A stretch of 64,000 nt of DNA from Bacteroidales bacterium (lineage in GTDB: Bacteria > Bacteroidota > Bacteroidia > Bacteroidales > FEN-979): positions 68,428 through 132,427 of the forward strand of contig JAUXWT010000035.1 of assembly GCA_030681475.1 (NCBI GenBank), read 5' to 3'. Both the position numbers and the translations under genes were made by a program. Below the pieces are notes generated by a model. It was not told where the DNA came from, did no database searches, and saw only the letters and a program-made list of their open reading frames with translations. Numbering within the stretch: position 1 is the first letter of the stretch; each line of letters starts with the position of its first letter. Below are positions 1 to 64,000 of this stretch, one piece after another.

Positions 1-381
1 TGAATTTACCGGTGAACCGTGCGACAAATGACCTCCATGGGAAAGATCAAGCCCCATAAAGGTGTCGCCCGGTTTCAAACAGGTCATCAGCACAGCCATA
101 TTGGCCTGGGCCCCGGAATGGGGTTGTACGTTGACCCATGCGGCGTTGAATAACTCCTTGGCCCGGTCAATGGCCAATTGTTCAGTGACGTCAACGTATT
201 GACAACCACCATAATACCGTTTCCCTGGATACCCTTCGGCATATTTGTTGGTCAGACAGGAGCCCATGGCCTTTAACACCTGATCACTCACAAAGTTCTC
301 GGAGGCAATCAACTCGAGACCGCTTGTTTGGCGATGCAACTCATCCTTGATGACCTTGAATACCGCGCTATCTTTTTTCAT
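1..381 (-). CDS. glyA: Serine hydroxymethyltransferase, N-terminal part (cut by window edge)
   Basis: This is the first 127 codons of a PLP-dependent serine hydroxymethyltransferase, which interconverts serine and glycine while loading one-carbon units on tetrahydrofolate in the cytoplasm. The ATG is at 381 and the frame stays open to base 1. Visible hallmarks are the ELIASENF motif near residue 25, the [15 protein letters not shown] substrate-loop segment near residue 45, [10 protein letters not shown] near residue 85 and the [10 protein letters not shown] stretch before the cut. The PLP lysine would lie outside the window. A TAnnTTTG box lies upstream at 442-449. The neighbouring gene is divergent, so glyA is probably transcribed on its own from here. 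Confidence 0.96.
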
Positions 382-441
382 AACAAGTTAAAATTTTGGA
401 GAATAATTATCGTTTATTTTACAGAAGGTCTTTCGGAGCAA

Positions 442-449
442 CAAAAGTA
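442..449 (-). promoter_or_regulatory. Putative Bacteroidota -7 box for glyA
   Basis: On the minus strand the bases read TACTTTTG, a match to the TAnnTTTG consensus of the Bacteroidota primary sigma factor. It would start transcription near 435, about 55 bases before the glyA ATG. No good TTG element is visible about 20 bases upstream, so the call is tentative. Confidence 0.45.
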
Positions 450-538
450 AAATTATTTCAGTTAAAAACCGGATATTTGCTTAGAAAAGTCAGAAGTGAA
501 AATATTGTTCGAAGCAAGAACTTAATCTGCCGTCGTTG

Positions 539-1717
539 ATGCGTAAATATCGAAACTACATTATACCTTTTTTTCTTCTCCTTTTCCTGCTTCTTCCGGG
601 AAAGACTTTTTCCCAGTTTTCGGCGGGGAAAGACGACACCATCAACCCTGGTGTTCCGGTTACCCTTGCCGCTGAATTCGGTTTGCTGGCAAATGGGGTT
701 AATACACTTGATAACAGGGTAGAAGGGCCGTTTAGTATCGGTTTCCCTTTTACGTTTTATGGAGAAAGTCATACCAGTTTTTCGATAGGCGAGAACGGGT
801 GGATCAGTTTTACCCATCAGCCAAACTGGGGAGCCACGCGCAATATTCGTCTTCCGAGCGCTAGTACGGATAGTCCGAAGGATTGCATACTTGGCGCCAT
901 GGAAGATTATAACCCGATCCAGGCCGGCAGCCCCTATATCTATTATCAGACGGTGGGTGAAGCCCCGAACCGAAAGCTTGTTGTCATGTGGTGCCAATGC
1001 CCCATGTTTGGATGCAATGCCGCATCAGTTACATTCCAGATCGTTTTAATTGAAGGCGATACCATCGAAATTCACATTTATAATAAACCAGTTTGTTTGG
1101 ATTGGGATAATAAATGCACTATCGGCATACAAAATGATATTGGCTATAGTTGCGATACACTCCCGAATCAAAACAGAAATTCCACCTCTTTCAGTGTCAG
1201 CCAGGAAGGCTGGCGATTTGTACCAACTTCATCTGATACTTATGAGGTGACCCAGATTCCATATTACATGGAGCCGATTACCCCGGGCGATAAGATCTCC
1301 TACCGCTGGTATGAGGGCACGGAGTTTTTATCTGACCAGCAATCCCTCGTGGTTTCTCCCCTGTACACCACGACCTATCGGGCAGTTTGTACGTTGTGCA
1401 GCGGGGAGGAGTTTACCGACGAAATCACCGTTTACGTAGTGCCTTACATCCCCAATGCTTTTACACCTAATGGAGACGGTTTAAATGACTATTTCAAAAT
1501 CCTTGGACTTCCGCCTGAGAACATCACAAAATTCAACTTGCAGATTTTCAATCGTTGGGGACAGGTGGTATTTGCGACCACAAATATCCTTGATAGCTGG
1601 GATGGCAGGATAAAGGATGAGATATGCCCTGAAGGGGACTATATATGGGTGATCTTCTATGAGGATGATAAAAAAATGACGACAAGCAACAAAGGCACAG
1701 TTACACTCCTTCGATGA
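539..1717 (+). CDS. Secreted surface protein with T9SS type B (gliding-associated) C-terminal domain
   Basis: A protein of about 392 residues with a clear Sec signal peptide (charged MRKYRNY, then a Phe/Leu-rich core, cleavage near TFSQ). A nidogen-like segment near residues 60-90 (GFPFTFYGESHTSF, ENGWISF) is followed by a cysteine-containing middle region and an Ig-like strand region. The C-terminus begins IPNAFTPNGDGLNDYF and has FNRWGQVVF, hallmarks of the type B sorting domain (CHU_C/TIGR04131), which directs export through the outer membrane by the type IX system. TTG at 536 precedes the ATG at 539 in frame; the ATG is preferred. The next gene carries the same C-terminal domain. The passenger function is unknown; adhesion is only a guess. 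Confidence 0.85.
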   Translation: MRKYRNYIIPFFLLLFLLLPGKTFSQFSAGKDDTINPGVPVTLAAEFGLLANGVNTLDNRVEGPFSIGFPFTFYGESHTSFSIGENGWISFTHQPNWGATRNIRLPSASTDSPKDCILGAMEDYNPIQAGSPYIYYQTVGEAPNRKLVVMWCQCPMFGCNAASVTFQIVLIEGDTIEIHIYNKPVCLDWDNKCTIGIQNDIGYSCDTLPNQNRNSTSFSVSQEGWRFVPTSSDTYEVTQIPYYMEPITPGDKISYRWYEGTEFLSDQQSLVVSPLYTTTYRAVCTLCSGEEFTDEITVYVVPYIPNAFTPNGDGLNDYFKILGLPPENITKFNLQIFNRWGQVVFATTNILDSWDGRIKDEICPEGDYIWVIFYEDDKKMTTSNKGTVTLLR

Positions 1718-1783
1718 AAATCAGCGCTGTTCATCATCGCATTGGCACACGAGGAATCTGAGGGAAGGATGAAAGAATTGACC

Positions 1784-3676
1784 ATGAAAAAAGGATGTTT
1801 ACCGTTTTTATTTCTGAGTGTTCTTTCAGGATGGTGTATAGGTCAAAATGCCGGTTTTTCGATCCCGGATACAATCTGTGAAGACAAACCGGTCATCATT
1901 ACCAATGTCCAGCCGGCTTCAGCAATTTCCTATAAATGGAGTTTTTGCACCGGCAATGCCACAGATGAACCGGATGGGATAAATATGGGCAATCCCCTCC
2001 AGAAACTCAACGCACCTCGTTTTGTCACCATCGTCCAGAATGGATCTGAGTATTATACCTTTACAACAAGTTCAGGGAATTCAAAAGTGATCCGGTGTTT
2101 CTACGGGAACACCTTGACCCAATTTCCATTGACAACTACCGACCTTGGGAATTTTGGCGTCCTTACTGACCAGGTAAGAGGCATCCAGGTTAAAAAAGAT
2201 AATGGAACATGGTATGGTTTTGTTGCAAACGGCAATAAACTGGTGCGTTTGGATTTCGGTGATTCTCCGTTGAACACGCCGGTTCCCTCCGTAATTTACT
2301 TGTCGAACGCCATTACCATCTCCGGTTTGACCTTAACCCTGCAGGGAACTGAATGGGTAGGTTTTTTTACCGATATTGCGGGTAACAGCCTGTCCCGTCT
2401 TGATTTCACACAAGGACTTGGCAATGATCCGCTGGTAATCAATCTTGGGTACACCGGTCAGGGACCCTCCAGCATTGTCCTTGCCACGGAAAATAATAAC
2501 TGGTATGCTTTCATATGCAACGCTGGCAGCAGCACGTTGAGCCGGATTTATTTTGGCCCATCGCTTAAGAACCCCGCCCCTGTCTGGACGAACATGCCAG
2601 CCATAACCGGATTAAACCAGAATGCCGGAATAACCCTGATCAATGAATGTGGGTCAGTCAATGGTTTTATTACCAATTATGTCATTGAATCCGATAAATG
2701 TATTGTGCACCTGAATTTTCCCAAAGGACTTGGAGGACCAGTGACCGGTTATATCATTGAAAATAACGGAATTTTAAATAAGCCGTACGGAATATCTGAA
2801 TTTGTCAGACAAGGTGACACGCTCTACGCCTTCGTGGCAAACTATGGCAGTTCTTCGTTAACACAAATGTTTTTTCCATCTTGCTCGTCCGTATCAACCC
2901 CATTTTATTCAGGGCCTGATCCTCCTCCCATTATTTATCCGGATCCGGGCAATTATAACATCATGCTGACAATTAATGACGGCTATCCGGACCAGTCGTC
3001 ACTTTGCAAAAATATCGAGGTGAAACCCAAACCGACTATTTCCCTTGGAAATGACCGGTTCCTGTGCCAGGGAAGGAACACCGTGCTGGATGCCGGGGGT
3101 GGCAATTACCTGTACTTCTGGTCAAACGGAGCATCAACCCGCGCCATCACTGTTGATACTACCGGTATATATTGGGTTCATGCAATTAATTCATGGAGTT
3201 GCGGTGCCTTTGATACCATTAAAGTTACGGTGTATAGCAATGCCCAGGCTGTTGTTGACACAACGATTTGCAAAGGACTATCATACTGGGCCCAGAATGC
3301 ATTGAGGTATGACAACGGGATTTACCTTGACACCCTTAAAATGGTCACGGGTTGCGACAGCGTTGTTACGACCAATCTCAGCATTCGTGATTGCCCGTTG
3401 CTGATCTGGTTTCCGAATGCTTTTACCCCGAACGGGGATGGGTTGAATGATGAGTTCAGACCGGTGGGCAGCGAAATCGTTATGTATAACATGCAGGTCT
3501 TTAACCGATGGGGAGAGCTGATATTTGAATCAAATGACATCAAAACAGGATGGAACGGACTTATCAAAGGGAGAGAAGCTCCACCAGAAGCATATACCTA
3601 TATCGTGGTTTTTGAAAGCAAACATTTTCCGGGAGTCACCCATCGTGAAACCGGAACTTTTACGCTCACCAGATAA
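1784..3676 (+). CDS. Secreted repeat protein with T9SS type B C-terminal domain
   Basis: The preferred start is the ATG at 1784, because it gives a normal signal peptide (MKKGCLPFLFLSVLSGW, cleavage after IGQ). An ATG at 1769 and a TTG at 1742 are in-frame alternatives. The region of about residues 40-370 has repeated strand-rich segments such as GTWYGFVANG, NNWYAFICN and LYAFVANYGSSSL, each followed by a hydrophobic strand, which suggests a beta-propeller. An Ig-like unit follows (SLGNDRFLCQGRNTVLDAGG), common in type B cargo. The C-terminus FPNAFTPNGDGLNDEF plus FNRWGELIF is the type IX type B sorting domain. It lies 66 bases after a gene of the same class and may be its operon partner. The ligand is unknown. 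Confidence 0.84.
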   Translation: MKKGCLPFLFLSVLSGWCIGQNAGFSIPDTICEDKPVIITNVQPASAISYKWSFCTGNATDEPDGINMGNPLQKLNAPRFVTIVQNGSEYYTFTTSSGNSKVIRCFYGNTLTQFPLTTTDLGNFGVLTDQVRGIQVKKDNGTWYGFVANGNKLVRLDFGDSPLNTPVPSVIYLSNAITISGLTLTLQGTEWVGFFTDIAGNSLSRLDFTQGLGNDPLVINLGYTGQGPSSIVLATENNNWYAFICNAGSSTLSRIYFGPSLKNPAPVWTNMPAITGLNQNAGITLINECGSVNGFITNYVIESDKCIVHLNFPKGLGGPVTGYIIENNGILNKPYGISEFVRQGDTLYAFVANYGSSSLTQMFFPSCSSVSTPFYSGPDPPPIIYPDPGNYNIMLTINDGYPDQSSLCKNIEVKPKPTISLGNDRFLCQGRNTVLDAGGGNYLYFWSNGASTRAITVDTTGIYWVHAINSWSCGAFDTIKVTVYSNAQAVVDTTICKGLSYWAQNALRYDNGIYLDTLKMVTGCDSVVTTNLSIRDCPLLIWFPNAFTPNGDGLNDEFRPVGSEIVMYNMQVFNRWGELIFESNDIKTGWNGLIKGREAPPEAYTYIVVFESKHFPGVTHRETGTFTLTR

Positions 3677-3728
3677 AAATTCCGGCTGACGAATAAGGAT
3701 TCACCATTTCATTGTCATACAACATACT

Positions 3729-4337
3729 ATGTCCTGTTTTCGCAAAATATTAGTTCAATCTGTTTGGTTAATTGTTCTTTTTATTTCTTTTTCGGGCTGC
3801 GATGTTGCAAAGCAGGCACAAAAAGCTTCCAACCTGGCAAAATGCGATTTTCGCATCAGTTCGGTTGATAATATTAATCTGGCCGGTGTGGAACTTCAAC
3901 ATATCAAATCGGTCAGCGATTTGACCATAAGTGATATGGGACGTATTTTTGGTGGGTTTGCCAGTCCGGTTTTCCCACTCTCCCTCGTGATTTACCTTGA
4001 CGTTCTGAACCCTAATGCCAGGGAAGCGGGTCTTAACCGGCTTGATTGGATCCTTTATATTGATGATATCCAGATGACTTCCGGGATCCTGAATAAACCC
4101 ATTGCAATCCCGGGGTTTGGTTCAGTGAACATCCCTGTAGAGGTCGGGCTCAATTTAAAAAATGTGCTTTCCGGAGAATCCTCCGGCGCCATGCTAAATT
4201 TCTGCATGAACCTGACGGGTTTCGGCAACAAGCCATCACGCTTTAAAATCAGATTAAAACCCACCGTTATTGTCGCTGGCGCTGAACTCACCTATCCTGG
4301 TTACATCACTGTAAAGACAACTTATACTTCAAAATAA
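3729..4337 (+). CDS. Lipoprotein, possibly LEA/WHy-like fold
   Basis: A 202-residue protein. The N-terminus is a lipoprotein signal: positive residues, a hydrophobic core, then the lipobox FSGC with the lipidated Cys near residue 24. The mature part is strand-rich. The segment from about residue 42 to the C-terminus (ISSVDNINLAGVELQ, LVIYLDVLNPNA, SVNIPVEVGLNL, YPGYITVKTTY) resembles late-embryogenesis-abundant type 2 (WHy) domains, which occur in bacterial cell-envelope lipoproteins. That match is from pattern memory and is not certain. It follows two T9SS cargo genes on the same strand. Confidence 0.7.
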   Translation: MSCFRKILVQSVWLIVLFISFSGCDVAKQAQKASNLAKCDFRISSVDNINLAGVELQHIKSVSDLTISDMGRIFGGFASPVFPLSLVIYLDVLNPNAREAGLNRLDWILYIDDIQMTSGILNKPIAIPGFGSVNIPVEVGLNLKNVLSGESSGAMLNFCMNLTGFGNKPSRFKIRLKPTVIVAGAELTYPGYITVKTTYTSK

Positions 4338-4365
4338 CCTGATTTCCGGATTAATTTTTTTATTC

Positions 4366-4393
4366 CACAGACACAGAGACAGAGCCACAGAGC
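4366..4393. repeat. Degenerate CACAGAG repeat tract
   Basis: The words CACAGA, CACAGAGA, CAGAG and CACAGAG follow one another. The same vocabulary builds the long inverted repeat at 22365-22455. Here only one arm is present, so it cannot form the same hairpin. Confidence 0.6.
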
Positions 4394-4514
4394 GGATTGT
4401 ACCCTGCTACTCACAGGACACCCATTAAAAAACCAACTCAATAAAATAAGATGTTTCAGCGTACAATTTCAAAAGTGCGAAAACAGGAAAACGTCTTTGT
4501 AGAGCATCTGGTTT

Positions 4515-4710
4515 TTATTCACCGGTGATAATGGCTTCAAGGATATAATCCAATTCCGGAAATTTCTTTTTCAGATAACTGTTGCCGTAAACCATAACCG
4601 AATCCTGGTGATTGGCAGGCTCAAATCCATATTGACTGGTCTGGAATTACCTGGGCAACGACAGGCAACGATGAGATGAACATGGATAATAGAAGCAGAT
4701 TTTTTTTCAT
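4515..4710 (-). pseudogene. Frameshifted small secreted protein gene
   Basis: On the minus strand an ATG at 4710 opens a typical signal peptide (MKKNLLLLSMFISSLPVVAQ), but the frame stops after 29 codons. Shifting frame by one base near codon 25 restores an open frame that reads QYGFEPANHQDSVMVYG and then NSYLKKKFPELDYILEAI, ending at a TAA at 4515-4517. The total length is one base more than a multiple of three, consistent with a single-base insertion (or a two-base loss). The repaired product would be about 65 residues, short for a periplasmic protein. I do not recognise the family. It is either a decayed gene or a sequencing or assembly error. Confidence 0.55.
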
Positions 4711-4861
4711 GGCAATCGAGGTTTCAAATGTACGAAATGTTAAATGTCCAGTTTATTTTCTTTATAAATGTTGCAGACGAATTTTTATTTGTGAAAATTA
4801 GTCCTAATTTTATCGGGTCATTTCCAAGAGGTTAGATAGAAACATTCTAAATTATAGACAT

Positions 4862-6352
4862 ATGAAACTACCAAAATCCATTTCCAACTGGATCAGCATT
4901 ACGGGCTTTATTATATCGGTTAACAGTTTTATCCTGATTCTTGTCTCATTTATTCAGGATTTGTTTACAGAACATCCGAACCCCTACACCGGGATTTTTA
5001 CATACATCATCCTTCCTGCCATCATGGTTATCGGGTTGCTGATGATTCCGATCGGAATGTACATTAACCGTCGAAAAACGCATGATCCCGACAAACTTTG
5101 GCCGGTTCTTGACATGAATGTTCCCCGCCAGCGCCAGAAATTGGTGGTTGTCTCCGTTTTTATCTTCCTGTTCCTGATCGTATCTGCCGTTGGCAGCTAT
5201 GAAGCCTTTACATATACCGAGTCGGTTGATTTCTGCGGCAGGTTGTGCCATAAAGTAATGGAACCCGAATATGTTACATATGCCCATTCGCCGCACGCCA
5301 GGGTTGCCTGTGTCGAATGTCATGTGGGTGAAGGCGCGGGCTGGTATGTGAAATCCAAACTCTCGGGTTTGTACCAGGTCTATTCCGTCATGTTTCACAA
5401 ATATCCCCAGCCCATCGAAACACCGATCCAGAATTTGCGGCCGGCACGTGAAACATGTGAACGGTGTCACTGGCCTCAAAAATTTTATGCACGCAAACTG
5501 CGTACGCAAAGGTCGTATATCACCGATTCACTCAACACAGAATTTAACTATTCCCTGCTGATGCGGGTGGGCCCGAATTACAGCGCCATGGGGCTGATCG
5601 AAGGAATTCACTGGCATATCAATTCGGACATACGTATTGAGTATATTGCTTCAACCAAAGACAGGGAAACAATTCCATGGGTGAAATACACCAACCTTAA
5701 AACCGGAGATGTCCAGATATTTCATGATACAGACAACATGCTTGATCAAAAAGCAATTGATACTTTGCAACATCGGGTCATGGATTGCATGGACTGCCAC
5801 AACCGACCTTCGCATGCGTATAAATCGCCGATGGTGTTTGTGAACAATGCTATGATTTCCGGTGAAATCCCAAAAGAACTTCCTTACATAAAAAAGGTGG
5901 CCATGAATGTCCTCAAAGGCCCGTTTACCGACAAGGATTCGGCCATAACTTACATCCGCGACAGCATTATAAACTTTTACAGAATGGACCTTCCTTTAGT
6001 TTTCAGTTCCCAAAGGCCGCTGATCGACCAGGCCATTACCGGTATTCTGAAAGAGTTTTCGCTAAATGTATTTCCTTTTATGCGGGCTTCATCCAAAAAT
6101 TATCTGAACCATATCGGACACCTTGAATCTGACGGTTGTTTCCGGTGTCATTCCGACAGGCATAAAAGTGACAAAGGAAAAGCTATCTCCAAGGATTGTG
6201 ACTTATGCCACACCATCATTGCACAGGGGCCAACCGGTAAAATCCAGTACTCCACTGTAGATAACCTGATGGAATTTCAACATCCCATTGATATCAAGGA
6301 CAATTGGAAGACCTATTTTTGCACGGAATGTCATAGGGAGTTGTATCCATAA
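4862..6352 (+). CDS. Membrane-anchored seven-heme cytochrome c, NapC/NirT-like
   Basis: A 496-residue protein with three hydrophobic helices in the first 115 residues (near 10-33, 43-67 and 93-112), then a periplasmic multiheme region. Heme-binding motifs start at Cys125 (CGRLCH, a CX3CH spacing), Cys150 (CVECH), Cys199 (CERCH), Cys309 (CMDCH), Cys426 (CFRCH), Cys446 (CDLCH) and Cys487 (CTECH). The segment around Cys125-Cys150 is the NapC/NirT-type quinol-oxidising head. The likely role is passing electrons from the menaquinol pool to a periplasmic acceptor. No NrfA, Nap or other terminal reductase is adjacent, so the partner is unknown. Flanking genes are unrelated, suggesting a single-gene unit. 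Confidence 0.88.
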   Translation: MKLPKSISNWISITGFIISVNSFILILVSFIQDLFTEHPNPYTGIFTYIILPAIMVIGLLMIPIGMYINRRKTHDPDKLWPVLDMNVPRQRQKLVVVSVFIFLFLIVSAVGSYEAFTYTESVDFCGRLCHKVMEPEYVTYAHSPHARVACVECHVGEGAGWYVKSKLSGLYQVYSVMFHKYPQPIETPIQNLRPARETCERCHWPQKFYARKLRTQRSYITDSLNTEFNYSLLMRVGPNYSAMGLIEGIHWHINSDIRIEYIASTKDRETIPWVKYTNLKTGDVQIFHDTDNMLDQKAIDTLQHRVMDCMDCHNRPSHAYKSPMVFVNNAMISGEIPKELPYIKKVAMNVLKGPFTDKDSAITYIRDSIINFYRMDLPLVFSSQRPLIDQAITGILKEFSLNVFPFMRASSKNYLNHIGHLESDGCFRCHSDRHKSDKGKAISKDCDLCHTIIAQGPTGKIQYSTVDNLMEFQHPIDIKDNWKTYFCTECHRELYP

Positions 6353-6481
6353 ATTTAAACTATTCTTACTTCCTGCAATTCATTAAATCATCGTTGATCC
6401 CTTCCAAAATCAGGCAAGGAGAAGAAATTTCCTTCCTATTTGGAGAGCGATTTATATGGCGTATTTGAATAATAAATTTCG

Positions 6482-6489
6482 TACATTTG
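6482..6489 (+). promoter_or_regulatory. Putative -7 box for guaB
   Basis: TACATTTG fits the TAnnTTTG consensus and lies 21 bases before the ATG, predicting a leader of about 15 bases. A TTTG occurs upstream at 6464-6467, but the 14-base gap is shorter than the usual 19-21. Confidence 0.5.
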
Positions 6490-6510
6490 CACACTTAAAT
6501 TAAAACGCAT

Positions 6511-7977
6511 ATGTTCCTATATTCAGATAAATTTCGGGGAGAAGGGTTGACATATGACGATGTGTTGCTCGTTCCGGCCTATTCTGAAGTGTTGCCGCGT
6601 GAAACCGATATTTCCACTTTATTTTCCAGAAATATTAAGCTGAATATACCGGTTGTTTCGGCGGCCATGGATACTGTTACCGAATCACGGATGGCAATTG
6701 CCATGGCGCAGGAAGGTGGAATCGGCGTTCTACATAAAAATATGTCTGTTGAGGACCAGGCGTTACAGGTGAGAAAGGTCAAACGAGCTGAAAATGGAAT
6801 GATACTTCAGCCGGTTACCCTTTTGGAACATGCGCTGGTCGGAGATGCCCTCGTTATGATGAAGGAGTTCAGCATTGGCGGTATCCCGGTTATCAATAAC
6901 GGTAACGAGCTGGTTGGCATTGTAACCAATCGTGATCTGCGTTTCGAACGCGACCACATGAGGCCGGTCACAGAAGTGATGACCAAAACCGTAATCACGA
7001 TCAGTGAATTTACCGATTTTGAGCAAGCCGAGGCTATACTCCAGCAACACAAAATTGAAAAACTCCCTGTCGTTGATAAAAGCAATAAACTGATCGGGCT
7101 TATTACCTATAAGGACATCCTGAAGGTGAAAGCGCGACCGAACGCATGCAAAGACAGCCTTGGTCGGTTGCGTGTTGCTGCAGGGGTTGGAGTAACGTCA
7201 GACACACTTGACCGCGTTGCGGCATTGGTACGCGAAAATGTCGATGCCATCGTGATCGATACCGCACACGGGCATTCCCGAGGTGTTATTGAGATGGCTA
7301 AACGCGTAAAGCAAGCCTATCCTGATGTTGACCTGATCGTTGGAAATATCGGGACCGGCGAGGCTGCCAAAGAACTGGCGAAAGCAGGTGTCGATGGGGT
7401 TAAGATCGGGATCGGCCCCGGGTCCATATGCACAACACGTATCATCGCCGGGATTGGTGTCCCGCAATTATCCGCTATTTATGATGTTGCTGCAGCCTTG
7501 AAAGATACGGGCATTCCTGCCATTGCTGATGGCGGGATCCGCTACACAGGCGATATCGTTAAAGCCCTCGCCGCAGGAGCCCACTCCATCATGGCAGGAT
7601 CGCTTTTTGCCGGAGTAGATGAATCACCTGGCGAGACTGTAATTTTCGAAGGCCGGAAGTTTAAAACCTACAGGGGGATGGGATCCATTGAAGCCATGCA
7701 ACAAGGCTCAAAAGATCGTTATTTCCAGGATGTGGAAGAGGATATAAAAAAACTCGTTCCAGAGGGAATTGTCGGGAGAGTGCCATATAAAGGATCATTG
7801 TCGGAGGTGATTTACCAGATGGTTGGTGGGTTGAGAGCAGGCATGGGTTATACCGGGTCACAAACAATCGAGATCCTGCAAAAAGCGAAGTTTATCAAGA
7901 TCAGCGCCGCCGGAGTCGTTGAAGGCCACCCGCACGACGTTACCATCATCAGTGAGGCGCCGAATTATAGTCGTTAA
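6511..7977 (+). CDS. guaB: Inosine-5'-monophosphate dehydrogenase
   Basis: A 488-residue cytoplasmic enzyme that oxidises IMP to XMP with NAD, the committed step of GMP synthesis. The TIM-barrel N-terminus has [18 protein letters not shown]. Two CBS domains occupy about residues 95-210. The catalytic loop [11 protein letters not shown] places the active-site cysteine at residue 307, followed by [11 protein letters not shown] and the flap near YRGMGS. Length and motif order are normal for the family. The next enzyme of the pathway, guaA, is in this window at 51.7 kb, not in an operon with guaB. It has its own probable promoter box. Confidence 0.97.
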
Positions 7978-8045
7978 ATAGTTGCATGAAAAAATTAAAT
8001 AGAATTCTAAACGTTAGTCTAATTGTCAAACTAATACCTCACACA

Positions 8046-10037
8046 ATGAATAGCTTGAAAGGAAAACTTTTATTGACGGTTTTTATGCTTGCTGCATTTC
8101 TGACCTCAACAGCTCAGGTTACCAATGATGAAGTTCTGATGACCATCGCGGGCAAACAGATCTATGTCAGCGAATTTATGAATATCTATCAAAAGAACAA
8201 TGTTAAAGGCGAAACCATTGATAAAAAGTCACTGGATGAATACCTCGATCTTTTTATAAATTTTAAATTGAAGGTTAAACAGGCTGAGGAACTTGGACTT
8301 GACACGATAACAACATTTAAAACAGAATTGAATGGGTATAGGGACCAATTGGCAAAACCTTATTTTACGGATGAGGCCACGCTTGATCGTCTGATTAAGG
8401 AAGCATATGAACGTGAGAAAACCGATCTCCGTGCAAGCCACATCTTTTTCAGGTTGACCCCCGACGCCAGCCCTGCCGACACCCTGGCTGCATTTAAAAA
8501 AGCAATGGCCGCCAGAGAAAAAATTATGAATGGCGCCTCCTTTGAGTCCGTCGCTGTTGAATTCTCCGAAGATCCGTCAGCCAAAGACCGTGAGGCGACA
8601 CAACAGCACACTTTTCTTAAAGGGAATAGAGGCGATCTTGGCTTTTTTGCAGTATTTGATATGGTTTACGCATTTGAAAATGGCGCCTGGAATACAGAGA
8701 TCGGGAACGTTTCCATGCCCGTCCGCACCGAATATGGGTATCATCTTATTAAGGTCACTGCCCGCCGACCGGCCCTTGGTAAGGTCACCGTGGCGCATAT
8801 CTTTCTTGCAATTCCAAAAAATGCCATGCACGAAGATTCTGTGGCTATTCAAAAAAGGATTGATTCGGTTTACGCGAAATTGACGGATGGGGAGGTATTT
8901 GAGGATCTCGTGAAGTCCTATTCGGAGGACAAAGGTTCGGCAGCAAAAGGAGGAATACTTCCTGCTTTTGGTGTAAACCGTATGGTACCTGAGTTTGTTG
9001 ATGCAATTTATTCTCTGAACAATGTCGGCGACTATACAAAACCAATCCTTACCTCCTACGGCTGGCATATCGTGAAATTAATCGAACGTAAAACCCAGAA
9101 GCCTTTTGATGAAGAGAAGGCCGAACTGAAACAGAGGATCATGAAAGACGCACGGGGCGATCAAACCCGTCAGGTTGTGATTGCAAGGATAAGGAGTGAG
9201 TATGGCGTGACCGAAAATCGCCCGGCCCTGAAAGACTTTTACAAGATTGTGACCGACAGCATTTTCATCGGAAAATGGAAAGCCTCACAGGCTAATGAAC
9301 TTGCTGGAATGATCTTTAAAGTTGGAAATATGACATTCCGACAGACCGATTTTGCCGAATACCTGGCATCAACCCAACGGAAGCAGGAAAAACAGAGCAT
9401 CGAAGCCTATGTTGATAAAAAGTACAATGAGTTTCTGGATGAGAGTTTGCTGAAATGGGAGAATTCTCAGCTAGAACAAAAATATCCCGAATTCAAAACG
9501 CTCATGGGTGAGTACCGGGATGGTATTCTTCTTTTTGATCTCACTGATCAGAAGGTTTGGTCAAAAGCAGTGAAAGATACAGTGGGGTTAGAAGCATTTT
9601 ATCAAAAAAATAAGAGTAATTATACATGGGACACCCGGCTCGATGCCACAATCTACACCGTGAATGATGCTAAGGCAGTTCAAAAAGTTAAAAATTTTAT
9701 TAAATCAGGTTTGTCCGACAATGACCTTCTCAAGGAAATAAACAAAGATTCACTGCAAATACTCTCCACCGAAAGTGGAAAATTTTCGCGGAAGGAAAAT
9801 AAATTGATCGATTCGATCAACTGGACACCTGGTTTTTCAAACGACATCATTGACAAGGGAACAACGGTTTTTATATATGCCAGAAAGTTATTGAAACCTG
9901 AAATAAAGGAACTTAATGAAGCCAGAGGGCTCATAACGGCTGATTATCAGAATTATCTTGAAAAAGAGTGGATTGCATCACTCAGGGTAAAATATCCGGT
10001 TGAGGTGAATAATTCAGTGCTTGCAAAAATAAAATAA
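8046..10037 (+). CDS. Periplasmic peptidyl-prolyl isomerase with two PpiC domains
   Basis: The ATG at 8046 is preferred over 7986 because it begins a clean signal peptide (MNSLKGKLLLTVFMLAAF, cleavage after STAQ); the product is then 663 residues. A SurA-like N-terminal helical region is followed by two parvulin (PpiC) domains at about 128-236 and 245-345, each starting with an AHIF/SHIF strand and ending with a GYHLIKV or GWHIVKL strand. A long C-terminal helical part follows. The likely role is folding of outer-membrane and secreted proteins. It starts the trio with the lipoprotein at 10044 and SurA at 10914, spaced by 6 and about 27 bases, so co-transcription is very likely. Confidence 0.9.
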   Translation: MNSLKGKLLLTVFMLAAFLTSTAQVTNDEVLMTIAGKQIYVSEFMNIYQKNNVKGETIDKKSLDEYLDLFINFKLKVKQAEELGLDTITTFKTELNGYRDQLAKPYFTDEATLDRLIKEAYEREKTDLRASHIFFRLTPDASPADTLAAFKKAMAAREKIMNGASFESVAVEFSEDPSAKDREATQQHTFLKGNRGDLGFFAVFDMVYAFENGAWNTEIGNVSMPVRTEYGYHLIKVTARRPALGKVTVAHIFLAIPKNAMHEDSVAIQKRIDSVYAKLTDGEVFEDLVKSYSEDKGSAAKGGILPAFGVNRMVPEFVDAIYSLNNVGDYTKPILTSYGWHIVKLIERKTQKPFDEEKAELKQRIMKDARGDQTRQVVIARIRSEYGVTENRPALKDFYKIVTDSIFIGKWKASQANELAGMIFKVGNMTFRQTDFAEYLASTQRKQEKQSIEAYVDKKYNEFLDESLLKWENSQLEQKYPEFKTLMGEYRDGILLFDLTDQKVWSKAVKDTVGLEAFYQKNKSNYTWDTRLDATIYTVNDAKAVQKVKNFIKSGLSDNDLLKEINKDSLQILSTESGKFSRKENKLIDSINWTPGFSNDIIDKGTTVFIYARKLLKPEIKELNEARGLITADYQNYLEKEWIASLRVKYPVEVNNSVLAKIK

Positions 10038-10043
10038 TCTGCA

Positions 10044-10886
10044 TTGAACCGCCCACTCATCCTGCTGATCCTAATCGTTGTTTCGTCCTGCTCAACCTTG
10101 TTCAAAAAAAAAAACGAGCGGGTACTGGCACGGGTTTATGACAATTACCTTTATGAATCTGAACTGAAAGGGGTTGTTGCTGCAGGAACCGCTGCCAAAG
10201 ACAGCCTGGTACTTACACGGAGTTTCATCGACAGTTGGGTTCGTCAGAAACTCATTCTCCATCAGGCACAAAATAACCTGACTGATTCTGAGATGGATTT
10301 TACGAAACAGCTCGAAGATTATAAAAACTCGCTTACCGTCTATGCCTATGAAAATACATTGGTCCGTCAAAAGTTGGATACGCTCGTGACAGAAGAGGAG
10401 ACGCAGAATTATTATGATGCCAATCAACAAAGTTTTCTGTTGAAGGACAATATTGTGCAAATGCAGTATGTTAAGCTACCTATGAAATCGTCCATCATTA
10501 AACAAATGAAAAAATTAATGAGTTCCGGCGACCCGGATGATAAAAACAGGTTAGCCGGATTGTGTGAAAAACATGCGGAGGATTATTTTCTTGATAGTGA
10601 AAACTGGTTGCTTTTCAATGATGTATTAAAGCAGGTTCCCATTAAAACATACAACCAGGAGGAATTTTTAAAAAACCACCGGGAATTCGAATATCAGGAC
10701 TCCATGTATGTTTATCTGGTTCGATTAAAGGATTTTAAGATCAAGGAAAGCGTTTCACCGCTGAATCTGGAAAAACAACGGATTCGCGACATTATCCGCA
10801 ATAAAAGAAAGATTGATCTTATTTACCGTATGCAGGAAGCTATTTACTCCGAGGCGCAAAAGAAAAACGTTATAGAGATATATTAA
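10044..10886 (+). CDS. Lipoprotein of the SurA/PpiC cluster, foldase-like
   Basis: A 280-residue protein. The only possible start is the TTG at 10044, since an in-frame stop (the end of the preceding gene) lies six bases earlier and no ATG precedes the signal sequence MNRPLILLILIVVSSC. The lipobox VSSC puts the lipidated Cys at residue 16. The rest is helical and charged, with a region resembling the SurA N-terminal chaperone helices (LTRSFIDSWVRQKLILHQA). No clear PpiC catalytic strands are visible. Its place between two PpiC proteins suggests a membrane-tethered chaperone partner; function is inferred from context. Confidence 0.78.
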   Translation: MNRPLILLILIVVSSCSTLFKKKNERVLARVYDNYLYESELKGVVAAGTAAKDSLVLTRSFIDSWVRQKLILHQAQNNLTDSEMDFTKQLEDYKNSLTVYAYENTLVRQKLDTLVTEEETQNYYDANQQSFLLKDNIVQMQYVKLPMKSSIIKQMKKLMSSGDPDDKNRLAGLCEKHAEDYFLDSENWLLFNDVLKQVPIKTYNQEEFLKNHREFEYQDSMYVYLVRLKDFKIKESVSPLNLEKQRIRDIIRNKRKIDLIYRMQEAIYSEAQKKNVIEIY

Positions 10887-10913
10887 GGCAATACAATGCC
10901 CAAAAAAATAGTT

Positions 10914-12272
10914 ATGAAAATCCTTCGAATTATTCTGTGTTCATTTTATCTGATTTTATTCCTTACCGGCGCCCTCAATGCTCAGGTTCAGCAGGACACG
11001 GTCATTGATGGTGTTGTTGGTATCGTTGGAGGGAACGTTATCCTTAAATCGGATATTGAAAACCAATATTTGCAGATCAGAAGCCAGGGCAATATTCAGG
11101 GAACTGCGCCGAAATTAAAATGTCAGATATTTGAAGGCTTGCTTTTTCAGAAGCTGTTGTTGCATCAATCACAGGTTGATAGTATTACAGTGACCGATTC
11201 CCAGGTTGAACTTGAAATGGACCGCAGAATGCGTTATTTCATCGCTCAGGCTGGCACGCCCGACCGGCTGGAAGAACACTTTGGCAAGTCGTTGCTTGAG
11301 ATAAAAAACGAACTCAGGGATGTGATAAAGGAGCAAATGCTGACTGAACAGGCGCAACAGAAAATTACCAAAGATGTTTCCGTCACGCCATCGGAAGTGA
11401 AGTCATTTTTTAGAAAAATTCCGAAAGACAGTATCCCACTCATCAATTCAGAGTTCGAGATAGGTGTGATCGTGAAGCAACCCGCCATCGGTGAGTCCGA
11501 AAAGCAGGAGGCAAAAGATAAACTTAAAAACTTTAAAGAACGGATTACAAAGGGCGATGATTTCAGTACCCTGGCTGTATTGTATTCCGAGGATCCGGGT
11601 TCTTCAAAACAAGGCGGAGACCTCGGCATGTTCAAGCGGGGTGAAATGAGGCCTGAATTCGAAGCGGCTGCTTTCCGGCTCAAACCGGCCGAAGTTTCCG
11701 ACATCGTTGAAACTGAGGATGGTTACCACCTGATCCAGATGATTGAACGCAGGGGTGAATACATCAATGTCCGACATATTCTCGTTCAGACCAAGGTCTC
11801 CCCGGTAAATCTGAACAAGGCAAAGATATTTCTCGACAGTGTGGCAGCCCTGATCATGAATAATAAAACAACCTATGATGTTGCCGTGATTCAATTTTCC
11901 GATGATCCCGGGAAAAACAGTGGAGGATTGATGATCAACCCTGTTAGCGGCAACAGCAAGTTTGAAGCCAACCAGATTGATGCCAAAGTTTTTTTCATTA
12001 TAGATAAACTGAAAGAGGGCGAAGTGTCTGCTCCGGTAATTACTAATGATCGTGGTAAGCAGGACTACCGGATATATTTCCTCAAGTCGCGGACAAAGCC
12101 ACATCAGGCTGACCTTGAGGAGGACTATTCACGAATTCAGCAGATGGCTCTTGAAAAGAAAAAACAGGATATAATTGATGAATGGATCACAAATAAAATG
12201 AATTCAACCTACATTTCCATTATGGACGATTTTCGCTATTGTTCGTTTCAGCGAAAATGGATTAAAAACTAA
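10914..12272 (+). CDS. surA: SurA-like periplasmic chaperone / peptidyl-prolyl isomerase
   Basis: The ATG at 10914 gives a standard signal peptide (MKILRIILCSFYLILFL, cleavage after LNAQ) and a product of 452 residues; an upstream ATG at 10896 adds MPKKIV. The mature start VIDGVVGIVGGNVILKSDI is typical of SurA. A helical N-domain is followed by parvulin domains at about 180-275 and 284-390. The domain order and length match SurA, which escorts beta-barrel proteins across the periplasm. It is the third member of the foldase trio and lies just before the MoxR gene (11-base gap), so readthrough into moxR-pst is possible. Confidence 0.9.
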   Translation: MKILRIILCSFYLILFLTGALNAQVQQDTVIDGVVGIVGGNVILKSDIENQYLQIRSQGNIQGTAPKLKCQIFEGLLFQKLLLHQSQVDSITVTDSQVELEMDRRMRYFIAQAGTPDRLEEHFGKSLLEIKNELRDVIKEQMLTEQAQQKITKDVSVTPSEVKSFFRKIPKDSIPLINSEFEIGVIVKQPAIGESEKQEAKDKLKNFKERITKGDDFSTLAVLYSEDPGSSKQGGDLGMFKRGEMRPEFEAAAFRLKPAEVSDIVETEDGYHLIQMIERRGEYINVRHILVQTKVSPVNLNKAKIFLDSVAALIMNNKTTYDVAVIQFSDDPGKNSGGLMINPVSGNSKFEANQIDAKVFFIIDKLKEGEVSAPVITNDRGKQDYRIYFLKSRTKPHQADLEEDYSRIQQMALEKKKQDIIDEWITNKMNSTYISIMDDFRYCSFQRKWIKN

Positions 12273-12283
12273 ATCGTAATATC

Positions 12284-13258
12284 ATGCAATTTTCTTCAGA
12301 TGTTGAGGCAGTAGATGCACTTGTAAATAAATATGACCTGTTAAAATCAGAAATAGCCAAAGTAATTGTTGGCCAGGATGAGGTAGTTAAAAATTTGCTT
12401 ATTGCCATTTTCTGTAAAGGGCATTGCCTGCTTGTAGGCGTGCCCGGATTGGCTAAAACGCTTATGGTAAATACGTTATCTAAGGCATTGGGACTCAGTT
12501 ACAGCCGGATCCAGTTTACCCCCGATTTGATGCCGTCTGATATCATCGGTACTGAGATACTGGATGAAAACCGACATTTTCGCTTTATCAAAGGACCCGT
12601 GTTTGCCAACATCATCCTGGCGGATGAGATCAACCGTACACCGCCCAAAACACAATCGGCCTTACTTGAAGCCATGCAGGAAAAAGCGGTAACAGTTGCA
12701 GGCACAAGTTATCACCTTGTTGAACCTTTTTTCGTTCTTGCAACGCAGAATCCTATTGAACAGGAAGGTACATACCCGTTGCCTGAAGCCCAACTCGACA
12801 GATTTATGTTTAACATCTGGCTCGATTATCCTTCATTTGAAGAGGAGATCAGCATTGTTAAAGCAACAACGACCGAAAAAACCACAATCCCATCGGTAGT
12901 TTTAACGTCAGAGGAGATCCTCTTTTTTCAGAATCTTATCCGCAAGGTTCCGGTACCCGATAATGTGTTTCACTTTGCGGTCAACCTGGTCGCTTCAACA
13001 AGGCCAAAAACAGCTAAAGCGAATCCGTGGGCAAATGAATACCTGACCTGGGGTGCCGGTCCGCGGGCATCACAATACCTTATTTTAGGAGCGAAGTGTC
13101 ATGCCGTGCTAAATGGGAAATATTCACCCGACATTGAAGATGTGCGGGCAGTGGCAACATCGGTACTGCGTCACCGTATCGTTAGAAATTATAAAGCGGA
13201 AGCTGAAGGAATCAGCGTTGAGGATATCATTAATTACTTTTTAAAAAATCTGACGTAA
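12284..13258 (+). CDS. MoxR-family AAA+ ATPase
   Basis: A 324-residue AAA_3-type ATPase. Walker A GVPGLAKT is near residue 52, Walker B ILADEINR near 111, followed by the sensor LATQNPIEQEGTYPLPEAQ and the C-terminal lid. MoxR ATPases act as chaperones that help assemble or activate metal- or VWA-domain protein complexes, and in Bacteroidota they are usually followed by DUF58 and VWA (bat) genes. Here the stop codon overlaps the ATG of pstS (TAATG), so this copy is tied to the phosphate transporter instead. No VWA or DUF58 gene is present in the window. Confidence 0.92.
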   Translation: MQFSSDVEAVDALVNKYDLLKSEIAKVIVGQDEVVKNLLIAIFCKGHCLLVGVPGLAKTLMVNTLSKALGLSYSRIQFTPDLMPSDIIGTEILDENRHFRFIKGPVFANIILADEINRTPPKTQSALLEAMQEKAVTVAGTSYHLVEPFFVLATQNPIEQEGTYPLPEAQLDRFMFNIWLDYPSFEEEISIVKATTTEKTTIPSVVLTSEEILFFQNLIRKVPVPDNVFHFAVNLVASTRPKTAKANPWANEYLTWGAGPRASQYLILGAKCHAVLNGKYSPDIEDVRAVATSVLRHRIVRNYKAEAEGISVEDIINYFLKNLT

Positions 13259-14244
13259 TGAAATGGGGAAATTACATTATATTCTTCGTTGTTATTACAG
13301 GACTGACCGGGTTGATGTGGCTTTGTTCATGTAACCGGTCAGGGAACAACCATGATGGTTCAGGCGCTGGTACATTAAAGGGCAAGATCACACTTTCCGG
13401 GGCCTTTGCCCTCTATCCCCTTACGGTTAAGTGGGCAGAGGAGTTCGAGAAGTTACACCCAAGGGTTATCGTAAATGTTTCTGCCGGTGGTGCAGGAAAG
13501 GGAATGACCGATGCCCTGTCAAAAATGGTTGATCTTGGAATGTATTCCAAATCTATCAGCCCTGAGGAAAAAGCCAAAGGCGCCTGGTGGATCGCTGTGG
13601 CAATGGATGCTGTTCTTCCCACCATAAATGCGAATAATCCAGTATTGGCCGATCTTAAGAAAAAGGGGCTGACACGCCAAAAATTCTATGATATTTTTAT
13701 TAGTGGTAAAATTAAAACATGGGGAGAGGCTGTAAGTACCAGCTCCAGTGTTGAACTCTATGTTTATACTCGTTCCGATGCCTGTGGCGCAGGTGAAATG
13801 TGGGCAAAATATATGAATGGGAAACATCAGGAGGATTTGCAAGGCCTTGGCGTGAACGGAGATCCCGGTGTGGCGGATGCCGTAAGGCGAACCCCTGAAG
13901 GAATTGGCTATAACAATCTGTGTTTCATATACGAGATGTCAACCCGGAAAGCCTATACCGGATTAGATGTTGTGCCGATCGACCTCAACGAAAATGGAAT
14001 TGTTGACCCTTTCGAAGATTTTTATGGAGATATGGACCAGGTGATACAGGCCATCAATGATGGAAAGTACCCATCCCCGCCTGCCCGCGACCTCTATTTT
14101 GTTTCGGGCGGTAAACCCACCGACAAACTGGTTCAGACTTTCTTGAAATGGATTTTGACAGATGGTCAAAAATATGTTCATGAAGCGGGTTATGTAATGA
14201 TAAAGCCGGAACAGGTTGTTAAAGAATTGCAAAAGTTGAACTGA
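13258..14244 (+). CDS. pstS: Phosphate ABC transporter, substrate-binding lipoprotein
   Basis: A 328-residue binding protein with a lipoprotein signal (hydrophobic core, lipobox LCSC, Cys25). The segment GKITLSGAFALYPLTVKWAEEF and the SAGGAGKGMTDAL loop are typical of PstS-like phosphate-binding proteins. EGIGYNNLCFIYE and the C-terminal WILTDGQKYVHEAGYV are also characteristic. It captures phosphate at the outer face of the inner membrane and hands it to PstC/PstA. The start overlaps the moxR stop by one base and pstC begins after one base, indicating translational coupling through the operon. Confidence 0.92.
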   Translation: MKWGNYIIFFVVITGLTGLMWLCSCNRSGNNHDGSGAGTLKGKITLSGAFALYPLTVKWAEEFEKLHPRVIVNVSAGGAGKGMTDALSKMVDLGMYSKSISPEEKAKGAWWIAVAMDAVLPTINANNPVLADLKKKGLTRQKFYDIFISGKIKTWGEAVSTSSSVELYVYTRSDACGAGEMWAKYMNGKHQEDLQGLGVNGDPGVADAVRRTPEGIGYNNLCFIYEMSTRKAYTGLDVVPIDLNENGIVDPFEDFYGDMDQVIQAINDGKYPSPPARDLYFVSGGKPTDKLVQTFLKWILTDGQKYVHEAGYVMIKPEQVVKELQKLN

Positions 14245-14245
14245 T

Positions 14246-15136
14246 ATGTACCTTCTCAACCGGGAACAGCGGCATACCGTAAATACAACATGGATGATCA
14301 TCAGCTTGTTGCTGGTTGCTTTTTTACCATTCCTGCTATTCATCGGCCTCTATCTGAAATCTCTCCTTATACTTCATGATCATTCACTTTTCGATCTGAT
14401 TTTTTCCAAGACCTGGAAACCGTCGATCGGAAAATTCGGGTTTTATCCGTTCATTGTCGGTTCAATATGGGTGACCGTGGTGGCCATGTTAATCACAGCC
14501 CCGGTTTGTTTGCTGACTGCTATTTATGTGACCCAGTACACGAAAAAATTCTTTCTTCGCATCATGCATCCGGCAATAGATATCCTTGCCGGTATTCCTT
14601 CGGTGGTTTATGGTTTATGGGGTATATTGGTCATCGTGCCCTTTATATCCAGGTATCTTGGCCCATGGCTTGGCATCAAGACGATGGGATACAGCATTCT
14701 TGCCGCTTCGTTCGTGCTGTCCATTATGATCATCCCATTTGTACTGAACATACTGATTGAGATTTTCAGATCAATACCAACCGAATTAAAGGAGGCAACT
14801 TTGTCGCTGGGGGCTACACAATGGCAAACTATTAAGCACGTCCTCCTCCGAAAAGCATTGCCTGGCATCATTGCCGCTTTCGGGTTTGGGCTGGCAAGGG
14901 CTTTTGGCGAAACAATGGCTGTTTTAATGGTGGTTGGGAATGTGGTCCGATTACCACAAGGTGTATTTGATCCGGGTTATACACTACCCGCCTTAATTGC
15001 GAATAACTACGGGGAGATGCTTTCAATTCCCAAGTATGATTCCGCTTTGATGTTCGCTGCATTGCTGTTGTTGGTGGTTTCGCTGTTTTTTAATCTTGTC
15101 ATGCATTTCTTTATTGTCAGGTACAACAAATATTAA
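14246..15136 (+). CDS. pstC: Phosphate ABC transporter permease
   Basis: A 296-residue inner-membrane permease with about six helices and the ABC-permease EAA loop near residue 180 (ELKEATLSLGATQWQTIKHV). The AFGETMAVLMVVGN segment is characteristic of PstC. The gene starts one base after the pstS stop. Together with PstA it forms the translocation path for phosphate. No regulatory site is seen in the tight junction. Confidence 0.93.
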   Translation: MYLLNREQRHTVNTTWMIISLLLVAFLPFLLFIGLYLKSLLILHDHSLFDLIFSKTWKPSIGKFGFYPFIVGSIWVTVVAMLITAPVCLLTAIYVTQYTKKFFLRIMHPAIDILAGIPSVVYGLWGILVIVPFISRYLGPWLGIKTMGYSILAASFVLSIMIIPFVLNILIEIFRSIPTELKEATLSLGATQWQTIKHVLLRKALPGIIAAFGFGLARAFGETMAVLMVVGNVVRLPQGVFDPGYTLPALIANNYGEMLSIPKYDSALMFAALLLLVVSLFFNLVMHFFIVRYNKY

Positions 15137-15139
15137 ACC

Positions 15140-15997
15140 TTGAGACGAGTTCAGAAAATAGAGGAGAAATTTTTCAAGTTGCTGATGATACTTGCAACTT
15201 ACTTCATTCTTGTTATTCTGGCCATCATCATTTACAGCATCTTTGAAAAGGGACTTAAATCCATTTCCTGGGAGATGCTGACACAGGTTCCCAAAGGAGG
15301 ATACTATTATGGGAAAGGCGGCGGAATCCTGAATGCAATACTCGGATCACTTTCACTCGCATTTGGCGCAACTCTGCTGGCTTTCATCATCGGACTGCCG
15401 GTTGCCCTGTACCTTAATGTGTTTTTAATCAGACATAAAAGGGTCATTGGTGTTATCCGGTTCCTGCTTGACCTGGTTTGGGGAATCCCGTCGATCGTTT
15501 ATGGGGCATTTGGTTTTTCCCTGATGATTTTTTTTGGTTTTCAAACATCGTTGTTAGCAGCCATCTTTACGGTAACACTGTTCATTCTTCCGATTATGAT
15601 CCGTTCGATGGATGAGATTTTATGCACGGTTCCCATCGGTCTTCAGGAAGCTGCATATTCGTTGGGATCAAACAAGTCGGAAATTGCATTTAAAATATTT
15701 ACGCGCCAATCATTCTCGGGTATTATAACAGCGGTTTTACTTTCATTTGGTCGCGGAATAGGCGATGCTGCGGCCGTTTTATTCACTGCCGGATATACAG
15801 ACCATTTGCCAAATGGTCTGCTTGAACCTGTTGCCACCCTGCCATTGTCGATCTTTTTTCTGCTTTCGTCGCCGGTACCGGAGGTTCAGGACCGGGCATA
15901 TGCCTCTGCGTTGGTGTTGACGCTAATCATATTAATCGTAAGTTTGTTTTCCCGTGGACTTGGCAAGCGGTATCACAAAACAAAAATAAATTTCTAG
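15140..15997 (+). CDS. pstA: Phosphate ABC transporter permease
   Basis: A 285-residue permease with about six transmembrane helices. The EAA-type loop (IGLQEAAYSLGSNKSEIAF) is near residue 170, and the GRGIGDAAAVLFTAGYTD segment parallels PstC. The most likely start is the TTG at 15140, three bases after the pstC stop; there is no ATG before the first membrane helix except one inside it. It pairs with PstC in the phosphate channel. A TTG start within a coupled operon may lower its yield, but that is inference. Confidence 0.92.
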   Translation: MRRVQKIEEKFFKLLMILATYFILVILAIIIYSIFEKGLKSISWEMLTQVPKGGYYYGKGGGILNAILGSLSLAFGATLLAFIIGLPVALYLNVFLIRHKRVIGVIRFLLDLVWGIPSIVYGAFGFSLMIFFGFQTSLLAAIFTVTLFILPIMIRSMDEILCTVPIGLQEAAYSLGSNKSEIAFKIFTRQSFSGIITAVLLSFGRGIGDAAAVLFTAGYTDHLPNGLLEPVATLPLSIFFLLSSPVPEVQDRAYASALVLTLIILIVSLFSRGLGKRYHKTKINF

Positions 15998-16009
15998 ATG
16001 GATTAGTGG

Positions 16010-16771
16010 ATGGATCATGATATTAAAATAGAGATCAGGAACTTAAATGTATCTGCCGGAAAAACTCAGATCCTTAAGGATGTCAATATTGATATCCCCA
16101 AGAATAAAATTACGGTCATCCTTGGCCCTTCAGGATGCGGAAAAACAACACTGTTGAAATGTCTCAACAGACTGACAGATCTCTATCCCGAGTTAAAGGT
16201 CACTGGTCAGATTAGAATTGACGACCATAATATTCTGGAAGCGAAGGAAGATATTTACAAGTTGCGACAACAGATGGGCCTTCTGTCTCAGCGACCGTAC
16301 CCACTGCCCATGACCATTTACAACAACATCGCCTATGCCTTGAAACTTAGGGGCATAAGAAACCGAAGGGAGACCCACAGGCTGGTTATGCAATACCTGC
16401 AGCAAGCCAACCTGTGGGATGAAATCAGGACCAGGCTGCGGGAACCTGCCTCGCGCCTTTCAATCGGGCAGCAGCAAAGGCTTTGCCTGGCAAGAGGTTT
16501 GGCTGTTAATCCTGAAATTATTCTGGCTGATGAACCTACTTCTGCTTTGGATCCGATCTCAAGCCAGTTTATTGAGGAGACCTTTGTCAGGTTAAAAAAT
16601 GACTACACCATCGTTTTAGTTACTCATGTTCTACGACAGGCGAAACGAATTGCCGACAATGTCGTATTTATGTATCTGGGTGATGTAATTGAACAGGGCA
16701 GTGTAGAAGAGGTATTTGAAAACCCAAAAATGGAAAAGACAAAACTTTACCTGGGTGGCACATTTAACTGA
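16010..16771 (+). CDS. pstB: Phosphate ABC transporter ATP-binding protein
   Basis: A 253-residue ATPase with Walker A GPSGCGKTT near residue 38, a Q-loop (LLSQRPYPLPMT), the signature LSIGQQQRLCLARGLA and Walker B EIILADEPTSALDP. The signature differs from the usual LSGGQQQR by one residue (Ile for Gly), which is worth noting but is tolerated in some family members. It energises phosphate uptake through PstCA. No phoU follows; the next gene downstream is a GPP34 protein after 59 bases. Confidence 0.94.
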   Translation: MDHDIKIEIRNLNVSAGKTQILKDVNIDIPKNKITVILGPSGCGKTTLLKCLNRLTDLYPELKVTGQIRIDDHNILEAKEDIYKLRQQMGLLSQRPYPLPMTIYNNIAYALKLRGIRNRRETHRLVMQYLQQANLWDEIRTRLREPASRLSIGQQQRLCLARGLAVNPEIILADEPTSALDPISSQFIEETFVRLKNDYTIVLVTHVLRQAKRIADNVVFMYLGDVIEQGSVEEVFENPKMEKTKLYLGGTFN

Positions 16772-16830
16772 TGACATTTGAATTGAAGTTTTATTTACTT
16801 TTATCGTTGAAATAATCTACCGGTAATCTG

Positions 16831-17517
16831 ATGGATAAAAAAGAAAAAAAAAGCGATCTTACATTCCTTCAAAAAATTGTCCTGCTTGCCCTGGATGATA
16901 AAGGATGGTTTGGGTCAACGGAACATAAAATTAAATTCGGGTTGGTCGGCGCCATACTTTTTGAGTTGTATCAATCAGGAAGAATCAGGATTGCCAACGT
17001 TGAAGTCACAGTGATCAATGCCAAATCGACGGATGATGTGATTTTAGACAGGGTTCTCAACCTGATTAAATCATCAAAAAAACCACGGAGCCTTCGTTCC
17101 TGGATCCAGCGGATTGTTTATAAAAAGCTGCTTCTTCGAAAAACAGTGTTAAAACAACTGCTCCAAAAAAAGGTGATCAGCAAGGAAGAATTTAGTCTGT
17201 TGGTAGTGTTTTATCAAACGAAATTTCCCCTGTTGAATGTGGAATTAAAACGTAAACTGCAGGAACAGATCATTGACAGTATTGTTTCCGGGAAGACGTT
17301 GACAGATCAGGAGGTCATGTTGCTTGTCGTGATGAACAATTGCAAAATGGTTCGGAAAAATTTCGGCGGGTATCTTCAATACATTAAACTGCGCGGGAGG
17401 ATCAATGAGATTACACAGTTTAAAACTCCTGAAACCGAATCGCAAAAGGTGTTCAAATTGCTTCAAACAGCCATTTCAAGAGCCATTATGGCCTCAAACG
17501 TATCGATTCACGTATAG
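16831..17517 (+). CDS. GPP34 (Golgi phosphoprotein 3-like) family protein
   Basis: A 228-residue soluble protein with no signal peptide. The N-terminal LTFLQKIVLLALDDKGW, the AILFELYQSGRI segment and the LRSWIQRI motif match the GPP34 family, named for the eukaryotic Golgi protein that binds phosphatidylinositol 4-phosphate. Bacterial members are widespread but poorly characterised. The 59-base gap after pstB leaves open whether it belongs to the pst operon. The 3' end overlaps the convergent radical SAM gene by 10 bases. Confidence 0.82.
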   Translation: MDKKEKKSDLTFLQKIVLLALDDKGWFGSTEHKIKFGLVGAILFELYQSGRIRIANVEVTVINAKSTDDVILDRVLNLIKSSKKPRSLRSWIQRIVYKKLLLRKTVLKQLLQKKVISKEEFSLLVVFYQTKFPLLNVELKRKLQEQIIDSIVSGKTLTDQEVMLLVVMNNCKMVRKNFGGYLQYIKLRGRINEITQFKTPETESQKVFKLLQTAISRAIMASNVSIHV

Positions 17518-18458
17518 TACTTGCCCTGCCAGGTATCTTGACTTTCCAATTCCTTTTCTATCAGGCGTAATACCGCATCGTACCTTATCAGGTCCCAATT
17601 AATTGATGTCATGAACCTGGGGGGGACCTCTCCCGAGAATCGTTCGATGACAATGGCCGGGTTGAGACGTTCAACCAGTTTGATGATAAACTTTATATAA
17701 CCTTCAAGGCTGAATTGATAAAAGTCGTCAGGTGACGCCGCAAATTCATGTTCCATTTTTGTTCCCTTGACAATCTGCAATTGGTGGAATTTAACAGAAT
17801 CAAGGGGTAACGTAGAAATCTTATTCGCATATGCCAGCATATCTTCCATGGATTCACCAGGAAGTCCGAAAATGAAATGTGCACCCGTTTTGATCCCCAG
17901 TTTATGAGTCATCCTGATAATTTTTTCACTTAAGGCATAATCATGCTGCCGGTTGATCCGCTCCAGGGTTTTATCGTAGCAAGATTCTATCCCGTATTCG
18001 ATCTGGATGTAATACTTTTGAGCCAATTCCCTGAGGTAATTCAATTTTTCCTCATCGACGCAATCGGGCCGGGTGCCGATCACCAATCCGACAACGTTTG
18101 GAAAGTCAAGCGCCTCTTCGTATAACTCCTTTAACCTTTTCAAAGGGGCATAGGTGTTGCTATATGGTTGGAAATAAACCAGATATTTAGTAGCTCTCCG
18201 GTATCGGACCAGATGAAACCGGATGCCTTTCCCGATCTGATATTGCAATGATTCAACCGGGCTGCAATAAGATGGATTAAAGGCATCGTTGTTGCAATAA
18301 GTACAACCGCCTGTGCCTTTGGCGCCATCCCGGTTTGGACAGGTAAATCCGGCATCCACCACCACCTTCTGCATCCGTCCCCCAAAAGTTTTCCGGATGT
18401 GTTCCGTATAGGAGTTAAAACGCCGCTGATGGTCCCATGGATAACGTTCGATATTCAC
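17508..18458 (-). CDS. Radical SAM protein, TIGR01212 (YhcC/YtqA-like)
   Basis: A 316-residue radical SAM protein. Cys40, Cys52 and Cys55 in TCPNRDGAKGTGGCTYC form the 4Fe-4S site with the spacing of the TIGR01212 group. Supporting motifs are YFQPYSNTYAPLKRLKELY, GLVIGTRPDCV, EYGIESCYDKTL and HFIFGLPGESMEDML. The substrate of this family is not firmly known. The only start that includes the conserved RFNSYTEHIRKTFG region is a GTG at 18458, which lies within a heptamer repeat (18447-18484), so the first residues MNIER come from the repeat. It converges on the GPP34 gene with a 10-base overlap. Confidence 0.9.
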   Translation of the reverse strand: MNIERYPWDHQRRFNSYTEHIRKTFGGRMQKVVVDAGFTCPNRDGAKGTGGCTYCNNDAFNPSYCSPVESLQYQIGKGIRFHLVRYRRATKYLVYFQPYSNTYAPLKRLKELYEEALDFPNVVGLVIGTRPDCVDEEKLNYLRELAQKYYIQIEYGIESCYDKTLERINRQHDYALSEKIIRMTHKLGIKTGAHFIFGLPGESMEDMLAYANKISTLPLDSVKFHQLQIVKGTKMEHEFAASPDDFYQFSLEGYIKFIIKLVERLNPAIVIERFSGEVPPRFMTSINWDLIRYDAVLRLIEKELESQDTWQGKYYT

Positions 18459-18484
18459 TATTCGATATTCATTATTCGATATTC
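18447..18484. repeat. Heptamer tandem array (ATTCGAT type)
   Basis: Units of seven bases alternate: ATTCGAT, ATTCACT, ATTCGAT, ATTCATT, ATTCGAT, ATTC. The array spans the GTG start of the radical SAM gene and fills the space to the terminator of the peptide transporter gene. Confidence 0.85.
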
Positions 18485-18489
18485 AAAAA

Positions 18490-18534
18490 TCCGGCGGTAC
18501 AGCGACACAATTTTTGTGTCTCAATACCGCCGGA
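18490..18534 (-). terminator. Rho-independent terminator of the POT transporter gene
   Basis: A hairpin of 10 paired bases (TCCGGCGGTA with TACCGCCGGA), a 4/4 internal loop, then 7 further pairs (GACACAA with TTGTGTC) around a three-base loop. On the minus strand it is followed by a T-run (TTTTTG). It lies 23 bases after the stop codon of the transporter gene. Confidence 0.8.
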
Positions 18535-18557
18535 AAAGACCAGTAAATGGCAAAAAT

Positions 18558-20384
18558 TTACTTCGTAGCTGCTTCCAACCGTTTCATGATCGAAAAGATG
18601 AAGAGCGCCGAAAGGATACAGCAAACGATAAAGATCGCCCAAAGCTGCCACAGGTCAAGAATTCCCCAGAAGGTGCTGCCCACGAACAGGAATTTATTAC
18701 CAACGGCAGTGGCCAGTAACCAACCTCCCTGCATGAGGCCCTGGAACCGGGGCGGAGCAACCTTTGAAACAAATGATAGTCCCATCGGGCTGAGAAAAAG
18801 TTCTGCAATGGTCAGGATCAGGTAGCTGTTGATTAGCCAGTATGGTGATACCCGTGAAGTGTCGGGCACCGGGTTGTATTTTGTAACGCCTCCAGTGTCA
18901 ATAAATTGCAATTCGTGAGGCGAGACAAGGCCAATGGAGGCAACCAAAATGATCACAAACCCTATGGAGGCGATGATCATGCCGATCCCGATCTTTTTAG
19001 GCGCCGAGGGTTCGCGGCCCTTTTTACCCAGCCAGGCAAATACGCCCATCACCGGGAAGGTTAAAGAAACGATGAACAACGGATTGAACGACTGAAATAC
19101 TTCAGGAGCAATGGGGTTTAAGGCGTTGTATGTGGTGATGAAATAATAGGTGAGCCCACCCAGAACAACGAACATGGCCCCGCCGACAATCCGCTGGGTC
19201 ACATTTTTTCTGAATAACATAACGAAACCGGCAACTGCGCCAATAAATGCCAGTATTGATTCAAGGTTAAAGAAAATATTTGTCAGCGGTGCGACATCTT
19301 TCACTGTATAATCGCGGGCAAAGAAGGTAAGTGTCAGGCCGTTTTGATGGAATGACATCCAAAAGAAAATCACGACAATAAAGACCATGATCAACGAGGT
19401 GACCCGTGGCCTCTCCTCCTTGGTCGATATCTGGAACATGATTGCGATAAATCCAATAAACAATCCGACTGCGGCACCCAGTGCAGCAGCGTCCTTCACA
19501 GTATTTCTAAGCAGGAAGTAAAAGATCACCGAAGTGGTGATCATTAATCCGCCGCCCAGCAAAAAGCTGATAAGGTTTGTGTTTACTTTCGGTTTACCGG
19601 CATCTGCGACCTTTTTAACTTTCTCAACACTAGGCAATAGCTTGTTGAAAATGATATAAACCAACAACGATATCACCATGGCTCCGGCAGCAATTCCAAA
19701 CGCATAATTATACCCTATGGCAAACGCTTCGACATAATTCTGAGCAAAAGTCCCCAGATTGTCTACATGCATGCCACTGACTTTATCTGCCAATTCCTGG
19801 AATTTGGTCGTGTCCTCCAGTGATCCTTTCTGAAATGCATGACACATGGCAGGTAAACTACCGTCATGCAGAAATCCCTGGGTCTTGAGGAACCAATTGC
19901 GTATTCCGGTTGCAACAAAGGGTGCAAAGAAGGCGCCGATATTGATCCCCATGTAAAATATCATGAAGGCGGAGTCGCGTACTTTGGAATATTTCGGATT
20001 GTCGTAAAGCTGACCTACGACAGCCTGCAAATTCCCTTTGAACAACCCATTTCCAAATGCAATGGTAAATAATCCTATCAACGTGATGGCCAGCGGGTTG
20101 CCAGGCAATGCCATGACAACATATCCTGAAAACATCACGACAATTCCGGCCAGAATTACAGTTTTATATTTCCTGGTAACATCGGCCAGGATCCCGCCCA
20201 CTAAGGCAAGGGCATAAATGCCAAAGTAAAACCAACTGTAATAACTTCCCGCTTCCTCTTCTGATAAGCCATATTTGGCCTGAAGAAACAAGACTAGAAT
20301 AGCCATCATGGTGTAAAAACCGAAGCGTTCGCCCATGTTGGAGAAAAATGCTACAAAGAGCCCTTTGGGATGTCCTTTAAACAT
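18558..20384 (-). CDS. Proton-dependent oligopeptide transporter (POT/PTR2, MFS)
   Basis: A 608-residue inner-membrane protein of 12 or more helices. The N-terminal FFSNMGERFGFYTMMAILVLFLQ contains the conserved E-R-F/Y signature of the POT family, followed by YSWFYFGIYALALVGGILAD and GNGLFKGNLQAVVGQLYD. The C-terminal half has LFLSPMGLSFVSKVAPP, also characteristic. It is somewhat longer than typical 450-520 residue members, with inserted loops near residues 155-200. It imports di- and tripeptides with protons. A box at 20435 and a terminator at 18490 suggest a single-gene transcript. Confidence 0.93.
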   Translation of the reverse strand: MFKGHPKGLFVAFFSNMGERFGFYTMMAILVLFLQAKYGLSEEEAGSYYSWFYFGIYALALVGGILADVTRKYKTVILAGIVVMFSGYVVMALPGNPLAITLIGLFTIAFGNGLFKGNLQAVVGQLYDNPKYSKVRDSAFMIFYMGINIGAFFAPFVATGIRNWFLKTQGFLHDGSLPAMCHAFQKGSLEDTTKFQELADKVSGMHVDNLGTFAQNYVEAFAIGYNYAFGIAAGAMVISLLVYIIFNKLLPSVEKVKKVADAGKPKVNTNLISFLLGGGLMITTSVIFYFLLRNTVKDAAALGAAVGLFIGFIAIMFQISTKEERPRVTSLIMVFIVVIFFWMSFHQNGLTLTFFARDYTVKDVAPLTNIFFNLESILAFIGAVAGFVMLFRKNVTQRIVGGAMFVVLGGLTYYFITTYNALNPIAPEVFQSFNPLFIVSLTFPVMGVFAWLGKKGREPSAPKKIGIGMIIASIGFVIILVASIGLVSPHELQFIDTGGVTKYNPVPDTSRVSPYWLINSYLILTIAELFLSPMGLSFVSKVAPPRFQGLMQGGWLLATAVGNKFLFVGSTFWGILDLWQLWAIFIVCCILSALFIFSIMKRLEAATK

Positions 20385-20434
20385 AATGAATAAGTTGTTG
20401 GTGAATAATCATTGGATTATTTTGGATGCAGTTG

Positions 20435-20442
20435 CAAAAATA
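20435..20442 (-). promoter_or_regulatory. Putative -7 box for the POT transporter gene
   Basis: The minus strand reads TATTTTTG, matching TAnnTTTG, about 50 bases before the ATG. The intergenic region is shared with the divergent sigma-factor gene. Confidence 0.45.
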
Positions 20443-20503
20443 ATCAAATTTGCATACCATGCTAAGATATCGTAATCGATTACAGATTTTTAATATGTTA
20501 TTT

Positions 20504-20511
20504 TATATTTG
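20504..20511 (+). promoter_or_regulatory. Putative -7 box for the ECF sigma operon
   Basis: TATATTTG matches TAnnTTTG and lies 38 bases before the ATG at 20550. The stretch just upstream is AT-rich without a clear TTG at the expected distance. Confidence 0.45.
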
Positions 20512-20549
20512 TTGTAATATTTTCAACGGTTTATCGTCTTCATACCAAT

Positions 20550-21065
20550 ATGGATCTCAGCGAATTTCAGGTAAAGGTCTACCCGCTCAAAAATAAACTT
20601 TTCCGCTTTGCAAGGCGAATGCTTGATCATACGGAGGAAGCTGAAGATGTTGTACAGGAGACGTTCATAAAATTGTGGAACCGGCGTGATAAACTTGATG
20701 AATACCGGAGTGTGGAGGCGCTTGCCATGATCACGACAAAAAATCTATGCCTGGATAGAATCAAGATCCGGCGTTACCCGGTCGAAAACATGGAGAACCA
20801 CCGCAGGTTCATCGAAAATATCCCGGAGGATGTCAAGGTCGATCATACGGACTTGATCATGGAGATTCACAAGGCCATGAAATTACTCCCGGAGCAGCAG
20901 CAGATGATCGTGCATCTCAGAGATATAGAAGGATATGAATTTGCGGAGATCGCGGAGGTGGTCGATATGAATGAAAATGCAATACGCGTGGCTTTGTCAC
21001 GCGCCAGAAAACGGATTCGCGAATTGCTGACAAAAACGAAAACATATGAATACCGGCAGAATTGA
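20550..21065 (+). CDS. ECF-type RNA polymerase sigma factor
   Basis: A 171-residue sigma-70 family factor. Region 2 is visible near residues 10-75 (LFRFARRMLDHTEEAEDVVQETFIKLW) and region 4 near 108-160 (LLPEQQQMIVHLRDIEGYEFAEIAEVVDMNENAIRVALSRARKRI). It lacks regions 1 and 3, as expected for ECF factors. The downstream gene overlaps its end by 20 bases and encodes a membrane protein with the layout of an anti-sigma factor. The DUF4252 gene follows, an arrangement I know from other Bacteroidota. The inducing signal is unknown. Confidence 0.94.
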   Translation: MDLSEFQVKVYPLKNKLFRFARRMLDHTEEAEDVVQETFIKLWNRRDKLDEYRSVEALAMITTKNLCLDRIKIRRYPVENMENHRRFIENIPEDVKVDHTDLIMEIHKAMKLLPEQQQMIVHLRDIEGYEFAEIAEVVDMNENAIRVALSRARKRIRELLTKTKTYEYRQN

Positions 21066-21618
21066 AGCAATACTAAAAAGGTACTACGAAGGGAATACCA
21101 GCCTTCAGGAGGAAAAGATCCTTCGGGATTTTTTTCAGGGCCAGGATGTACCCGCTCATTTGAGATCGCATCAATCTATGTTCGCTTATTATGTTGAGGA
21201 ACAACGTCAGGAGATCAATGACCCGGAATTTAACAATAAGGTCATGGAACGTATTGCCGAGGAACAGCCTGAACAACTTATGATCCGGATCCATCCAAAC
21301 CGGAACAGGATGATGTTTATTATCAGTGTCGCGGCAAGTGTCCTGCTGCTCGCCGGTCTCTTTTTTGTTTTTCAGAATGATCTGTTCAATACGTCATTGA
21401 CAAAGAACGGCCCGAATCCAGAAATCGCCTATGCTGATGTCAGCGAGACGCTTATGGTAGTCTCCGGCAACCTGAATTACGGGCTTAAACATGTTAATCG
21501 ATTGCAAATGGTCGATAAGGCTATGAAAAACATGCAACTCTTTGGAAAATTCTATCAATATCAAACCATAATTATAAACCCGGACGAGATTGTAAATCAG
21601 TCCATTAATTCTAAATAG
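21046..21618 (+). CDS. Single-pass membrane protein, probable anti-sigma factor
   Basis: A 190-residue protein starting at the ATG at 21046 inside the end of the sigma gene, so translation is probably coupled. The first 85 residues are soluble and charged (RIEAILKRYYEGNTSLQEEKIL resembles the N-terminus of Bacteroidota anti-sigma-like proteins). One transmembrane helix near residues 88-108 (FIISVAASVLLLAGLFFVF) precedes a periplasmic tail. No zinc-binding HxxxCxxC motif is visible. The anti-sigma role is inferred from position and topology. Confidence 0.75.
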   Translation: MNTGRIEAILKRYYEGNTSLQEEKILRDFFQGQDVPAHLRSHQSMFAYYVEEQRQEINDPEFNNKVMERIAEEQPEQLMIRIHPNRNRMMFIISVAASVLLLAGLFFVFQNDLFNTSLTKNGPNPEIAYADVSETLMVVSGNLNYGLKHVNRLQMVDKAMKNMQLFGKFYQYQTIIINPDEIVNQSINSK

Positions 21619-21620
21619 CT

Positions 21621-22178
21621 ATGAAAAAAGTTCTGTCAGGTATAGTATGCATGGTATTCATGATAATACCGCTATTATTGAATGCCCAAAGTCCAATTGA
21701 TAAAGTATTTGAAAAATACGCCAGTAAGGATGGTTTTACCAGTGTGAATGTATCAAAAGAGATGTTCCAGATGTTGATGCAAATGGGACAGGGTCAAACT
21801 AAAGACTCCAATATGGTGGAGATAAAAAGCATGATGGAACAGCTCACAGGCCTTAAAGTACTGACATATGCATTCGATTCCACAAAAATGGTAAAAGCAG
21901 TTTCCGTATATAATGAATTTGCCGGCGTTTTTCCTGGTGGCACTTATAAGGAATTGATGACCATCAATGAGGGAAGGCAAAATATTAAATTCATGACGAA
22001 ACAGGACGCTTCAGGAAAAATAAATGAAATGGTGATGCTGATGAAGGATAAAAACGAGGTGGCTGTACTAAGCCTGACCGGGAATATTGACCTCTCGACG
22101 GTATCAAAATTGTCGAAAGGCATGAACATCCATGGCATGGAAGGGTTAAAAAAATTGCATAAACCCCATCAGAAATAA
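21621..22178 (+). CDS. DUF4252 periplasmic protein
   Basis: A 185-residue protein with a signal peptide (MKKVLSGIVCMVFMIIPLLL, cleavage after NAQ). The mature start PIDKVFEKYASKDGFTSVNVSKEMFQML and the later segment LMTINEGRQNIKFM are typical of DUF4252, a Bacteroidota family of unknown function regularly encoded beside ECF sigma factors. It starts two bases after the preceding stop, so the three genes form one operon. It could be an output or a sensor of the sigma circuit. Confidence 0.85.
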   Translation: MKKVLSGIVCMVFMIIPLLLNAQSPIDKVFEKYASKDGFTSVNVSKEMFQMLMQMGQGQTKDSNMVEIKSMMEQLTGLKVLTYAFDSTKMVKAVSVYNEFAGVFPGGTYKELMTINEGRQNIKFMTKQDASGKINEMVMLMKDKNEVAVLSLTGNIDLSTVSKLSKGMNIHGMEGLKKLHKPHQK

Positions 22179-22597
22179 GTCCTGGTCCAAGTACTTTATG
22201 AACTTCAATGGCGCAATATATTATTTTTTCCGAAATTTTATTTTCCTCATATAAAATAGTTAAGACTTTTATTCAAAAAACTAACTGATTGATCGCAATT
22301 ATACCAGAGGAACTGAATTGGGAATACCCGGCCAGAAAAACATAAATAATCTTATTTCATATGATCTCTGTGGTCCTCCGTGTCTCCTCCGTGGTTCTCT
22401 GTGTAATTAATTGTTACACAGAGGTTCACAGAGTAGTCACAGAGGTTCACAGAGAAAAACCTGATCGTTTGACATTCCACTTAAACAGTCTCATAAAATT
22501 GAGGATTTTGTTTAATAAAATGACGTAATCGTTTTAACATACCTACTGGTAAGAATGTGATTAATCAGTAAAAACTAAGATAAAAACGTAGAAATAT
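22179..22597. other. Intergenic interval of 419 bases between convergent units
   Basis: No open frame or RNA gene can be supported here. The middle is occupied by a long imperfect inverted repeat (22365-22455); the flanks are AT-rich. It lies between the end of the sigma operon and the end of the convergent HhH gene, so the hairpin could terminate transcription from both sides. Confidence 0.7.
22365..22455. repeat. Long imperfect inverted repeat of CTCTGTG words
   Basis: Two 42-base arms (22365-22406 and 22414-22455) pair at 33 of 42 positions around a seven-base loop. Each arm is itself built from CTCTGTG or CTCCGTG words spaced 10-11 bases. The left arm shows several C-for-T changes that would still pair as G-T in one RNA strand. 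It may serve as a bidirectional terminator or be a small palindromic mobile element. Confidence 0.85.
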
Positions 22598-24724
22598 CTA
22601 TAATTTTATTAATAATTGCCCAGTCAGTTCTGCCCTGACGTTGCCATTTGTGACATCAAGCCCGGCACCCACTTCATTGCGGTCGGTGTAGCGGGTTATC
22701 GCAGCCCGTACCCAGAAATCAATACGTCTGGCAATGCCGAACTTCACCACAAGGCAGGTACGCGTACCCCGACCCTGAAAAGCAGGAACCGAATATCCGT
22801 ACAACACCTCCGGTTCATTGGTGTAAATCCTTGACGCATAATCCGGAATGTCGAACAGTGCAAATCTGATTGTGACAGCTTTCAGAATCGTATTGGTTTT
22901 AACCTGTGCATCCTGATAAACGAGGTATCCAAACGGCCGGTCAGTATCTGATTCACCAGATTCTTTCACCTCAATACGTGTTTTAAGCACGATGTCATTT
23001 ATGGGAAACCATTCCATACCCACCCGGAAACTTCTGGTCAGGTTTTCAGATAATTTGTGTACGATCTGCTGTGGTTCAGCCGGTTCATTGTTACGCTTAT
23101 TCTTCTGATAATACCGGAGGTTGATCGCAACATTTCTTGAAGCCTGCATTTTCAACATGATGCCGGCTTCCTGGCCAATGGTAGGAGCATCAACACGGTA
23201 TTTCAGCCATGGGAAGGTGAAAAGATCAAGGTATCCCGACAAGTTGACCTTTGGATGAATGGCAGCATTGACCGCCAAATAAATTCCCCGTTCATTGGCA
23301 TTCAGACTGTTTTGGCCGAAGGCATTGGAGAAGAGGTTCTGATACTCCGGTTCGTAATTCCGATAGATCATCGTGAAGCCAACCCTTGGATCAGGTGTCA
23401 GCATGGCGCCGCAAAGCCAGGCCATTCCACCATTAATGCTTCTGCCTGCCTCACCAAAAAAATACATGCCACGGTACCGGATTTGAAAATCAAAGCCTGT
23501 GTTCAGGTTTTGTTGCCCGCGGAAAACAAACTGATTGTAGGTGTACATCTTAGGAGTAACAATTGCTGAATACTTGATGTATAAGCCGGTTAAACCGATT
23601 TTAAATCCAAATCCCTGGTTTGGAGCCATGCTGAAGCTGAAGTTACCTCCACTAACCAATTCAGTCAGGGCGTTCCTTTTTGCAAGTTCCAATCTGGTGC
23701 GATGGTAACCCGTTTCGGTAAACGAGCTTATCGCTTCAGTCGCAGATGAGGCGCTGTCGAAGAGGGTTATTGTGGCATCACGGGAATGGTATGATGCAAA
23801 ACCGCTGATTTCAAAGCGCCTGATTTTTATTGTGGTAGCCACACCTCTAAGGTAGGACCCCTCGCTCATTCCAAGACTGGGTCTGATGCCATTGGTCATC
23901 GAAACAGTCGTGGAAAACCCCGGAACGGAACCCAGGGAAAGTCCGGAGCCTATGGTCAGTCCCTGTCCAAAGGATATCCTGAAATTTCCGATCGTCAGGT
24001 TTTTGAGGATGCCAATGTTACTTAAGTACAAATATGCCGCATAAAAATCCATCCCGTTTGGCTGGGCGCCTCGAAAAAATTGTTCTCCTGGGTCTTTTTC
24101 CCCAGCGAAGCCGATCCTGATCTTGTCAAACCATGTATAGTTGTATCGGAAGTAGTACCGTTGGGGACTTCCCGGATAGTAGGAACCGTTATTTACAGCG
24201 GAAGTATCCATATCTTCATAACCCGCCGATGTTGGGAAAACCTGTTTATAACGCACCAACAAGTTATGACGCCCAAACTTTATCAGATTATTAGGAGACG
24301 GGACAGGTACATGTGCCGGAGGTGAGATGGAGATAAACGGCCGGATATTTTGAATCAAGACCGAGTCGAATCCCTGGATGGACTGGAGTTCGAAAATGGA
24401 TAGCACCTCGCCATAGGCTGTAAGATAGTCGAACAAGCTCCGTCTTTGTTTTGGGGTAAGGAACGGAATTACATTCAGATCGTCTTCCTTTGCTTTGTTA
24501 AGGTTCACGGGTTTTAAGCTAAGGTCCACAAGATCTTCGGCAAGTTCAGCAAAATCCTTGTCCATTTCCAGAACTTCAACAGACTGTTCGATCATCTCAT
24601 CCAGTCGGGTACTCTGTTTGAAAACCATGATCGAATCTTCCTGCAACCCGACCTGACCCGAAGCGATCGCAGAGGTATATAGCAGTGCAATGATCGCAAT
24701 CCATGGAAGTTGAATATTTTTCAT
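22598..24724 (-). CDS. Outer-membrane protein with helix-hairpin-helix N-domain and beta-barrel
   Basis: The ATG at 24724 is chosen because it begins a signal peptide (MKNIQLPWIAIIALLYTS, cleavage after SGQ); the open frame further upstream runs into the preceding gene. The product is about 708 residues. Residues 70-135 contain HhH units like those of ComEA (VNLNKAKEDDLNVIPFL, SIFELQSIQGFDSVLI). The rest is strand-rich with alternating aromatic residues and ends LTGQLLIKL, consistent with an outer-membrane beta-barrel. Such proteins are common in Bacteroidota, but their function is unknown. It lies 13 bases after the barrel protein gene at 24738, so the two probably form an operon. Confidence 0.82.
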   Translation of the reverse strand: MKNIQLPWIAIIALLYTSAIASGQVGLQEDSIMVFKQSTRLDEMIEQSVEVLEMDKDFAELAEDLVDLSLKPVNLNKAKEDDLNVIPFLTPKQRRSLFDYLTAYGEVLSIFELQSIQGFDSVLIQNIRPFISISPPAHVPVPSPNNLIKFGRHNLLVRYKQVFPTSAGYEDMDTSAVNNGSYYPGSPQRYYFRYNYTWFDKIRIGFAGEKDPGEQFFRGAQPNGMDFYAAYLYLSNIGILKNLTIGNFRISFGQGLTIGSGLSLGSVPGFSTTVSMTNGIRPSLGMSEGSYLRGVATTIKIRRFEISGFASYHSRDATITLFDSASSATEAISSFTETGYHRTRLELAKRNALTELVSGGNFSFSMAPNQGFGFKIGLTGLYIKYSAIVTPKMYTYNQFVFRGQQNLNTGFDFQIRYRGMYFFGEAGRSINGGMAWLCGAMLTPDPRVGFTMIYRNYEPEYQNLFSNAFGQNSLNANERGIYLAVNAAIHPKVNLSGYLDLFTFPWLKYRVDAPTIGQEAGIMLKMQASRNVAINLRYYQKNKRNNEPAEPQQIVHKLSENLTRSFRVGMEWFPINDIVLKTRIEVKESGESDTDRPFGYLVYQDAQVKTNTILKAVTIRFALFDIPDYASRIYTNEPEVLYGYSVPAFQGRGTRTCLVVKFGIARRIDFWVRAAITRYTDRNEVGAGLDVTNGNVRAELTGQLLIKL

Positions 24725-24737
24725 ATCATACCGCCAA

Positions 24738-25556
24738 TTACCTGAATGAATAAATAACCGATCCCGACGGACTGAAACCAAGCGCCTGGTGATACCCCGA
24801 GGCCATATCAATTGTGATTCTTCCGAATTCCAGCCCGAAACCGAATGAGAATGAGGTCGGGTTGGTAGAAATTCCAATCCGGGCGTAAGCGTGGCTGACC
24901 ATGTGATATTCGGCGCCAGCACGGAGTATGAGCGGATGTTCCAGATCTTTTTCCGCTTCGAGGGTGGCCATAAAATCCCTGGAAAAGCTGTAGGAGATCC
25001 CCGCCACGATTAAACCGGGTAGTTGTTCCATCGGATAATCATTTATTTTCACCGGAACCGGATTCAGCAGTTGAACACCGACAGTGAGATGCCGGTCGGC
25101 ATGGTACATCAGTCCGATCTCACATGAAACAAGGTTTTTGTTGCCATAGTCTTCGCTGATATGAATCCGCAGGTAGGTAAGTTGAATCCCAACCGAAAAA
25201 TATTTGCCGAACTTTCGCGCAAAGCTGAGTCCTGCCTTCATTTCACTGTATTGACCCGTGCCGGAATGATTTGCCACCAGACCAATTGTCCCTGCTTTCA
25301 ATGGCAGGGCGAATCCAACTTGTTTGTACATCAGTTCTTTCAACAGAAACCGGTTCTCGAATCCGAGACCAACGCTGACTCGCTTTAGCCAGGCAGCCCC
25401 GGCCTGGTTGTTGCACAGGGACCAGAGATCGCACAGGGCCACCGATGCGCTGCCCAAAGCCAGTGACCTTCCGCCTGCTGCAAAACGCTCCCCGGCGGCA
25501 AATCCTGTTTGGGTTATCAGCAAAACCAGGAGCCAAAAAATTACCATCTTTTTCAT
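24738..25556 (-). CDS. PorV/PorQ-like outer-membrane barrel protein
   Basis: A 272-residue protein with a signal peptide (MKKMVIFWLLVLLITQTGF). The mature start AAGGRSLALGSASVALCDLWSLCNNQAG is very like the N-terminal region of the FadL-related PorV/PorQ proteins (a residue-rich GGRSxALGxAxVA turn followed by xNNPAG). The remainder alternates strands and ends in IYSFR, typical of barrels. PorV and PorQ help anchor type IX cargo, but this could be a paralogue with another role. It is the first gene of a pair with the HhH barrel gene downstream. Confidence 0.75.
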   Translation of the reverse strand: MKKMVIFWLLVLLITQTGFAAGERFAAGGRSLALGSASVALCDLWSLCNNQAGAAWLKRVSVGLGFENRFLLKELMYKQVGFALPLKAGTIGLVANHSGTGQYSEMKAGLSFARKFGKYFSVGIQLTYLRIHISEDYGNKNLVSCEIGLMYHADRHLTVGVQLLNPVPVKINDYPMEQLPGLIVAGISYSFSRDFMATLEAEKDLEHPLILRAGAEYHMVSHAYARIGISTNPTSFSFGFGLEFGRITIDMASGYHQALGFSPSGSVIYSFR

Positions 25557-25637
25557 CCTTCCATTTATATGCTTAATCGGAAAAAATGAAAAAGGTAATA
25601 CAGGAAAAGCAATTATTTTTTTGAAATTGTTATTTTG

Positions 25638-25645
25638 TACATTTG
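25638..25645 (+). promoter_or_regulatory. Putative -7 box for the DUF2461 gene
   Basis: TACATTTG matches TAnnTTTG and predicts a start near 25652, about ten bases before the ATG at 25662. Confidence 0.5.
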
Positions 25646-25661
25646 TCTAAACAATTTCAAT

Positions 25662-26321
25662 ATGGATAAACAGGTACTTGATTTTTTATCTCAACTGGAA
25701 AAAAACAACAACCGTGAGTGGTTCCAGCAAAACAAGCAGCAATACAATGAGGCAAAAGCTGAAATGGAATCGTTTGTAGCCTCTGTTATTACTGACCTTG
25801 CGAAATTTGATGATTCAATCAAATATGTGGAGGCCAAAGATTGCATGTTCCGCATTTTCCGTGATGTGCGGTTTGCCGCCGACAAATCGCCCTATAAAAT
25901 TAACATGGGTGCATGGATTTCCCAGGCTGGGAGGAAAAGTGCGGGGCCGGGTTACTATATTCATCTTCAGCCCGGCGGATCGTTTCTTGCAGCCGGGGTT
26001 TACATGCCCGAACCGGACCAGTTGAAAAAAATCAGAAATGAAATTTATTACAACATTACGGAATTCAAATCCATCCTGAGTGAGAAGAAACTCCGTAAGA
26101 ACAGCGTCGGTTTATCGGATCATGACAAGGGAAAAATGGCCCCCCGTGATTTTCCAAAGGATTTCCCTGATATCGATCTGTTAAAGTACAAGCATTACAC
26201 CCTGTCCCAGCCATTAAGGGACGAAATGGTTGCGTCTGATCATTTCCAGGAGATCGCAGTGATGACATTTAAGGTGATGTATCCCTTTAATTTGTTCCTT
26301 AAAAGGGCGCTGGACGTGTAA
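25662..26321 (+). CDS. DUF2461 (TIGR02453) family protein
   Basis: A 219-residue soluble protein starting at the ATG at 25662. The motifs FLSQLEKNNNREWFQQNK near residue 7, MFRIFRDVRFAADKSPYK near residue 63 and GPGYYIHLQPGGSFLAAG near residue 95 are the defining features of DUF2461. The family is widespread in bacteria with no agreed function. It converges on psd, with only five bases between the two stop codons. Confidence 0.92.
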   Translation: MDKQVLDFLSQLEKNNNREWFQQNKQQYNEAKAEMESFVASVITDLAKFDDSIKYVEAKDCMFRIFRDVRFAADKSPYKINMGAWISQAGRKSAGPGYYIHLQPGGSFLAAGVYMPEPDQLKKIRNEIYYNITEFKSILSEKKLRKNSVGLSDHDKGKMAPRDFPKDFPDIDLLKYKHYTLSQPLRDEMVASDHFQEIAVMTFKVMYPFNLFLKRALDV

Positions 26322-26326
26322 GATGG

Positions 26327-26986
26327 CTATGCCAGGTGTCCGATGACGGTTTGTTTTCCCGTGACTTTCTGGCCAAGTTTGATATCGAGAATGGTGTCGA
26401 CCGGCAATAAGAGGTCAACACGGGAGCCAAACTTGATGAAACCAAGTTCTTCCCCCTGCACAACAGGTTCTCCGACTTTCGGATAACACTTGATTCGCCG
26501 GGCCATCGCGCCGGCAATCTGTCTCACGAGGATCCTTTTGGTGTCATAAAACCGGATGACCGTTGTAGCGCGTTCATTTTCCAGCGATGCCTTGGGGTTG
26601 AATGCAACCATGTGTTTCCCGGGATGGTAATAATAATAGACAATCTCGCCGCCAACCGGAAACCAGTTCACGTGAACGTTGGTTGCCGACATGAAGATTG
26701 AAACCTGGATCCGCTCATCTTTGAAATATTCAGGTTCAATGGTACGTTCGATCACCACGACTTTTCCGTCGGCAGGGGACAGTATTACCTTGCCGCCACC
26801 GTTGGTTTCCCGTTTCGGGGAACGAAAAAACCGGACGATCATGATGAAAAACCAAAGGCCCAGTACATACATGCTGTAATGAAACCAGGATTGGTCAACC
26901 AGAATATCGTTTAATGCCAGTAGGACGGTTGCCACAAATAAAAATGCAATGGTGATCGTCTTATATCCTTCTTTGTGAATTGTCAT
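26327..26986 (-). CDS. psd: Phosphatidylserine decarboxylase proenzyme
   Basis: A 219-residue short-form Psd with two N-terminal membrane helices (near residues 8-26 and 32-50). The cleavage site lies in FIKFGSRVDLLLP near the C-terminus, where the serine becomes the pyruvoyl cofactor; earlier motifs are VILSPADGKVV and FMSATNVHVNWFPVGGE. It makes phosphatidylethanolamine from phosphatidylserine. It follows cdsA by 18 bases on the same strand, so two consecutive phospholipid steps are co-encoded; the serine transferase between them is not in this window. Confidence 0.94.
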   Translation of the reverse strand: MTIHKEGYKTITIAFLFVATVLLALNDILVDQSWFHYSMYVLGLWFFIMIVRFFRSPKRETNGGGKVILSPADGKVVVIERTIEPEYFKDERIQVSIFMSATNVHVNWFPVGGEIVYYYYHPGKHMVAFNPKASLENERATTVIRFYDTKRILVRQIAGAMARRIKCYPKVGEPVVQGEELGFIKFGSRVDLLLPVDTILDIKLGQKVTGKQTVIGHLA

Positions 26987-27004
26987 GGGTGTTGGATAGG
27001 GTGA

Positions 27005-27847
27005 TTAAAAAAAGAAAAACAAAAATACAAAAGGCGCCGAAATAAGCATCGTGTCGAAGCGGTCAAGTATTCCGCCATGCCCGGGAAGTATTGTCCCGGA
27101 ATCTTTTATGTTCAGGCTGCGTTTGAGTAGAGACTCCACGAGATCGCCGTGGGTGCCGAAAAAAACGACCATGGCGGCAAGTGCAAGCCAGTCGGTCAGG
27201 GGCAGTGCGGGGACCAGAAAATGAAATCCAAAGGCAAAAAATAAAGTAACAACAGCTCCTGCAATGGTTCCTTCCCAGGTCTTCTTCGGGGATATGCGTT
27301 CAAAGAATTTGTGTTTCCCAAACTGTTTCCCATAAAGGTAAGCCGATGTATCATTGATCCAGGTGAATGCAAAATATCCGGTGAGGATAACCGGCAATCC
27401 AAGGTAGTGTAATACATCGGGACGGTTGAAGTAGATCAGCAGCGAGAAAGGAAGCGCAACATAAAAAAATCCCAGAATGGTTGTACCCATGTTAATCAAG
27501 GGGTTGGGTTTATTGCGGTAAATTTCGATGATGAATGGAAAAAAGAATAACGGGACCAGAAGGAGAAAAGGCGTGTATAAAAACCAGAACCGGTCCGACA
27601 GGCAATGTGGTTCCGGAACAAGATTAACAAGAACGGTGGCAACGAACAACATCGTACCGGCAATGGTTCCGTAAAATTTTTGAGGTTGGCAGGTTTCACT
27701 GGTGACCAGTCCATAGAATTCCCATAGACCGAGTACCGTGATGACCAGGAAAATTATTGCAAAGACCCAACCACTGAACCACAACGCAGCAAGCAGGATG
27801 AATACCATTGATAAGCCGGTAATGGTCCTTGCCCAGAAATTACTCAT
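27005..27847 (-). CDS. cdsA: Phosphatidate cytidylyltransferase
   Basis: A 280-residue membrane enzyme that makes CDP-diacylglycerol from phosphatidate and CTP. It has about seven to eight helices, and the family signature SLLKRSLNIKDSGTILPGHG followed by GILDRFD near the C-terminus. An ATG at 27847 is the likely start; a GTG at 27856 adds three residues and lies two bases before the stop of the preceding LUD gene. It precedes psd in a probable phospholipid operon led by rsfS and ftsH. Confidence 0.94.
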   Translation of the reverse strand: MSNFWARTITGLSMVFILLAALWFSGWVFAIIFLVITVLGLWEFYGLVTSETCQPQKFYGTIAGTMLFVATVLVNLVPEPHCLSDRFWFLYTPFLLLVPLFFFPFIIEIYRNKPNPLINMGTTILGFFYVALPFSLLIYFNRPDVLHYLGLPVILTGYFAFTWINDTSAYLYGKQFGKHKFFERISPKKTWEGTIAGAVVTLFFAFGFHFLVPALPLTDWLALAAMVVFFGTHGDLVESLLKRSLNIKDSGTILPGHGGILDRFDTMLISAPFVFLFFFF

Positions 27848-27858
27848 CCGTGGCACAA

Positions 27859-28512
27859 TTATTTTGCGAGTATTGTGTCATCAATTAAAAAAACATATAA
27901 CTCTTTTGGCCCATGTGCCCCCATTACGAGGGTCTTTTCTATATCTGCTGTCCGGCTCGGACCGGAGATCAGGGAGATCATGGAAGGGTAGTTGTCACGG
28001 TACTTTTTCTTAATACCGGCCAGCGCCTGTTTTAAATCCGGAACCAGTTGGGAAGCATACCCTAAAACCAGGTGTATCTCGGGATATACAGTAACTTTCC
28101 GTCCGGGGCTTAATCTCGACGTTACCATCACTGTACCAAGACGGGCGATAAGGTATTCACAACGGGTGATGCCGATCCTGGTGTCCAGCAGGGCCTCTGT
28201 ATGAGATTCAAAAGGAATACCGCCGGCTTTCAGGATCTCATGAATGGCATGATCCTGGCAATAGAGAACTCCCCAGTCTTTCTCCAGAATAAAAGATTTC
28301 AATGTCCCGATAAATTCATCTTCACTTTCGCAATAGACGAATTTTCCGGCAATCCGCACCAGCTCTTCTGCGAAAGTAACATCAAGGGGTTCTGTAAACT
28401 CTTTGTAAACAGATGATTCCTGGTCAAGGATGGGATAAGGTACTTCGGTTTTTTCGATCAGTGCATCCCTGACTTTTTTCAGGATCTTTTCCCTGGAGGT
28501 GCTTTCTTCCAT
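27859..28512 (-). CDS. LUD (LutC/YkgG) domain protein
   Basis: A 217-residue protein of the LUD domain family, recognised from ARLGTVMVTS, the VYPEIHLVLGYASQLVPDL segment and SLISGPSRTADIEKTLVMGAHGPKEL. In LutC this domain is part of a lactate-oxidising complex. No lutA or lutB is nearby; the gene sits between ftsH and cdsA, a position I recall from other Bacteroidota, so the lactate role may not apply here. Confidence 0.88.
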   Translation of the reverse strand: MEESTSREKILKKVRDALIEKTEVPYPILDQESSVYKEFTEPLDVTFAEELVRIAGKFVYCESEDEFIGTLKSFILEKDWGVLYCQDHAIHEILKAGGIPFESHTEALLDTRIGITRCEYLIARLGTVMVTSRLSPGRKVTVYPEIHLVLGYASQLVPDLKQALAGIKKKYRDNYPSMISLISGPSRTADIEKTLVMGAHGPKELYVFLIDDTILAK

Positions 28513-28530
28513 GTTGTGATCAGGTTCGGG

Positions 28531-30540
28531 TTATGACAATAACGTTGGCAAAGGCGCTTTCTCCTCTTCTTTATCCCATGGACGTTTTCCAAAGATCTCT
28601 TCCAGATCCTCTCTGAAAATTACTTCCCGTTCGAGGAGCAATGCCGCTAATTTTTCAAGATTTTCCCTGTTTTCAGCCAGGATCTTTTTAGCTCTTTCAT
28701 AGGCGGCCTCGACGATTTTACGGACCTCGTTGTCGATTGTTTCAGCGGTTTTTTCACTATACGGTTTCTGGAATGAGTACTCATTCTGTCCGCTTGAATC
28801 GTAAAAGCTGATATTTCCGATCTCCTTGTTCAATCCGAAATAGACCACCATGGCATAAGCCTGCTTTGAAACTTTTTCGAGATCGTTCAACGCTCCGGTA
28901 GAGACTTTGCCAAAAATGATCTCTTCCGAGGCACGTCCACCCATGGCGGAGGTGATCTCGTCAAACATCTGTTCGTAGGTTGTGATCTGCCGTTCTTCAG
29001 GCAAGTACCAGGCTGCGCCCAATGCTTTTCCCCGCGGCACGATGGTCACTTTAACCAGCGGATGAGCATGTTCGAGGAGCCAGCTTGTGGTGGCATGACC
29101 TGATTCGTGGTATGCAATCACCCTTTTCTCATGGACAGAGATGATCTTGTTGCGTTTTTCCAGCCCCCCGATGATGCGGTCGATGGCATCGAGGAAATCC
29201 TGCTTTTCAATAATTAACTTATTCTTGCGTGCAGCGATCAGGGCTGATTCGTTGCAAACATTGGCAATGTCGGCGCCTGAAAAACCGGGAGTTTGCTTGG
29301 CAAGGAATGAAACATCAAGGTTTGTATCCAGTTTCAAGGGTTTCAGGTGTACCAGGAAGATGGCTTTGCGCTCTTCGAGGTCGGGCAGTTCCACGTTGAT
29401 CTGGCGGTCGAACCGGCCTGCGCGCATCAGGGCGCGGTCGAGGATATCGGCCCGGTTTGTGGCAGCAAGGATGATTACACCGGCGTTGGTTCCAAAACCA
29501 TCCATTTCGGTGAGAAGCTGGTTAAGTGTATTCTCTCGCTCATCGTTGGCGCCCGTGATGGCATTGCGCCCCCGTGCCCGGCCGATGGCGTCGATTTCAT
29601 CGATGAAGATGATGCAGGGCGCTTTTTCTTTCGCCTGCCGGAACAGGTCACGCACGCGGGAAGCGCCGACCCCGACGAACATTTCAACAAAATCGGATCC
29701 GGATATGGAGAAGAACGGCACTTTGGCTTCCCCGGCTACCGCTTTGGCCAGCAGTGTTTTCCCTGTTCCCGGGGGGCCGACCAGCAATGCGCCTTTGGGG
29801 ATCTTTCCCCCGAGGTTGGTGTATTTTGAAGGGTTTTTCAGGAAGTCAACGATCTCCATGATCTCAACCTTGGCCTCTTCGAGCCCGGCTACGTCATTAA
29901 AAGTGATGCTGACACTGGTATCTTTGTCGAACAGCGTTGCCTTGGACTTGCCGATGTTAAAGATCTGGCCGCCGCCGCCACCGCCTTTGCTCATGAAACG
30001 CATGATCAGGAACCATGCGCCGATCAGGACGGCAGGGAGAAGCAGGTAACCAAGGATATCGCCAAACACATCTTTGCGGGTATCGGTGGATGGGGGATAA
30101 GGATATTGTTTCTGAAATTCAATGATCTGGCTGACCGGGACATTATCCCGTCTCATGTCTGACACCACACTGTCGCGGGTATCTTTAAGTAACCCGTGAA
30201 AAATCTCCAATGAACCAACCTGATAGGTGAATTCTGGCGTAGGGGTGGAGGAAACGCCAAAACTGCGTTTGGTGAATTTCTGATAAGCGGTATCAGACTT
30301 AAGTTTCTCTTTTTTAATGAAGATCTCGGCTTTTTCCTTGTTGATGATCACAATTTTTTCAACATCCTGTTTTGTCAGGATCTCTTCCAGCTTTGGCCAG
30401 GTGATCTCTTCAACGGGATTGGGGTAATTGAAATACTGGATACCAATAAATCCTATTGCCAGGATGGCATAGATCCAGTAAAAATTGAATTTAGGCCGCT
30501 TACCTTTGGGAGGGATAAAACTACTTCCTTTTTCTGCCAT
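28531..30540 (-). CDS. ftsH: ATP-dependent zinc metalloprotease FtsH
   Basis: About 669 residues from the ATG at 30540 (an upstream ATG at 30555 adds five). Two membrane helices (near 22-40 and 155-178) flank a periplasmic domain. A Gly-rich linker (SKGGGGGGQIF) leads to the AAA domain with Walker A GPPGTGKT near residue 253, Walker B CIIFIDEIDAIGRARG and SRH region MRAGRFDRQI. The M41 protease site HESGH is near residue 475. It degrades unassembled membrane proteins and short-lived regulators. It follows rsfS by 20 bases, in the order rsfS-ftsH-LUD-cdsA-psd. Confidence 0.97.
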   Translation of the reverse strand: MAEKGSSFIPPKGKRPKFNFYWIYAILAIGFIGIQYFNYPNPVEEITWPKLEEILTKQDVEKIVIINKEKAEIFIKKEKLKSDTAYQKFTKRSFGVSSTPTPEFTYQVGSLEIFHGLLKDTRDSVVSDMRRDNVPVSQIIEFQKQYPYPPSTDTRKDVFGDILGYLLLPAVLIGAWFLIMRFMSKGGGGGGQIFNIGKSKATLFDKDTSVSITFNDVAGLEEAKVEIMEIVDFLKNPSKYTNLGGKIPKGALLVGPPGTGKTLLAKAVAGEAKVPFFSISGSDFVEMFVGVGASRVRDLFRQAKEKAPCIIFIDEIDAIGRARGRNAITGANDERENTLNQLLTEMDGFGTNAGVIILAATNRADILDRALMRAGRFDRQINVELPDLEERKAIFLVHLKPLKLDTNLDVSFLAKQTPGFSGADIANVCNESALIAARKNKLIIEKQDFLDAIDRIIGGLEKRNKIISVHEKRVIAYHESGHATTSWLLEHAHPLVKVTIVPRGKALGAAWYLPEERQITTYEQMFDEITSAMGGRASEEIIFGKVSTGALNDLEKVSKQAYAMVVYFGLNKEIGNISFYDSSGQNEYSFQKPYSEKTAETIDNEVRKIVEAAYERAKKILAENRENLEKLAALLLEREVIFREDLEEIFGKRPWDKEEEKAPLPTLLS

Positions 30541-30560
30541 TCTGTCTGATTCCAAAAAAT

Positions 30561-30950
30561 TTATGACTCTGTTTTCTCATGTGTGTCAACCTTGATAATG
30601 CGCGCATCGGCCCATAACTGCTCTATGTTGTAGAAGTTGCGGCGTTCTTCCTGAAAAATATGGATGACCACATCGAAATAGTCGATCAAAATCCATTCCG
30701 CATTTTCAAATCCCTCTTTATGCGAAGGATTCAAGCCTGTTTTTTTCTTAACCTGCCCGATGATATGATCGGCAATGGCCTCGACCTGTGTCCGCGACCC
30801 ACCGTGACAAATAACAAAAGCGTCACAAATAGTGCCTTTCAACCCTGTAAAATCAAGGATGACGGGGTTTCTGGCTATTTTATCAGCCATCGCGGAAACG
30901 ACTGCTTCAATTAATATCTCCCTGGGTTCCTGTTTCTTCTTTCTTGGCAT
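30561..30950 (-). CDS. rsfS: Ribosomal silencing factor RsfS
   Basis: A 129-residue protein with DAFVICHGGSRTQVEAIADH, KEGFENAEWILIDYFDVVIHIF and FYNIEQLWADA, the classic RsfS/Iojap motifs. It binds ribosomal protein uL14 and blocks subunit joining in slow growth. A box at 30973 lies just upstream, so this is likely the first gene of the rsfS-ftsH operon. Confidence 0.95.
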   Translation of the reverse strand: MPRKKKQEPREILIEAVVSAMADKIARNPVILDFTGLKGTICDAFVICHGGSRTQVEAIADHIIGQVKKKTGLNPSHKEGFENAEWILIDYFDVVIHIFQEERRNFYNIEQLWADARIIKVDTHEKTES

Positions 30951-30972
30951 TAAGGAAGTTTGGTTTCTTATG

Positions 30973-30980
30973 CAAAAGTA
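30973..30980 (-). promoter_or_regulatory. Putative -7 box for the rsfS-ftsH operon
   Basis: The minus strand reads TACTTTTG, within the common TTACTTTTGCA form of the Bacteroidota -7 element. A start near 30966 would leave a leader of about 16 bases. Confidence 0.55.
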
Positions 30981-30999
30981 ATCAAAAATCTTAACCTGT

Positions 31000-31710
31000 T
31001 TAGAAGTTGGGTTTTATGGCGTAAGTCTTGTAAAAATCGGTGATATACCCCACCGCTTCTTCCGCTGTATCAACAACTTTGAAAATTTCAAGGTCAGCGG
31101 CGGCAATGTTTGATTCCTCCAGAACCGTTGATTTTATCCAATCGATCAATCCTTTCCAGTAATCATGGCCTACCAGTACCACCGGAAAGCGGACCAGTTT
31201 ATGGGTCTGGATCAGGGTTATGGCTTCGGTGAGTTCATCAAGGGTACCGAATCCGCCGGGCAAGGCAATAAATCCCATGGAATAACGGAGAAACATCGTT
31301 TTCCGGACGAAAAAGTAGTTGAAATTGATCAGTTTGTCACGGTCAATGAATGGATTTGGGTTTTGTTCAGAGGGAAGGTTGATGTTCAGTCCGACCGACT
31401 TCCCCCCGGCAAAATGAGCCCCTTTATTGGCCGCTTCCATAATCCCGGGACCACCACCGGTGATGATCCCGAACCCGGCTTTTGTCATCAGGTAGGCAAT
31501 CTCTTCGGTAAGTTTGTAGTAAGGATGACTCACTTTGGTGCGCGCCGATCCGAAGATTGAAACGCAGGGGCCGATCCGGCTTAATTTTTCAAATCCTTCG
31601 ACCATCTCCGAAATAACCTTGAATATTTCCCAGGTATCATAACTGATGGTGTCTGACCAGTTTTTAGGTTGAATTGAGCGTTTCAGTTTTTCAATGTCTT
31701 CTGATTCCAT
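31000..31710 (-). CDS. LOG family protein (TIGR00730), putative phosphoribohydrolase
   Basis: A 236-residue Rossmann-fold protein with VSIFGSARTK, the GIITGGGPGIMEAANKGA loop and the catalytic/nucleotide-binding PGGFGTLDE motif. LOG-like enzymes hydrolyse the N-glycosidic bond of nucleoside monophosphates; the plant members release cytokinins. The bacterial substrate is uncertain. It lies 40 bases after uvrA on the same strand, so it may be read from the uvrA transcript. Confidence 0.9.
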   Translation of the reverse strand: MESEDIEKLKRSIQPKNWSDTISYDTWEIFKVISEMVEGFEKLSRIGPCVSIFGSARTKVSHPYYKLTEEIAYLMTKAGFGIITGGGPGIMEAANKGAHFAGGKSVGLNINLPSEQNPNPFIDRDKLINFNYFFVRKTMFLRYSMGFIALPGGFGTLDELTEAITLIQTHKLVRFPVVLVGHDYWKGLIDWIKSTVLEESNIAAADLEIFKVVDTAEEAVGYITDFYKTYAIKPNF

Positions 31711-31750
31711 GTGAGATTAAGTTAAAATGAACAATTTTCAGTGGATTGAG

Positions 31751-34573
31751 TTATATATTCCCCAGGATTTCTTTCAGATAATGCGCCGTAAAACTCGTCT
31801 TATGCTTTGCAACATGCTCCGGAGTTCCCTGCACAAGCACTTCACCGCCCCGTTCACCGCCTTCGGGCCCCAGGTCGATGATGTGGTCAGCCACCTTGAT
31901 CACCTCCATATTGTGTTCGATCACGAGGACGGTGTTGCCTTTGGCGACCAGTTTGTTCAACACACACAGGAGCGCCTTTACATCTTCGAAATGAAGTCCG
32001 GTAGTGGGTTCATCAAGAATATAAATCGTGTTGCCCGTGTCATTCTTTGAAAGTTCCGTAGCCAGTTTCACCCGCTGTGCTTCACCGCCGGAAAGGGTGG
32101 TTGATTGTTGCCCAAGAGTGATATAACCCAACCCGACTTCGTTGAGTGTGTTGATCTTGTGTACGATAAACGGGATGTTCTCAAAAAAGTCAACGGCCTG
32201 TTCGATGGTCAAGTTGAGCACATCGTTGATGGATTTGCCTTTGTAACGAACTTCGAGCGTTTCGCGGTTGTAGCGGTGGCCCTGGCAAGTTTCACACGGT
32301 ACATAGACATCAGGCAGGAAATTCATCTCGATCACCCGGAGCCCGGCCCCTTTACAGGTTTCGCACCTTCCGCCCTTGACATTGAAGGAGAACCGGCCCG
32401 GGAGGTAGCCGCGGATCTTTGACTCGGGCAATCCTGCAAAAAGTTTCCTGATTTCATCAAACACCTTGGTATAGGTGGCCGGGTTAGAACGGGGGGTTCG
32501 CCCGATGGGCGATTGGTTGATCTCGATGACCTTGTCAATATTTTTTATTCCTTCAATGGATTGATACGGGAGCGGTTTCTGGTTTGATTTGTAGAAATGC
32601 TGGCTGAGGATCGGGTAGAGGGTTTCGTTGATGAGCGACGACTTTCCGCTGCCTGATAACCCGGTGATGCAGATCAGGACTCCAAGGGGTAAATTCAACT
32701 CAACATTCCGGAGATTGTTTCCCGTTGCGCCTTTCAGGGTAAGGAATTTGCCGTTGCCTTTCCTTCGTATCCCGGGCACGTTGATCTTACGTTTCCCACT
32801 GAGGTACTGACCGGTGAGATGCCCGTTTTTTTTAATTTCTTCGGGTGTGCCATGGGCTACGATCCGGCCGCCATGTACCCCTGCGCCCGGGCCGATATCG
32901 ATCACATAATCAGCTGCCATGATGGTTTCCTGGTCGTGTTCCACCACAAACACCGAGTTTCCTGCATCGCGTAGGTTTTTCAGGGCATTGATCAGGCGGA
33001 GGTTGTCGTGTTGATGCAGGCCGATGCTGGGTTCATCAAGGATGTAGAGCACGCCGACCAGTTGCGATCCGATCTGGGTGGCCAGCCTGATCCGCTGGCT
33101 CTCCCCGCCGGAAAGGCTTCGCGCCGTGCGGTTCAGGGTAAGATACCCAATGCCTACGTCGAGCAGAAACCTGATCCGTGCTTTGATCTCGCGGATGATT
33201 TCATAAGAGATCGTTTGTTTTCGCTCATCCAGTTGCATCGGGAGTTGATCAAACCAGATATAAAGGTTAACCAGATCAATATTTGCCAGGTCTGCAATGT
33301 TTTTGTCTCCGAGTCTGAAGTAAAGGGACTCCTTTTTCAGGCGGTCCCCATTGCATTCCGGGCAGGGTAGCTTATTCATGAAACTGCTTACCCATTTCAT
33401 GATCCCGGCAGGGGCGGCTTCGGCGTGCTGCGCGTTGATAAAACTTACGATCCCCTCGAAATTCAATGAATAGCTTGACGAAACGCCCAGGTATTCGTTT
33501 TTAACCCTGAGAACTTCGTCAGATCCATTCAGGATAACATTGATGGCATTTTCAGGGATCTCCGAGATGGGCGTATTGAGATCGAAGCCGTATTTTTCAC
33601 CGATCGCCTCAATTTGTTTAAATATCCAGGAGTTTTTAAATTCACCGATGGGGACAATTCCACCCTTTTTAATACTTTTTGACCGGTCGGGGATAATCTT
33701 GCTGATATCTATTTCCGAAATTGTGCCCAGTCCGTTGCATTTCGGACAAGCGCCATAGGGGGAGTTGAAGGAAAATGAATTTGGTTCGGGTTCATCGTAT
33801 GATATCCCCGAAGTTGGGCACATCAGCAGGCGGCTGAAATGGCGGCTCACATTCGTCTTCTCGTCAAGAACCATCATTACATCTTTGCCATGTCGCATGG
33901 CCAGGTTCACCGATCCGGATAGTCTTGTTTTCGACTCCGGCGATACGCTTACATGATCGATAACGATCTCGACATTATGAATTTTATACCTGTCCAGTTG
34001 CAATCCATGGGTAATCTCTTTCACTTCGCCATCAATGCGCACTTTGAGAAACCCCTGTTTACGTATCTGTTCAAAAAGTTCGCGGTATTGTCCCTTGCGG
34101 CCTTTTACCGCCGGGGCCAGCACAAGGATGTCCTTCCCGGCGTAATATGAAAGGATAAGGTCAACGATCTGTTGTTCGCTGTACCTGACCATGTGTTCAC
34201 CGGTAACATGGGAAAAGGCATCGGCTGTACGGGCAAAAAGAAGACGCATAAAATCATAGATCTCCGTTATGGTTCCGACGGTTGACCTGGGATTGCGGTT
34301 GGTTGATTTCTGTTCAATGGAGATCACCGGGCTCAGGCCGTTGATTTTGTCAACATCCGGTCTCTCCAGGTTGCCGATAAACTGCCGGGCGTAGGAGGAA
34401 AATGTCTCCATATAGCGCCGCTGCCCTTCGGCATAGATGGTGTCGAAAGCAAGCGATGACTTGCCGCTGCCGCTCAACCCGGTGAAAACCACCAGCTTAT
34501 GACGGGGAATCGTCAGGTCTATGTTTTTCAGGTTGTGAACCCTCGCACCGAATACTTCCAGATTTTCTTCCAC
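31751..34573 (-). CDS. uvrA: Excinuclease ABC subunit A
   Basis: A 940-residue DNA-damage recognition ATPase of nucleotide excision repair. It has two ABC modules, each with GLSGSGKSSL as Walker A (near residues 31 and 640) and LSGGESQRIRLA or LSGGEAQRVKLA as signature. Two zinc modules are visible (CPECNG-type pair near residue 400 and CETCKG with CETCQG near residue 735). The most likely start is a GTG at 34573. Length and order are normal. It is transcribed in the same direction as the lytic transglycosylase gene, which ends 24 bases upstream. Confidence 0.97.
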   Translation of the reverse strand: MEENLEVFGARVHNLKNIDLTIPRHKLVVFTGLSGSGKSSLAFDTIYAEGQRRYMETFSSYARQFIGNLERPDVDKINGLSPVISIEQKSTNRNPRSTVGTITEIYDFMRLLFARTADAFSHVTGEHMVRYSEQQIVDLILSYYAGKDILVLAPAVKGRKGQYRELFEQIRKQGFLKVRIDGEVKEITHGLQLDRYKIHNVEIVIDHVSVSPESKTRLSGSVNLAMRHGKDVMMVLDEKTNVSRHFSRLLMCPTSGISYDEPEPNSFSFNSPYGACPKCNGLGTISEIDISKIIPDRSKSIKKGGIVPIGEFKNSWIFKQIEAIGEKYGFDLNTPISEIPENAINVILNGSDEVLRVKNEYLGVSSSYSLNFEGIVSFINAQHAEAAPAGIMKWVSSFMNKLPCPECNGDRLKKESLYFRLGDKNIADLANIDLVNLYIWFDQLPMQLDERKQTISYEIIREIKARIRFLLDVGIGYLTLNRTARSLSGGESQRIRLATQIGSQLVGVLYILDEPSIGLHQHDNLRLINALKNLRDAGNSVFVVEHDQETIMAADYVIDIGPGAGVHGGRIVAHGTPEEIKKNGHLTGQYLSGKRKINVPGIRRKGNGKFLTLKGATGNNLRNVELNLPLGVLICITGLSGSGKSSLINETLYPILSQHFYKSNQKPLPYQSIEGIKNIDKVIEINQSPIGRTPRSNPATYTKVFDEIRKLFAGLPESKIRGYLPGRFSFNVKGGRCETCKGAGLRVIEMNFLPDVYVPCETCQGHRYNRETLEVRYKGKSINDVLNLTIEQAVDFFENIPFIVHKINTLNEVGLGYITLGQQSTTLSGGEAQRVKLATELSKNDTGNTIYILDEPTTGLHFEDVKALLCVLNKLVAKGNTVLVIEHNMEVIKVADHIIDLGPEGGERGGEVLVQGTPEHVAKHKTSFTAHYLKEILGNI

Positions 34574-34596
34574 AATGCTCTTGAAAAACGGTCTGA

Positions 34597-35598
34597 TTAA
34601 TGAATTTCGCTGATTTTCAGCGTGTCGTGGAAGAATGTGTCCCGTTTGGGAACCTTCTTCTTCAGCGTCTCATAACTCAACCCGCCATCGGTTGGGATCT
34701 TGAATATATATGATTTCCCGGATCTGTTCGGCAGGCTGTAGTCTTGAATCCACGGATTCAACTCCCTCAGAATCCTGTAATTAACCCCAAGTGTCCTGGC
34801 GAAATCCGATAAACTGCCGATGCTGCTGTCGATCATGACGTGACGCACAGGTACCTGTGGGTAAAAATCCTGTTCCCTCAGGTAGAACCCAAACTTTGCC
34901 GGATGATTGTAAACCTCCCTGATGGCCATGATCCGGTAAACATACCGCGATGTTTCCTCATTAAGATAGAGGTCATAGTAACTGTTTACCTTCTGGCTGT
35001 CCAATGCCCGCTGAAGACCATTGACACCCCGGTTATAAGAAGCCGCCACCAGTGTCCAGCTTTTAAAATCAGTATAGGCATCCTTTAAATAATCACATGC
35101 AGCCTGGGTTGCTTTCTCCATGTTATATCGTTCATCCACATGACCGTTAATCTCCAGTCCGTATTTATGACCTGTTGTTTTGATAAACTGCCAGTACCCT
35201 TCAGCGCCGGCCGGAGAAACTGCATTGGCAAGGTTGCTTTCAGCGATGGCCAGGAATTTGAAATCTTCGGGGATCCCATTTTTCTTCAGGATGGGCTCAA
35301 TGACCGGAAACCAGCGGTTGGCGCGCTTGAACATCATGGTAGTCATAGAATGCATGAAGGTATTTGCCATTATTTCGCGATCAAAAGCTTCCCTCACATA
35401 GTACAGGTCCAGCGGTACAGCTTCCCCCGCGAAATAAGCCTTTTCAGGTATTTCCGGAGCAAAAACCTTTGTGTAACGGGTAAAAAGGGTCTGGTATTCC
35501 TTGTCCTGATTCTTCAAAGCCACAGTGGCGCAGATCGAAATGGCACAGATCAGCAAAAGAACTGCACCGCCGAGATAATATGATGTTTTGTTGAGCAT
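34597..35598 (-). CDS. Lytic transglycosylase with LysM-like tail (MltD-like)
   Basis: The ATG at 35598 is chosen because it starts the membrane/signal segment (SYYLGGAVLLLICAIS); the open frame further upstream only translates the repeat array at 35627-35711. The product is 333 residues. The SLT domain has AIAESNLANAVSPAGAEGYW with the catalytic Glu near residue 120, then AASYNRGVNGL. A LysM-like segment near 258-305 (SLSDFARTLGVNYRILRELNPWI) likely binds peptidoglycan. It cleaves glycan strands during wall turnover. It follows rfbC on the same strand. Confidence 0.9.
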   Translation of the reverse strand: MLNKTSYYLGGAVLLLICAISICATVALKNQDKEYQTLFTRYTKVFAPEIPEKAYFAGEAVPLDLYYVREAFDREIMANTFMHSMTTMMFKRANRWFPVIEPILKKNGIPEDFKFLAIAESNLANAVSPAGAEGYWQFIKTTGHKYGLEINGHVDERYNMEKATQAACDYLKDAYTDFKSWTLVAASYNRGVNGLQRALDSQKVNSYYDLYLNEETSRYVYRIMAIREVYNHPAKFGFYLREQDFYPQVPVRHVMIDSSIGSLSDFARTLGVNYRILRELNPWIQDYSLPNRSGKSYIFKIPTDGGLSYETLKKKVPKRDTFFHDTLKISEIH

Positions 35599-35626
35599 TT
35601 GTTGTCTGTTTGTAGCTGAATATTTA

Positions 35627-35711
35627 GGTAACAGGGTAACAGGGTAACAGGGTAACAGGGTAACAGGGTGACTTGTCCGATTGTCCACTTGTCCACTCGT
35701 CCACTTGTCCC
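35627..35711. repeat. Double octamer array (GGTAACAG and CTTGTCCA types)
   Basis: Five perfect GGTAACAG units (35627-35666) and a partial GGTGAC are followed by five octamers of the second type (35672-35711): CTTGTCCG, ATTGTCCA, CTTGTCCA, CTCGTCCA, CTTGTCCC. It fills the gap between the rfbC stop and the transglycosylase start. Confidence 0.95.
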
Positions 35712-35716
35712 CCTGT

Positions 35717-36259
35717 TTAAAACGGACTCCCAATATCCCCGAACCCGGGCGCCACCTGATCCTTCTCCGAGATCAGCGGCTCCGCAACTCCCCAATTGAT
35801 ATTCAGGTTAGGATCGTTCCAGAGGATGCTGCCTTCACTGGCTTTATTATAGACATTTGTACACTTGTAAAAGAAAATTGTATCGTCTTCGAGTGTGACA
35901 AATCCATGGGCAAAGCCTGGTGGAACCCAGTACATCCATTTGTTTTGCCCTGTAAGAACGACGGAATCCCATTTTCCGTATGTGGGGGACTCTTTCCGGA
36001 TATCCACGGCGACGTCAACCACCGAACCGCGGATTACGCGTACCAATTTGCCCTGTGCAAAGGGCGGCGCCTGGAAATGAAGACCCCGAAGCACACCTTT
36101 CTTTGATTTTGACTCATTATCCTGAAGGAATTTCAGATCCAGCCCGGCATTCAGAAATTTCTCCTGGTTGAACGATTCGAAAAAATAGCCACGATCATCC
36201 TCAAATACATCGGGTTTGATGATCAACAAGCCTTCCAGCCGGGTTTTAGTTATTTCCAT
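35717..36259 (-). CDS. rfbC: dTDP-4-dehydrorhamnose 3,5-epimerase
   Basis: A 180-residue cupin enzyme of dTDP-L-rhamnose synthesis. Motifs: VFEDDRGYFFESFNQEKF near residue 17, KGVLRGLHFQAPPFAQGKLV (catalytic His in RGLHFQ), VVDVAVDIRKESPTYGKW, WVPPGFAHGFVTLED. The other rml genes (rfbA, rfbB, rfbD) are not in the window. Octamer arrays border it on both sides, separating it from lpdA upstream and the transglycosylase gene downstream. Confidence 0.96.
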   Translation of the reverse strand: MEITKTRLEGLLIIKPDVFEDDRGYFFESFNQEKFLNAGLDLKFLQDNESKSKKGVLRGLHFQAPPFAQGKLVRVIRGSVVDVAVDIRKESPTYGKWDSVVLTGQNKWMYWVPPGFAHGFVTLEDDTIFFYKCTNVYNKASEGSILWNDPNLNINWGVAEPLISEKDQVAPGFGDIGSPF

Positions 36260-36284
36260 ATTTTTTCACTATTTCACAATTCAC

Positions 36285-36368
36285 TATTTCGCTATTTCGC
36301 TATTTCGCTATTTCGCTATTTCGCTATTTCGCTATTTCGCTATTTCGCTATTTCGCTACCTCGCTACC
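36285..36368. repeat. Octamer tandem array (TATTTCGC type)
   Basis: Nine perfect copies of TATTTCGC run from 36285 to 36356, followed by TACCTCGC and TACC. Less regular TTTCAC copies precede it. The reverse complement, GCGAAATA, is the unit of the arrays at 53197 and 62784. The array fills the space between the lpdA stop and the rfbC start. Confidence 0.97.
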
Positions 36369-37757
36369 TTATAAATGAACACATTCCCCATACGCCACTG
36401 CCACCGCCTCCATGATCGCTTCGCTCATGGTCGGGTGGGGGTGGACGGCTTCAATGATCTCCTTGCCTGTGGTTTCCAGTTTTCGGGCAACGACCACCTC
36501 GGCAATCAACTCAGTTACATTTTCACCGATCATGTGGGCGCCGAGCCATTCGCCATATTTCGCGTCGAAGATCACCTTGATAAAACCATCGCGGGCTCCC
36601 GAGGCAGTGGCTTTCCCTGATGCAGTGAAGGGAAATTTTCCCGTAAGTATCTCATATCCGGCTTCCTTTGCTGCCTTTTCGGTCATCCCCACCGAGGCGA
36701 TCTCCGGATGGGTATAAGTGCAACCCGGGATATTTCCATAATCGAGCGGTTCAACATCTTTACCTGCGATCTTTTCAACACAGATAATCCCTTCGTGGGA
36801 GGCGACATGAGCCAGGGCGGGGCCCTTTACAATATCACCGATGGCATAGTAGCCGTCAACATTGGTTTTATAAAACTCATCCACGGTAATCTTGCCCCGT
36901 TCTGTGGCAATACCAACATCTTCAATACCGATCCCTTCAATATTTGTGGCGACACCAACCGCTGAAAGAACAATGTCGCAAGCGATGATCTCTTCGCCCT
37001 TCTTAGTCTTAACGGTCACTCTACAGCCATTGCCCTTCGTATCCACCTTTTCGACCGAAACCCCGGCCATCACCTTCATGCCAGACTTTTTAAAGGAACG
37101 CTCCAATGCTTTGGAAACCTCTTCATCTTCGATGGGGACGATATTCGGAAGTACCTCAATGAGCGTGACTTCCGTACCGATCGAATGGTAGAAATAGGCA
37201 AACTCAGACCCGATGGCGCCTGAGCCCACTACCACCATTGATTTGGGCTGGAAAGGCAACGTCATGGCTTCGCGGTACCCGATGATCTTTTTCCCATCCT
37301 GTTTGAGGTTCGGTAATTCGCGTGAACGGGTTCCGGTTGCCAGGATAATATGGTTGGCTGCATACTCGGTTTTTACGCTGGCATCATCGGTTACTTCCAC
37401 TATTTTGCCAGGTTTCACTTTTCCAAAACCCTGCAGATGTTCGACCTTGTTTTTCTTCAGCAGGAACTGAATTCCCTTGCTCATCTGGTCGGCAACATCG
37501 CGGCTGCGCTTGATGATGGCCGGAAAATCGGCTTTGGCCTCCCCGGCAACAATCCCATAATCGGCTGCATGTTTGAGATATTGGAAAACGCCGGCGCTTT
37601 TGAGCAGCGCTTTCGTAGGGATACAACCCCAGTTGAGGCATATTCCGCCCAATTCGGCCCGTTCGACCACGGCCACTTTAAAACCAAGTTGGGCAGCGCG
37701 GATCGCGGCAACATATCCGCCCGGACCGCTGCCAATGACAATGATATCGTAGTTCAT
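36369..37757 (-). CDS. lpdA: Dihydrolipoyl dehydrogenase
   Basis: About 462 residues from the ATG at 37757, which starts directly at the FAD-binding MNYDIIVIGSGPGGYVAA. The redox disulfide is in GGICLNWGCIPTKALL near residue 40. The NAD-binding GSGAIGSEFAYFY follows near residue 180, and the C-terminal His-Glu pair is in HPHPTMSEAIMEA. It reoxidises lipoyl groups of 2-oxoacid dehydrogenases and of the glycine cleavage system; gcvT is in this window at 40.9 kb. A promoter with both elements lies just upstream. Confidence 0.97.
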   Translation of the reverse strand: MNYDIIVIGSGPGGYVAAIRAAQLGFKVAVVERAELGGICLNWGCIPTKALLKSAGVFQYLKHAADYGIVAGEAKADFPAIIKRSRDVADQMSKGIQFLLKKNKVEHLQGFGKVKPGKIVEVTDDASVKTEYAANHIILATGTRSRELPNLKQDGKKIIGYREAMTLPFQPKSMVVVGSGAIGSEFAYFYHSIGTEVTLIEVLPNIVPIEDEEVSKALERSFKKSGMKVMAGVSVEKVDTKGNGCRVTVKTKKGEEIIACDIVLSAVGVATNIEGIGIEDVGIATERGKITVDEFYKTNVDGYYAIGDIVKGPALAHVASHEGIICVEKIAGKDVEPLDYGNIPGCTYTHPEIASVGMTEKAAKEAGYEILTGKFPFTASGKATASGARDGFIKVIFDAKYGEWLGAHMIGENVTELIAEVVVARKLETTGKEIIEAVHPHPTMSEAIMEAVAVAYGECVHL

Positions 37758-37781
37758 GATTTTCGTTTTTTTTTGAATCGG

Positions 37782-37812
37782 CAAAGATACTAAAAACCGC
37801 TGTGACGGGCAA
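37782..37812 (-). promoter_or_regulatory. Promoter of lpdA with both -33 and -7 elements
   Basis: On the minus strand TTG (37812-37810) is followed after exactly 20 bases by TATCTTTG (37789-37782), matching the Bacteroidota TTG-N19/21-TAnnTTTG layout. The start would be near 37775, about 18 bases before the ATG. Confidence 0.65.
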
Positions 37813-37830
37813 GCGGGGAACGGATGTAAT

Positions 37831-38769
37831 TTAGTTGGAAACTGACCGGGAGATCATCTCAACTTTCCGGTCAAGGGGTAATCTTCCGTCAATCCAGGTG
37901 ATTTTCAATCCCTGCCGTTCCATGCGTCGGAACCAGGTCATCTGGCGTTTGGCAAACTGGCGGATGGCGATGTTCAACTCGTTCAAGAGGTTTGCCCTGG
38001 ATATTCTACCGGTAAGATAGAGGGTCACAAACTTATACTCGAGGCCGTATTTCATCAATCGATCAGGGGAGAGACCGGTGGCCAGCAACTGCTCCACCTC
38101 CCTGATCATGCCATGCTCAAGCCTGTATTCCAGCCGCTTCAGGATGCGGGTCTTGACCAATCCGCGTGGGTAATCAATGCCGAAGATCATTGACTCGATC
38201 ATGGGAAAAGTCTGGTTTGAGGCGGAATCCGTCAGGGGGCCTTCCTGTTTTTCTGAAATAGTGGGATTTTCCGATGAACGCGCCATCAGAATCGCCTTCA
38301 GAAGCCTTGGCCGCTCTTCGAGATCCGTCGTGTTGTGCGGGGTTCTGTAAGATTTCAGGATCTCAACCAGCCGGTCATCTGGCAGTTTTTCAAGGGAAGA
38401 GATAAATTCGCCGTCATCATCGGGCTTTGAAAGCTGATATCCTTTAAGCACCGACTCAAGATACATCCCTGAACCACCGCACAGAACCGGGAGTCTATTC
38501 CGGGAAATTATATCACGATATGCCGACAGGAAATCTTTCTGGTATTCGAAGATATTATACTCATAGCCAGGGTCAACAATGTCGATGAGATGATAAGGAA
38601 CCTGTGTGCCTTTGACGATATAATCATCGTAGTCCTTGCCGGTTCCTATATTCATGCCCCGGTAAACCTGACGTGAGTCGGCGCTGATCACCTCCCCGTT
38701 AAGATCAGCCGCAAGTCTTGCAGCAAGTGCAGTCTTACCAGTTGCCGTAGGCCCTAATATTGTAATCAT
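37831..38769 (-). CDS. miaA: tRNA dimethylallyltransferase
   Basis: About 312 residues from the ATG at 38769; a GTG at 38778 adds three. The P-loop GPTATGKTALAARLA is at the N-terminus, followed by VISADSRQVYRGMNIGTGKD and the PYHLIDIVDPGYEYNIFEY segment typical of MiaA. The C-terminal AIRQFAKRQMTWFRR is also conserved. It adds an isopentenyl group to A37 of tRNAs reading UNN codons. It follows the sugar-dehydratase gene after an octamer array. Confidence 0.96.
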   Translation of the reverse strand: MITILGPTATGKTALAARLAADLNGEVISADSRQVYRGMNIGTGKDYDDYIVKGTQVPYHLIDIVDPGYEYNIFEYQKDFLSAYRDIISRNRLPVLCGGSGMYLESVLKGYQLSKPDDDGEFISSLEKLPDDRLVEILKSYRTPHNTTDLEERPRLLKAILMARSSENPTISEKQEGPLTDSASNQTFPMIESMIFGIDYPRGLVKTRILKRLEYRLEHGMIREVEQLLATGLSPDRLMKYGLEYKFVTLYLTGRISRANLLNELNIAIRQFAKRQMTWFRRMERQGLKITWIDGRLPLDRKVEMISRSVSN

Positions 38770-38784
38770 TGTATTCACCGTCTA

Positions 38785-38832
38785 CTTGTCCGCCTGTCCG
38801 CCTGTCCGCCTGTCCACTTGCCCCCTTGCCCC
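38785..38832. repeat. Octamer tandem array (CTTGTCCG/CCTGTCCG type)
   Basis: Six octamers in a row: CTTGTCCG, CCTGTCCG, CCTGTCCG, CCTGTCCA, CTTGCCCC, CTTGCCCC. The unit is nearly the same as in the second half of the array at 35627-35711. It lies between the stop of the dehydratase gene and the start of miaA. Confidence 0.92.
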
Positions 38833-38834
38833 CC

Positions 38835-40703
38835 TCATTTATCAAGTTCCTCATAAACCGAATTCCTGCTGATATACTCAGGTACCATCTGCTTCATTTT
38901 CCGGATAATGTCGAAATTTGTATGTGTTGGCACCATGGCAATCAGCGCTTCGATGTCGGGTTTAACTTCGTTGAGGTTGAATTCGCGAACCTTGGCAGTC
39001 AGAATAAGCGGGTGATGTGTGGGGATCGTGTTTTCATTCACATTGAGCAGCTCTTCGTAGAGTTTTTCGCCGGGGCGCAGTCCGGTGAATTTGATCTGGA
39101 TGTCTTTACCGAGCATGAGTCCGGAGAGCTGGATCATCTTCTTGGCCAGGTCGATGATCTTCACCGATTTCCCCATGTCGAAGATAAATATCTCTCCGCC
39201 TTTACCGCAGGCTCCTGCTTCCAAAACCAATTGGCAAGCTTCCGGAATGGTCATGAAATAGCGGGTCACCTCCGGATGGGTGATGGTCACAGGTCCTCCT
39301 TTTTCGATCTGGCTTCGGAAGAGGGGTATCACGGAACCATTGGAACCAAGAACATTCCCAAATCTTGTGGTGATAAACAGGGTATCGTGTTTTTTGTCCA
39401 GCGCCTGGATATAGATCTCGGCAATGCGTTTGGAGGCACCCATCACATTGGTAGGGTTGACGGCCTTGTCGGTCGAAATCATGATAAATTTCTTGACCCC
39501 GTATTCAACGGACAGGTCTGCTATGACTTGCGTACCTCTTACGTTGGTGGCTACCGCTTCGGCCGGATTGCTCTCCATCATGGGAACATGTTTGTAAGCT
39601 GCGGCGTGGTAAACCATATCGGGACGGAAGTTGTCGAAAATCCTGCGCATCCGCGCCTCATTGGTGATATCGCATAGGATGAATTCGATCCCTGATCCCT
39701 GGTTGTATTCTGAAGTTTCGAGTTCGAGGAAATGCAGGGGCGTTTCAGCTTGATCGATGAGAATAAGGCGGTGGGGAGCAAAACGTGCGATCTGACGAGT
39801 AATTTCACTCCCGATGGAACCGGCAGCGCCGCTGACAAGGATCGTCTTGCCTGTAATTTCTCCGGCGATCAGTTTTTCATCCAGTTTTATCTCTTCACGT
39901 TCGAGCAACTCTTCAATATTGATCTTTTTAATCTGGTTAAAACTCAACTCGCCGTTTATCCACCGGATCATGGGAGGTACGGTAAGTACTCTGGTGTTGT
40001 AAGTAAGGCATTTATCAACCAGTTCCTGTTTTTTTACCGGGTCAAAATGGATGATGGCCAGGATGATCTGGGCAACAGTATTGGTAGCCAGCAGGTTGTC
40101 GAGCCTGGCCGGACTGATGATATCCACACCTTCGAGTTTTTTCCCCTGCTTGCTGATGTTATCATCAATAAAGGCGAGTACCCGGTATTTTGTCCCGGCA
40201 TCCCGGTCAAGGGTTCGCTTTGCGGTAATTCCGGCCTCTCCGGCGCCATAGATGACTACGTTCACCTTTTGACCTTCCGGCTGCCTGAATTCGAGAAAAG
40301 CCAGTTTGACAATCAGTCTGAAGGTGATCATTCCGAAAGAAGTGGCAAGAAAGTCGATGATGATGACCGAGAAGGGGATAAAAAAATGGTCGGTAATCAT
40401 GAAGTAAGTTACCAGGTTGGTGAGTGCAAAAAGGAGGCTTCCGGCGAGGACTGTCCCAAAAACGCGCAGTGCATCTCCGGTACTGGTATATCGAATGATA
40501 CCGGCATAAGTTCTTGCAATCACGAAGCTCACTGACCTGATCAGCGCCATGTAGAACACGATCTGAGGCATGGGTTTTAACTCCGATTCGGGAATGTTAA
40601 AATTAAAACGCAACAGGAAAGCCAGGATGACTGCCGAAAGGGCGATGAAAATATCGATGACGAAGATCAGCCAGCGTGGCGTATTTTCCCTGGTAATTAA
40701 CAC
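38835..40703 (-). CDS. Membrane nucleotide-sugar 4,6-dehydratase (CapD/WbpM/PglF type)
   Basis: A 622-residue protein. Four hydrophobic helices in residues 10-130 precede a first Rossmann region (VVIYGAGEAGITAKRTL near 145). The catalytic extended SDR domain starts near residue 290 with VSGAAGSIGSEI, followed by YHAAAYKHVPMME and MISTDKAVNPTNVMGASKR. This layout matches the large membrane dehydratases that make UDP-6-deoxy-4-keto-N-acetylhexosamines for capsule, O-antigen or glycoprotein glycans. A -7 box ends five bases before the GTG start, so the mRNA may be leaderless or the true start may be further in. Confidence 0.93.
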   Translation of the reverse strand: MLITRENTPRWLIFVIDIFIALSAVILAFLLRFNFNIPESELKPMPQIVFYMALIRSVSFVIARTYAGIIRYTSTGDALRVFGTVLAGSLLFALTNLVTYFMITDHFFIPFSVIIIDFLATSFGMITFRLIVKLAFLEFRQPEGQKVNVVIYGAGEAGITAKRTLDRDAGTKYRVLAFIDDNISKQGKKLEGVDIISPARLDNLLATNTVAQIILAIIHFDPVKKQELVDKCLTYNTRVLTVPPMIRWINGELSFNQIKKINIEELLEREEIKLDEKLIAGEITGKTILVSGAAGSIGSEITRQIARFAPHRLILIDQAETPLHFLELETSEYNQGSGIEFILCDITNEARMRRIFDNFRPDMVYHAAAYKHVPMMESNPAEAVATNVRGTQVIADLSVEYGVKKFIMISTDKAVNPTNVMGASKRIAEIYIQALDKKHDTLFITTRFGNVLGSNGSVIPLFRSQIEKGGPVTITHPEVTRYFMTIPEACQLVLEAGACGKGGEIFIFDMGKSVKIIDLAKKMIQLSGLMLGKDIQIKFTGLRPGEKLYEELLNVNENTIPTHHPLILTAKVREFNLNEVKPDIEALIAMVPTHTNFDIIRKMKQMVPEYISRNSVYEELDK

Positions 40704-40707
40704 GCGT

Positions 40708-40715
40708 CAAATTTA
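40708..40715 (-). promoter_or_regulatory. Putative -7 box for the sugar-dehydratase gene
   Basis: The minus strand reads TAAATTTG. It lies only four bases before the GTG at 40703, which would place transcription start at or after the first codon. Confidence 0.45.
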
Positions 40716-40789
40716 AAAATATTTTGCCTGAACATATGAACAATTGCCGTTAAATATGAACATTCGGCGATTCAACATGCAATTTTTTC

Positions 40790-40797
40790 TACTTTTG
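40790..40797 (+). promoter_or_regulatory. Putative -7 box for gcvT
   Basis: TACTTTTG within CTACTTTTGCAG is a strong form of the Bacteroidota -7 element. It predicts a leader of about 100 bases before the gcvT ATG at 40905. Confidence 0.55.
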
Positions 40798-40806
40798 CAG
40801 CGTTAA

Positions 40807-40876
40807 ATGCTTGCATAAGCATCGGCACAGAGAATTAGACCCGGTTAAAAATAATAAGGAAAAGGGATACAACCGG
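40807..40876 (+). promoter_or_regulatory. Possible structured leader of gcvT
   Basis: Directly after the predicted transcription start, ATGCTT and AAGCAT (40807-40822) pair around a four-base GCAT loop. Further on, CCGGTT (40841-40846) can pair with AACCGG (40871-40876) around a purine-rich 24-base loop. It does not resemble the glycine riboswitch. Two short stems are weak evidence, and they may be chance. Confidence 0.3.
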
Positions 40877-40904
40877 AAACTGATTGAAAACTATATACAT
40901 ACTC

Positions 40905-41993
40905 ATGAAATATACAGCATTCACCAGGTATCATGAAGCGATGGGTGGCAAGATGGTCCCTTTTGCAGGCTACAATATGCCTGTTCAGTTTGAAGGGATA
41001 AACATAGAACATGAAGCGGTTCGCAAGACACTAGGTGTTTTTGATGTTTCCCACATGGGCGAATTCTGGGTGAAAGGACCGAAAGCGCTTGATTTTATTC
41101 AATGGGTCACTTCGAACGATGCATCAAAGCTGGTTCCCGGGAAGGTGCAGTATTCCTGTTTCCCGAATGAAACGGGAGGCATTGTGGATGATCTGCTGGT
41201 TTATAAAGTTGATGACATAACCTATTTGCTGGTTGTAAATGCCGCCAATATTGACAAAGACTGGGCGTGGTGTGTCAAACAGAATAAGATGGGCGCCGTA
41301 TTATACAATGCGTCGGATGAAATTTCCCAGTTGGCCATCCAGGGTCCATTAGCGCTTAAGGCAATGCAAAAGCTCACCGACACTCCGGTCACTGGTATGG
41401 AATATTATACCTTTAAGAAATTGACATTTGCCGGAGTTCATAATGTAATTTTTGCCACTACAGGTTATACCGGTTCCGGTGGATGTGAGATTTATATGGC
41501 AAATGCAGATGCTCCCAAAATAATGGAAGATGTATTCAAAGCAGGAGCAGAATTTGGCATTAAACCCATCGGCCTGGCTGCCCGTGATACATTGCGCCTC
41601 GAAATGGGATATTGTCTTTATGGGAATGATATCAACGATACAACGTCGCCCATTGAAGCCGGATTGGGCTGGATCACCAAATTTACCGAAAATAAGGAGT
41701 TTATCAATAAATCTGCTTTACTGAAACAGAAACAGGAGGGACCCACACGCAAACTGGTCGGTTTTGAGATGGTTGACAAGGGAATTCCACGCCATGATTA
41801 TGAAATTGCAGATGAACAAGGAAATAAAATCGGTGAAGTAACGTCTGGAACCATGGGCCCATCTGTAAAGAAGGCAATCGGTATGGGATATGTACCAACT
41901 GCTTTATCCAGGGAAGGAGATGAAATTCATATAAAAATCAGGGATAAAATCCTCAAGGCGAGGGTGGTGAAGTTGCCGTTTTATAAGGCGTGA
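40905..41993 (+). CDS. gcvT: Glycine cleavage system T protein (aminomethyltransferase)
   Basis: A 362-residue folate-dependent enzyme. The ATG at 40905 is preferred over an upstream TTG because it begins the conserved [26 protein letters not shown] region closely. Further motifs are [27 protein letters not shown] and [21 protein letters not shown]. It transfers the methylene group from the H protein to tetrahydrofolate. gcvH and gcvP are not in the window. The stop codon TGA at 41991 lies inside the first unit of a heptamer array (41988-42029). Confidence 0.96.
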
Positions 41994-42029
41994 CGCGTAA
42001 CACGTGACACGTGACATGTGACGCGTGAC
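41988..42029. repeat. Heptamer tandem array (ACGTGAC type)
   Basis: Six contiguous heptamers: GCGTGAC, GCGTAAC, ACGTGAC, ACGTGAC, ATGTGAC, GCGTGAC. The first unit contains the gcvT stop codon. The reverse complement of the unit forms the array at 56772. Confidence 0.95.
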
Positions 42030-42067
42030 AAGGAGAAGTGTGAAATTTTTTATAAACCCTCTAATAT

Positions 42068-42107
42068 TTTACCCGTTTACCCGTTAACTTGTTTACCAGT
42101 TTACCAA
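42068..42107. repeat. Octamer tandem array (TTTACCCG type)
   Basis: Five octamers: TTTACCCG, TTTACCCG, TTAACTTG, TTTACCAG, TTTACCAA. It lies 28 bases before the lipoprotein gene at 42135 and 38 bases after the preceding heptamer array. Confidence 0.9.
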
Positions 42108-42134
42108 TTAAAAAGTTCACCAAAAATTAACAAT

Positions 42135-42950
42135 ATGTCAGAAATAGCAAGTAAAATCAAATCAATCCATTGGCAGCGCATGATGTTCATTCTGCTGATG
42201 GTCATTATGGTTGCCGGCGTGGAAAGCTGTAAATCGACGGGTAAAATGTCGAAGAAAGAGCGCAAGGCACAAATCGAAAATGCAAAGAGGCAGTTGCAGC
42301 CAATTATCAATGGTACTTCAACACTCTCCTACGACGAGCAAAAACGGATCGTTGGCCAGATCATGGATAAAAATCTGAATGACCCTATTCTCAACGATAT
42401 GATCATTCAGGCACAACAGAAACTCAAGACCTTGCTTGCTGAACAGACACAGGCCAAAGCTTTGAAAATTGATCTGGCACGAGCGGCGCTGTATGATCTT
42501 TTGCTGAACAAGGATAATAAATCAGCAGATGAGATGGAGATGGAACTCAACGCGATCAAAAGGCAAAATCTGGGCGACACAGAAATAGATGAGCTCATCG
42601 CCAGGGTGGAGAAGAAAATCCAGGATATGCGTGCAGGCGGAGGGAGCAGTCTCCCCGTAAAAGCACAATTGGAGAATGCATTCACCACTATTGCGAATTC
42701 AGCCAAAACCGGTAATCTTTCCCAGGCAGAAAGTACAATACAGAAAACCCTGCAATATTTTTCATCTGATGATGTTCCTGTACTTATCATAATCAGCCGG
42801 GAAGGCTCGATTGTGGATTATGATAAACCTACCACCATCAAACGATACCTGCAATTCCTGAAAGATACAAAGTCCAGCAAAAACGATATTGATGCCATCA
42901 TGACCGACAATAACGGAAAAATCAAAGGACTCGATTTAATTAAAAGATAA
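42135..42950 (+). CDS. Lipoprotein of unknown function
   Basis: About 271 residues from the ATG at 42135; an upstream in-frame start would translate the repeat array. A hydrophobic segment (MMFILLMVIMVAGV) ends in the lipobox VESC, with the lipidated Cys near residue 32. The body is helical and charged with a TPR-like look (LDPILNDMIIQAQQKLKTLL-type helices), and a conserved-looking tail DVPVLIIISREGSIVDYDKP that recurs in Bacteroidota proteins I have seen labelled hypothetical. It starts a run of four secreted proteins on the same strand; the next gene begins five bases after its stop. Confidence 0.72.
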   Translation: MSEIASKIKSIHWQRMMFILLMVIMVAGVESCKSTGKMSKKERKAQIENAKRQLQPIINGTSTLSYDEQKRIVGQIMDKNLNDPILNDMIIQAQQKLKTLLAEQTQAKALKIDLARAALYDLLLNKDNKSADEMEMELNAIKRQNLGDTEIDELIARVEKKIQDMRAGGGSSLPVKAQLENAFTTIANSAKTGNLSQAESTIQKTLQYFSSDDVPVLIIISREGSIVDYDKPTTIKRYLQFLKDTKSSKNDIDAIMTDNNGKIKGLDLIKR

Positions 42951-42955
42951 CAACT

Positions 42956-43534
42956 ATGAGAAAGATTCTTTCATTGATCATATTGGCTTCCCTGTTCGCC
43001 GTGTCGAACCGCGTTGCCGCCCAGGATAACCTCTCCCCCCAGCGTAAACAGGCCATCGACAGCCTGGCCCTTGAAAAGGTCAGGGATCTGAGTAAATATA
43101 TCAGCATTATCGGGGATAAAAAAACACCGTGGTCCGACGCACAGCGTGTGATTGAACGCGCCGTTGAACTGTTTATGGAAAACAGCGAAATCGGTGTTTC
43201 CTCGCTGAGCAGACAAGATGTAAACTACTATAAGGTTCGTGAGTATTTCGATCGCCTCATGCAACTGAATTATGACAGGGTAACCATCGACTGGTATAAG
43301 ATACAGTATGTGAGTGACCTTGTTCGTCAACCCGACGGAACCTATGTTGGCGTGATAACAATTTATCAGCGTTTCCAGGCCTACGACAAGGAAAAAGGCC
43401 TGGTGTATGAAGATACCACCAAGAAGGATATCACAGTATATGTAAAACGCAAGGAGACTCAGATCGGCGGCCGTTTGATCGGCTTCTGGGACGTTATGCT
43501 TGGTGATATCAGGGTAAAAGAGACTTCCAAGTAG
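42956..43534 (+). CDS. Secreted protein of unknown function
   Basis: A 192-residue protein with a signal peptide (MRKILSLIILASLFAVS, cleavage after VAAQ). The mature part has a helical first half (AIDSLALEKVRDLSKYISII) and a strand-rich second half (YKIQYVSDLVRQPDGTYVGV, GGRLIGFWDVMLGDIRV), resembling an NTF2/cystatin-like alpha+beta fold, but I do not recognise a named family. It is five bases after the lipoprotein gene and very likely in the same operon. Confidence 0.7.
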   Translation: MRKILSLIILASLFAVSNRVAAQDNLSPQRKQAIDSLALEKVRDLSKYISIIGDKKTPWSDAQRVIERAVELFMENSEIGVSSLSRQDVNYYKVREYFDRLMQLNYDRVTIDWYKIQYVSDLVRQPDGTYVGVITIYQRFQAYDKEKGLVYEDTTKKDITVYVKRKETQIGGRLIGFWDVMLGDIRVKETSK

Positions 43535-43552
43535 TTCTGTTTCGGTTCTTTG

Positions 43553-43619
43553 TTCACCACATTAGACACATAGATCACAATAGTTTTTCTATGTGTCCTA
43601 TGTGCCTAATTTGGTGAAA
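43553..43619. repeat. Imperfect inverted repeat, about 30-base arms
   Basis: The left arm (TTCACCACATTAGACACATA and on to 43583) pairs with the right arm (43585-43619, GTGCCTAATTTGGTGAA at its end) with about 25 of 30 positions and one bulge. The loop is only a few T residues. It lies between two co-directional secreted-protein genes. Confidence 0.8.
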
Positions 43620-43659
43620 AATGACTCAGACATCGTATTCATCAAACCAGCGCTAAATT

Positions 43660-44493
43660 ATGCGATACATCTTTTGGATTGTCATGTTATGGTTCCCTTT
43701 ATCAGCTTTTTCCCAGGGCTCGATCGGTTCATTTACCGGTGATGAGTCGGTATTCTATGCCCAGACAAAACAGGTTAATCAATTCTTTATGAGGTTCAAC
43801 GGGGAAGAGGATGTGCAGGGAAAACGTTATTATCCTGGTAATCCGGCATATCGTGATCTCAAAGCCCGTAAAAAATACCTGAACATGTTGTTCGACAATT
43901 CCAGCCCGGTGATCAGTTCCGATTTAAAGTTTGTTTTTATCGATGATGCGCTGAATAAAAAGAATCCGGCTTTCCTTGATTTTTATTCACAAGGATGGTA
44001 TGCGGAGGTAGCCGCCTCTTTTTTTTATAAAAAGGAAAAGGTGAACATCATCCTGTATCTTAAAATTGAAAAGCAACTTAAAGGATATAAATGGGTGATC
44101 TCAAATGTCTATTTTGACCGTTTTCAATCCTGGTTTACCCATCTCAATGACACGGTCAACCTGAAATATTTCATTCATCCGATGAGCCATGAGCTCGACT
44201 TCATGAACCTGCATAAGGCATTCAGGGAGCCGGAGAACCTTGATTTTTATTTTGAAAAGGAATATCAGCCGGATATGACTGCCTTATTTGTGATGGAGAT
44301 GAAAAATAAAAACCTGAGTTTTATAGCTGTGAACAATGTAAAATTCCATGTATTCCAGGTGCCGAACTGGTACTTTGAACTCTCCTGGTTCAACCGGAAT
44401 AACGTTAATTCCGGCTGGCTCATCTCAAACGTCCTCCGCGTTAACGAAGTTGAGAAGAAGAATTTGTTGCGGAATTATACACATGTCAATTAA
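43660..44493 (+). CDS. Secreted protein of unknown function
   Basis: A 277-residue protein with a signal peptide (MRYIFWIVMLWFPLSAF, cleavage after SQG). The mature protein is rich in Phe, Tyr and Trp. The segments DSSFF-type WYAEVAASFFYKKEKVNII and KWVISNVYFDRFQSWF look like two strands with an intervening loop, and a C-terminal WYFELSWFNRNNVNSGWLIS. No known domain is recognised. The layout (short helical start, then strands) is compatible with an NTF2-like fold like that suggested for the preceding gene, which is speculative. It is followed six bases later by the LRR protein gene. Confidence 0.68.
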   Translation: MRYIFWIVMLWFPLSAFSQGSIGSFTGDESVFYAQTKQVNQFFMRFNGEEDVQGKRYYPGNPAYRDLKARKKYLNMLFDNSSPVISSDLKFVFIDDALNKKNPAFLDFYSQGWYAEVAASFFYKKEKVNIILYLKIEKQLKGYKWVISNVYFDRFQSWFTHLNDTVNLKYFIHPMSHELDFMNLHKAFREPENLDFYFEKEYQPDMTALFVMEMKNKNLSFIAVNNVKFHVFQVPNWYFELSWFNRNNVNSGWLISNVLRVNEVEKKNLLRNYTHVN

Positions 44494-44499
44494 TTTTAT

Positions 44500-46923
44500 A
44501 TGAGGAGATTTTTTTTCCTGTTGTTCCTGGCGATCCTGGTGAGTTACAACCCTGTTCTGGCCCAGAAAAAGACGACAACCAAAAAAACCAGTACTGTTTC
44601 CAAACCGGCACAGAAAAAACCTGTTTCAACGATCCAGAAAAAAGAGGGATCCACCGTTCAAAAGAAAACCGGGACCAAAGACAAGCCTGAGGAAATAAAA
44701 TCAAAAGCGGGCATGATTGCAGCCAACAAGGTAGATACCTTTAAGCTTCAGGTCATCCCGTTGGTAAAGTTTTTCGAGAGTTCACTGAATTTTCTGGCTG
44801 ATCAGCGGAATTCCGTGAATGAAAAACAGACCATCCTTTCGCAAAGCTACCTCAAATGGTGCTGGGATGAGGAGGTGCAGATCGAGGACGACCTCGACGA
44901 GAACCGGTTAGTGCCGCTATATAAGGATATGCCAGCCTACCTGATTGATGTCAGCTTCTTTTTCAAGGGCGCTAAATTCAACTATTCAGTACAGGATGTC
45001 AATGTGGAAGCGGGCCAGGATGGTCTGACCTATTTCAGGATCACCGCCAATCGTAACCTGATAGGTAAAACATTGAACGGAGATTCGGTCAATTCGAATA
45101 AAGTCAGGTATATCGAGATGAACTTCGACTCGGTAAAACAGCAATTGAAGATCGTGAGTGTTTATACGACTAAACTCAATGAGAAAGAGGACATGCGCAA
45201 CTGGTGGAATGCGCTTTCAAAAGACTGGAAGGTGATTTTGTCAGGTGATATGAAACTTGAAGGAACATTGCCGCTCTCAGAGATAGATAGTTTCAACGAT
45301 TCGGTGGCTATGGTCAAAGGCGAGAAAACCTGGATCATGGGTTCGGAATTTTACCAGTTTCTGGGACAGATCGTTCGTTCAGGCCGGGTAAATCTTTCGG
45401 GAAATACCGCAATCATGAATCTGGAACCACTTAATAAATTATCTGACCTGAAAGAGGTGAATATCTCCGAAACCCGGATAAATGACCTTATGCCTTTGCG
45501 TAACCTTAATAAGCTGGAGATCCTTGACATTTCAAATACAAATGTTACCAGCCTCGAACCTTTGCATTACTGCGTTCATATCAACCAGTTGCGGATGAAA
45601 GGCGCCCCTGTCAGTGATCTATCAGTGGTCCCTGCCTTTAAATCACTTATTATTCTTGATATAAGCGCCACAAAGGTTCAGTCGCTTGATGCCATCAGCG
45701 AAATGACAACGATAAAAGACTTGCGCATCAACCATACCTCAATTAAAGACATTACGTCTGTTGCTGACTTGGTCAATCTTGAAATGCTGAATATTTCATC
45801 TACGCCGGTCGACAATCTCGATGCGTTGAAGAACCTGATGCATCTCCGTATTTTACTGGCTGACAGTTCCGGGATAAACAGTCTTGCCCCATTGGACGAC
45901 CTCCTAAAGCTTCAGCGCATCTATTGTGATTACACAGGTATTGATCAGAAAGATGCATTGGGTTTTTTAAAAAAGCATCCGGAAACTTCATTGGTGTATG
46001 CCTCAAAAGATTTATCAGCCTGGTGGAAAACCATGACCCCGGAATGGCAGAAATTGTTCAGTTTTTATCAGAGGCTCGACCCGGAACCAAGCACAGAACA
46101 GTTGCATCGGCTGGCCCTGCTTGACAGCATAAACATCATTGGCCGGATGACCGTCACATCACTTGCTCCACTCAGCAAGTTGATCCTGTTGCGAAATCTG
46201 CAGTGCCAGAGTACCGGGATCACATCACTGGATCCTTTGAAGGATCTGACTGAATTGAAGGTGTTGAATGCCTCAAATACGAATGTGGAGGGTTTACAGC
46301 CTTTATCAGGTATTGCCGGGCTTGAACTGATCAGCCTTGATAATACCCATGTCGCAGATCTGAGCCCGTTGTATGGTTTGAAAAAACTGAAATTGTTGCT
46401 CGCTGACAATACGCGTGTCAGTATAGAAGAGGCGGATAAATTCGCTGATAAAAATCCGGATTGCCTGCTTGTTTTTCAGACGTTTGAAAATAATATGTGG
46501 TGGAAAGGGTTGAGCGAACCCTGGAAAAAAGTCTTTCTGAATCAGGCGGGCGTGACCGGAACTCCTGATAAAATGCAGCTTCAACAGATTGCAGGACTTA
46601 CAAAAGTAACCATCTCTGAAGATCATCAGATATCAGACCTTGTGCCATTACTTCATCTAACCCGGTTAACAGAGCTCGGGTTTTCAGGAACTGCCGTCGC
46701 AAATCTGGAACCGGTTGCACGAATGAAAAGAATAAATATTCTTCATTGCCCAAAGAATCCGATCGTTGACCTCCTGCCTTTGGCTGGCTTGCCGAATCTC
46801 ATTGAACTTGATTTTTCCAATACCCAGGTTGAAGATCTTGATGCGCTGCAGAATATGCTGCAACTGGAGGTCTTGAAATTCAACGGTACCCAGATAAAGA
46901 ACCTGAAATACATACAAAAGTAG
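44500..46923 (+). CDS. Secreted leucine-rich repeat protein (main open frame; C-terminus lost to frameshift)
   Basis: An 807-residue open frame. A signal peptide (MRRFFFLLFLAILVS, cleavage after LAQ) is followed by a Lys/Thr-rich linker (about 22-65), a strand-rich domain (about 70-230) and leucine-rich repeats of about 22 residues with consensus LExLxISxTxVxxLxPL. Three times a Trp-rich motif opens a block: WWNALSKDWK at residue 235, WWKTMTPEWQK at 508 and WWKGLSEPWKK at 667. Each is followed by a short helix and a new LRR run, so the protein is a chain of modules. The frame stops at TAG 46921 in mid-repeat; the remaining repeat and cap continue in the -1 frame to 47090. Confidence 0.82.
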   Translation: MRRFFFLLFLAILVSYNPVLAQKKTTTKKTSTVSKPAQKKPVSTIQKKEGSTVQKKTGTKDKPEEIKSKAGMIAANKVDTFKLQVIPLVKFFESSLNFLADQRNSVNEKQTILSQSYLKWCWDEEVQIEDDLDENRLVPLYKDMPAYLIDVSFFFKGAKFNYSVQDVNVEAGQDGLTYFRITANRNLIGKTLNGDSVNSNKVRYIEMNFDSVKQQLKIVSVYTTKLNEKEDMRNWWNALSKDWKVILSGDMKLEGTLPLSEIDSFNDSVAMVKGEKTWIMGSEFYQFLGQIVRSGRVNLSGNTAIMNLEPLNKLSDLKEVNISETRINDLMPLRNLNKLEILDISNTNVTSLEPLHYCVHINQLRMKGAPVSDLSVVPAFKSLIILDISATKVQSLDAISEMTTIKDLRINHTSIKDITSVADLVNLEMLNISSTPVDNLDALKNLMHLRILLADSSGINSLAPLDDLLKLQRIYCDYTGIDQKDALGFLKKHPETSLVYASKDLSAWWKTMTPEWQKLFSFYQRLDPEPSTEQLHRLALLDSINIIGRMTVTSLAPLSKLILLRNLQCQSTGITSLDPLKDLTELKVLNASNTNVEGLQPLSGIAGLELISLDNTHVADLSPLYGLKKLKLLLADNTRVSIEEADKFADKNPDCLLVFQTFENNMWWKGLSEPWKKVFLNQAGVTGTPDKMQLQQIAGLTKVTISEDHQISDLVPLLHLTRLTELGFSGTAVANLEPVARMKRINILHCPKNPIVDLLPLAGLPNLIELDFSNTQVEDLDALQNMLQLEVLKFNGTQIKNLKYIQK

Positions 46924-47090
46924 TGAACCTAAGGGTGATTGAGTTTTACAACTCCCGTGTCGGCAACGTCGATGCGCTTGATGGCATGAGAAAACTCGAA
47001 TCGGTGAAGATGTTCAACACAAAAGTTTCAGCCAAACGGGTGGAAAAGTTAAAGATGCTGCATCCCAAATGTGAAATTGTTTTTTACTAA
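46923..47090 (+). pseudogene. Frameshifted C-terminal end of the LRR protein
   Basis: Directly after the TAG at 46921-46923, the frame starting with GTG at 46923 reads VNLRVIEFYNSRVGNVDALD and then GMRKLESVKMFNTKVSAKRV, ending CEIVFY at a TAA (47088-47090). This is one more LRR unit and a C-terminal cap in perfect register with the repeats before the stop. One missing T (AAAAGTTAGTG instead of AAAAGTAGTG) would rejoin the two as KLVNL. Its TAA overlaps the ATG of the comB-like gene, as expected for a true operon junction. Reinitiation at the GTG is the alternative to a simple deletion or sequence error. Confidence 0.75.
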
Positions 47091-47833
47091 TGGATATGGA
47101 TTCAAATGCCGAAAATATTCATTCCATCGAAGTCTGTTTCACACCAAAACTTCTTTCCGAAATTCTGACAAAGGATCATTATGTCCTGGCGCTTGTTGAC
47201 ATCCTGCGTGCCACTACCTCTATTTGCGCAGCCTTCGACAAGGGTGTGAAACGCATTCTGCCTGTTGCAACACTCGAAGAGGCGAAGGCCATGAAAGAGG
47301 CGGGATATCTTGTTGCCTCGGAGTTGGACGGTCAAAAACTCGATTTTGCAGATTTTGGGAACTCGGCATTTAATTTCACGCGTGAGGCCATTGGCGGGAA
47401 AACACTGGCATATTGCACCACCAACGGAACACGTGCTCTTGAAACAGCAAAATCAGCCGGAAAGGTCGCCATTGGCGCTTTTATAAACCTTTCGGCGCTT
47501 ACGAAATGGCTCGTCCGGCAGGATAGGAATGTGGTGATCCTCTGTTCAGGCTGGAAAAACAAATTTTGCCTGGAGGATACCCTTTTTGCCGGGGCGCTTA
47601 CTGATCATTTGCTGAAAACCAGGCAATTCACTACAGTGTGCGATTCGGCTGCCGCCGCACTCGACCTCTGGCGCCTTGCCCGCCCCGACATCCTCGGGTA
47701 TATTGAAAAGAGCGCTCATCGCCACCGCCTGAAAAACCTTGATCTGGATGATATTATCCCTTACTCATTTACCATCGATTCAACCAGCGTTGTTCCTGTC
47801 TACGAATCGGGAGAGATTACCAATGATCAATAA
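47090..47833 (+). CDS. comB: 2-phosphosulfolactate phosphatase family protein
   Basis: A 247-residue cytoplasmic protein with VLALVDILRATTSICAAF near residue 30, TTNGTRAL near residue 112 and VVILCSGWKNKFCLEDTLFAG near residue 150, the conserved blocks of ComB. In methanogens the enzyme makes sulfolactate for coenzyme M; in Bacteroidota, which lack that pathway, the substrate is unclear. No other com gene is nearby. The ATG overlaps the stop of the LRR C-terminal frame (TAATG). Confidence 0.88.
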   Translation: MDMDSNAENIHSIEVCFTPKLLSEILTKDHYVLALVDILRATTSICAAFDKGVKRILPVATLEEAKAMKEAGYLVASELDGQKLDFADFGNSAFNFTREAIGGKTLAYCTTNGTRALETAKSAGKVAIGAFINLSALTKWLVRQDRNVVILCSGWKNKFCLEDTLFAGALTDHLLKTRQFTTVCDSAAAALDLWRLARPDILGYIEKSAHRHRLKNLDLDDIIPYSFTIDSTSVVPVYESGEITNDQ

Positions 47834-47844
47834 ATAATTGAACA

Positions 47845-49905
47845 ATGAAAACATTTAGCACAATATTTATCATGTCAATAGCGATTTCAGCCTTTTCGTC
47901 AACAAATCCCGGGAAGGATAATAATAAGGATAAACCGGATAATTTCAAATATCTGACCGAACAGTTTGCCGATGCCAGGATTCTGCGATACCAGGTGCCG
48001 GGATTTGAAAATCTGTCGCTGAAACAAAAAACACTCATCTATTTCCTGAGTCAGGCTGCACTGTGTGGCAGGGATATCACCTATGACCAGAATTATAAAT
48101 CAAACCTGCTGATCCGGGCGACCTTGGAGGCCATTTACCAAAATTTCAACGGAAACAGGAGCGATAAAGAATTCAAAAAATTCATGGTTTATCTGAAGCG
48201 GGTTTGGTTCTCCAATGGCATCCATCATCACTATTCCACAGATAAATTCTTCCCTGAATTTTCACAGGAATATTTTGTTACCCTGATCAAACAAACACCG
48301 TTGGAGGTATTGCCAATCTATGACCTGCAGAACAAAGAGCAGTTTTTCGAGGAGTTGAGCACCTTGATTTTCAGCCCTGATGTAGCTCCGAAACGTGTCA
48401 ATCTTGACCCCGCCAGTGACCTTGTACAGAGTTCCGCCTCCAACTTTTATGATGGACCCACCCAGCAGGAGGCTGAGGAGTTCTATGCCAAAATGAAGGA
48501 TGATGCTAAAAAGAATAAACAGAGCACATTGGTCTCCTTTGGGCTTAATTCGAAACTGGTGAAGGAAGATGGTAAAGTGGTTGAGAAAACCTATAAAATA
48601 GGAGGATTGTATAGCCAGGCCATCGAACAGATTGTAAGTTGGCTTGAAAAAGCGCTGACGGTGACGGAAACACCTGAACAAATCGATGCGGTAAAAAAAC
48701 TGATCGCCTATTACCGGTCGGGGAGCCTCGAAGCCTGGGATGAATTCAACATTGCATGGGTGAAAGACCAAAATTCCTTGGTTGATTTTGTCAACGGCTT
48801 TATTGAAGTTTATGGCGACCCGCTGGCTATGAAGGGAACATGGGAATCGGTCGTAAATTTCAAGGATGTGGAAGCAACAAAGCGTACAGAGATCCTTAGC
48901 AGGAATGCACAGTATTTCGAGGATAACTCTCCTGTGTCTCCCGAATTTAAAAAGAAAAAGGTCAAGGGGGTCTCAGCCAAGGTTATTACGGTGACACAAC
49001 TTGGTGGTGACTGCGATCCAACCACACCGATTGGCATCAATCTGCCCAACGCAAACTGGATCAGAAAGGAATACGGGTCAAAATCGGTGACCATGGATAA
49101 CATCACTTATGCATACGACCGGGCGGCCAAAGGCAATGGATTCCTGGAGGAATTTGCCTTTTCGAAAGAGGAGATAGAACGTGCGGATAAATATGGCCAC
49201 CTGGCCGGGAACCTCACAACCGACCTGCATGAATGTCTCGGACATGGTTCAGGACAACTCAAACGAGGAGTTGGTTCAGATGCGCTGAAAAACTACCATT
49301 CAACCATCGAAGAATCAAGGGCAGATCTGTTTGCTTTGTATTACATTAAGGATCAGGTGATGATTGAGTTCGAATTGATACCAAGTGATGAAGTGGCACA
49401 GGCAGAGTATGACAGCTATATCCGGAATGGATTGATGACCCAGCTTGTGCGTATCCTGCCCGGTAAAACCATCGAGCAGGCGCACATGCGCGACAGAGCG
49501 CTTATTTGCCATTGGGTCTATGAGAAGAGCAAAGATAAAAATGTGATCGAAAAAGTTGAGCGCGATGGGAAAACCTATTTCAGGATCAATGATTACGATG
49601 CTTTAAGAGATCAGTTCGGGGAATTGTTGAAGATCATTCAACGCATCACCTCCGAAGGCGACTACAATGCAGCCAGGGAGTTGGTTGAAAACTATGCAGT
49701 TCAGGTTGACCCGGCCCTGCACAAGGAGGCGCTGGAAAGGTATGCAAAACTGAATATTGCCCCTTATGCCGGATTTATTAATCCGGAATACACCCTGGAG
49801 ATGAATGGCGAGGCCATTAACGATGTAATAATCACCTACCCGGATGACTTCGCAACGCAGATGCTGTTATATTCGAAGAAATATTCATTCTTACCCGTTC
49901 GATAA
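47845..49905 (+). CDS. Dipeptidyl-peptidase III family metallopeptidase (M49)
   Basis: A 686-residue protein with a signal peptide (MKTFSTIFIMSIAISAF). The M49 zinc motif HECLGH starts at His462 and the second motif EESRAD at Glu489, about 27 residues later as expected. The segment SGQLKRGVG after HECLGHG is also conserved. It releases dipeptides from the N-terminus of oligopeptides; the signal peptide suggests a periplasmic role, feeding peptide uptake such as by the POT transporter. It lies 11 bases after the comB-like gene and 2 bases before the M23 gene. Confidence 0.93.
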   Translation: MKTFSTIFIMSIAISAFSSTNPGKDNNKDKPDNFKYLTEQFADARILRYQVPGFENLSLKQKTLIYFLSQAALCGRDITYDQNYKSNLLIRATLEAIYQNFNGNRSDKEFKKFMVYLKRVWFSNGIHHHYSTDKFFPEFSQEYFVTLIKQTPLEVLPIYDLQNKEQFFEELSTLIFSPDVAPKRVNLDPASDLVQSSASNFYDGPTQQEAEEFYAKMKDDAKKNKQSTLVSFGLNSKLVKEDGKVVEKTYKIGGLYSQAIEQIVSWLEKALTVTETPEQIDAVKKLIAYYRSGSLEAWDEFNIAWVKDQNSLVDFVNGFIEVYGDPLAMKGTWESVVNFKDVEATKRTEILSRNAQYFEDNSPVSPEFKKKKVKGVSAKVITVTQLGGDCDPTTPIGINLPNANWIRKEYGSKSVTMDNITYAYDRAAKGNGFLEEFAFSKEEIERADKYGHLAGNLTTDLHECLGHGSGQLKRGVGSDALKNYHSTIEESRADLFALYYIKDQVMIEFELIPSDEVAQAEYDSYIRNGLMTQLVRILPGKTIEQAHMRDRALICHWVYEKSKDKNVIEKVERDGKTYFRINDYDALRDQFGELLKIIQRITSEGDYNAARELVENYAVQVDPALHKEALERYAKLNIAPYAGFINPEYTLEMNGEAINDVIITYPDDFATQMLLYSKKYSFLPVR

Positions 49906-49907
49906 AG

Positions 49908-51638
49908 ATGAGAAAAACCAGGCTGATCTCACTTCTTGGGCTCATGATTGTCCCGGTTTTTTTGGCGATGTCGCAGAAGCAATATCCGAAAGACTATTTC
50001 CGGTCACCGGTTGGGTTCCCGATCACGCTGTCTGGGTCTTTTGGCGAGATCCGCAGAAATCATTTCCATTCCGGTATTGATATCCGCACGGGAGGGGTAG
50101 AAGGCAAGCCGGTATATGCCATTGCCGATGGGTATGTTTCGAGAGTGAATGTATCGCCAAGTGGATTCGGGAAGGCGCTGTATATCAATCATCCCAACGG
50201 ATACACATCATTATACGGGCATCTGCGGAATTACGCCGGCGGAATCGGATCATGGGTTAAAACCCAACAGTACAAAAAGGAATCATTCGCCATGGACACA
50301 GAAGTTCCGGAAGGAACCCTGAAGGTGAAAAAGGGCGATCTGATCGCCTATTCGGGAAATTCCGGCTCTTCGGGCGGACCGCATCTTCATTTTGAGATCC
50401 GCGATACCAAATCCCAGGAGATCATCGATCCATTGGATTTTGGTTTAATGAAATCTGATGGCATACCGCCGATAATCACCCATGTGAAGATCTTCCCGAT
50501 CGGGGAAAATTCGATGGTAAACTTCGCTGATAAGGCTGTCCTTTTCCCGGTCACCGGTTCAGGGAGCAACTTCAGGCTGAGGTGCGCCGATACTGTCAAG
50601 GTTTCAGGAAACATCATTTTTGGCATTGAAACATCTGATCATGCAGAAGGTGGACTGAAGACCGGTGTTCATGTGATTGACCTCGCTGTGGACGGAGTAA
50701 AGGTCTTTTCTCAGAATATTGACCGGTTCGCCTTCTCCGAAACACGGTATGTCAACAGTCTGATGGACTATCCGGCTTATGTGCAGAGCAAGCATAAGAT
50801 ACAGCGGTCGCATGTGGCGCCGAATAATAAACTAAGCGTCTATTCAGATGTGAAAAACCGCGGCGTACTTAACTTCATGGATTCAAAAGCACACCAGGTG
50901 CGTTATGTGGTTAAAGATGCCTTCGGGAATTCTGCCATGCTCCTTTTTTATGTAAAAAGTCATCCCCCGGCCAACATGGGTGAAAAGCCAAAAGCTACAG
51001 ATAATCAGGGGACTCAATTGTTCAGTTACAAAACGGATAACCATTTTGAGCGAACGAATCTGAAATTTTCAGTTCCTTCCGAAGCCGTGTATGACGATTT
51101 TCCATTTGAATACTCGGTTACCCCATCGCTTCATGGTTCCTGTTCCAATGTGCACCGCCTTCAAAACCAGGACACTCCACTTCATACCTGGTGCTCATTA
51201 TCAATTAAACCGGAGCGACTTCCCGAAAAACTCGAATCAAAGGCTTTGATCGTATCCCTTGATCAGCGTAACCGGTTTGCAAGCAAAGGAGGTAAATTTG
51301 AAAACGGCTGGATCACCGCCAAGATCCGCGACTTCGGGAATTATACTGTAGCAGTTGACACGGTATCGCCGGCGATCAAGGCAGTTAATATTTTTCCTGG
51401 TAAAACGGTGACTAAGCAATCAACCATCCAGGTAAAAATTTCAGATAACCTCGCGGGGATAAATACCTATCGTGGAACACTGAACGGTAAATGGATCCTG
51501 ATGGACTATGATGGAAAAAACAGCTTGCTTACCTATGTTTTCGATGAAATGATCAAGTCTGGAAAAAACATCTTCGTACTTGTGGTGACCGATGCGGTGG
51601 GTAACTCCTCAAGATATGAAGCGACCTTGCTGCGGTAA
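49908..51638 (+). CDS. M23 (LytM-type) peptidase domain protein
   Basis: A 576-residue protein with a signal peptide ([18 protein letters not shown]). The M23 domain at about residues 35-190 has [11 protein letters not shown] (zinc His and Asp near residues 50-54), LYGHL near residue 104 and HLHFEI near residue 159, so the metal site looks complete and the enzyme is probably an active peptidoglycan endopeptidase. The 400-residue C-terminal part is strand-rich (Ig-like units are likely) and ends without a T9SS signal. It starts two bases after the M49 gene. Confidence 0.92.
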
Positions 51639-51657
51639 CCCGTTTTCATTATATTTG
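51627..51657 (+). promoter_or_regulatory. Promoter of guaA with both elements, overlapping the end of the M23 gene
   Basis: TTG (51627-51629) is followed after exactly 20 bases by TATATTTG (51650-51657). The box ends four bases before the guaA ATG at 51662, predicting a leaderless or nearly leaderless mRNA. Confidence 0.6.
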
Positions 51658-51661
51658 CACC

Positions 51662-53191
51662 ATGCAAGAGACCATTCTGATCCTGGATTTCGGTTCCCAA
51701 TACACCCAACTTATTGCGCGGCGGGTTCGGGAGTTGAACGTATATTGTGAAATTCATCCATTTAATAAAATTCCGGTTTTAAGTCAGCATATCAAGGGGG
51801 TCATACTGTCCGGGAGCCCATACTCGGTGCGGGATGGCAATGCTCCTGTTCCCGATCTGACAAATATCAGGCACAAAATACCCGTTCTGGGCGTATGTTA
51901 TGGTGCACAGTATATCGCCCAATCATCGGGAGGAGTGGTTGCTCCTTCAAAAATCCGGGAATATGGCCGTGCCAACCTGTCATCTATCGATGAAAACAGC
52001 AGTTTGATGCATGGAATGTCGCAGGGAACCCAGGTTTGGATGTCGCATGCTGATACCATCCTTAGTATTCCGGACAATTTCAGGGTCATTGCAAGCACGG
52101 CAGATGTGTTGTATGCCGGATACCGGATTCCTGACGAGGAAACCTATGGGATACAATTTCACCCGGAGGTGTATCATACCACCGAAGGGTTGATTTTGCT
52201 GAAAAATTATGTGGTTGACATCTGCGGGTGCCAGCAGTCATGGACGCCTGAATCGTTTGTTGAGTCAACAGTTGCGGCATTAAAGCACAAGCTGGGGAAC
52301 GATAAGGTCGTATTGGGACTTTCGGGAGGTGTGGATTCTTCAGTTACGGCCATGTTGCTGAACAAGGCCATCGGGAAAAACCTCTATTGCATTTTTGTTG
52401 ACAATGGCCTGCTTCGTAAAAATGAATTCAACAAAGTGCTTGAGCGGTATAAAACCCTGGATTTAAACATTACAGGGGTAAATGCGTCTGATCTTTTCAT
52501 CGATGCCCTGCAAGGGGTCTTTGATCCTGAGCAGAAACGAAAGATCATCGGAAAGACTTTCATAGATGTATTTGATACGGAAGCACATAAGATACGGGAT
52601 ATCAAATGGCTGGCACAGGGAACGATCTATCCTGATGTAATTGAATCACATTCGGTGAAAGGCCCTTCTGCCACCATCAAGTCCCATCATAACGTAGGCG
52701 GGCTGCCCGATTACATGAAACTGAAAGTCGTTGAGCCTCTGAACAGCCTTTTTAAGGACGAAGTGCGCAAGGTAGGTAGGACGATCGGCCTCGATGGCGA
52801 ATTTCTCGACCGCCATCCCTTTCCAGGACCAGGACTGGCTGTACGCATCCTCAGTGACATTGACCGTGAAAAATTGACCCTGTTGCAAGAGGTTGATGAT
52901 ATTTTCATCTCGGGTTTGCGTTCTTTTAATCTTTATCATACGGTATGGCAGGCCTTTGCCGTGCTGCTGCCGGTACAAACGGTGGGTGTGATGGGCGACG
53001 AACGTACCTACGAAAATGTGATCGCCTTGCGCGCAGTAACTTCAACTGATGGTATGACAGCCGACTGGGCACATTTGCCGTATGAATTCCTGGCAAAGGT
53101 GAGCAACGATATTATCAACAAGGTGAAAGGAGTGAACAGGGTGGTTTATGATATTAGTTCCAAACCACCGGCGACGATAGAGTGGGAGTGA
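51662..53191 (+). CDS. guaA: GMP synthase (glutamine-hydrolysing)
   Basis: A 509-residue two-domain enzyme. The class I glutamine amidotransferase domain has Cys79 in [10 protein letters not shown] and the His-Glu pair in FHPEVYHT near residue 167. The ATP pyrophosphatase domain has LSGGVDSSV near residue 220, and the C-terminal dimerisation domain has [14 protein letters not shown] and a final KPPATIEWE. It converts XMP to GMP with glutamine and ATP, the step after guaB (6.5 kb). A TAGCGAAA array follows its stop codon. Confidence 0.98.
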
Positions 53192-53196
53192 GAAGG

Positions 53197-53228
53197 TAGC
53201 GAAATAGCGAAATAGCGAAATGGTGAAA
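53197..53228. repeat. Octamer tandem array (TAGCGAAA type)
   Basis: Four octamers: TAGCGAAA, TAGCGAAA, TAGCGAAA, TGGTGAAA. It fills the space between the guaA stop and the start codon at 53231. The same unit forms the arrays at 36285 (reverse complement) and 62784. Confidence 0.93.
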
Positions 53229-53230
53229 TT

Positions 53231-54727
53231 ATGAGATATTTTCTGACATCGTTTGTAATTGTTTTGGTTACTTATTTTCCTTTTCAGGAGGTTGCTGGTC
53301 AGACGGCTCAGGAACAACTGAAACAAATACGGTCGTCGGTTATCGAAAAAATTGACGGAAGGGATTTCTACATCCATACGATCAAACGGGGACAGACATT
53401 GTATATGATCTCCAAGGCGTATGGTGTGCAGGTGAATGAGATCATCCGCGATAATCCGGGTGTTAAGGATGGGATTAAAGCCGATCAGAAATTGAAGATT
53501 CTTGTCCCGGGTCAAAAACCACCGGTTGTACAAATCCCCATTGCTGAAAGTGAAATTGTGGTTGCCGTCAAGGATACTGCCAAAAGCATAGTGGAAATCC
53601 CGCCAAATGCCGATTCTGTGATTGTCGTGGCTATGCCTTGCGATAAGGACAATACAACAAAGAAACCTGTGTATAATGTAGCTTTAATGCTTCCGCTTTT
53701 CCTTGGCGAAGTCGATCAGATCGATACGGAGAACCCTGATCCCGGGGCGCTTCAGGCTTCAAAGTCTTTTCAGTTCCTGACATATTATGAAGGTTTCCGT
53801 TTGGCGCTTGATTCACTTGAAAAACTTGGCATTAAAATCAGACTGTACGTATATGATGCTGATAAAGACACAAATAAAACGAAGCAGTTGTTAACAAAGC
53901 CGGAGATGAAAACGATGGATTTGATCTTCGGTTTGTTGTACCATCCGAATTTTCAGATTGTCGCCGCTTTCGCAAAAGCGAATAAGATCAACCTGATCAA
54001 TCCAATCTCCGAACGAAGCGAACTGATTGCAGAAAATCCCTATGTTTTTAAGGTTCAACCATCGATGAGGTTTAAGGGTGAAATGCTTCTACCCTTGATA
54101 ACGGGCGATTTTCGCAGCGGACAGGTGTTGATCATCAGGAACAGGCTTTATCCTGATCAGGATGCGCCGGACAAACTTGCCCGGGAATGCAGGAAATTTG
54201 ATTTATCGGTTCTGGTTGTAGAGGATCACCAAAAAGCCATCGAACATTTTTCGAAGGATAAGCAAAACTTTGTCGTGGCATTTTCAGACAATACGGCATA
54301 TGCGCTTACCTTGCTGCGGGAGCTGTACAAAGTACACAACGAATATAAGCCTACCCTGATCGCGATGCCTGGTTGGCCATTAATGGATGGGTTGGAAAAT
54401 GAATATTTGGTTGGCCTGAAAACGCATGTCATGGTCCGGTCATTTGTTGATTATGACGATCCATTGGTAAAAAAGTTCGTGCGTTATTACCAAGAGTCTT
54501 ATCATTCAGACCCGGAACGACTTGCATTTCAGGGTTATGATGAGGCGTTCTATTTCATTTCGGCGTTAAATACGTTTGGAACCAATATCGGCCGATGCAT
54601 CGGTGAGTATAAAATGAAGTCAATACAAACTCGTTTCGACATGTTTCAAAACCCCGGTGATGGTTTTGAAAACAGCCATTGGGAGATGTTCAAATATGAA
54701 AACTACAAATTGGTGAGTATCAGGTAA
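53231..54727 (+). CDS. LysM domain plus type 1 periplasmic-binding fold protein
   Basis: A 498-residue protein with a signal peptide (MRYFLTSFVIVLVTYFPF). A LysM domain lies near residues 48-98 (HTIKRGQTLYMISKAYGVQV, IIRDNPGVKDGI). A low-complexity linker is followed by an ABC-substrate-binding type 1 fold at about 140-495 (YNVALMLPLFLG, LTYYEGFRLALDSLEKLGI, DLIFGLLYHPNFQIVAAFA, LINPISERSELIAENPYVFK). It probably binds peptidoglycan and a small ligand or scaffold partner in the periplasm. I recall this gene next to guaA in other Bacteroidota. Function is not established. Confidence 0.85.
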   Translation: MRYFLTSFVIVLVTYFPFQEVAGQTAQEQLKQIRSSVIEKIDGRDFYIHTIKRGQTLYMISKAYGVQVNEIIRDNPGVKDGIKADQKLKILVPGQKPPVVQIPIAESEIVVAVKDTAKSIVEIPPNADSVIVVAMPCDKDNTTKKPVYNVALMLPLFLGEVDQIDTENPDPGALQASKSFQFLTYYEGFRLALDSLEKLGIKIRLYVYDADKDTNKTKQLLTKPEMKTMDLIFGLLYHPNFQIVAAFAKANKINLINPISERSELIAENPYVFKVQPSMRFKGEMLLPLITGDFRSGQVLIIRNRLYPDQDAPDKLARECRKFDLSVLVVEDHQKAIEHFSKDKQNFVVAFSDNTAYALTLLRELYKVHNEYKPTLIAMPGWPLMDGLENEYLVGLKTHVMVRSFVDYDDPLVKKFVRYYQESYHSDPERLAFQGYDEAFYFISALNTFGTNIGRCIGEYKMKSIQTRFDMFQNPGDGFENSHWEMFKYENYKLVSIR

Positions 54728-54730
54728 AGA

Positions 54731-55606
54731 TCACTTTGGAGTGGGAATCGCGAGCAGAGGTACATTGGTTGCAAACAGGTTCTTCCGGGTGATGTTTTTT
54801 GTAAAGAACATGTAGAGCCTGCTGCGTTTGTGTGGTTGAAATGCGATCATTTCGATCTTGTTCTCCGCCACAAACTGATCAACGGCTGCCTGATTGTCTT
54901 CAGCCACTTCAATAACCCTGAAACATACCTGATCTGTTTTTTCTTCTTTGCCGAATTTCATCTGCAATATTTTCATCCTGACATAAGCATCACTTTGCTT
55001 TACCTTGATGATGAAGTGCACCACATGGATTTTTGCTGAAAATACCGAGAAAAGATCAATAAGTTCTGCAATGGAGGCAGCATTTCCATCTGAAAGATCT
55101 GCCGCGAACATGATCGCTTTGAAACCGTGGAAACTTTTAATATCCGGTACCGTGAGAACAGGGGCTTTCGCGTGATCAATGATAAATGTAGAAACCTGGC
55201 CCCATATATTTACATTTTTACCTTTGCCTGTGGTCCCCATGACGATCAGGTCGGGGTGGAATTCTGAGCATATCCCTTTTAATTCGTGTTCAAGTTCACC
55301 CCCCGTAACAGTTGAGGAGACCTGGATACCAGTCAGGTTCTCTTTATTGATCAGGTTGTTGACTTTTTCTTCCAGCTCTTCCATATTGCGTCCCGCCTGC
55401 CTGAAAATCTCCTTCATCAGCTCTTCATTGTAAATGGTACTCATGTCGAGTGTGTCCGGGAAACTTGTATCTGCAATGATGATCTGGTCAAAGTAGGTGT
55501 GAAACAGTTTGATCTCACCACCAAATGCTTTGGCAAATTCAATGGTATACCGGCAGGTGATATCGGTATGGCTTGAAAAATCAACAGGTACAAGAATTCT
55601 CTTCAT
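54731..55606 (-). CDS. Universal stress protein with tandem Usp domains
   Basis: A 291-residue protein. The first Usp domain (residues 1-150) opens MKRILVPVDFSSHTDITC and has the ATP-binding-type loop VMGTTGKGKNVNIWGQVST. The second (about 155-290) opens GFKAIMFAADLSDGNAAS and lacks a clear glycine loop. Tandem Usp proteins usually respond to stress or energy state; the target is unknown. A promoter with both elements (55650-55680) lies in the 3' end of the upstream glycosyltransferase gene, so this gene can be expressed on its own. Confidence 0.9.
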   Translation of the reverse strand: MKRILVPVDFSSHTDITCRYTIEFAKAFGGEIKLFHTYFDQIIIADTSFPDTLDMSTIYNEELMKEIFRQAGRNMEELEEKVNNLINKENLTGIQVSSTVTGGELEHELKGICSEFHPDLIVMGTTGKGKNVNIWGQVSTFIIDHAKAPVLTVPDIKSFHGFKAIMFAADLSDGNAASIAELIDLFSVFSAKIHVVHFIIKVKQSDAYVRMKILQMKFGKEEKTDQVCFRVIEVAEDNQAAVDQFVAENKIEMIAFQPHKRSRLYMFFTKNITRKNLFATNVPLLAIPTPK

Positions 55607-55643
55607 ATGGGTTGGTTTAGAATCTGTACATGGAGTTTCAATA

Positions 55644-56768
55644 TTAACGCAAAGTTAATATATTCATCAGCAATTCACAATTAATTTGATTGGAATAGTA
55701 TTTTTGAAGAGACAACTTTCTTTGAATGATTTGATTGTGAGTAAATTCCAGTTTAAAAAGGCGTATAAGTTCCTCCTTGAACTCTTCAGGCGTGGAGGCG
55801 ATGTTACAAAGTTCATCCAGTGATGTTCCTGCAACCATTCCGGAATTTACAAGACAAAACCTGCCGTTAAACAGGGCGTTGAGGAGCTTCAGTTTTAATC
55901 CTGTCGGCTGAAAAGTAACCATGATGTTGATGTGCGCTTCGCGAATCAAACGAAACATCTCCTCATCCGTTGGATTTTGTATTATGCGGACGTTAGCGTG
56001 TTTTGCAGCGAGTAGGATCAACCATTCCGGAGGATCGAGCCCAGCGATGATCAACTCGGGGAAGGATCCCTCCCAAACTTTGGCGATCAGAAATTCGGCA
56101 GCAACACTATTTTCAGATACACCAAGGTTTCCCTGGTAAATGGCATAATTTCCTCTCCCCGGAAGGCTCTGTACCTCATCGTCCCGGTGAAAACTTGGCA
56201 GATAGACCACCTGTTTGTCAGGAAATGCAGAAGAAAGATAGCTGACGTCATCCCGCGACACTGCCAGCATGACCGAAGCATAACCCAGATTTTTCTGAAA
56301 AAAAATCAACCTCAGGCTTTCCGTCAGAAAGAATAATTTCTTCCATGGGTTTTTTACAGCCTTAAAAAGATGATAATAATAGTGATGTTCGATATTGCTT
56401 TCACGGTAGATCAGAAAACGGCCTTTCATCCTCACATCTGAAAGGATCCCGCAGGTATGAAGTCCTTCGAACAGGATGGGGTGATCGTCGTTAAGCAGGT
56501 TAGCGATAAGTTCCTCTGATATCCTGCTGGCAACAATATATGGTTTAATCCCGATATTGGCACGCATTCCTGTTTTCCTGCGATAGTAATGAACAGATTT
56601 ACAATACTGATCCAACTCAACGGCAGGCTTCCGGTCATATTCAAAACAATGAAGATGAATGCCAACGCCGGCCCGATGCAATGCCCTGATCTTATAAAAT
56701 ACATCGATCACCCCACCATAATTGGCAGGAAAGGGAATGTCGAAGGAGATAATATGAAGGTTTAGCAT
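55644..56768 (-). CDS. Glycosyltransferase (GT4-like, GT-B fold)
   Basis: About 374 residues from the ATG at 56768; a GTG at 56774, inside a repeat unit, adds MK. The N-terminus LHIISFDIPFPANYGGVIDV is typical of GT-B glycosyltransferases (glycine-rich acceptor loop). Motifs in the C-terminal half are NYAIYQGNLGVSENSVAAEF and the donor-binding region AHINIMVTFQPTGLKLKLLNAL. The sugar and acceptor are unknown. It follows a second glycosyltransferase gene, separated by a heptamer array that spans the end of one and the beginning of the other. Surface-polysaccharide synthesis is likely, given rfbC and the dehydratase elsewhere in the window. Confidence 0.85.
   Translation of the reverse strand: MLNLHIISFDIPFPANYGGVIDVFYKIRALHRAGVGIHLHCFEYDRKPAVELDQYCKSVHYYRRKTGMRANIGIKPYIVASRISEELIANLLNDDHPILFEGLHTCGILSDVRMKGRFLIYRESNIEHHYYYHLFKAVKNPWKKLFFLTESLRLIFFQKNLGYASVMLAVSRDDVSYLSSAFPDKQVVYLPSFHRDDEVQSLPGRGNYAIYQGNLGVSENSVAAEFLIAKVWEGSFPELIIAGLDPPEWLILLAAKHANVRIIQNPTDEEMFRLIREAHINIMVTFQPTGLKLKLLNALFNGRFCLVNSGMVAGTSLDELCNIASTPEEFKEELIRLFKLEFTHNQIIQRKLSLQKYYSNQINCELLMNILTLR
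55650..55680 (-). promoter_or_regulatory. Promoter of the universal stress gene, inside a coding 3' end
   Basis: On the minus strand TTG (55680-55678) and, 20 bases later, TAACTTTG (55657-55650) match the Bacteroidota promoter layout. Transcription would start near 55643, just at the stop of the glycosyltransferase gene, leaving a leader of about 37 bases. Confidence 0.6.
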
Positions 56769-56771
56769 CTT

Positions 56772-56834
56772 CACTTGTCATTTGTCACGTGTCACGTGTC
56801 ACGTGTCACGTGTCACGTGTCACGTGTCACGTTT
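56772..56834. repeat. Heptamer tandem array (CACGTGT type) spanning two gene ends
   Basis: Nine heptamers without gap: CACTTGT, CATTTGT, six perfect CACGTGT, CACGTTT. On the minus strand the array contains the last codons and TGA stop (56815-56813) of the upstream glycosyltransferase, and a possible GTG start of the downstream one (56774). The unit is the reverse complement of the ACGTGAC-type array at 41988. Confidence 0.97.
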
Positions 56835-57967
56835 AATATCCCCAACAGCCTCTCCTCCTCCTCCTCCCAACAAAGCTCCTCCGCCGCTTTCAACAGATTC
56901 TGTTTGTAAAGTTTCATTTTTTCTTCATTGTTCAGCATTGAATCTATTTTCAAAGCAAGCATTTCAGGTTCATGGCTTTCAAGAAATTCACCAATCTGGT
57001 ATTGGTCAACGATGGATTTCATCTCCGGAAAAGGTGAAACCAATACCGGGATGTTAGCCTGGATATAGTCAAGGAACTTGTTCGGCAGGCAATTGTAGTA
57101 ATTGATACTTACATTTTTTTCAATGGAAAGGCCGACGTCGGCCATCAGGGTATATCCATGCAATTCCTGGAAGGGAACCTGGCCAAGGAATTTCACCTTA
57201 TCCGAAAGGTCGTGCTCCATTGTGAAATTTTGAAGCGTTTGATAAATGTCCCCAATTCCCGCGATAATCAGGATGGCATCGGTTTTCAGGTATTTTATCG
57301 CCAGGATGGCCTCTTCAAGACCACGGTCAACATTTACCGCGCCCTGGTAAAGGATTATTTTCTGCCCTGGCAGGATGTTCAGGGAAGCTTTATCAGATGC
57401 ACCGGCCAGCGATTTTCTGAATGGGACATTGCGAACAACATCTACATGAACACCATATTCACTTGAATAAAGGCCGGCAACCGATTGGTTCACGGCAAAT
57501 ACATGTTTCAACTTCGGAAATATCCGGTCCTCGATCCATTTCCATATCCCCAAAACAGTCTTTCGCCCATTAAGCTCCGGAACACCCCTGAAGTACTCAT
57601 GACAATCGTGAAGATGGCGGATCTTTGATTTTTGATCTTTGATTTTTGATCTTTGATTTGTAAACAGGTTTGCAAGGTAGTTTGCCGGAAGTGTATCAAG
57701 GTCGTTTGAGACAATCAGATCATACCTGTGCGTGAGCAGGAAGAAAAACAGTGTGATGTTGTATTCGGCGTAAAATAGCGGGCCTTTGTCAAACAGAAGC
57801 CTCATCCGGTGCATCCGGTAAGAACGTGGGGCGAGGGCCTTGCTGTTCCTGAGCCTCCGTCCAACAAGCAAAACCTTGTACCCCGCTTTCACCAAAGTCA
57901 GGCAAGTACGGTCAACCCGTTGATCGGTCGTAAGGTCGTTGGTCACTGAGACTATTGCAAGAGACAT
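56813..57967 (-). CDS. Glycosyltransferase family 4 protein
   Basis: About 384 residues from the ATG at 57967, which begins the typical MSLAIVSVTNDLTTDQRVDR segment. The C-terminal donor domain has IILYQGAVNVDRGLEEAI, NYYNCLPNKFLDYIQANIPV and the E-x7-E region following. Residues about 104-116 (NQRSKIKDQKSKIR) are encoded by a heptamer array inserted between a helix and the conserved HDCHEYF segment. The C-terminus NVTRDT and the stop are encoded by another array. A -7 box at 58031 lies upstream and a third array lies in the leader. Substrate unknown. Confidence 0.88.
   Translation of the reverse strand: MSLAIVSVTNDLTTDQRVDRTCLTLVKAGYKVLLVGRRLRNSKALAPRSYRMHRMRLLFDKGPLFYAEYNITLFFFLLTHRYDLIVSNDLDTLPANYLANLFTNQRSKIKDQKSKIRHLHDCHEYFRGVPELNGRKTVLGIWKWIEDRIFPKLKHVFAVNQSVAGLYSSEYGVHVDVVRNVPFRKSLAGASDKASLNILPGQKIILYQGAVNVDRGLEEAILAIKYLKTDAILIIAGIGDIYQTLQNFTMEHDLSDKVKFLGQVPFQELHGYTLMADVGLSIEKNVSINYYNCLPNKFLDYIQANIPVLVSPFPEMKSIVDQYQIGEFLESHEPEMLALKIDSMLNNEEKMKLYKQNLLKAAEELCWEEEEERLLGILNVTRDT
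57620..57659. repeat. In-frame heptamer array inside a glycosyltransferase gene
   Basis: GATCTTT and GATTTTT alternate (five full units and a partial one). On the minus strand it is open in the coding frame and encodes a Lys/Ser/Gln/Ile-rich stretch of about 13 residues. Confidence 0.9.
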
Positions 57968-57997
57968 GAAATTTACGATTTTACGATATACAGACTG

Positions 57998-58020
57998 AGT
58001 CTGCAGTCTGCAGTCTGCAG
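57998..58020. repeat. Heptamer array (AGTCTGC type) in the glycosyltransferase leader
   Basis: Three AGTCTGC units and a partial one, preceded by a related AGACTG. It sits between the predicted transcription start (near 58024) and the start codon at 57967 of the minus-strand gene, so it would be in the mRNA leader. Confidence 0.8.
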
Positions 58021-58030
58021 TTCGTTGTAA

Positions 58031-58038
58031 CAAAAGTA
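58031..58038 (-). promoter_or_regulatory. Putative -7 box for the GT4 gene
   Basis: The minus strand reads TACTTTTG, 64 bases before the ATG at 57967. Confidence 0.5.
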
Positions 58039-58070
58039 GTTTTTTCCGCTGAAACAACAGGTAATTCTAT

Positions 58071-58078
58071 TAATTTTG
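58071..58078 (+). promoter_or_regulatory. Putative -7 box for murB
   Basis: TAATTTTG matches TAnnTTTG and ends 15 bases before the ATG at 58094, predicting a very short leader. Confidence 0.45.
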
Positions 58079-58093
58079 GCGATTTACGATACT

Positions 58094-59224
58094 ATGCATC
58101 TCGATCACAATGTTTCCCTGAAAACCCTGAATACCTTTGGAATGGAGGCGGTGGCCCGGTATTTTGTTGAGGCCAAAACACATACGGAGGTCTTGACCCT
58201 GCTCAACTACCGTAAAATGATCCACATGCCGATACTCTTCCTGGGAGGAGGCAGCAATATTCTCTTTACCGGCGATTTTAAAGGTATCGTCATCAGGATC
58301 AATTCAAAGGGCATTGTAATCAGGGAAGAAGATGAAGATCATGTGATTGTCACCGTGGAAGCAGGTGAAAACTGGGATGAATTTGTTCAGCATTGTGTTA
58401 GCAACCAATGGGCAGGACTTGAAAATCTCTCCCTGATCCCGGGGACCGTCGGCGCTGCGCCAATCCAGAATATAGGAGCATACGGAGTGGAGGTAAAGGA
58501 TGTCATTGAGTCTGTCGAAGTAGCCGAGATTGACTCCGGAAAACCAAGGCGATTTACCAATGCCGATTGTCAGTTTGGTTATCGCGACAGCATCTTTAAG
58601 CGTGAGCTTAAAGGAAAGGTCATTGTTCTCAGTGTCACCTTTAGGTTGAACAAATATCAAGGGTCGAATGGTGACAGGGTAACAGGGTTACAGGGTGACA
58701 GGGTAACAAGGTTACAGGGTGACAGGGTGACTGGCGCTTCCGTTTTTAAACTTGATTATGGTGACATTCGTAGTGAGCTTTCGCGACTGGGTGTTACTGA
58801 TCCGGCTATTTCTGATATCAGGGCGGCTGTGTGCAACATCCGCCGCCGCAAACTCCCTGATCCTGCTGAGATTGGCAATGCGGGAAGTTTCTTTAAAAAC
58901 CCGGTGATAACCAACGAACTTTTGGTTTCATTGCTGGAAAAGTTTCCAGGGATGCCCTTTTTTCCACAGTTAACTGAGAAAGAGGCAGCAACGCCCCAAT
59001 TGAATGATAGGCAGGGAAAGATCCCGGCAGCATGGCTTATCGAGCAGTGCGGATGGAAAGGGTATCGCAACGGTGATGCCGGGGTTCATCCTGATCAGCC
59101 GCTGGTGCTTGTGAATTATGGTAATGCCACTGGCCAGCAAATACTTGAACTCGCCAGCCTGATCATGGACTCAGTACAGGACAAATTTGGGGTAAGATTG
59201 GAAAAGGAAGTTAATGTACTATGA
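58094..59224 (+). CDS. murB: UDP-N-acetylenolpyruvoylglucosamine reductase with repeat-encoded insert
   Basis: About 376 residues from the ATG at 58094 (a TTG at 58076 adds six). The FAD-binding part has LNTFGMEA, LGGGSNILFTG and IPGTVGAAPIQNIGAYGVEV; the catalytic region has FGYRDSIFKREL, GNAGSFFKNPVI (general-acid Ser) and the C-terminal KEVNVL. It reduces the enolpyruvyl group in UDP-MurNAc synthesis. The protein is about 30 residues longer than E. coli MurB because an octamer array (58670-58733) encodes three copies of an eight-residue unit (GDRVTGLQ, GDRVTRLQ, GDRVTGAS) after the strand VIVLSVTFRLNK. The 3' end overlaps the convergent T9SS gene by 14 bases. Confidence 0.95.
   Translation: MHLDHNVSLKTLNTFGMEAVARYFVEAKTHTEVLTLLNYRKMIHMPILFLGGGSNILFTGDFKGIVIRINSKGIVIREEDEDHVIVTVEAGENWDEFVQHCVSNQWAGLENLSLIPGTVGAAPIQNIGAYGVEVKDVIESVEVAEIDSGKPRRFTNADCQFGYRDSIFKRELKGKVIVLSVTFRLNKYQGSNGDRVTGLQGDRVTRLQGDRVTGASVFKLDYGDIRSELSRLGVTDPAISDIRAAVCNIRRRKLPDPAEIGNAGSFFKNPVITNELLVSLLEKFPGMPFFPQLTEKEAATPQLNDRQGKIPAAWLIEQCGWKGYRNGDAGVHPDQPLVLVNYGNATGQQILELASLIMDSVQDKFGVRLEKEVNVL
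58670..58733. repeat. In-frame octamer array (GGTNACAG type) inside murB
   Basis: Eight octamers: GGTGACAG, GGTAACAG, GGTTACAG, GGTGACAG, GGTAACAA, GGTTACAG, GGTGACAG, GGTGACTG. The third and sixth carry TTA where TGA or TAA would end translation. The unit is the same as in the non-coding array at 35627. Confidence 0.96.
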
Positions 59225-61751
59225 GTTTTACAGTCGCCGAATGCCTGACTCCTTCTATGTTTACAAGATAAACCCCTGCTGGAATATCGCCGGTGATGCT
59301 TGCCTGCCCCCAGGCAATCTCCTGTTTCCCCTGCTTCAGCGTACCAGAAAATAATTCCTGTACCAGTTTCCCGTTTTGTCCATATACATTGACTGAAATC
59401 CGGTCTTCACCTGGCATATAAAATCGAAACATGGTACTGGTTTCAACGGGGTTGGGACTTGCAGTCAGATTTAGGGTTATTTTTCCGGCATTGGGCTCTG
59501 TTCCGGTCATCAGGAAATTCAGGCTCGCCTTATACGTGGATAATCCGTACGTCCCGGCAACGATCGTGCGTGTTGGAGCATGGATTTTAAGTGCACACAC
59601 AGGAACTGCCGGAACACCGTCAAATATCCAGTACCAGTACTGACCTCCGTTTGTTGTTCCATAAATGCCTGCATCGGTGCCCACGATGATCCGCCCGGGA
59701 AGATCGGGATCGAGGGCGATGTCATTGACGGGGAATTCAGGAAGGTTACCAGATATGTCGGTCCAGGACAATCCCAGGTTCGTTGATTTAAACACATGTG
59801 GGAGGGGCTCATCCCAACGGAAACCGGAGAGGGTGACATAGAGGGTCTGTGCGTTGAAGGGGTCGGCAGCCACTTTGGTGACCCATCGGTTTGGCAGTCC
59901 TGCCGAAATATTCTGCCAGGTTTGTCCGTCGTTGGATGAAAGGTGAACTTTTCCGTCACCGGTACCGGCGATCACAAGGGATGGATTGAGCGGAGAGACC
60001 GCGATGGTGGTGATGGTGTAAAAATACTGATTGATGCCTGCCGTGAGGTCATTGCTTACCGCCTGCCATGTGCTTCCCTTATTCGTGGATTTCCACACGC
60101 GGTAAGTCCCGAAATAGAGAATGGAGGGATTCACCGGATGCATAGCCAGGGGAGCCGACCAGTTCACCCGGTCGGACGACATCGGTCCGGCGATATAGTT
60201 CATATTGAATCCTCCGTCATCTGAACGGAACAGGTTCCCCCATTGATATTCGGCATAGATCGTATTCGGATCGGTATAATCAACAAGGGTGTACATTCCG
60301 TCACCGCCCAGGATAGGGACCCAGTTGCTGGTTCCTCCTGTCCAGGTCCTTACGGTGTTGTTATCCTGGGTCCCGCCATAGATGCGCTCAGGGTTCTGGT
60401 AGTCAATGTCGATCGCGTAAAATTGTGTCAGCGGCAGGTTATTGATCTTGTTCCAGTTGTTTCCATGGTCGCTGCTCAGGTATAACCCGCCGTCATTTCC
60501 TTCAATGATCCGGTTGTTGGCTACATCAAAGAACATGGCATGATGATCCACATGCAAATCCCATGAAGAGATATCGGTCCAGTTGTTCCCCCCATCATCA
60601 GACCTGAACAGGTTGACACCCATGACGAACACTTTGTTGGGATCAACCGGATCAACCCTGATTTGCCCGAAGTACCATCCAAAACTGCTGTTCATACCAA
60701 ACAAATCGCCATCATTGGTCCGGATCCAGGATTGGCCGGCATTTACCGACTTGTACACCGCAGCGTCATAGTCGGCAAGGTCGTAAAAGGCATACAGGAT
60801 ATCCGGACTGGATTTGGCAATGGCGAGGCCGATACGACCAACATTGGTCCCTGTGGGGACTCCGTTCGTCATCTCATTCCAGGTTGTTCCGCCATCGGCG
60901 CTCTTCCATATCCCGGAAGATTCGCCGAATGAGCTCCTGTAAGTCAATCCTCGGATCCGCTGCCACATCGAGGCATAGAGTATCTGAGGATTGGTTGGAT
61001 GCTGGACAAGGTCTATCGCTGATGTTGAATCATTGAGATACAACATCCTTTGCCAGGTTTGTCCGGCATCGTCGCTGCGGTAAACCCCACGTTCGTCGTT
61101 GGAAGTGAAGAGATTACCACATGCGGCGACAAAAACCCGCTGTGAATTGGAATGATCCACCACAACCCGTCCAATGTATGCTGAATTTGACAACCCCATG
61201 TGCTGCCAGGATGTGCCGGCATCGGTGGATTTATAGACCCCGTTTCCTAGAAAACTGAAACTGGATGAATTGGCTTCGCCGGTACCGCAATATATGACCT
61301 GAGAATTGTTTGGGTCAATGGCAATATCCCCGACTGAAATGACCGGTACACCGGTGAAAAGATTGGTCCAGGTTGCTCCCAGATCCGTGGTTTTCAGAAT
61401 ACCTCCGGTGGCAGCGCCAATGTATATGGTTGACGGATTACCGGCAGGGGATTCAATATCGGTGATCCGGCCTCCGATGTTGTCGGGACCAGTGAAAATC
61501 CACGGATTGCTGTTCGCGAAGGCATTGTCCATCAGTCCTTTAGCCTGTTGAGTGGCTTCCCGGAATGCGGCAGGATTGATCCGGTCGTGCGGATAAAGGC
61601 GTTGCATGGCCATCCAATCGTTGGGTTCGAGGGATGGGGGCGTCCATCTGGGAGGTAATGAAAACAATGAAAACAATGCAAACAATGCAGAGAATGCAAA
61701 CAATGCGGACAATGCAATTAATGCATGGTTTTTGGTGAAGGGGGTTTTCAT
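59211..61751 (-). CDS. Secreted beta-propeller (BNR/sortilin-like) protein with T9SS type A signal
   Basis: An 846-residue protein. The signal peptide contains a nine-base array giving a repeated Ala-Leu-Phe/Ser core. The body has many BNR-type Asp-box repeats such as VYKSTDAGTSWQHM, IYKSADGGTTWNEM-like GIWKSADGGTTWNEM, LFRSDDGGNNW and LYLSSDHGNNW, forming one or two propellers like VPS10/sortilin or glycosidase-type families. The C-terminus has ASPNPVETSTMFRFYMPG, VNVYGQNGKLVQEL and GVYLVNIEG, the hallmarks of the T9SS type A sorting domain. It is exported to the surface or medium. The ligand is unknown. No second T9SS gene is adjacent. Confidence 0.9.
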   Translation of the reverse strand: MKTPFTKNHALIALSALFAFSALFALFSLFSLPPRWTPPSLEPNDWMAMQRLYPHDRINPAAFREATQQAKGLMDNAFANSNPWIFTGPDNIGGRITDIESPAGNPSTIYIGAATGGILKTTDLGATWTNLFTGVPVISVGDIAIDPNNSQVIYCGTGEANSSSFSFLGNGVYKSTDAGTSWQHMGLSNSAYIGRVVVDHSNSQRVFVAACGNLFTSNDERGVYRSDDAGQTWQRMLYLNDSTSAIDLVQHPTNPQILYASMWQRIRGLTYRSSFGESSGIWKSADGGTTWNEMTNGVPTGTNVGRIGLAIAKSSPDILYAFYDLADYDAAVYKSVNAGQSWIRTNDGDLFGMNSSFGWYFGQIRVDPVDPNKVFVMGVNLFRSDDGGNNWTDISSWDLHVDHHAMFFDVANNRIIEGNDGGLYLSSDHGNNWNKINNLPLTQFYAIDIDYQNPERIYGGTQDNNTVRTWTGGTSNWVPILGGDGMYTLVDYTDPNTIYAEYQWGNLFRSDDGGFNMNYIAGPMSSDRVNWSAPLAMHPVNPSILYFGTYRVWKSTNKGSTWQAVSNDLTAGINQYFYTITTIAVSPLNPSLVIAGTGDGKVHLSSNDGQTWQNISAGLPNRWVTKVAADPFNAQTLYVTLSGFRWDEPLPHVFKSTNLGLSWTDISGNLPEFPVNDIALDPDLPGRIIVGTDAGIYGTTNGGQYWYWIFDGVPAVPVCALKIHAPTRTIVAGTYGLSTYKASLNFLMTGTEPNAGKITLNLTASPNPVETSTMFRFYMPGEDRISVNVYGQNGKLVQELFSGTLKQGKQEIAWGQASITGDIPAGVYLVNIEGVRHSATVKLIVH
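61660..61722. repeat. Nine-base tandem array in a signal-peptide coding region
   Basis: Seven 9-base units (GAAAACAAT, GAAAACAAT, GCAAACAAT, GCAGAGAAT, GCAAACAAT, GCGGACAAT, GCAATTAAT). On the minus strand each encodes three residues: SLF, SLF, ALF, AFS, ALF, ALS and ALI in reverse gene order. They form the hydrophobic core of the signal peptide. Confidence 0.92.
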
Positions 61752-61824
61752 TACCGTGTTGTTTATTTGAAAATAAAAAGATGGTTTACAGTTAAATCGA
61801 AAATCAATTAAATCAACATTTCAT

Positions 61825-61858
61825 TCGTAAATCGTAAATCGTCCAATCGTAAATCGCC
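61825..61858. repeat. Heptamer array (TCGTAAA type)
   Basis: TCGTAAA, TCGTAAA, TCGTCCA, then after one base TCGTAAA and TCG. It lies between the pyrD stop and the T9SS gene start. Confidence 0.8.
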
Positions 61859-61861
61859 TTT

Positions 61862-62776
61862 TTATTCCGTCCTCAGCGCCCCAACCAGATCCCTTACCTC
61901 TTTGATCCTATGTCGTTCCATATATGTTTCGATTCCATCCACTATTTTAACAGAGACAGCGGGATCGATGAAATTTGCCGTGCCAACCTGGATGGCGGAT
62001 GCTCCTGCCAGCATGAACTCGATGGCATCGGTGGCATTCATGATACCTCCAAGACCGATAACGGGTACACTTACTGCTTTATGTACCTGCCAAACCATGC
62101 GCAAAGCGACCGGTTTGATGGCAGGGCCTGACAGACCGCCGGTTATGGTGGAGAGGACCGGCCGGCGGCGTTCGGCATCAATGGCCATTCCCAACAGCGT
62201 GTTGATGAGGGTGATCACATCGGCGCCACCGTCAACCACGGCTTTGGCGAGGTCGGTAATGCTGGTGACATTGGGGGAGAGTTTCACCATTAATACCTTC
62301 TTGTAAACTTTACGTACTTCGGCGGTGACTTCGGTAGCCATCTCCGGGACAGTGCCGAATGCCATTCCACCCAGTTTCACATTGGGACAGGAGATGTTCA
62401 GTTCGATGGCCGGAATGTTGTCCAGTTCATTGATCCGTTCTGCCACTTCGATGTATTCTTCAACTGTTGACCCTGAAACATTTACGATAATATGGGTGTT
62501 GAAATCCTTGATCCTGGGATAGATTTCTCGACAAAAATGGTCAACACCCTTGTTCTGCAAGCCAACTGAGTTCAACATCCCTGCCGGAGTCTCCGCCATG
62601 CGCGGATAGGCATTTCCATCGCGGTTTTTACCCGTGACTGCCTTGACAAAAATGCCGCCCAACCTTCCCAGGTCTATAAAATCAAGAAACTCATCGCCAT
62701 AGCCAAAAGTTCCCGATGCGGTGGTCACCGGGTTTTTGAAATGAAGGCCTGCGATATTGATGGAGAGATCTGGCAT
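61862..62776 (-). CDS. pyrD: Dihydroorotate dehydrogenase B (NAD+), catalytic subunit
   Basis: A 304-residue class 1B enzyme. Motifs are [18 protein letters not shown] at the N-terminus, [31 protein letters not shown] with the active-site Cys, and [30 protein letters not shown]. It oxidises dihydroorotate with FMN and passes electrons to PyrK, using NAD rather than quinone, typical of anaerobes and facultative organisms. pyrK lies upstream on the same strand, separated by a 100-base gap with repeat arrays. Confidence 0.96.
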
Positions 62777-62783
62777 ATTTAAA

Positions 62784-62867
62784 TAGCGAAATGGTGAAAT
62801 AGCGAAATGGCGAAATGGCGAAATGGCGAAGTTACAAATTTGTAACTTGTAACTTGTAACTTGTAAT
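62784..62867. repeat. Composite array (TAGCGAAA octamers then TTGTAAC heptamers)
   Basis: Six octamers: TAGCGAAA, TGGTGAAA, TAGCGAAA, TGGCGAAA, TGGCGAAA, TGGCGAAG. They are followed by four heptamers from 62840: TTGTAAC, TTGTAAC, TTGTAAC, TTGTAAT. A short inverse (TTACAAA, 62832-62838) at the junction could pair with the first heptamer. It fills the pyrK-pyrD gap. Confidence 0.95.
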
Positions 62868-62875
62868 TTCTATTA

Positions 62876-63652
62876 TTACCATTTAAGTTTGTTAATATTA
62901 AAAACTGGTCCTTCAACACACACCCGTTCGTTTCCTTTGTCGGTGGGGGTGATGCAGCAAAGACATACGCCGAATCCGCAAGCCATTGTGTTTTCGAGGG
63001 AGACTTCACAGTCGGCATGGTGCATCCTTGCAATTTTTGCCACTGCTTTCATCATGGCATCGGGACCACAGCAATAGATTTTTTTAAACTGAATTTGTTC
63101 CCGCTGGAAAATGGAATGGTCGGTTACGAGTCCTTTTTCGCCCTCGGTCCCATCATCAGTAATCACCAGCGTTTTCCCGCACCGGGAATAATCTTCAATT
63201 TCTGAGACCTCCTCTTTGGTACGGAATCCAAGGAGGATGGTGGGATGAATATTGTTCTGGTTTAGAAATTTAGCCAGGAAAAGCAGCGGGGCCACACCGC
63301 ATCCGCCGCCAACGAGCAAGACATTTTTGGTGACCGGCAGGGAAAATGAATTTCCAAGGGGATAGATGAGGTTTAGCTCATCACCGGTTTTCAGTTCAGC
63401 AAGATGCCGCGTTCCCTCTCCTTTGATCTGGATCAGCAGCCGCAGGGTGTTTTTAATATAATCGACCGAATGAACGGAGAAGGGGCGGCGAAGAAATGTT
63501 GATGGGGAGTCTTTGACAAGCGCTTGTACAAACTGCCCCGGAAGGATCAAGGGAAATTTTTCAGGGGCCAGCAACTCAAGTATAAAATGACGTTTGTTCA
63601 AACGCACATTTTCAACCACCTTCAGATCCTGAACAACTTTTTTTAACTCCAT
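62876..63652 (-). CDS. pyrK: Dihydroorotate dehydrogenase electron-transfer subunit
   Basis: A 258-residue ferredoxin-reductase-like protein. The FAD-binding segment LRRPFSVHSV is near residue 54, NAD-binding GGGCGVAPLLFLAKFL near residue 114, and the 2Fe-2S cluster cysteines lie in ACGFGVCLCC and further on RVCVEGPVF. It carries electrons from PyrD to NAD. The gene is followed by the array at 62784 and then pyrD on the same strand, and a DUF5606 gene lies upstream. Confidence 0.95.
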   Translation of the reverse strand: MELKKVVQDLKVVENVRLNKRHFILELLAPEKFPLILPGQFVQALVKDSPSTFLRRPFSVHSVDYIKNTLRLLIQIKGEGTRHLAELKTGDELNLIYPLGNSFSLPVTKNVLLVGGGCGVAPLLFLAKFLNQNNIHPTILLGFRTKEEVSEIEDYSRCGKTLVITDDGTEGEKGLVTDHSIFQREQIQFKKIYCCGPDAMMKAVAKIARMHHADCEVSLENTMACGFGVCLCCITPTDKGNERVCVEGPVFNINKLKW

Positions 63653-63702
63653 GGATGACAGGAATTTATCCCCGGTGGCTGGTTGAATTTCATAGGGTGT
63701 TT

Positions 63703-64000
63703 TTAGTTTCCCGGTTCATCTGAGCCAGCCTCGGGCGTGGTGGGATCAGAAGGAGTTTCATCGGTTTCCGGTTCTGTGATCTCTTCTTTGAAATCGAGAA
63801 GTTCATGTTCCACCAGGGTGTTGTACCAGCTCACAATCTTTTTGATATCAGAAACATACACACGGTCACGGTCAAACTCGGGTACCATCTCGAGGAAGAA
63901 TTTCTTCAGGGTGTTGTTGTCCGATTTATGATCGATGGCAGGTTTTCCCTCCAGTTTTTCATGGAAAGCTTTAAATACATCTTTTAATGAAAGGTCGTCG
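63703..64000 (-). CDS. DUF5606 family protein, C-terminal part (cut by window edge)
   Basis: The frame is open from base 64000 to the stop at 63703, so about 99 residues are visible. The segments SLKDVFKAFHEKLEG, FDRDRVYVSDIKKIVSWYNT and LVEHELLDF match the conserved C-terminal half of DUF5606, a small Bacteroidota family of unknown function. The last 25 residues are acidic and rich in Pro and Thr. It lies upstream of pyrK on the same strand. The start is outside the window. Confidence 0.85.
   Translation of the reverse strand, partial: DDLSLKDVFKAFHEKLEGKPAIDHKSDNNTLKKFFLEMVPEFDRDRVYVSDIKKIVSWYNTLVEHELLDFKEEITEPETDETPSDPTTPEAGSDEPGN

Follow-up and report, generated by a model that had tools for sequence, protein, structure and literature searches.

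How an array of 8-bp units comes to lie within the open frame of murB is the question raised by this locus. The window, i.e., the whole stretch of DNA that was analysed, covers 64,000 nucleotides of a Bacteroidales genome (G000 below), and the two features at issue are as follows:

58094..59224, + strand: murB, UDP-N-acetylenolpyruvoylglucosamine reductase, 376 aa, with Pfam families MurB_C and FAD_binding_4
58670..58733, + strand: in-frame octamer array of GGTNACAG type, 8 units with a 24-bp higher-order unit, in the loop before LDYGDI

The array consists of eight 8-bp units, GGTGACAG GGTAACAG GGTTACAG GGTGACAG GGTAACAA GGTTACAG GGTGACAG GGTGACTG, which are translated as GDRVTGLQ GDRVTRLQ GDRVTG. 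The initial annotation had described an octamer array in frame in murB, and this is confirmed by the eight units, the 376-aa frame, and the period of 8 found by Tandem Repeats Finder (7.8 copies, 85% match), with a period of 24 (2.5 copies, 97% match) outscoring it. Because 8 equals 2 modulo 3, T-N-A forms one codon in every third unit. In units 3 and 6, both GGTTACAG, this codon is read TTA; an A or G there would give TAA or TGA. GGTRACAG repeats read on the opposite strand are free of this stop. The further claim of a stop-avoiding variant at every third unit is thus borne out, TTA taking the place of the TAA or TGA that a GGTRACAG unit would bring. This pattern follows from the triplet reading of an 8-bp unit together with a presumed 24-bp duplication. 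At position 4 of the unit, 30 arrays of G000 outside murB (179 units, each with at most one mismatch) have G 89 times, A 87 times, T three times, and C never, so that two T among the eight murB units are unusual, and both fall in the stop phase.

In AlphaFold2 models of MurB from G000 and a congener (G017), the array residues have pLDDT values below 50, in models that are too poor overall (mean 57.3 and 56.6) to locate the loop, the alignment of 12 close relatives being too shallow. The tyrosine of LDYGDI, directly after the insert, is presumably the counterpart of E. coli Tyr190. In the available text of one study, Tyr190 is named as a hydrogen-bond partner in MurB inhibitor poses (PMC10058398).

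Other arrays of this kind occur throughout the window:

35627..35674, + strand: GGTNACAG-family array, five GGTAACAG and one GGTGACTT
35671..35710, + strand: TTGTCCAC-type 8-bp array adjoining the preceding one; the same kind lies within murB of G012
36264..36366, + strand: TTTCGCTA 8-bp array, 13 copies, between ORFs
38787..38815, + strand: TGTCCGCC 8-bp array between ORFs; the unit is also found inside a threonine-synthase-like gene of G000
41989..42030, + strand: CGTGACGCGTGACA array at an ORF end; family shared with an array inside murF-alr of G000
56771..56832, + strand: 7-bp array of TCACGTG units; it shares 20 bases with the end of the glycosyltransferase ORF
56813..58057, - strand: neighbouring glycosyltransferase ORF (PF00534, PF13439) with a 7/14-bp array
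57620..57659, - strand: in-gene 7/14-bp array of that glycosyltransferase, in frame, encoding NQRSKIKDQKSKI
62781..62830, + strand: AAATGGCG 8-bp array between ORFs; the unit is also found inside a cobW-family (hypB-like) gene of G000

The array at 35627 had been described as built of a single unit, which is true of its five GGTAACAG copies but not of the final GGTGACTT, and GGTAACAG and GGTGACAG are mixed in many other arrays of the G000 genome. This array is probably non-coding, judging by its place upstream of the in-frame ATG at 35598-35596 (minus strand) of ORF 34597-35733(-). A 9-bp repeat, AATGCAAAC, is found at 61657-61725, at the start of ORF 59211-61751(-); its period is divisible by three, and it is likely an ordinary signal-peptide repeat.

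Array families and the MurB loop across the genus

The genus was compared using one genome per species, and a murB match was found in 17 of the 19 genomes, that of the window included. Some MurB starts are still misplaced (G011, G018, G022, and others), which leaves the loop unaffected. From LSVTF to YGDI, the 17 genus proteins have 22-71 aa, one of them being cut by a contig end. For other genera of the order, 13 MurBs were examined, a subset of the 18 non-genus genomes with a match, and in all of them the same stretch measures 20-21 aa. A broader panel comprised the best 80 of at least 593 candidates, 79 of which come from outside the genus at 44-50% identity; their two-motif distance is 108-113 residues, compared to 137 in G000 and 134 in the only genus member of the panel, CAIQUS010000017.1 (G012). 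The alignment had been proposed as a check on whether the insert is variable among relatives, and within the genus it does vary in both length and sequence, as predicted. The same residues in distant MurBs, which would have pointed to an ordinary conserved loop, were looked for, and all 13 proteins and all 79 panel loci are short; an ordinary conserved loop is therefore rejected.

The units in the loop differ by species. G017 has four copies of GGTAACAGGGTAACAGGGTTACAA with one change in the first copy, G018 a short GGTNACAG array, G012 CCACCCGT-type units (the unit also being given as TCCACCCG), and G015 CCAACTTA units, and the arrays of G002, G003, and G008 are degenerate, that of G002 lacking significance in the lag test described below. 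Seven murB loops have a similar right edge as judged by eye.

Several of these units belong to dispersed families. A two-unit pattern, GGTNACAGGGTNACAG, has 91 matches in the 4.24-Mb G000 genome (111 contigs) and none in a reversed control, which excludes chance. Among 41 genomes (that of the window, 18 others of the genus, and 22 from outside) the pattern is present in nine: G000 with 91 matches, G017 with 278, G007 with 163, G018 with 65, G012 and G008 with 18 each, and G011 with seven, and, from outside the genus, G022 and G024 with two each. Two of the seven species with a similar right edge, G002 and G016, have no GGTNACAGGGTNACAG match. Among the clusters listed, G000 has 31 arrays of the GGTNACAG family, and that of murB is the sole one judged to be gene-interior; the others that fall fully inside 100-aa frames are about 60 residues or less from a start that was chosen mechanically, or belong to short frames on the antisense strand, and probably lie upstream of the real starts. 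The CTTACCAA pattern is found 64 times in G015, 40 times in G008, and nine times in G017, with no match in 16 of the 19 genus genomes. CCACYYRT matches occur in 12 of 19 genus genomes, but the comparison with the reversed control is weak (31 vs. 18 in G012, 55 vs. 13 in G013, and 1 vs. 14 in G014), since the pattern is loose enough for the control to match as well. The murB loops of G007 and G013 feature no significant array in the lag test, although both genomes are rich in array families (the 163 and 55 matches given above). Overall, the different murB-loop units are dispersed families of their own genomes, the case of CCACYYRT being weaker.

Array density was estimated with Tandem Repeats Finder for periods 7, 8, 14, and 16. 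A 464-kb sample of G000 contains 35 such arrays (7.5 per 100 kb), compared to eight in 508 kb (1.6 per 100 kb) of the 79 other-genus loci, a control made up of murB-centred loci only; for period 8 alone the counts are 17 and 0. The control panel has two in-ORF arrays with these periods (L107, L152) as well as three of 21 bp (two in L076, one in L088), indicating that in-gene arrays are not confined to the genus. When periods 7, 8, 14, 15, 16, 21, and 24 are taken together, the G000 sample holds 58 arrays, 27 between mechanically called ORFs, 14 at ORF edges, and 17 inside. Eight of the 17 in-ORF array proteins were scanned against Pfam, and seven have a family (L220 has none). The outside-gene arrays at L009:2465-2528 and L159:2457-2600 alternate two octamers in a 16-bp higher-order unit, unlike the murB and MFS transporter arrays of G000 and G017, which repeat three octamers over 24 bp.

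Arrays at six linker sites

In-frame 7-8 bp units are found at six loop or linker sites in five genes: murB, an MFS transporter gene, polA, murF (two sites), and meaB. Among the matches listed, a stop-free translated array is present in the MFS transporter of G017, and the listing of T/C variants led to the MFS orthologs of G012, G007, and G008 and to polA of G007. When orthologs from the genus were compared, many species proved to have in-frame arrays at the MFS loop and in the linker of PolA, and in MurF and MeaB the units differ by species. The second murF site (murF_2) falls between Mur_ligase_M and Mur_ligase_C, and the PolA site between the 5′-3′ and 3′-5′ exonuclease domains; MeaB has 36 residues at a place where a solved homolog has five. 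In the 464-kb sample, arrays in Pfam-recognised ORFs occur in the neighbouring glycosyltransferase, murF-alr, a PALP gene (threonine synthase being the best solved matches), meaB, a cobW-family gene that we take for hypB, and a thioredoxin-like ORF, where a TGACAAA 7-bp array lies in the N-terminal region (L226:11502-11534). An intergenic 14-bp array beside meaB (L233:15385-15451) holds both meaB units, CGACTGC and CAAACTG, which hints at local spread. In murF-alr of G008 (L254), which is at a contig end, the frame runs into a stop next to 7-bp arrays, and the alanine racemase part holds a 36-bp unit of CGGGACG-like heptamers; this gene has the only array in the five compared genes with a broken or unfinished frame.

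The six sites gave 103 site-by-species linkers. Arrays already observed in some species had guided the choice of sites, so the fractions below are not genome averages, and the choice drew on more than the six labelled discovery rows (for MFS, also G007, G008, and G012). Left out for lack of a match were murB of G001 and G009 and, at 1e-40, meaB of G001, G002, G003, and G014. MFS of G003 was omitted because it is split between contigs, murF of G001 because its match is distant, and murF of G008 because of stops and a contig end; murB of G008, cut by a contig end, was retained.

Base identity in these linkers is 0.370 at lag 7 (z 24.2) and 0.349 at lag 8 (z 19.3), and peaks occur at lags 7, 8, 14, 16, 21, and 24 (z 9.9 to 24.2), compared to lag identities of 0.23-0.27 in flanking coding sequence of the same genes. 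Across the 103 linkers there is no peak at lags 6 and 9 (codon-shuffle level) or at lags 10 and 11 (below it). At p ≤0.01 with 300 codon shuffles per linker, lag 7 is significant in 34 of 103 linkers, lag 8 in 26, and either in 57; lags 6, 9, 10, and 11 are significant in none, lag 5 in one, and lags 12 and 13 in three each. Without the six discovery rows, 32 of 97 linkers are significant at lag 7 and 22 of 97 at lag 8. A repeat at the protein level is rejected, there being no signal at lags 6 or 9. Unit length also differs by site, the murB and MFS sites being significant only for 8-mers and murF_2 only for 7-mers. Observed directly, then, are the arrays, their frame, their absence from the examined non-genus MurBs, and the 7-8 bp period at six sites.

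In the 16 linkers with octamer-like units, the stop place of the 33 in-phase units is taken by T 21 times and by C eight times (29 in all), with two A and two G. Among the 68 off-phase units, 17 have T or C there (six T and 11 C), the others being 27 A and 24 G. In the four in-phase units with A or G a neighbouring base is altered such that no stop is formed. This excess reflects the requirement for an open frame, and shows a filter rather than a special array. The suggestion in the initial annotation of selection on an inserted array is accordingly supported by these counts in its simplest form. Its alternative, an array type able to enter genes without breaking them, fares less well for the octamer: T variants also occur in arrays of relatives that lie in no 80-aa open frame, and many unrelated units enter genes too.

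Grouping by one mismatch on either strand (greedy) places 60 arrays in 26 unit families. With G010 dropped as nearly identical to G005, a unit is shared in 12 of 42 same-species pairs of different sites vs. 45 of 577 between-species pairs, a result reached in 0 of 300 permutations. Most in-gene units match families elsewhere in their own genome. Nine of eleven in-gene or gene-edge units of G000 match an array outside the listed in-gene set of the 464-kb sample, among them AAGATCA, whose match lies just 10 bases inside an ORF, GTGACAC, whose match is partly its own edge array, and CAAGGGGA, whose match is an array in a 91-aa ORF. No matching array was found in the 464-kb sample for AGTCAGC of polA or AAAATCA of the glycosyltransferase.

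Origin of the in-gene arrays

The reading we favour, with a probability of roughly 0.78, is that a genus-wide process makes or spreads 7-8 bp arrays, and that purifying selection keeps those that lie in tolerant loops, preserve the frame, and have had their in-phase stops removed. Such a process, active across the genus, would produce or spread 7-/8-bp tandem arrays from a set of units that changes by species, with most arrays falling between ORFs or at ORF edges and some within genes. Purifying selection would retain in-gene arrays only in loops or interdomain linkers that tolerate extra residues, where the total length keeps the frame and in-phase stops have become sense codons. In murB, the tolerant place would be the loop that separates strand LSVTFRL from the LDYGDI segment, and the in-phase GGTTACAG unit would have removed TAA/TGA. 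Growth there would proceed by copying of a 24-bp block because only three-unit steps (24 bp) keep the frame, and this would put TTA at every third unit. Both the survival filter as cause and the 24-bp duplication are what we infer from the units and their frame. That each genome has a common source is favoured by the sharing of units within genomes and by their turnover from species to species. Polymerase slippage, unequal recombination, and copying between arrays would each fit some of the data. Against the reading stand the preference of sites for one unit length, which random arrival does not explain, the murB loops of G007 and G013 with no significant array, and the two G000 units for which no matching array was found in the sample. 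An untidy DNA process thus seems to supply protein linkers to core enzymes, MurB, MurF, and DNA polymerase I among them.

A second possibility, which appears unlikely as a full account, is that one GGTNACAG array entered murB in the ancestor of the genus and then drifted, decayed, and re-expanded, the other units being its descendants. The right loop edge common to seven species fits a single ancestral insert, as do the GGTTACA-like degenerate remnants seen by eye in G002, G003, and G008. Cross-species units are also more alike at one site than at different sites (2.79 vs. 3.35 mismatches for 7-mers and 3.08 vs. 3.83 for 8-mers, with G010 again dropped), pointing to drift in place, or to constraint on residues, as an additional factor. 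However, CCAACTTA and TCCACCCG bear no close resemblance to GGTNACAG and match families of their own genomes (the G012 case being weaker), and sharing of units between sites of one species is unexpected under separate drift. Furthermore, a tree of five genes shows no exclusive clade of G000, G017, and G018, though several supports are low (0.37-0.59), and with these weak nodes gains were not counted from the tree. Given the likeness of units at one site, part of the pattern may reflect old arrays that have drifted where they are, or constraint on residues, instead of repeated arrival.

It is rather doubtful that a dedicated enzyme writes or copies arrays in steps of 7-8 nt and moves array families, core-protein linkers being largely its product. 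If such a dedicated activity were real, non-triplet arrays would be a standing source of new protein sequence subject to an in-phase stop filter.

It is more doubtful still that the arrays are favoured as adaptive linkers, with length and sequence tuning, e.g., the domain motions of MurB, MurF, and PolA, rather than being tolerated. Several sites, murF_2 and PolA among them, are indeed interdomain linkers. In 10 of 103 linkers, two-unit GGTNACAR runs lie on the coding strand, and no linker has one on the opposite strand, even though GGTRACAG arrays bring in-phase stops in the coding-strand orientation and none in the reverse; the first orientation reads as hydrophilic. However, tolerance of hydrophilic loops accounts for the bias as well. 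The unit, and hence the peptide, differs by species at the same site, and a significant 7-8 bp repeat is missing from 46 of 103 linkers.

A switch in which gain or loss of units shifts the frame and turns the gene off or on is very improbable and was rejected. Units of 7 and 8 bp do shift the frame, but growth should require MurB and probably also PolA, and the genus rows of the five genes show no internal stops except in murF of G008 (contig end, inside arrays), the linkers having been taken from open frames. Phase variation by short repeats with units of 1-5 nt is known in other bacteria (PMC4692102). An assembly artefact of repeat-rich metagenome bins, also rejected, is the least credible of all: genus assemblies do have about 90-620 contigs and murF of G008 reaches a contig end within arrays, but array-bearing open frames with conserved, contiguous flanks recur in many species and genes, and misassembly would not arrange the absence of in-phase stops.

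Under the favoured reading, the same linkers filled with different non-triplet units in up to 19 related species amount to a test, replicated in nature, of the way in which raw repeat DNA is turned into protein. The limits set by selection are readable, namely a frame-keeping length, no in-phase stops, and hydrophilic readings. The system also bears on why 7-/8-bp arrays are so common in some bacteria, as its unit families vary by species and lend themselves to counting. For annotation, it cautions that what looks like a low-complexity insert in a core protein of such a genome may stem from a DNA repeat instead of being a domain.

Comparison with known repeat systems

Rickettsia palindromic elements are small repeats inserted in frame into protein genes, but they are longer and palindromic, whereas the arrays of the genus are plain direct repeats of 7-8 bp, the murB array being a direct octamer repeat as judged from its sequence. 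Short tandem arrays in a functional RNA gene, a case described by its title, are alike in being in-gene arrays and differ in that the gene encodes an RNA rather than protein linkers. With periods of 7, 8, and their multiples, within the unit range of about 6-9 bp, with many copies, and with a position mostly outside genes, the arrays fit the bacterial class of dispersed tandem arrays with short (7-8 bp) units (heptamer SSR or STRR-like).

Heptamer arrays and tandem repeats within ORFs are already known (PMC4679880; PMC4692102; PMC9879509), while the open-licence literature searched yielded no case of non-triplet arrays that recur in the linkers of core enzymes in bacteria, an absence that is weak evidence. 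Heptameric simple sequence repeats of the G-rich unit GGGAATC are described in Xanthomonas and Nostoc, with an excess in non-coding DNA and some intragenic copies (PMC4692102). As far as the available part of that article goes, they are likewise dispersed 7-bp tandem arrays; the units of the genus differ in not being G4-type runs and in comprising many types per genome.

Direct repeats of the heptamer TAACTGA occur in Beggiatoaceae, Cyanobacteria, and some Bacteroidetes (MacGregor, 2015; PMC4679880). In the accessible text they are mostly intergenic with some in ORFs, the forward orientation gives stops in all frames, and coding insertions seem to succeed mainly at the protein periphery; other Bacteroidetes heptamers are mentioned as well (PMC4679880). 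TAACTGA is not the unit of the murB array or its relatives, which are GGTNACAG and others. That system also differs in having one central unit, and the same text describes neither stop-avoiding variants nor the recurrence of different units in the same linker.

Borg tandem repeats are found genome-wide, both between and inside ORFs, evolve fast, and are in frame when inside ORFs (PMC9879509). In the sections available, a hotspot is reported in which eight TolA homologs of different Borgs each have unique repeats (PMC9879509). All in-ORF Borg units, as given there, are divisible by three, in contrast to the 7/8-bp units of the genus, in which only the total length keeps the frame. This is reflected in the linkers, where lag 7 or 8 is significant in 57 of 103 and lags 6 and 9 in none; in murB, a 24-bp higher-order unit is superimposed on the octamer. 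Repeat regions of the Borg type are commonly intrinsically disordered. The carriers differ as well: Borgs are described as archaeal extrachromosomal elements, with the repeats often in extracellular or membrane proteins, while in the genus the arrays are carried by bacterial core enzymes and their in-phase stops are removed. Of the systems compared, the TolA case as documented in that source comes closest, as an earlier example of homologous proteins in which different repeats recur.
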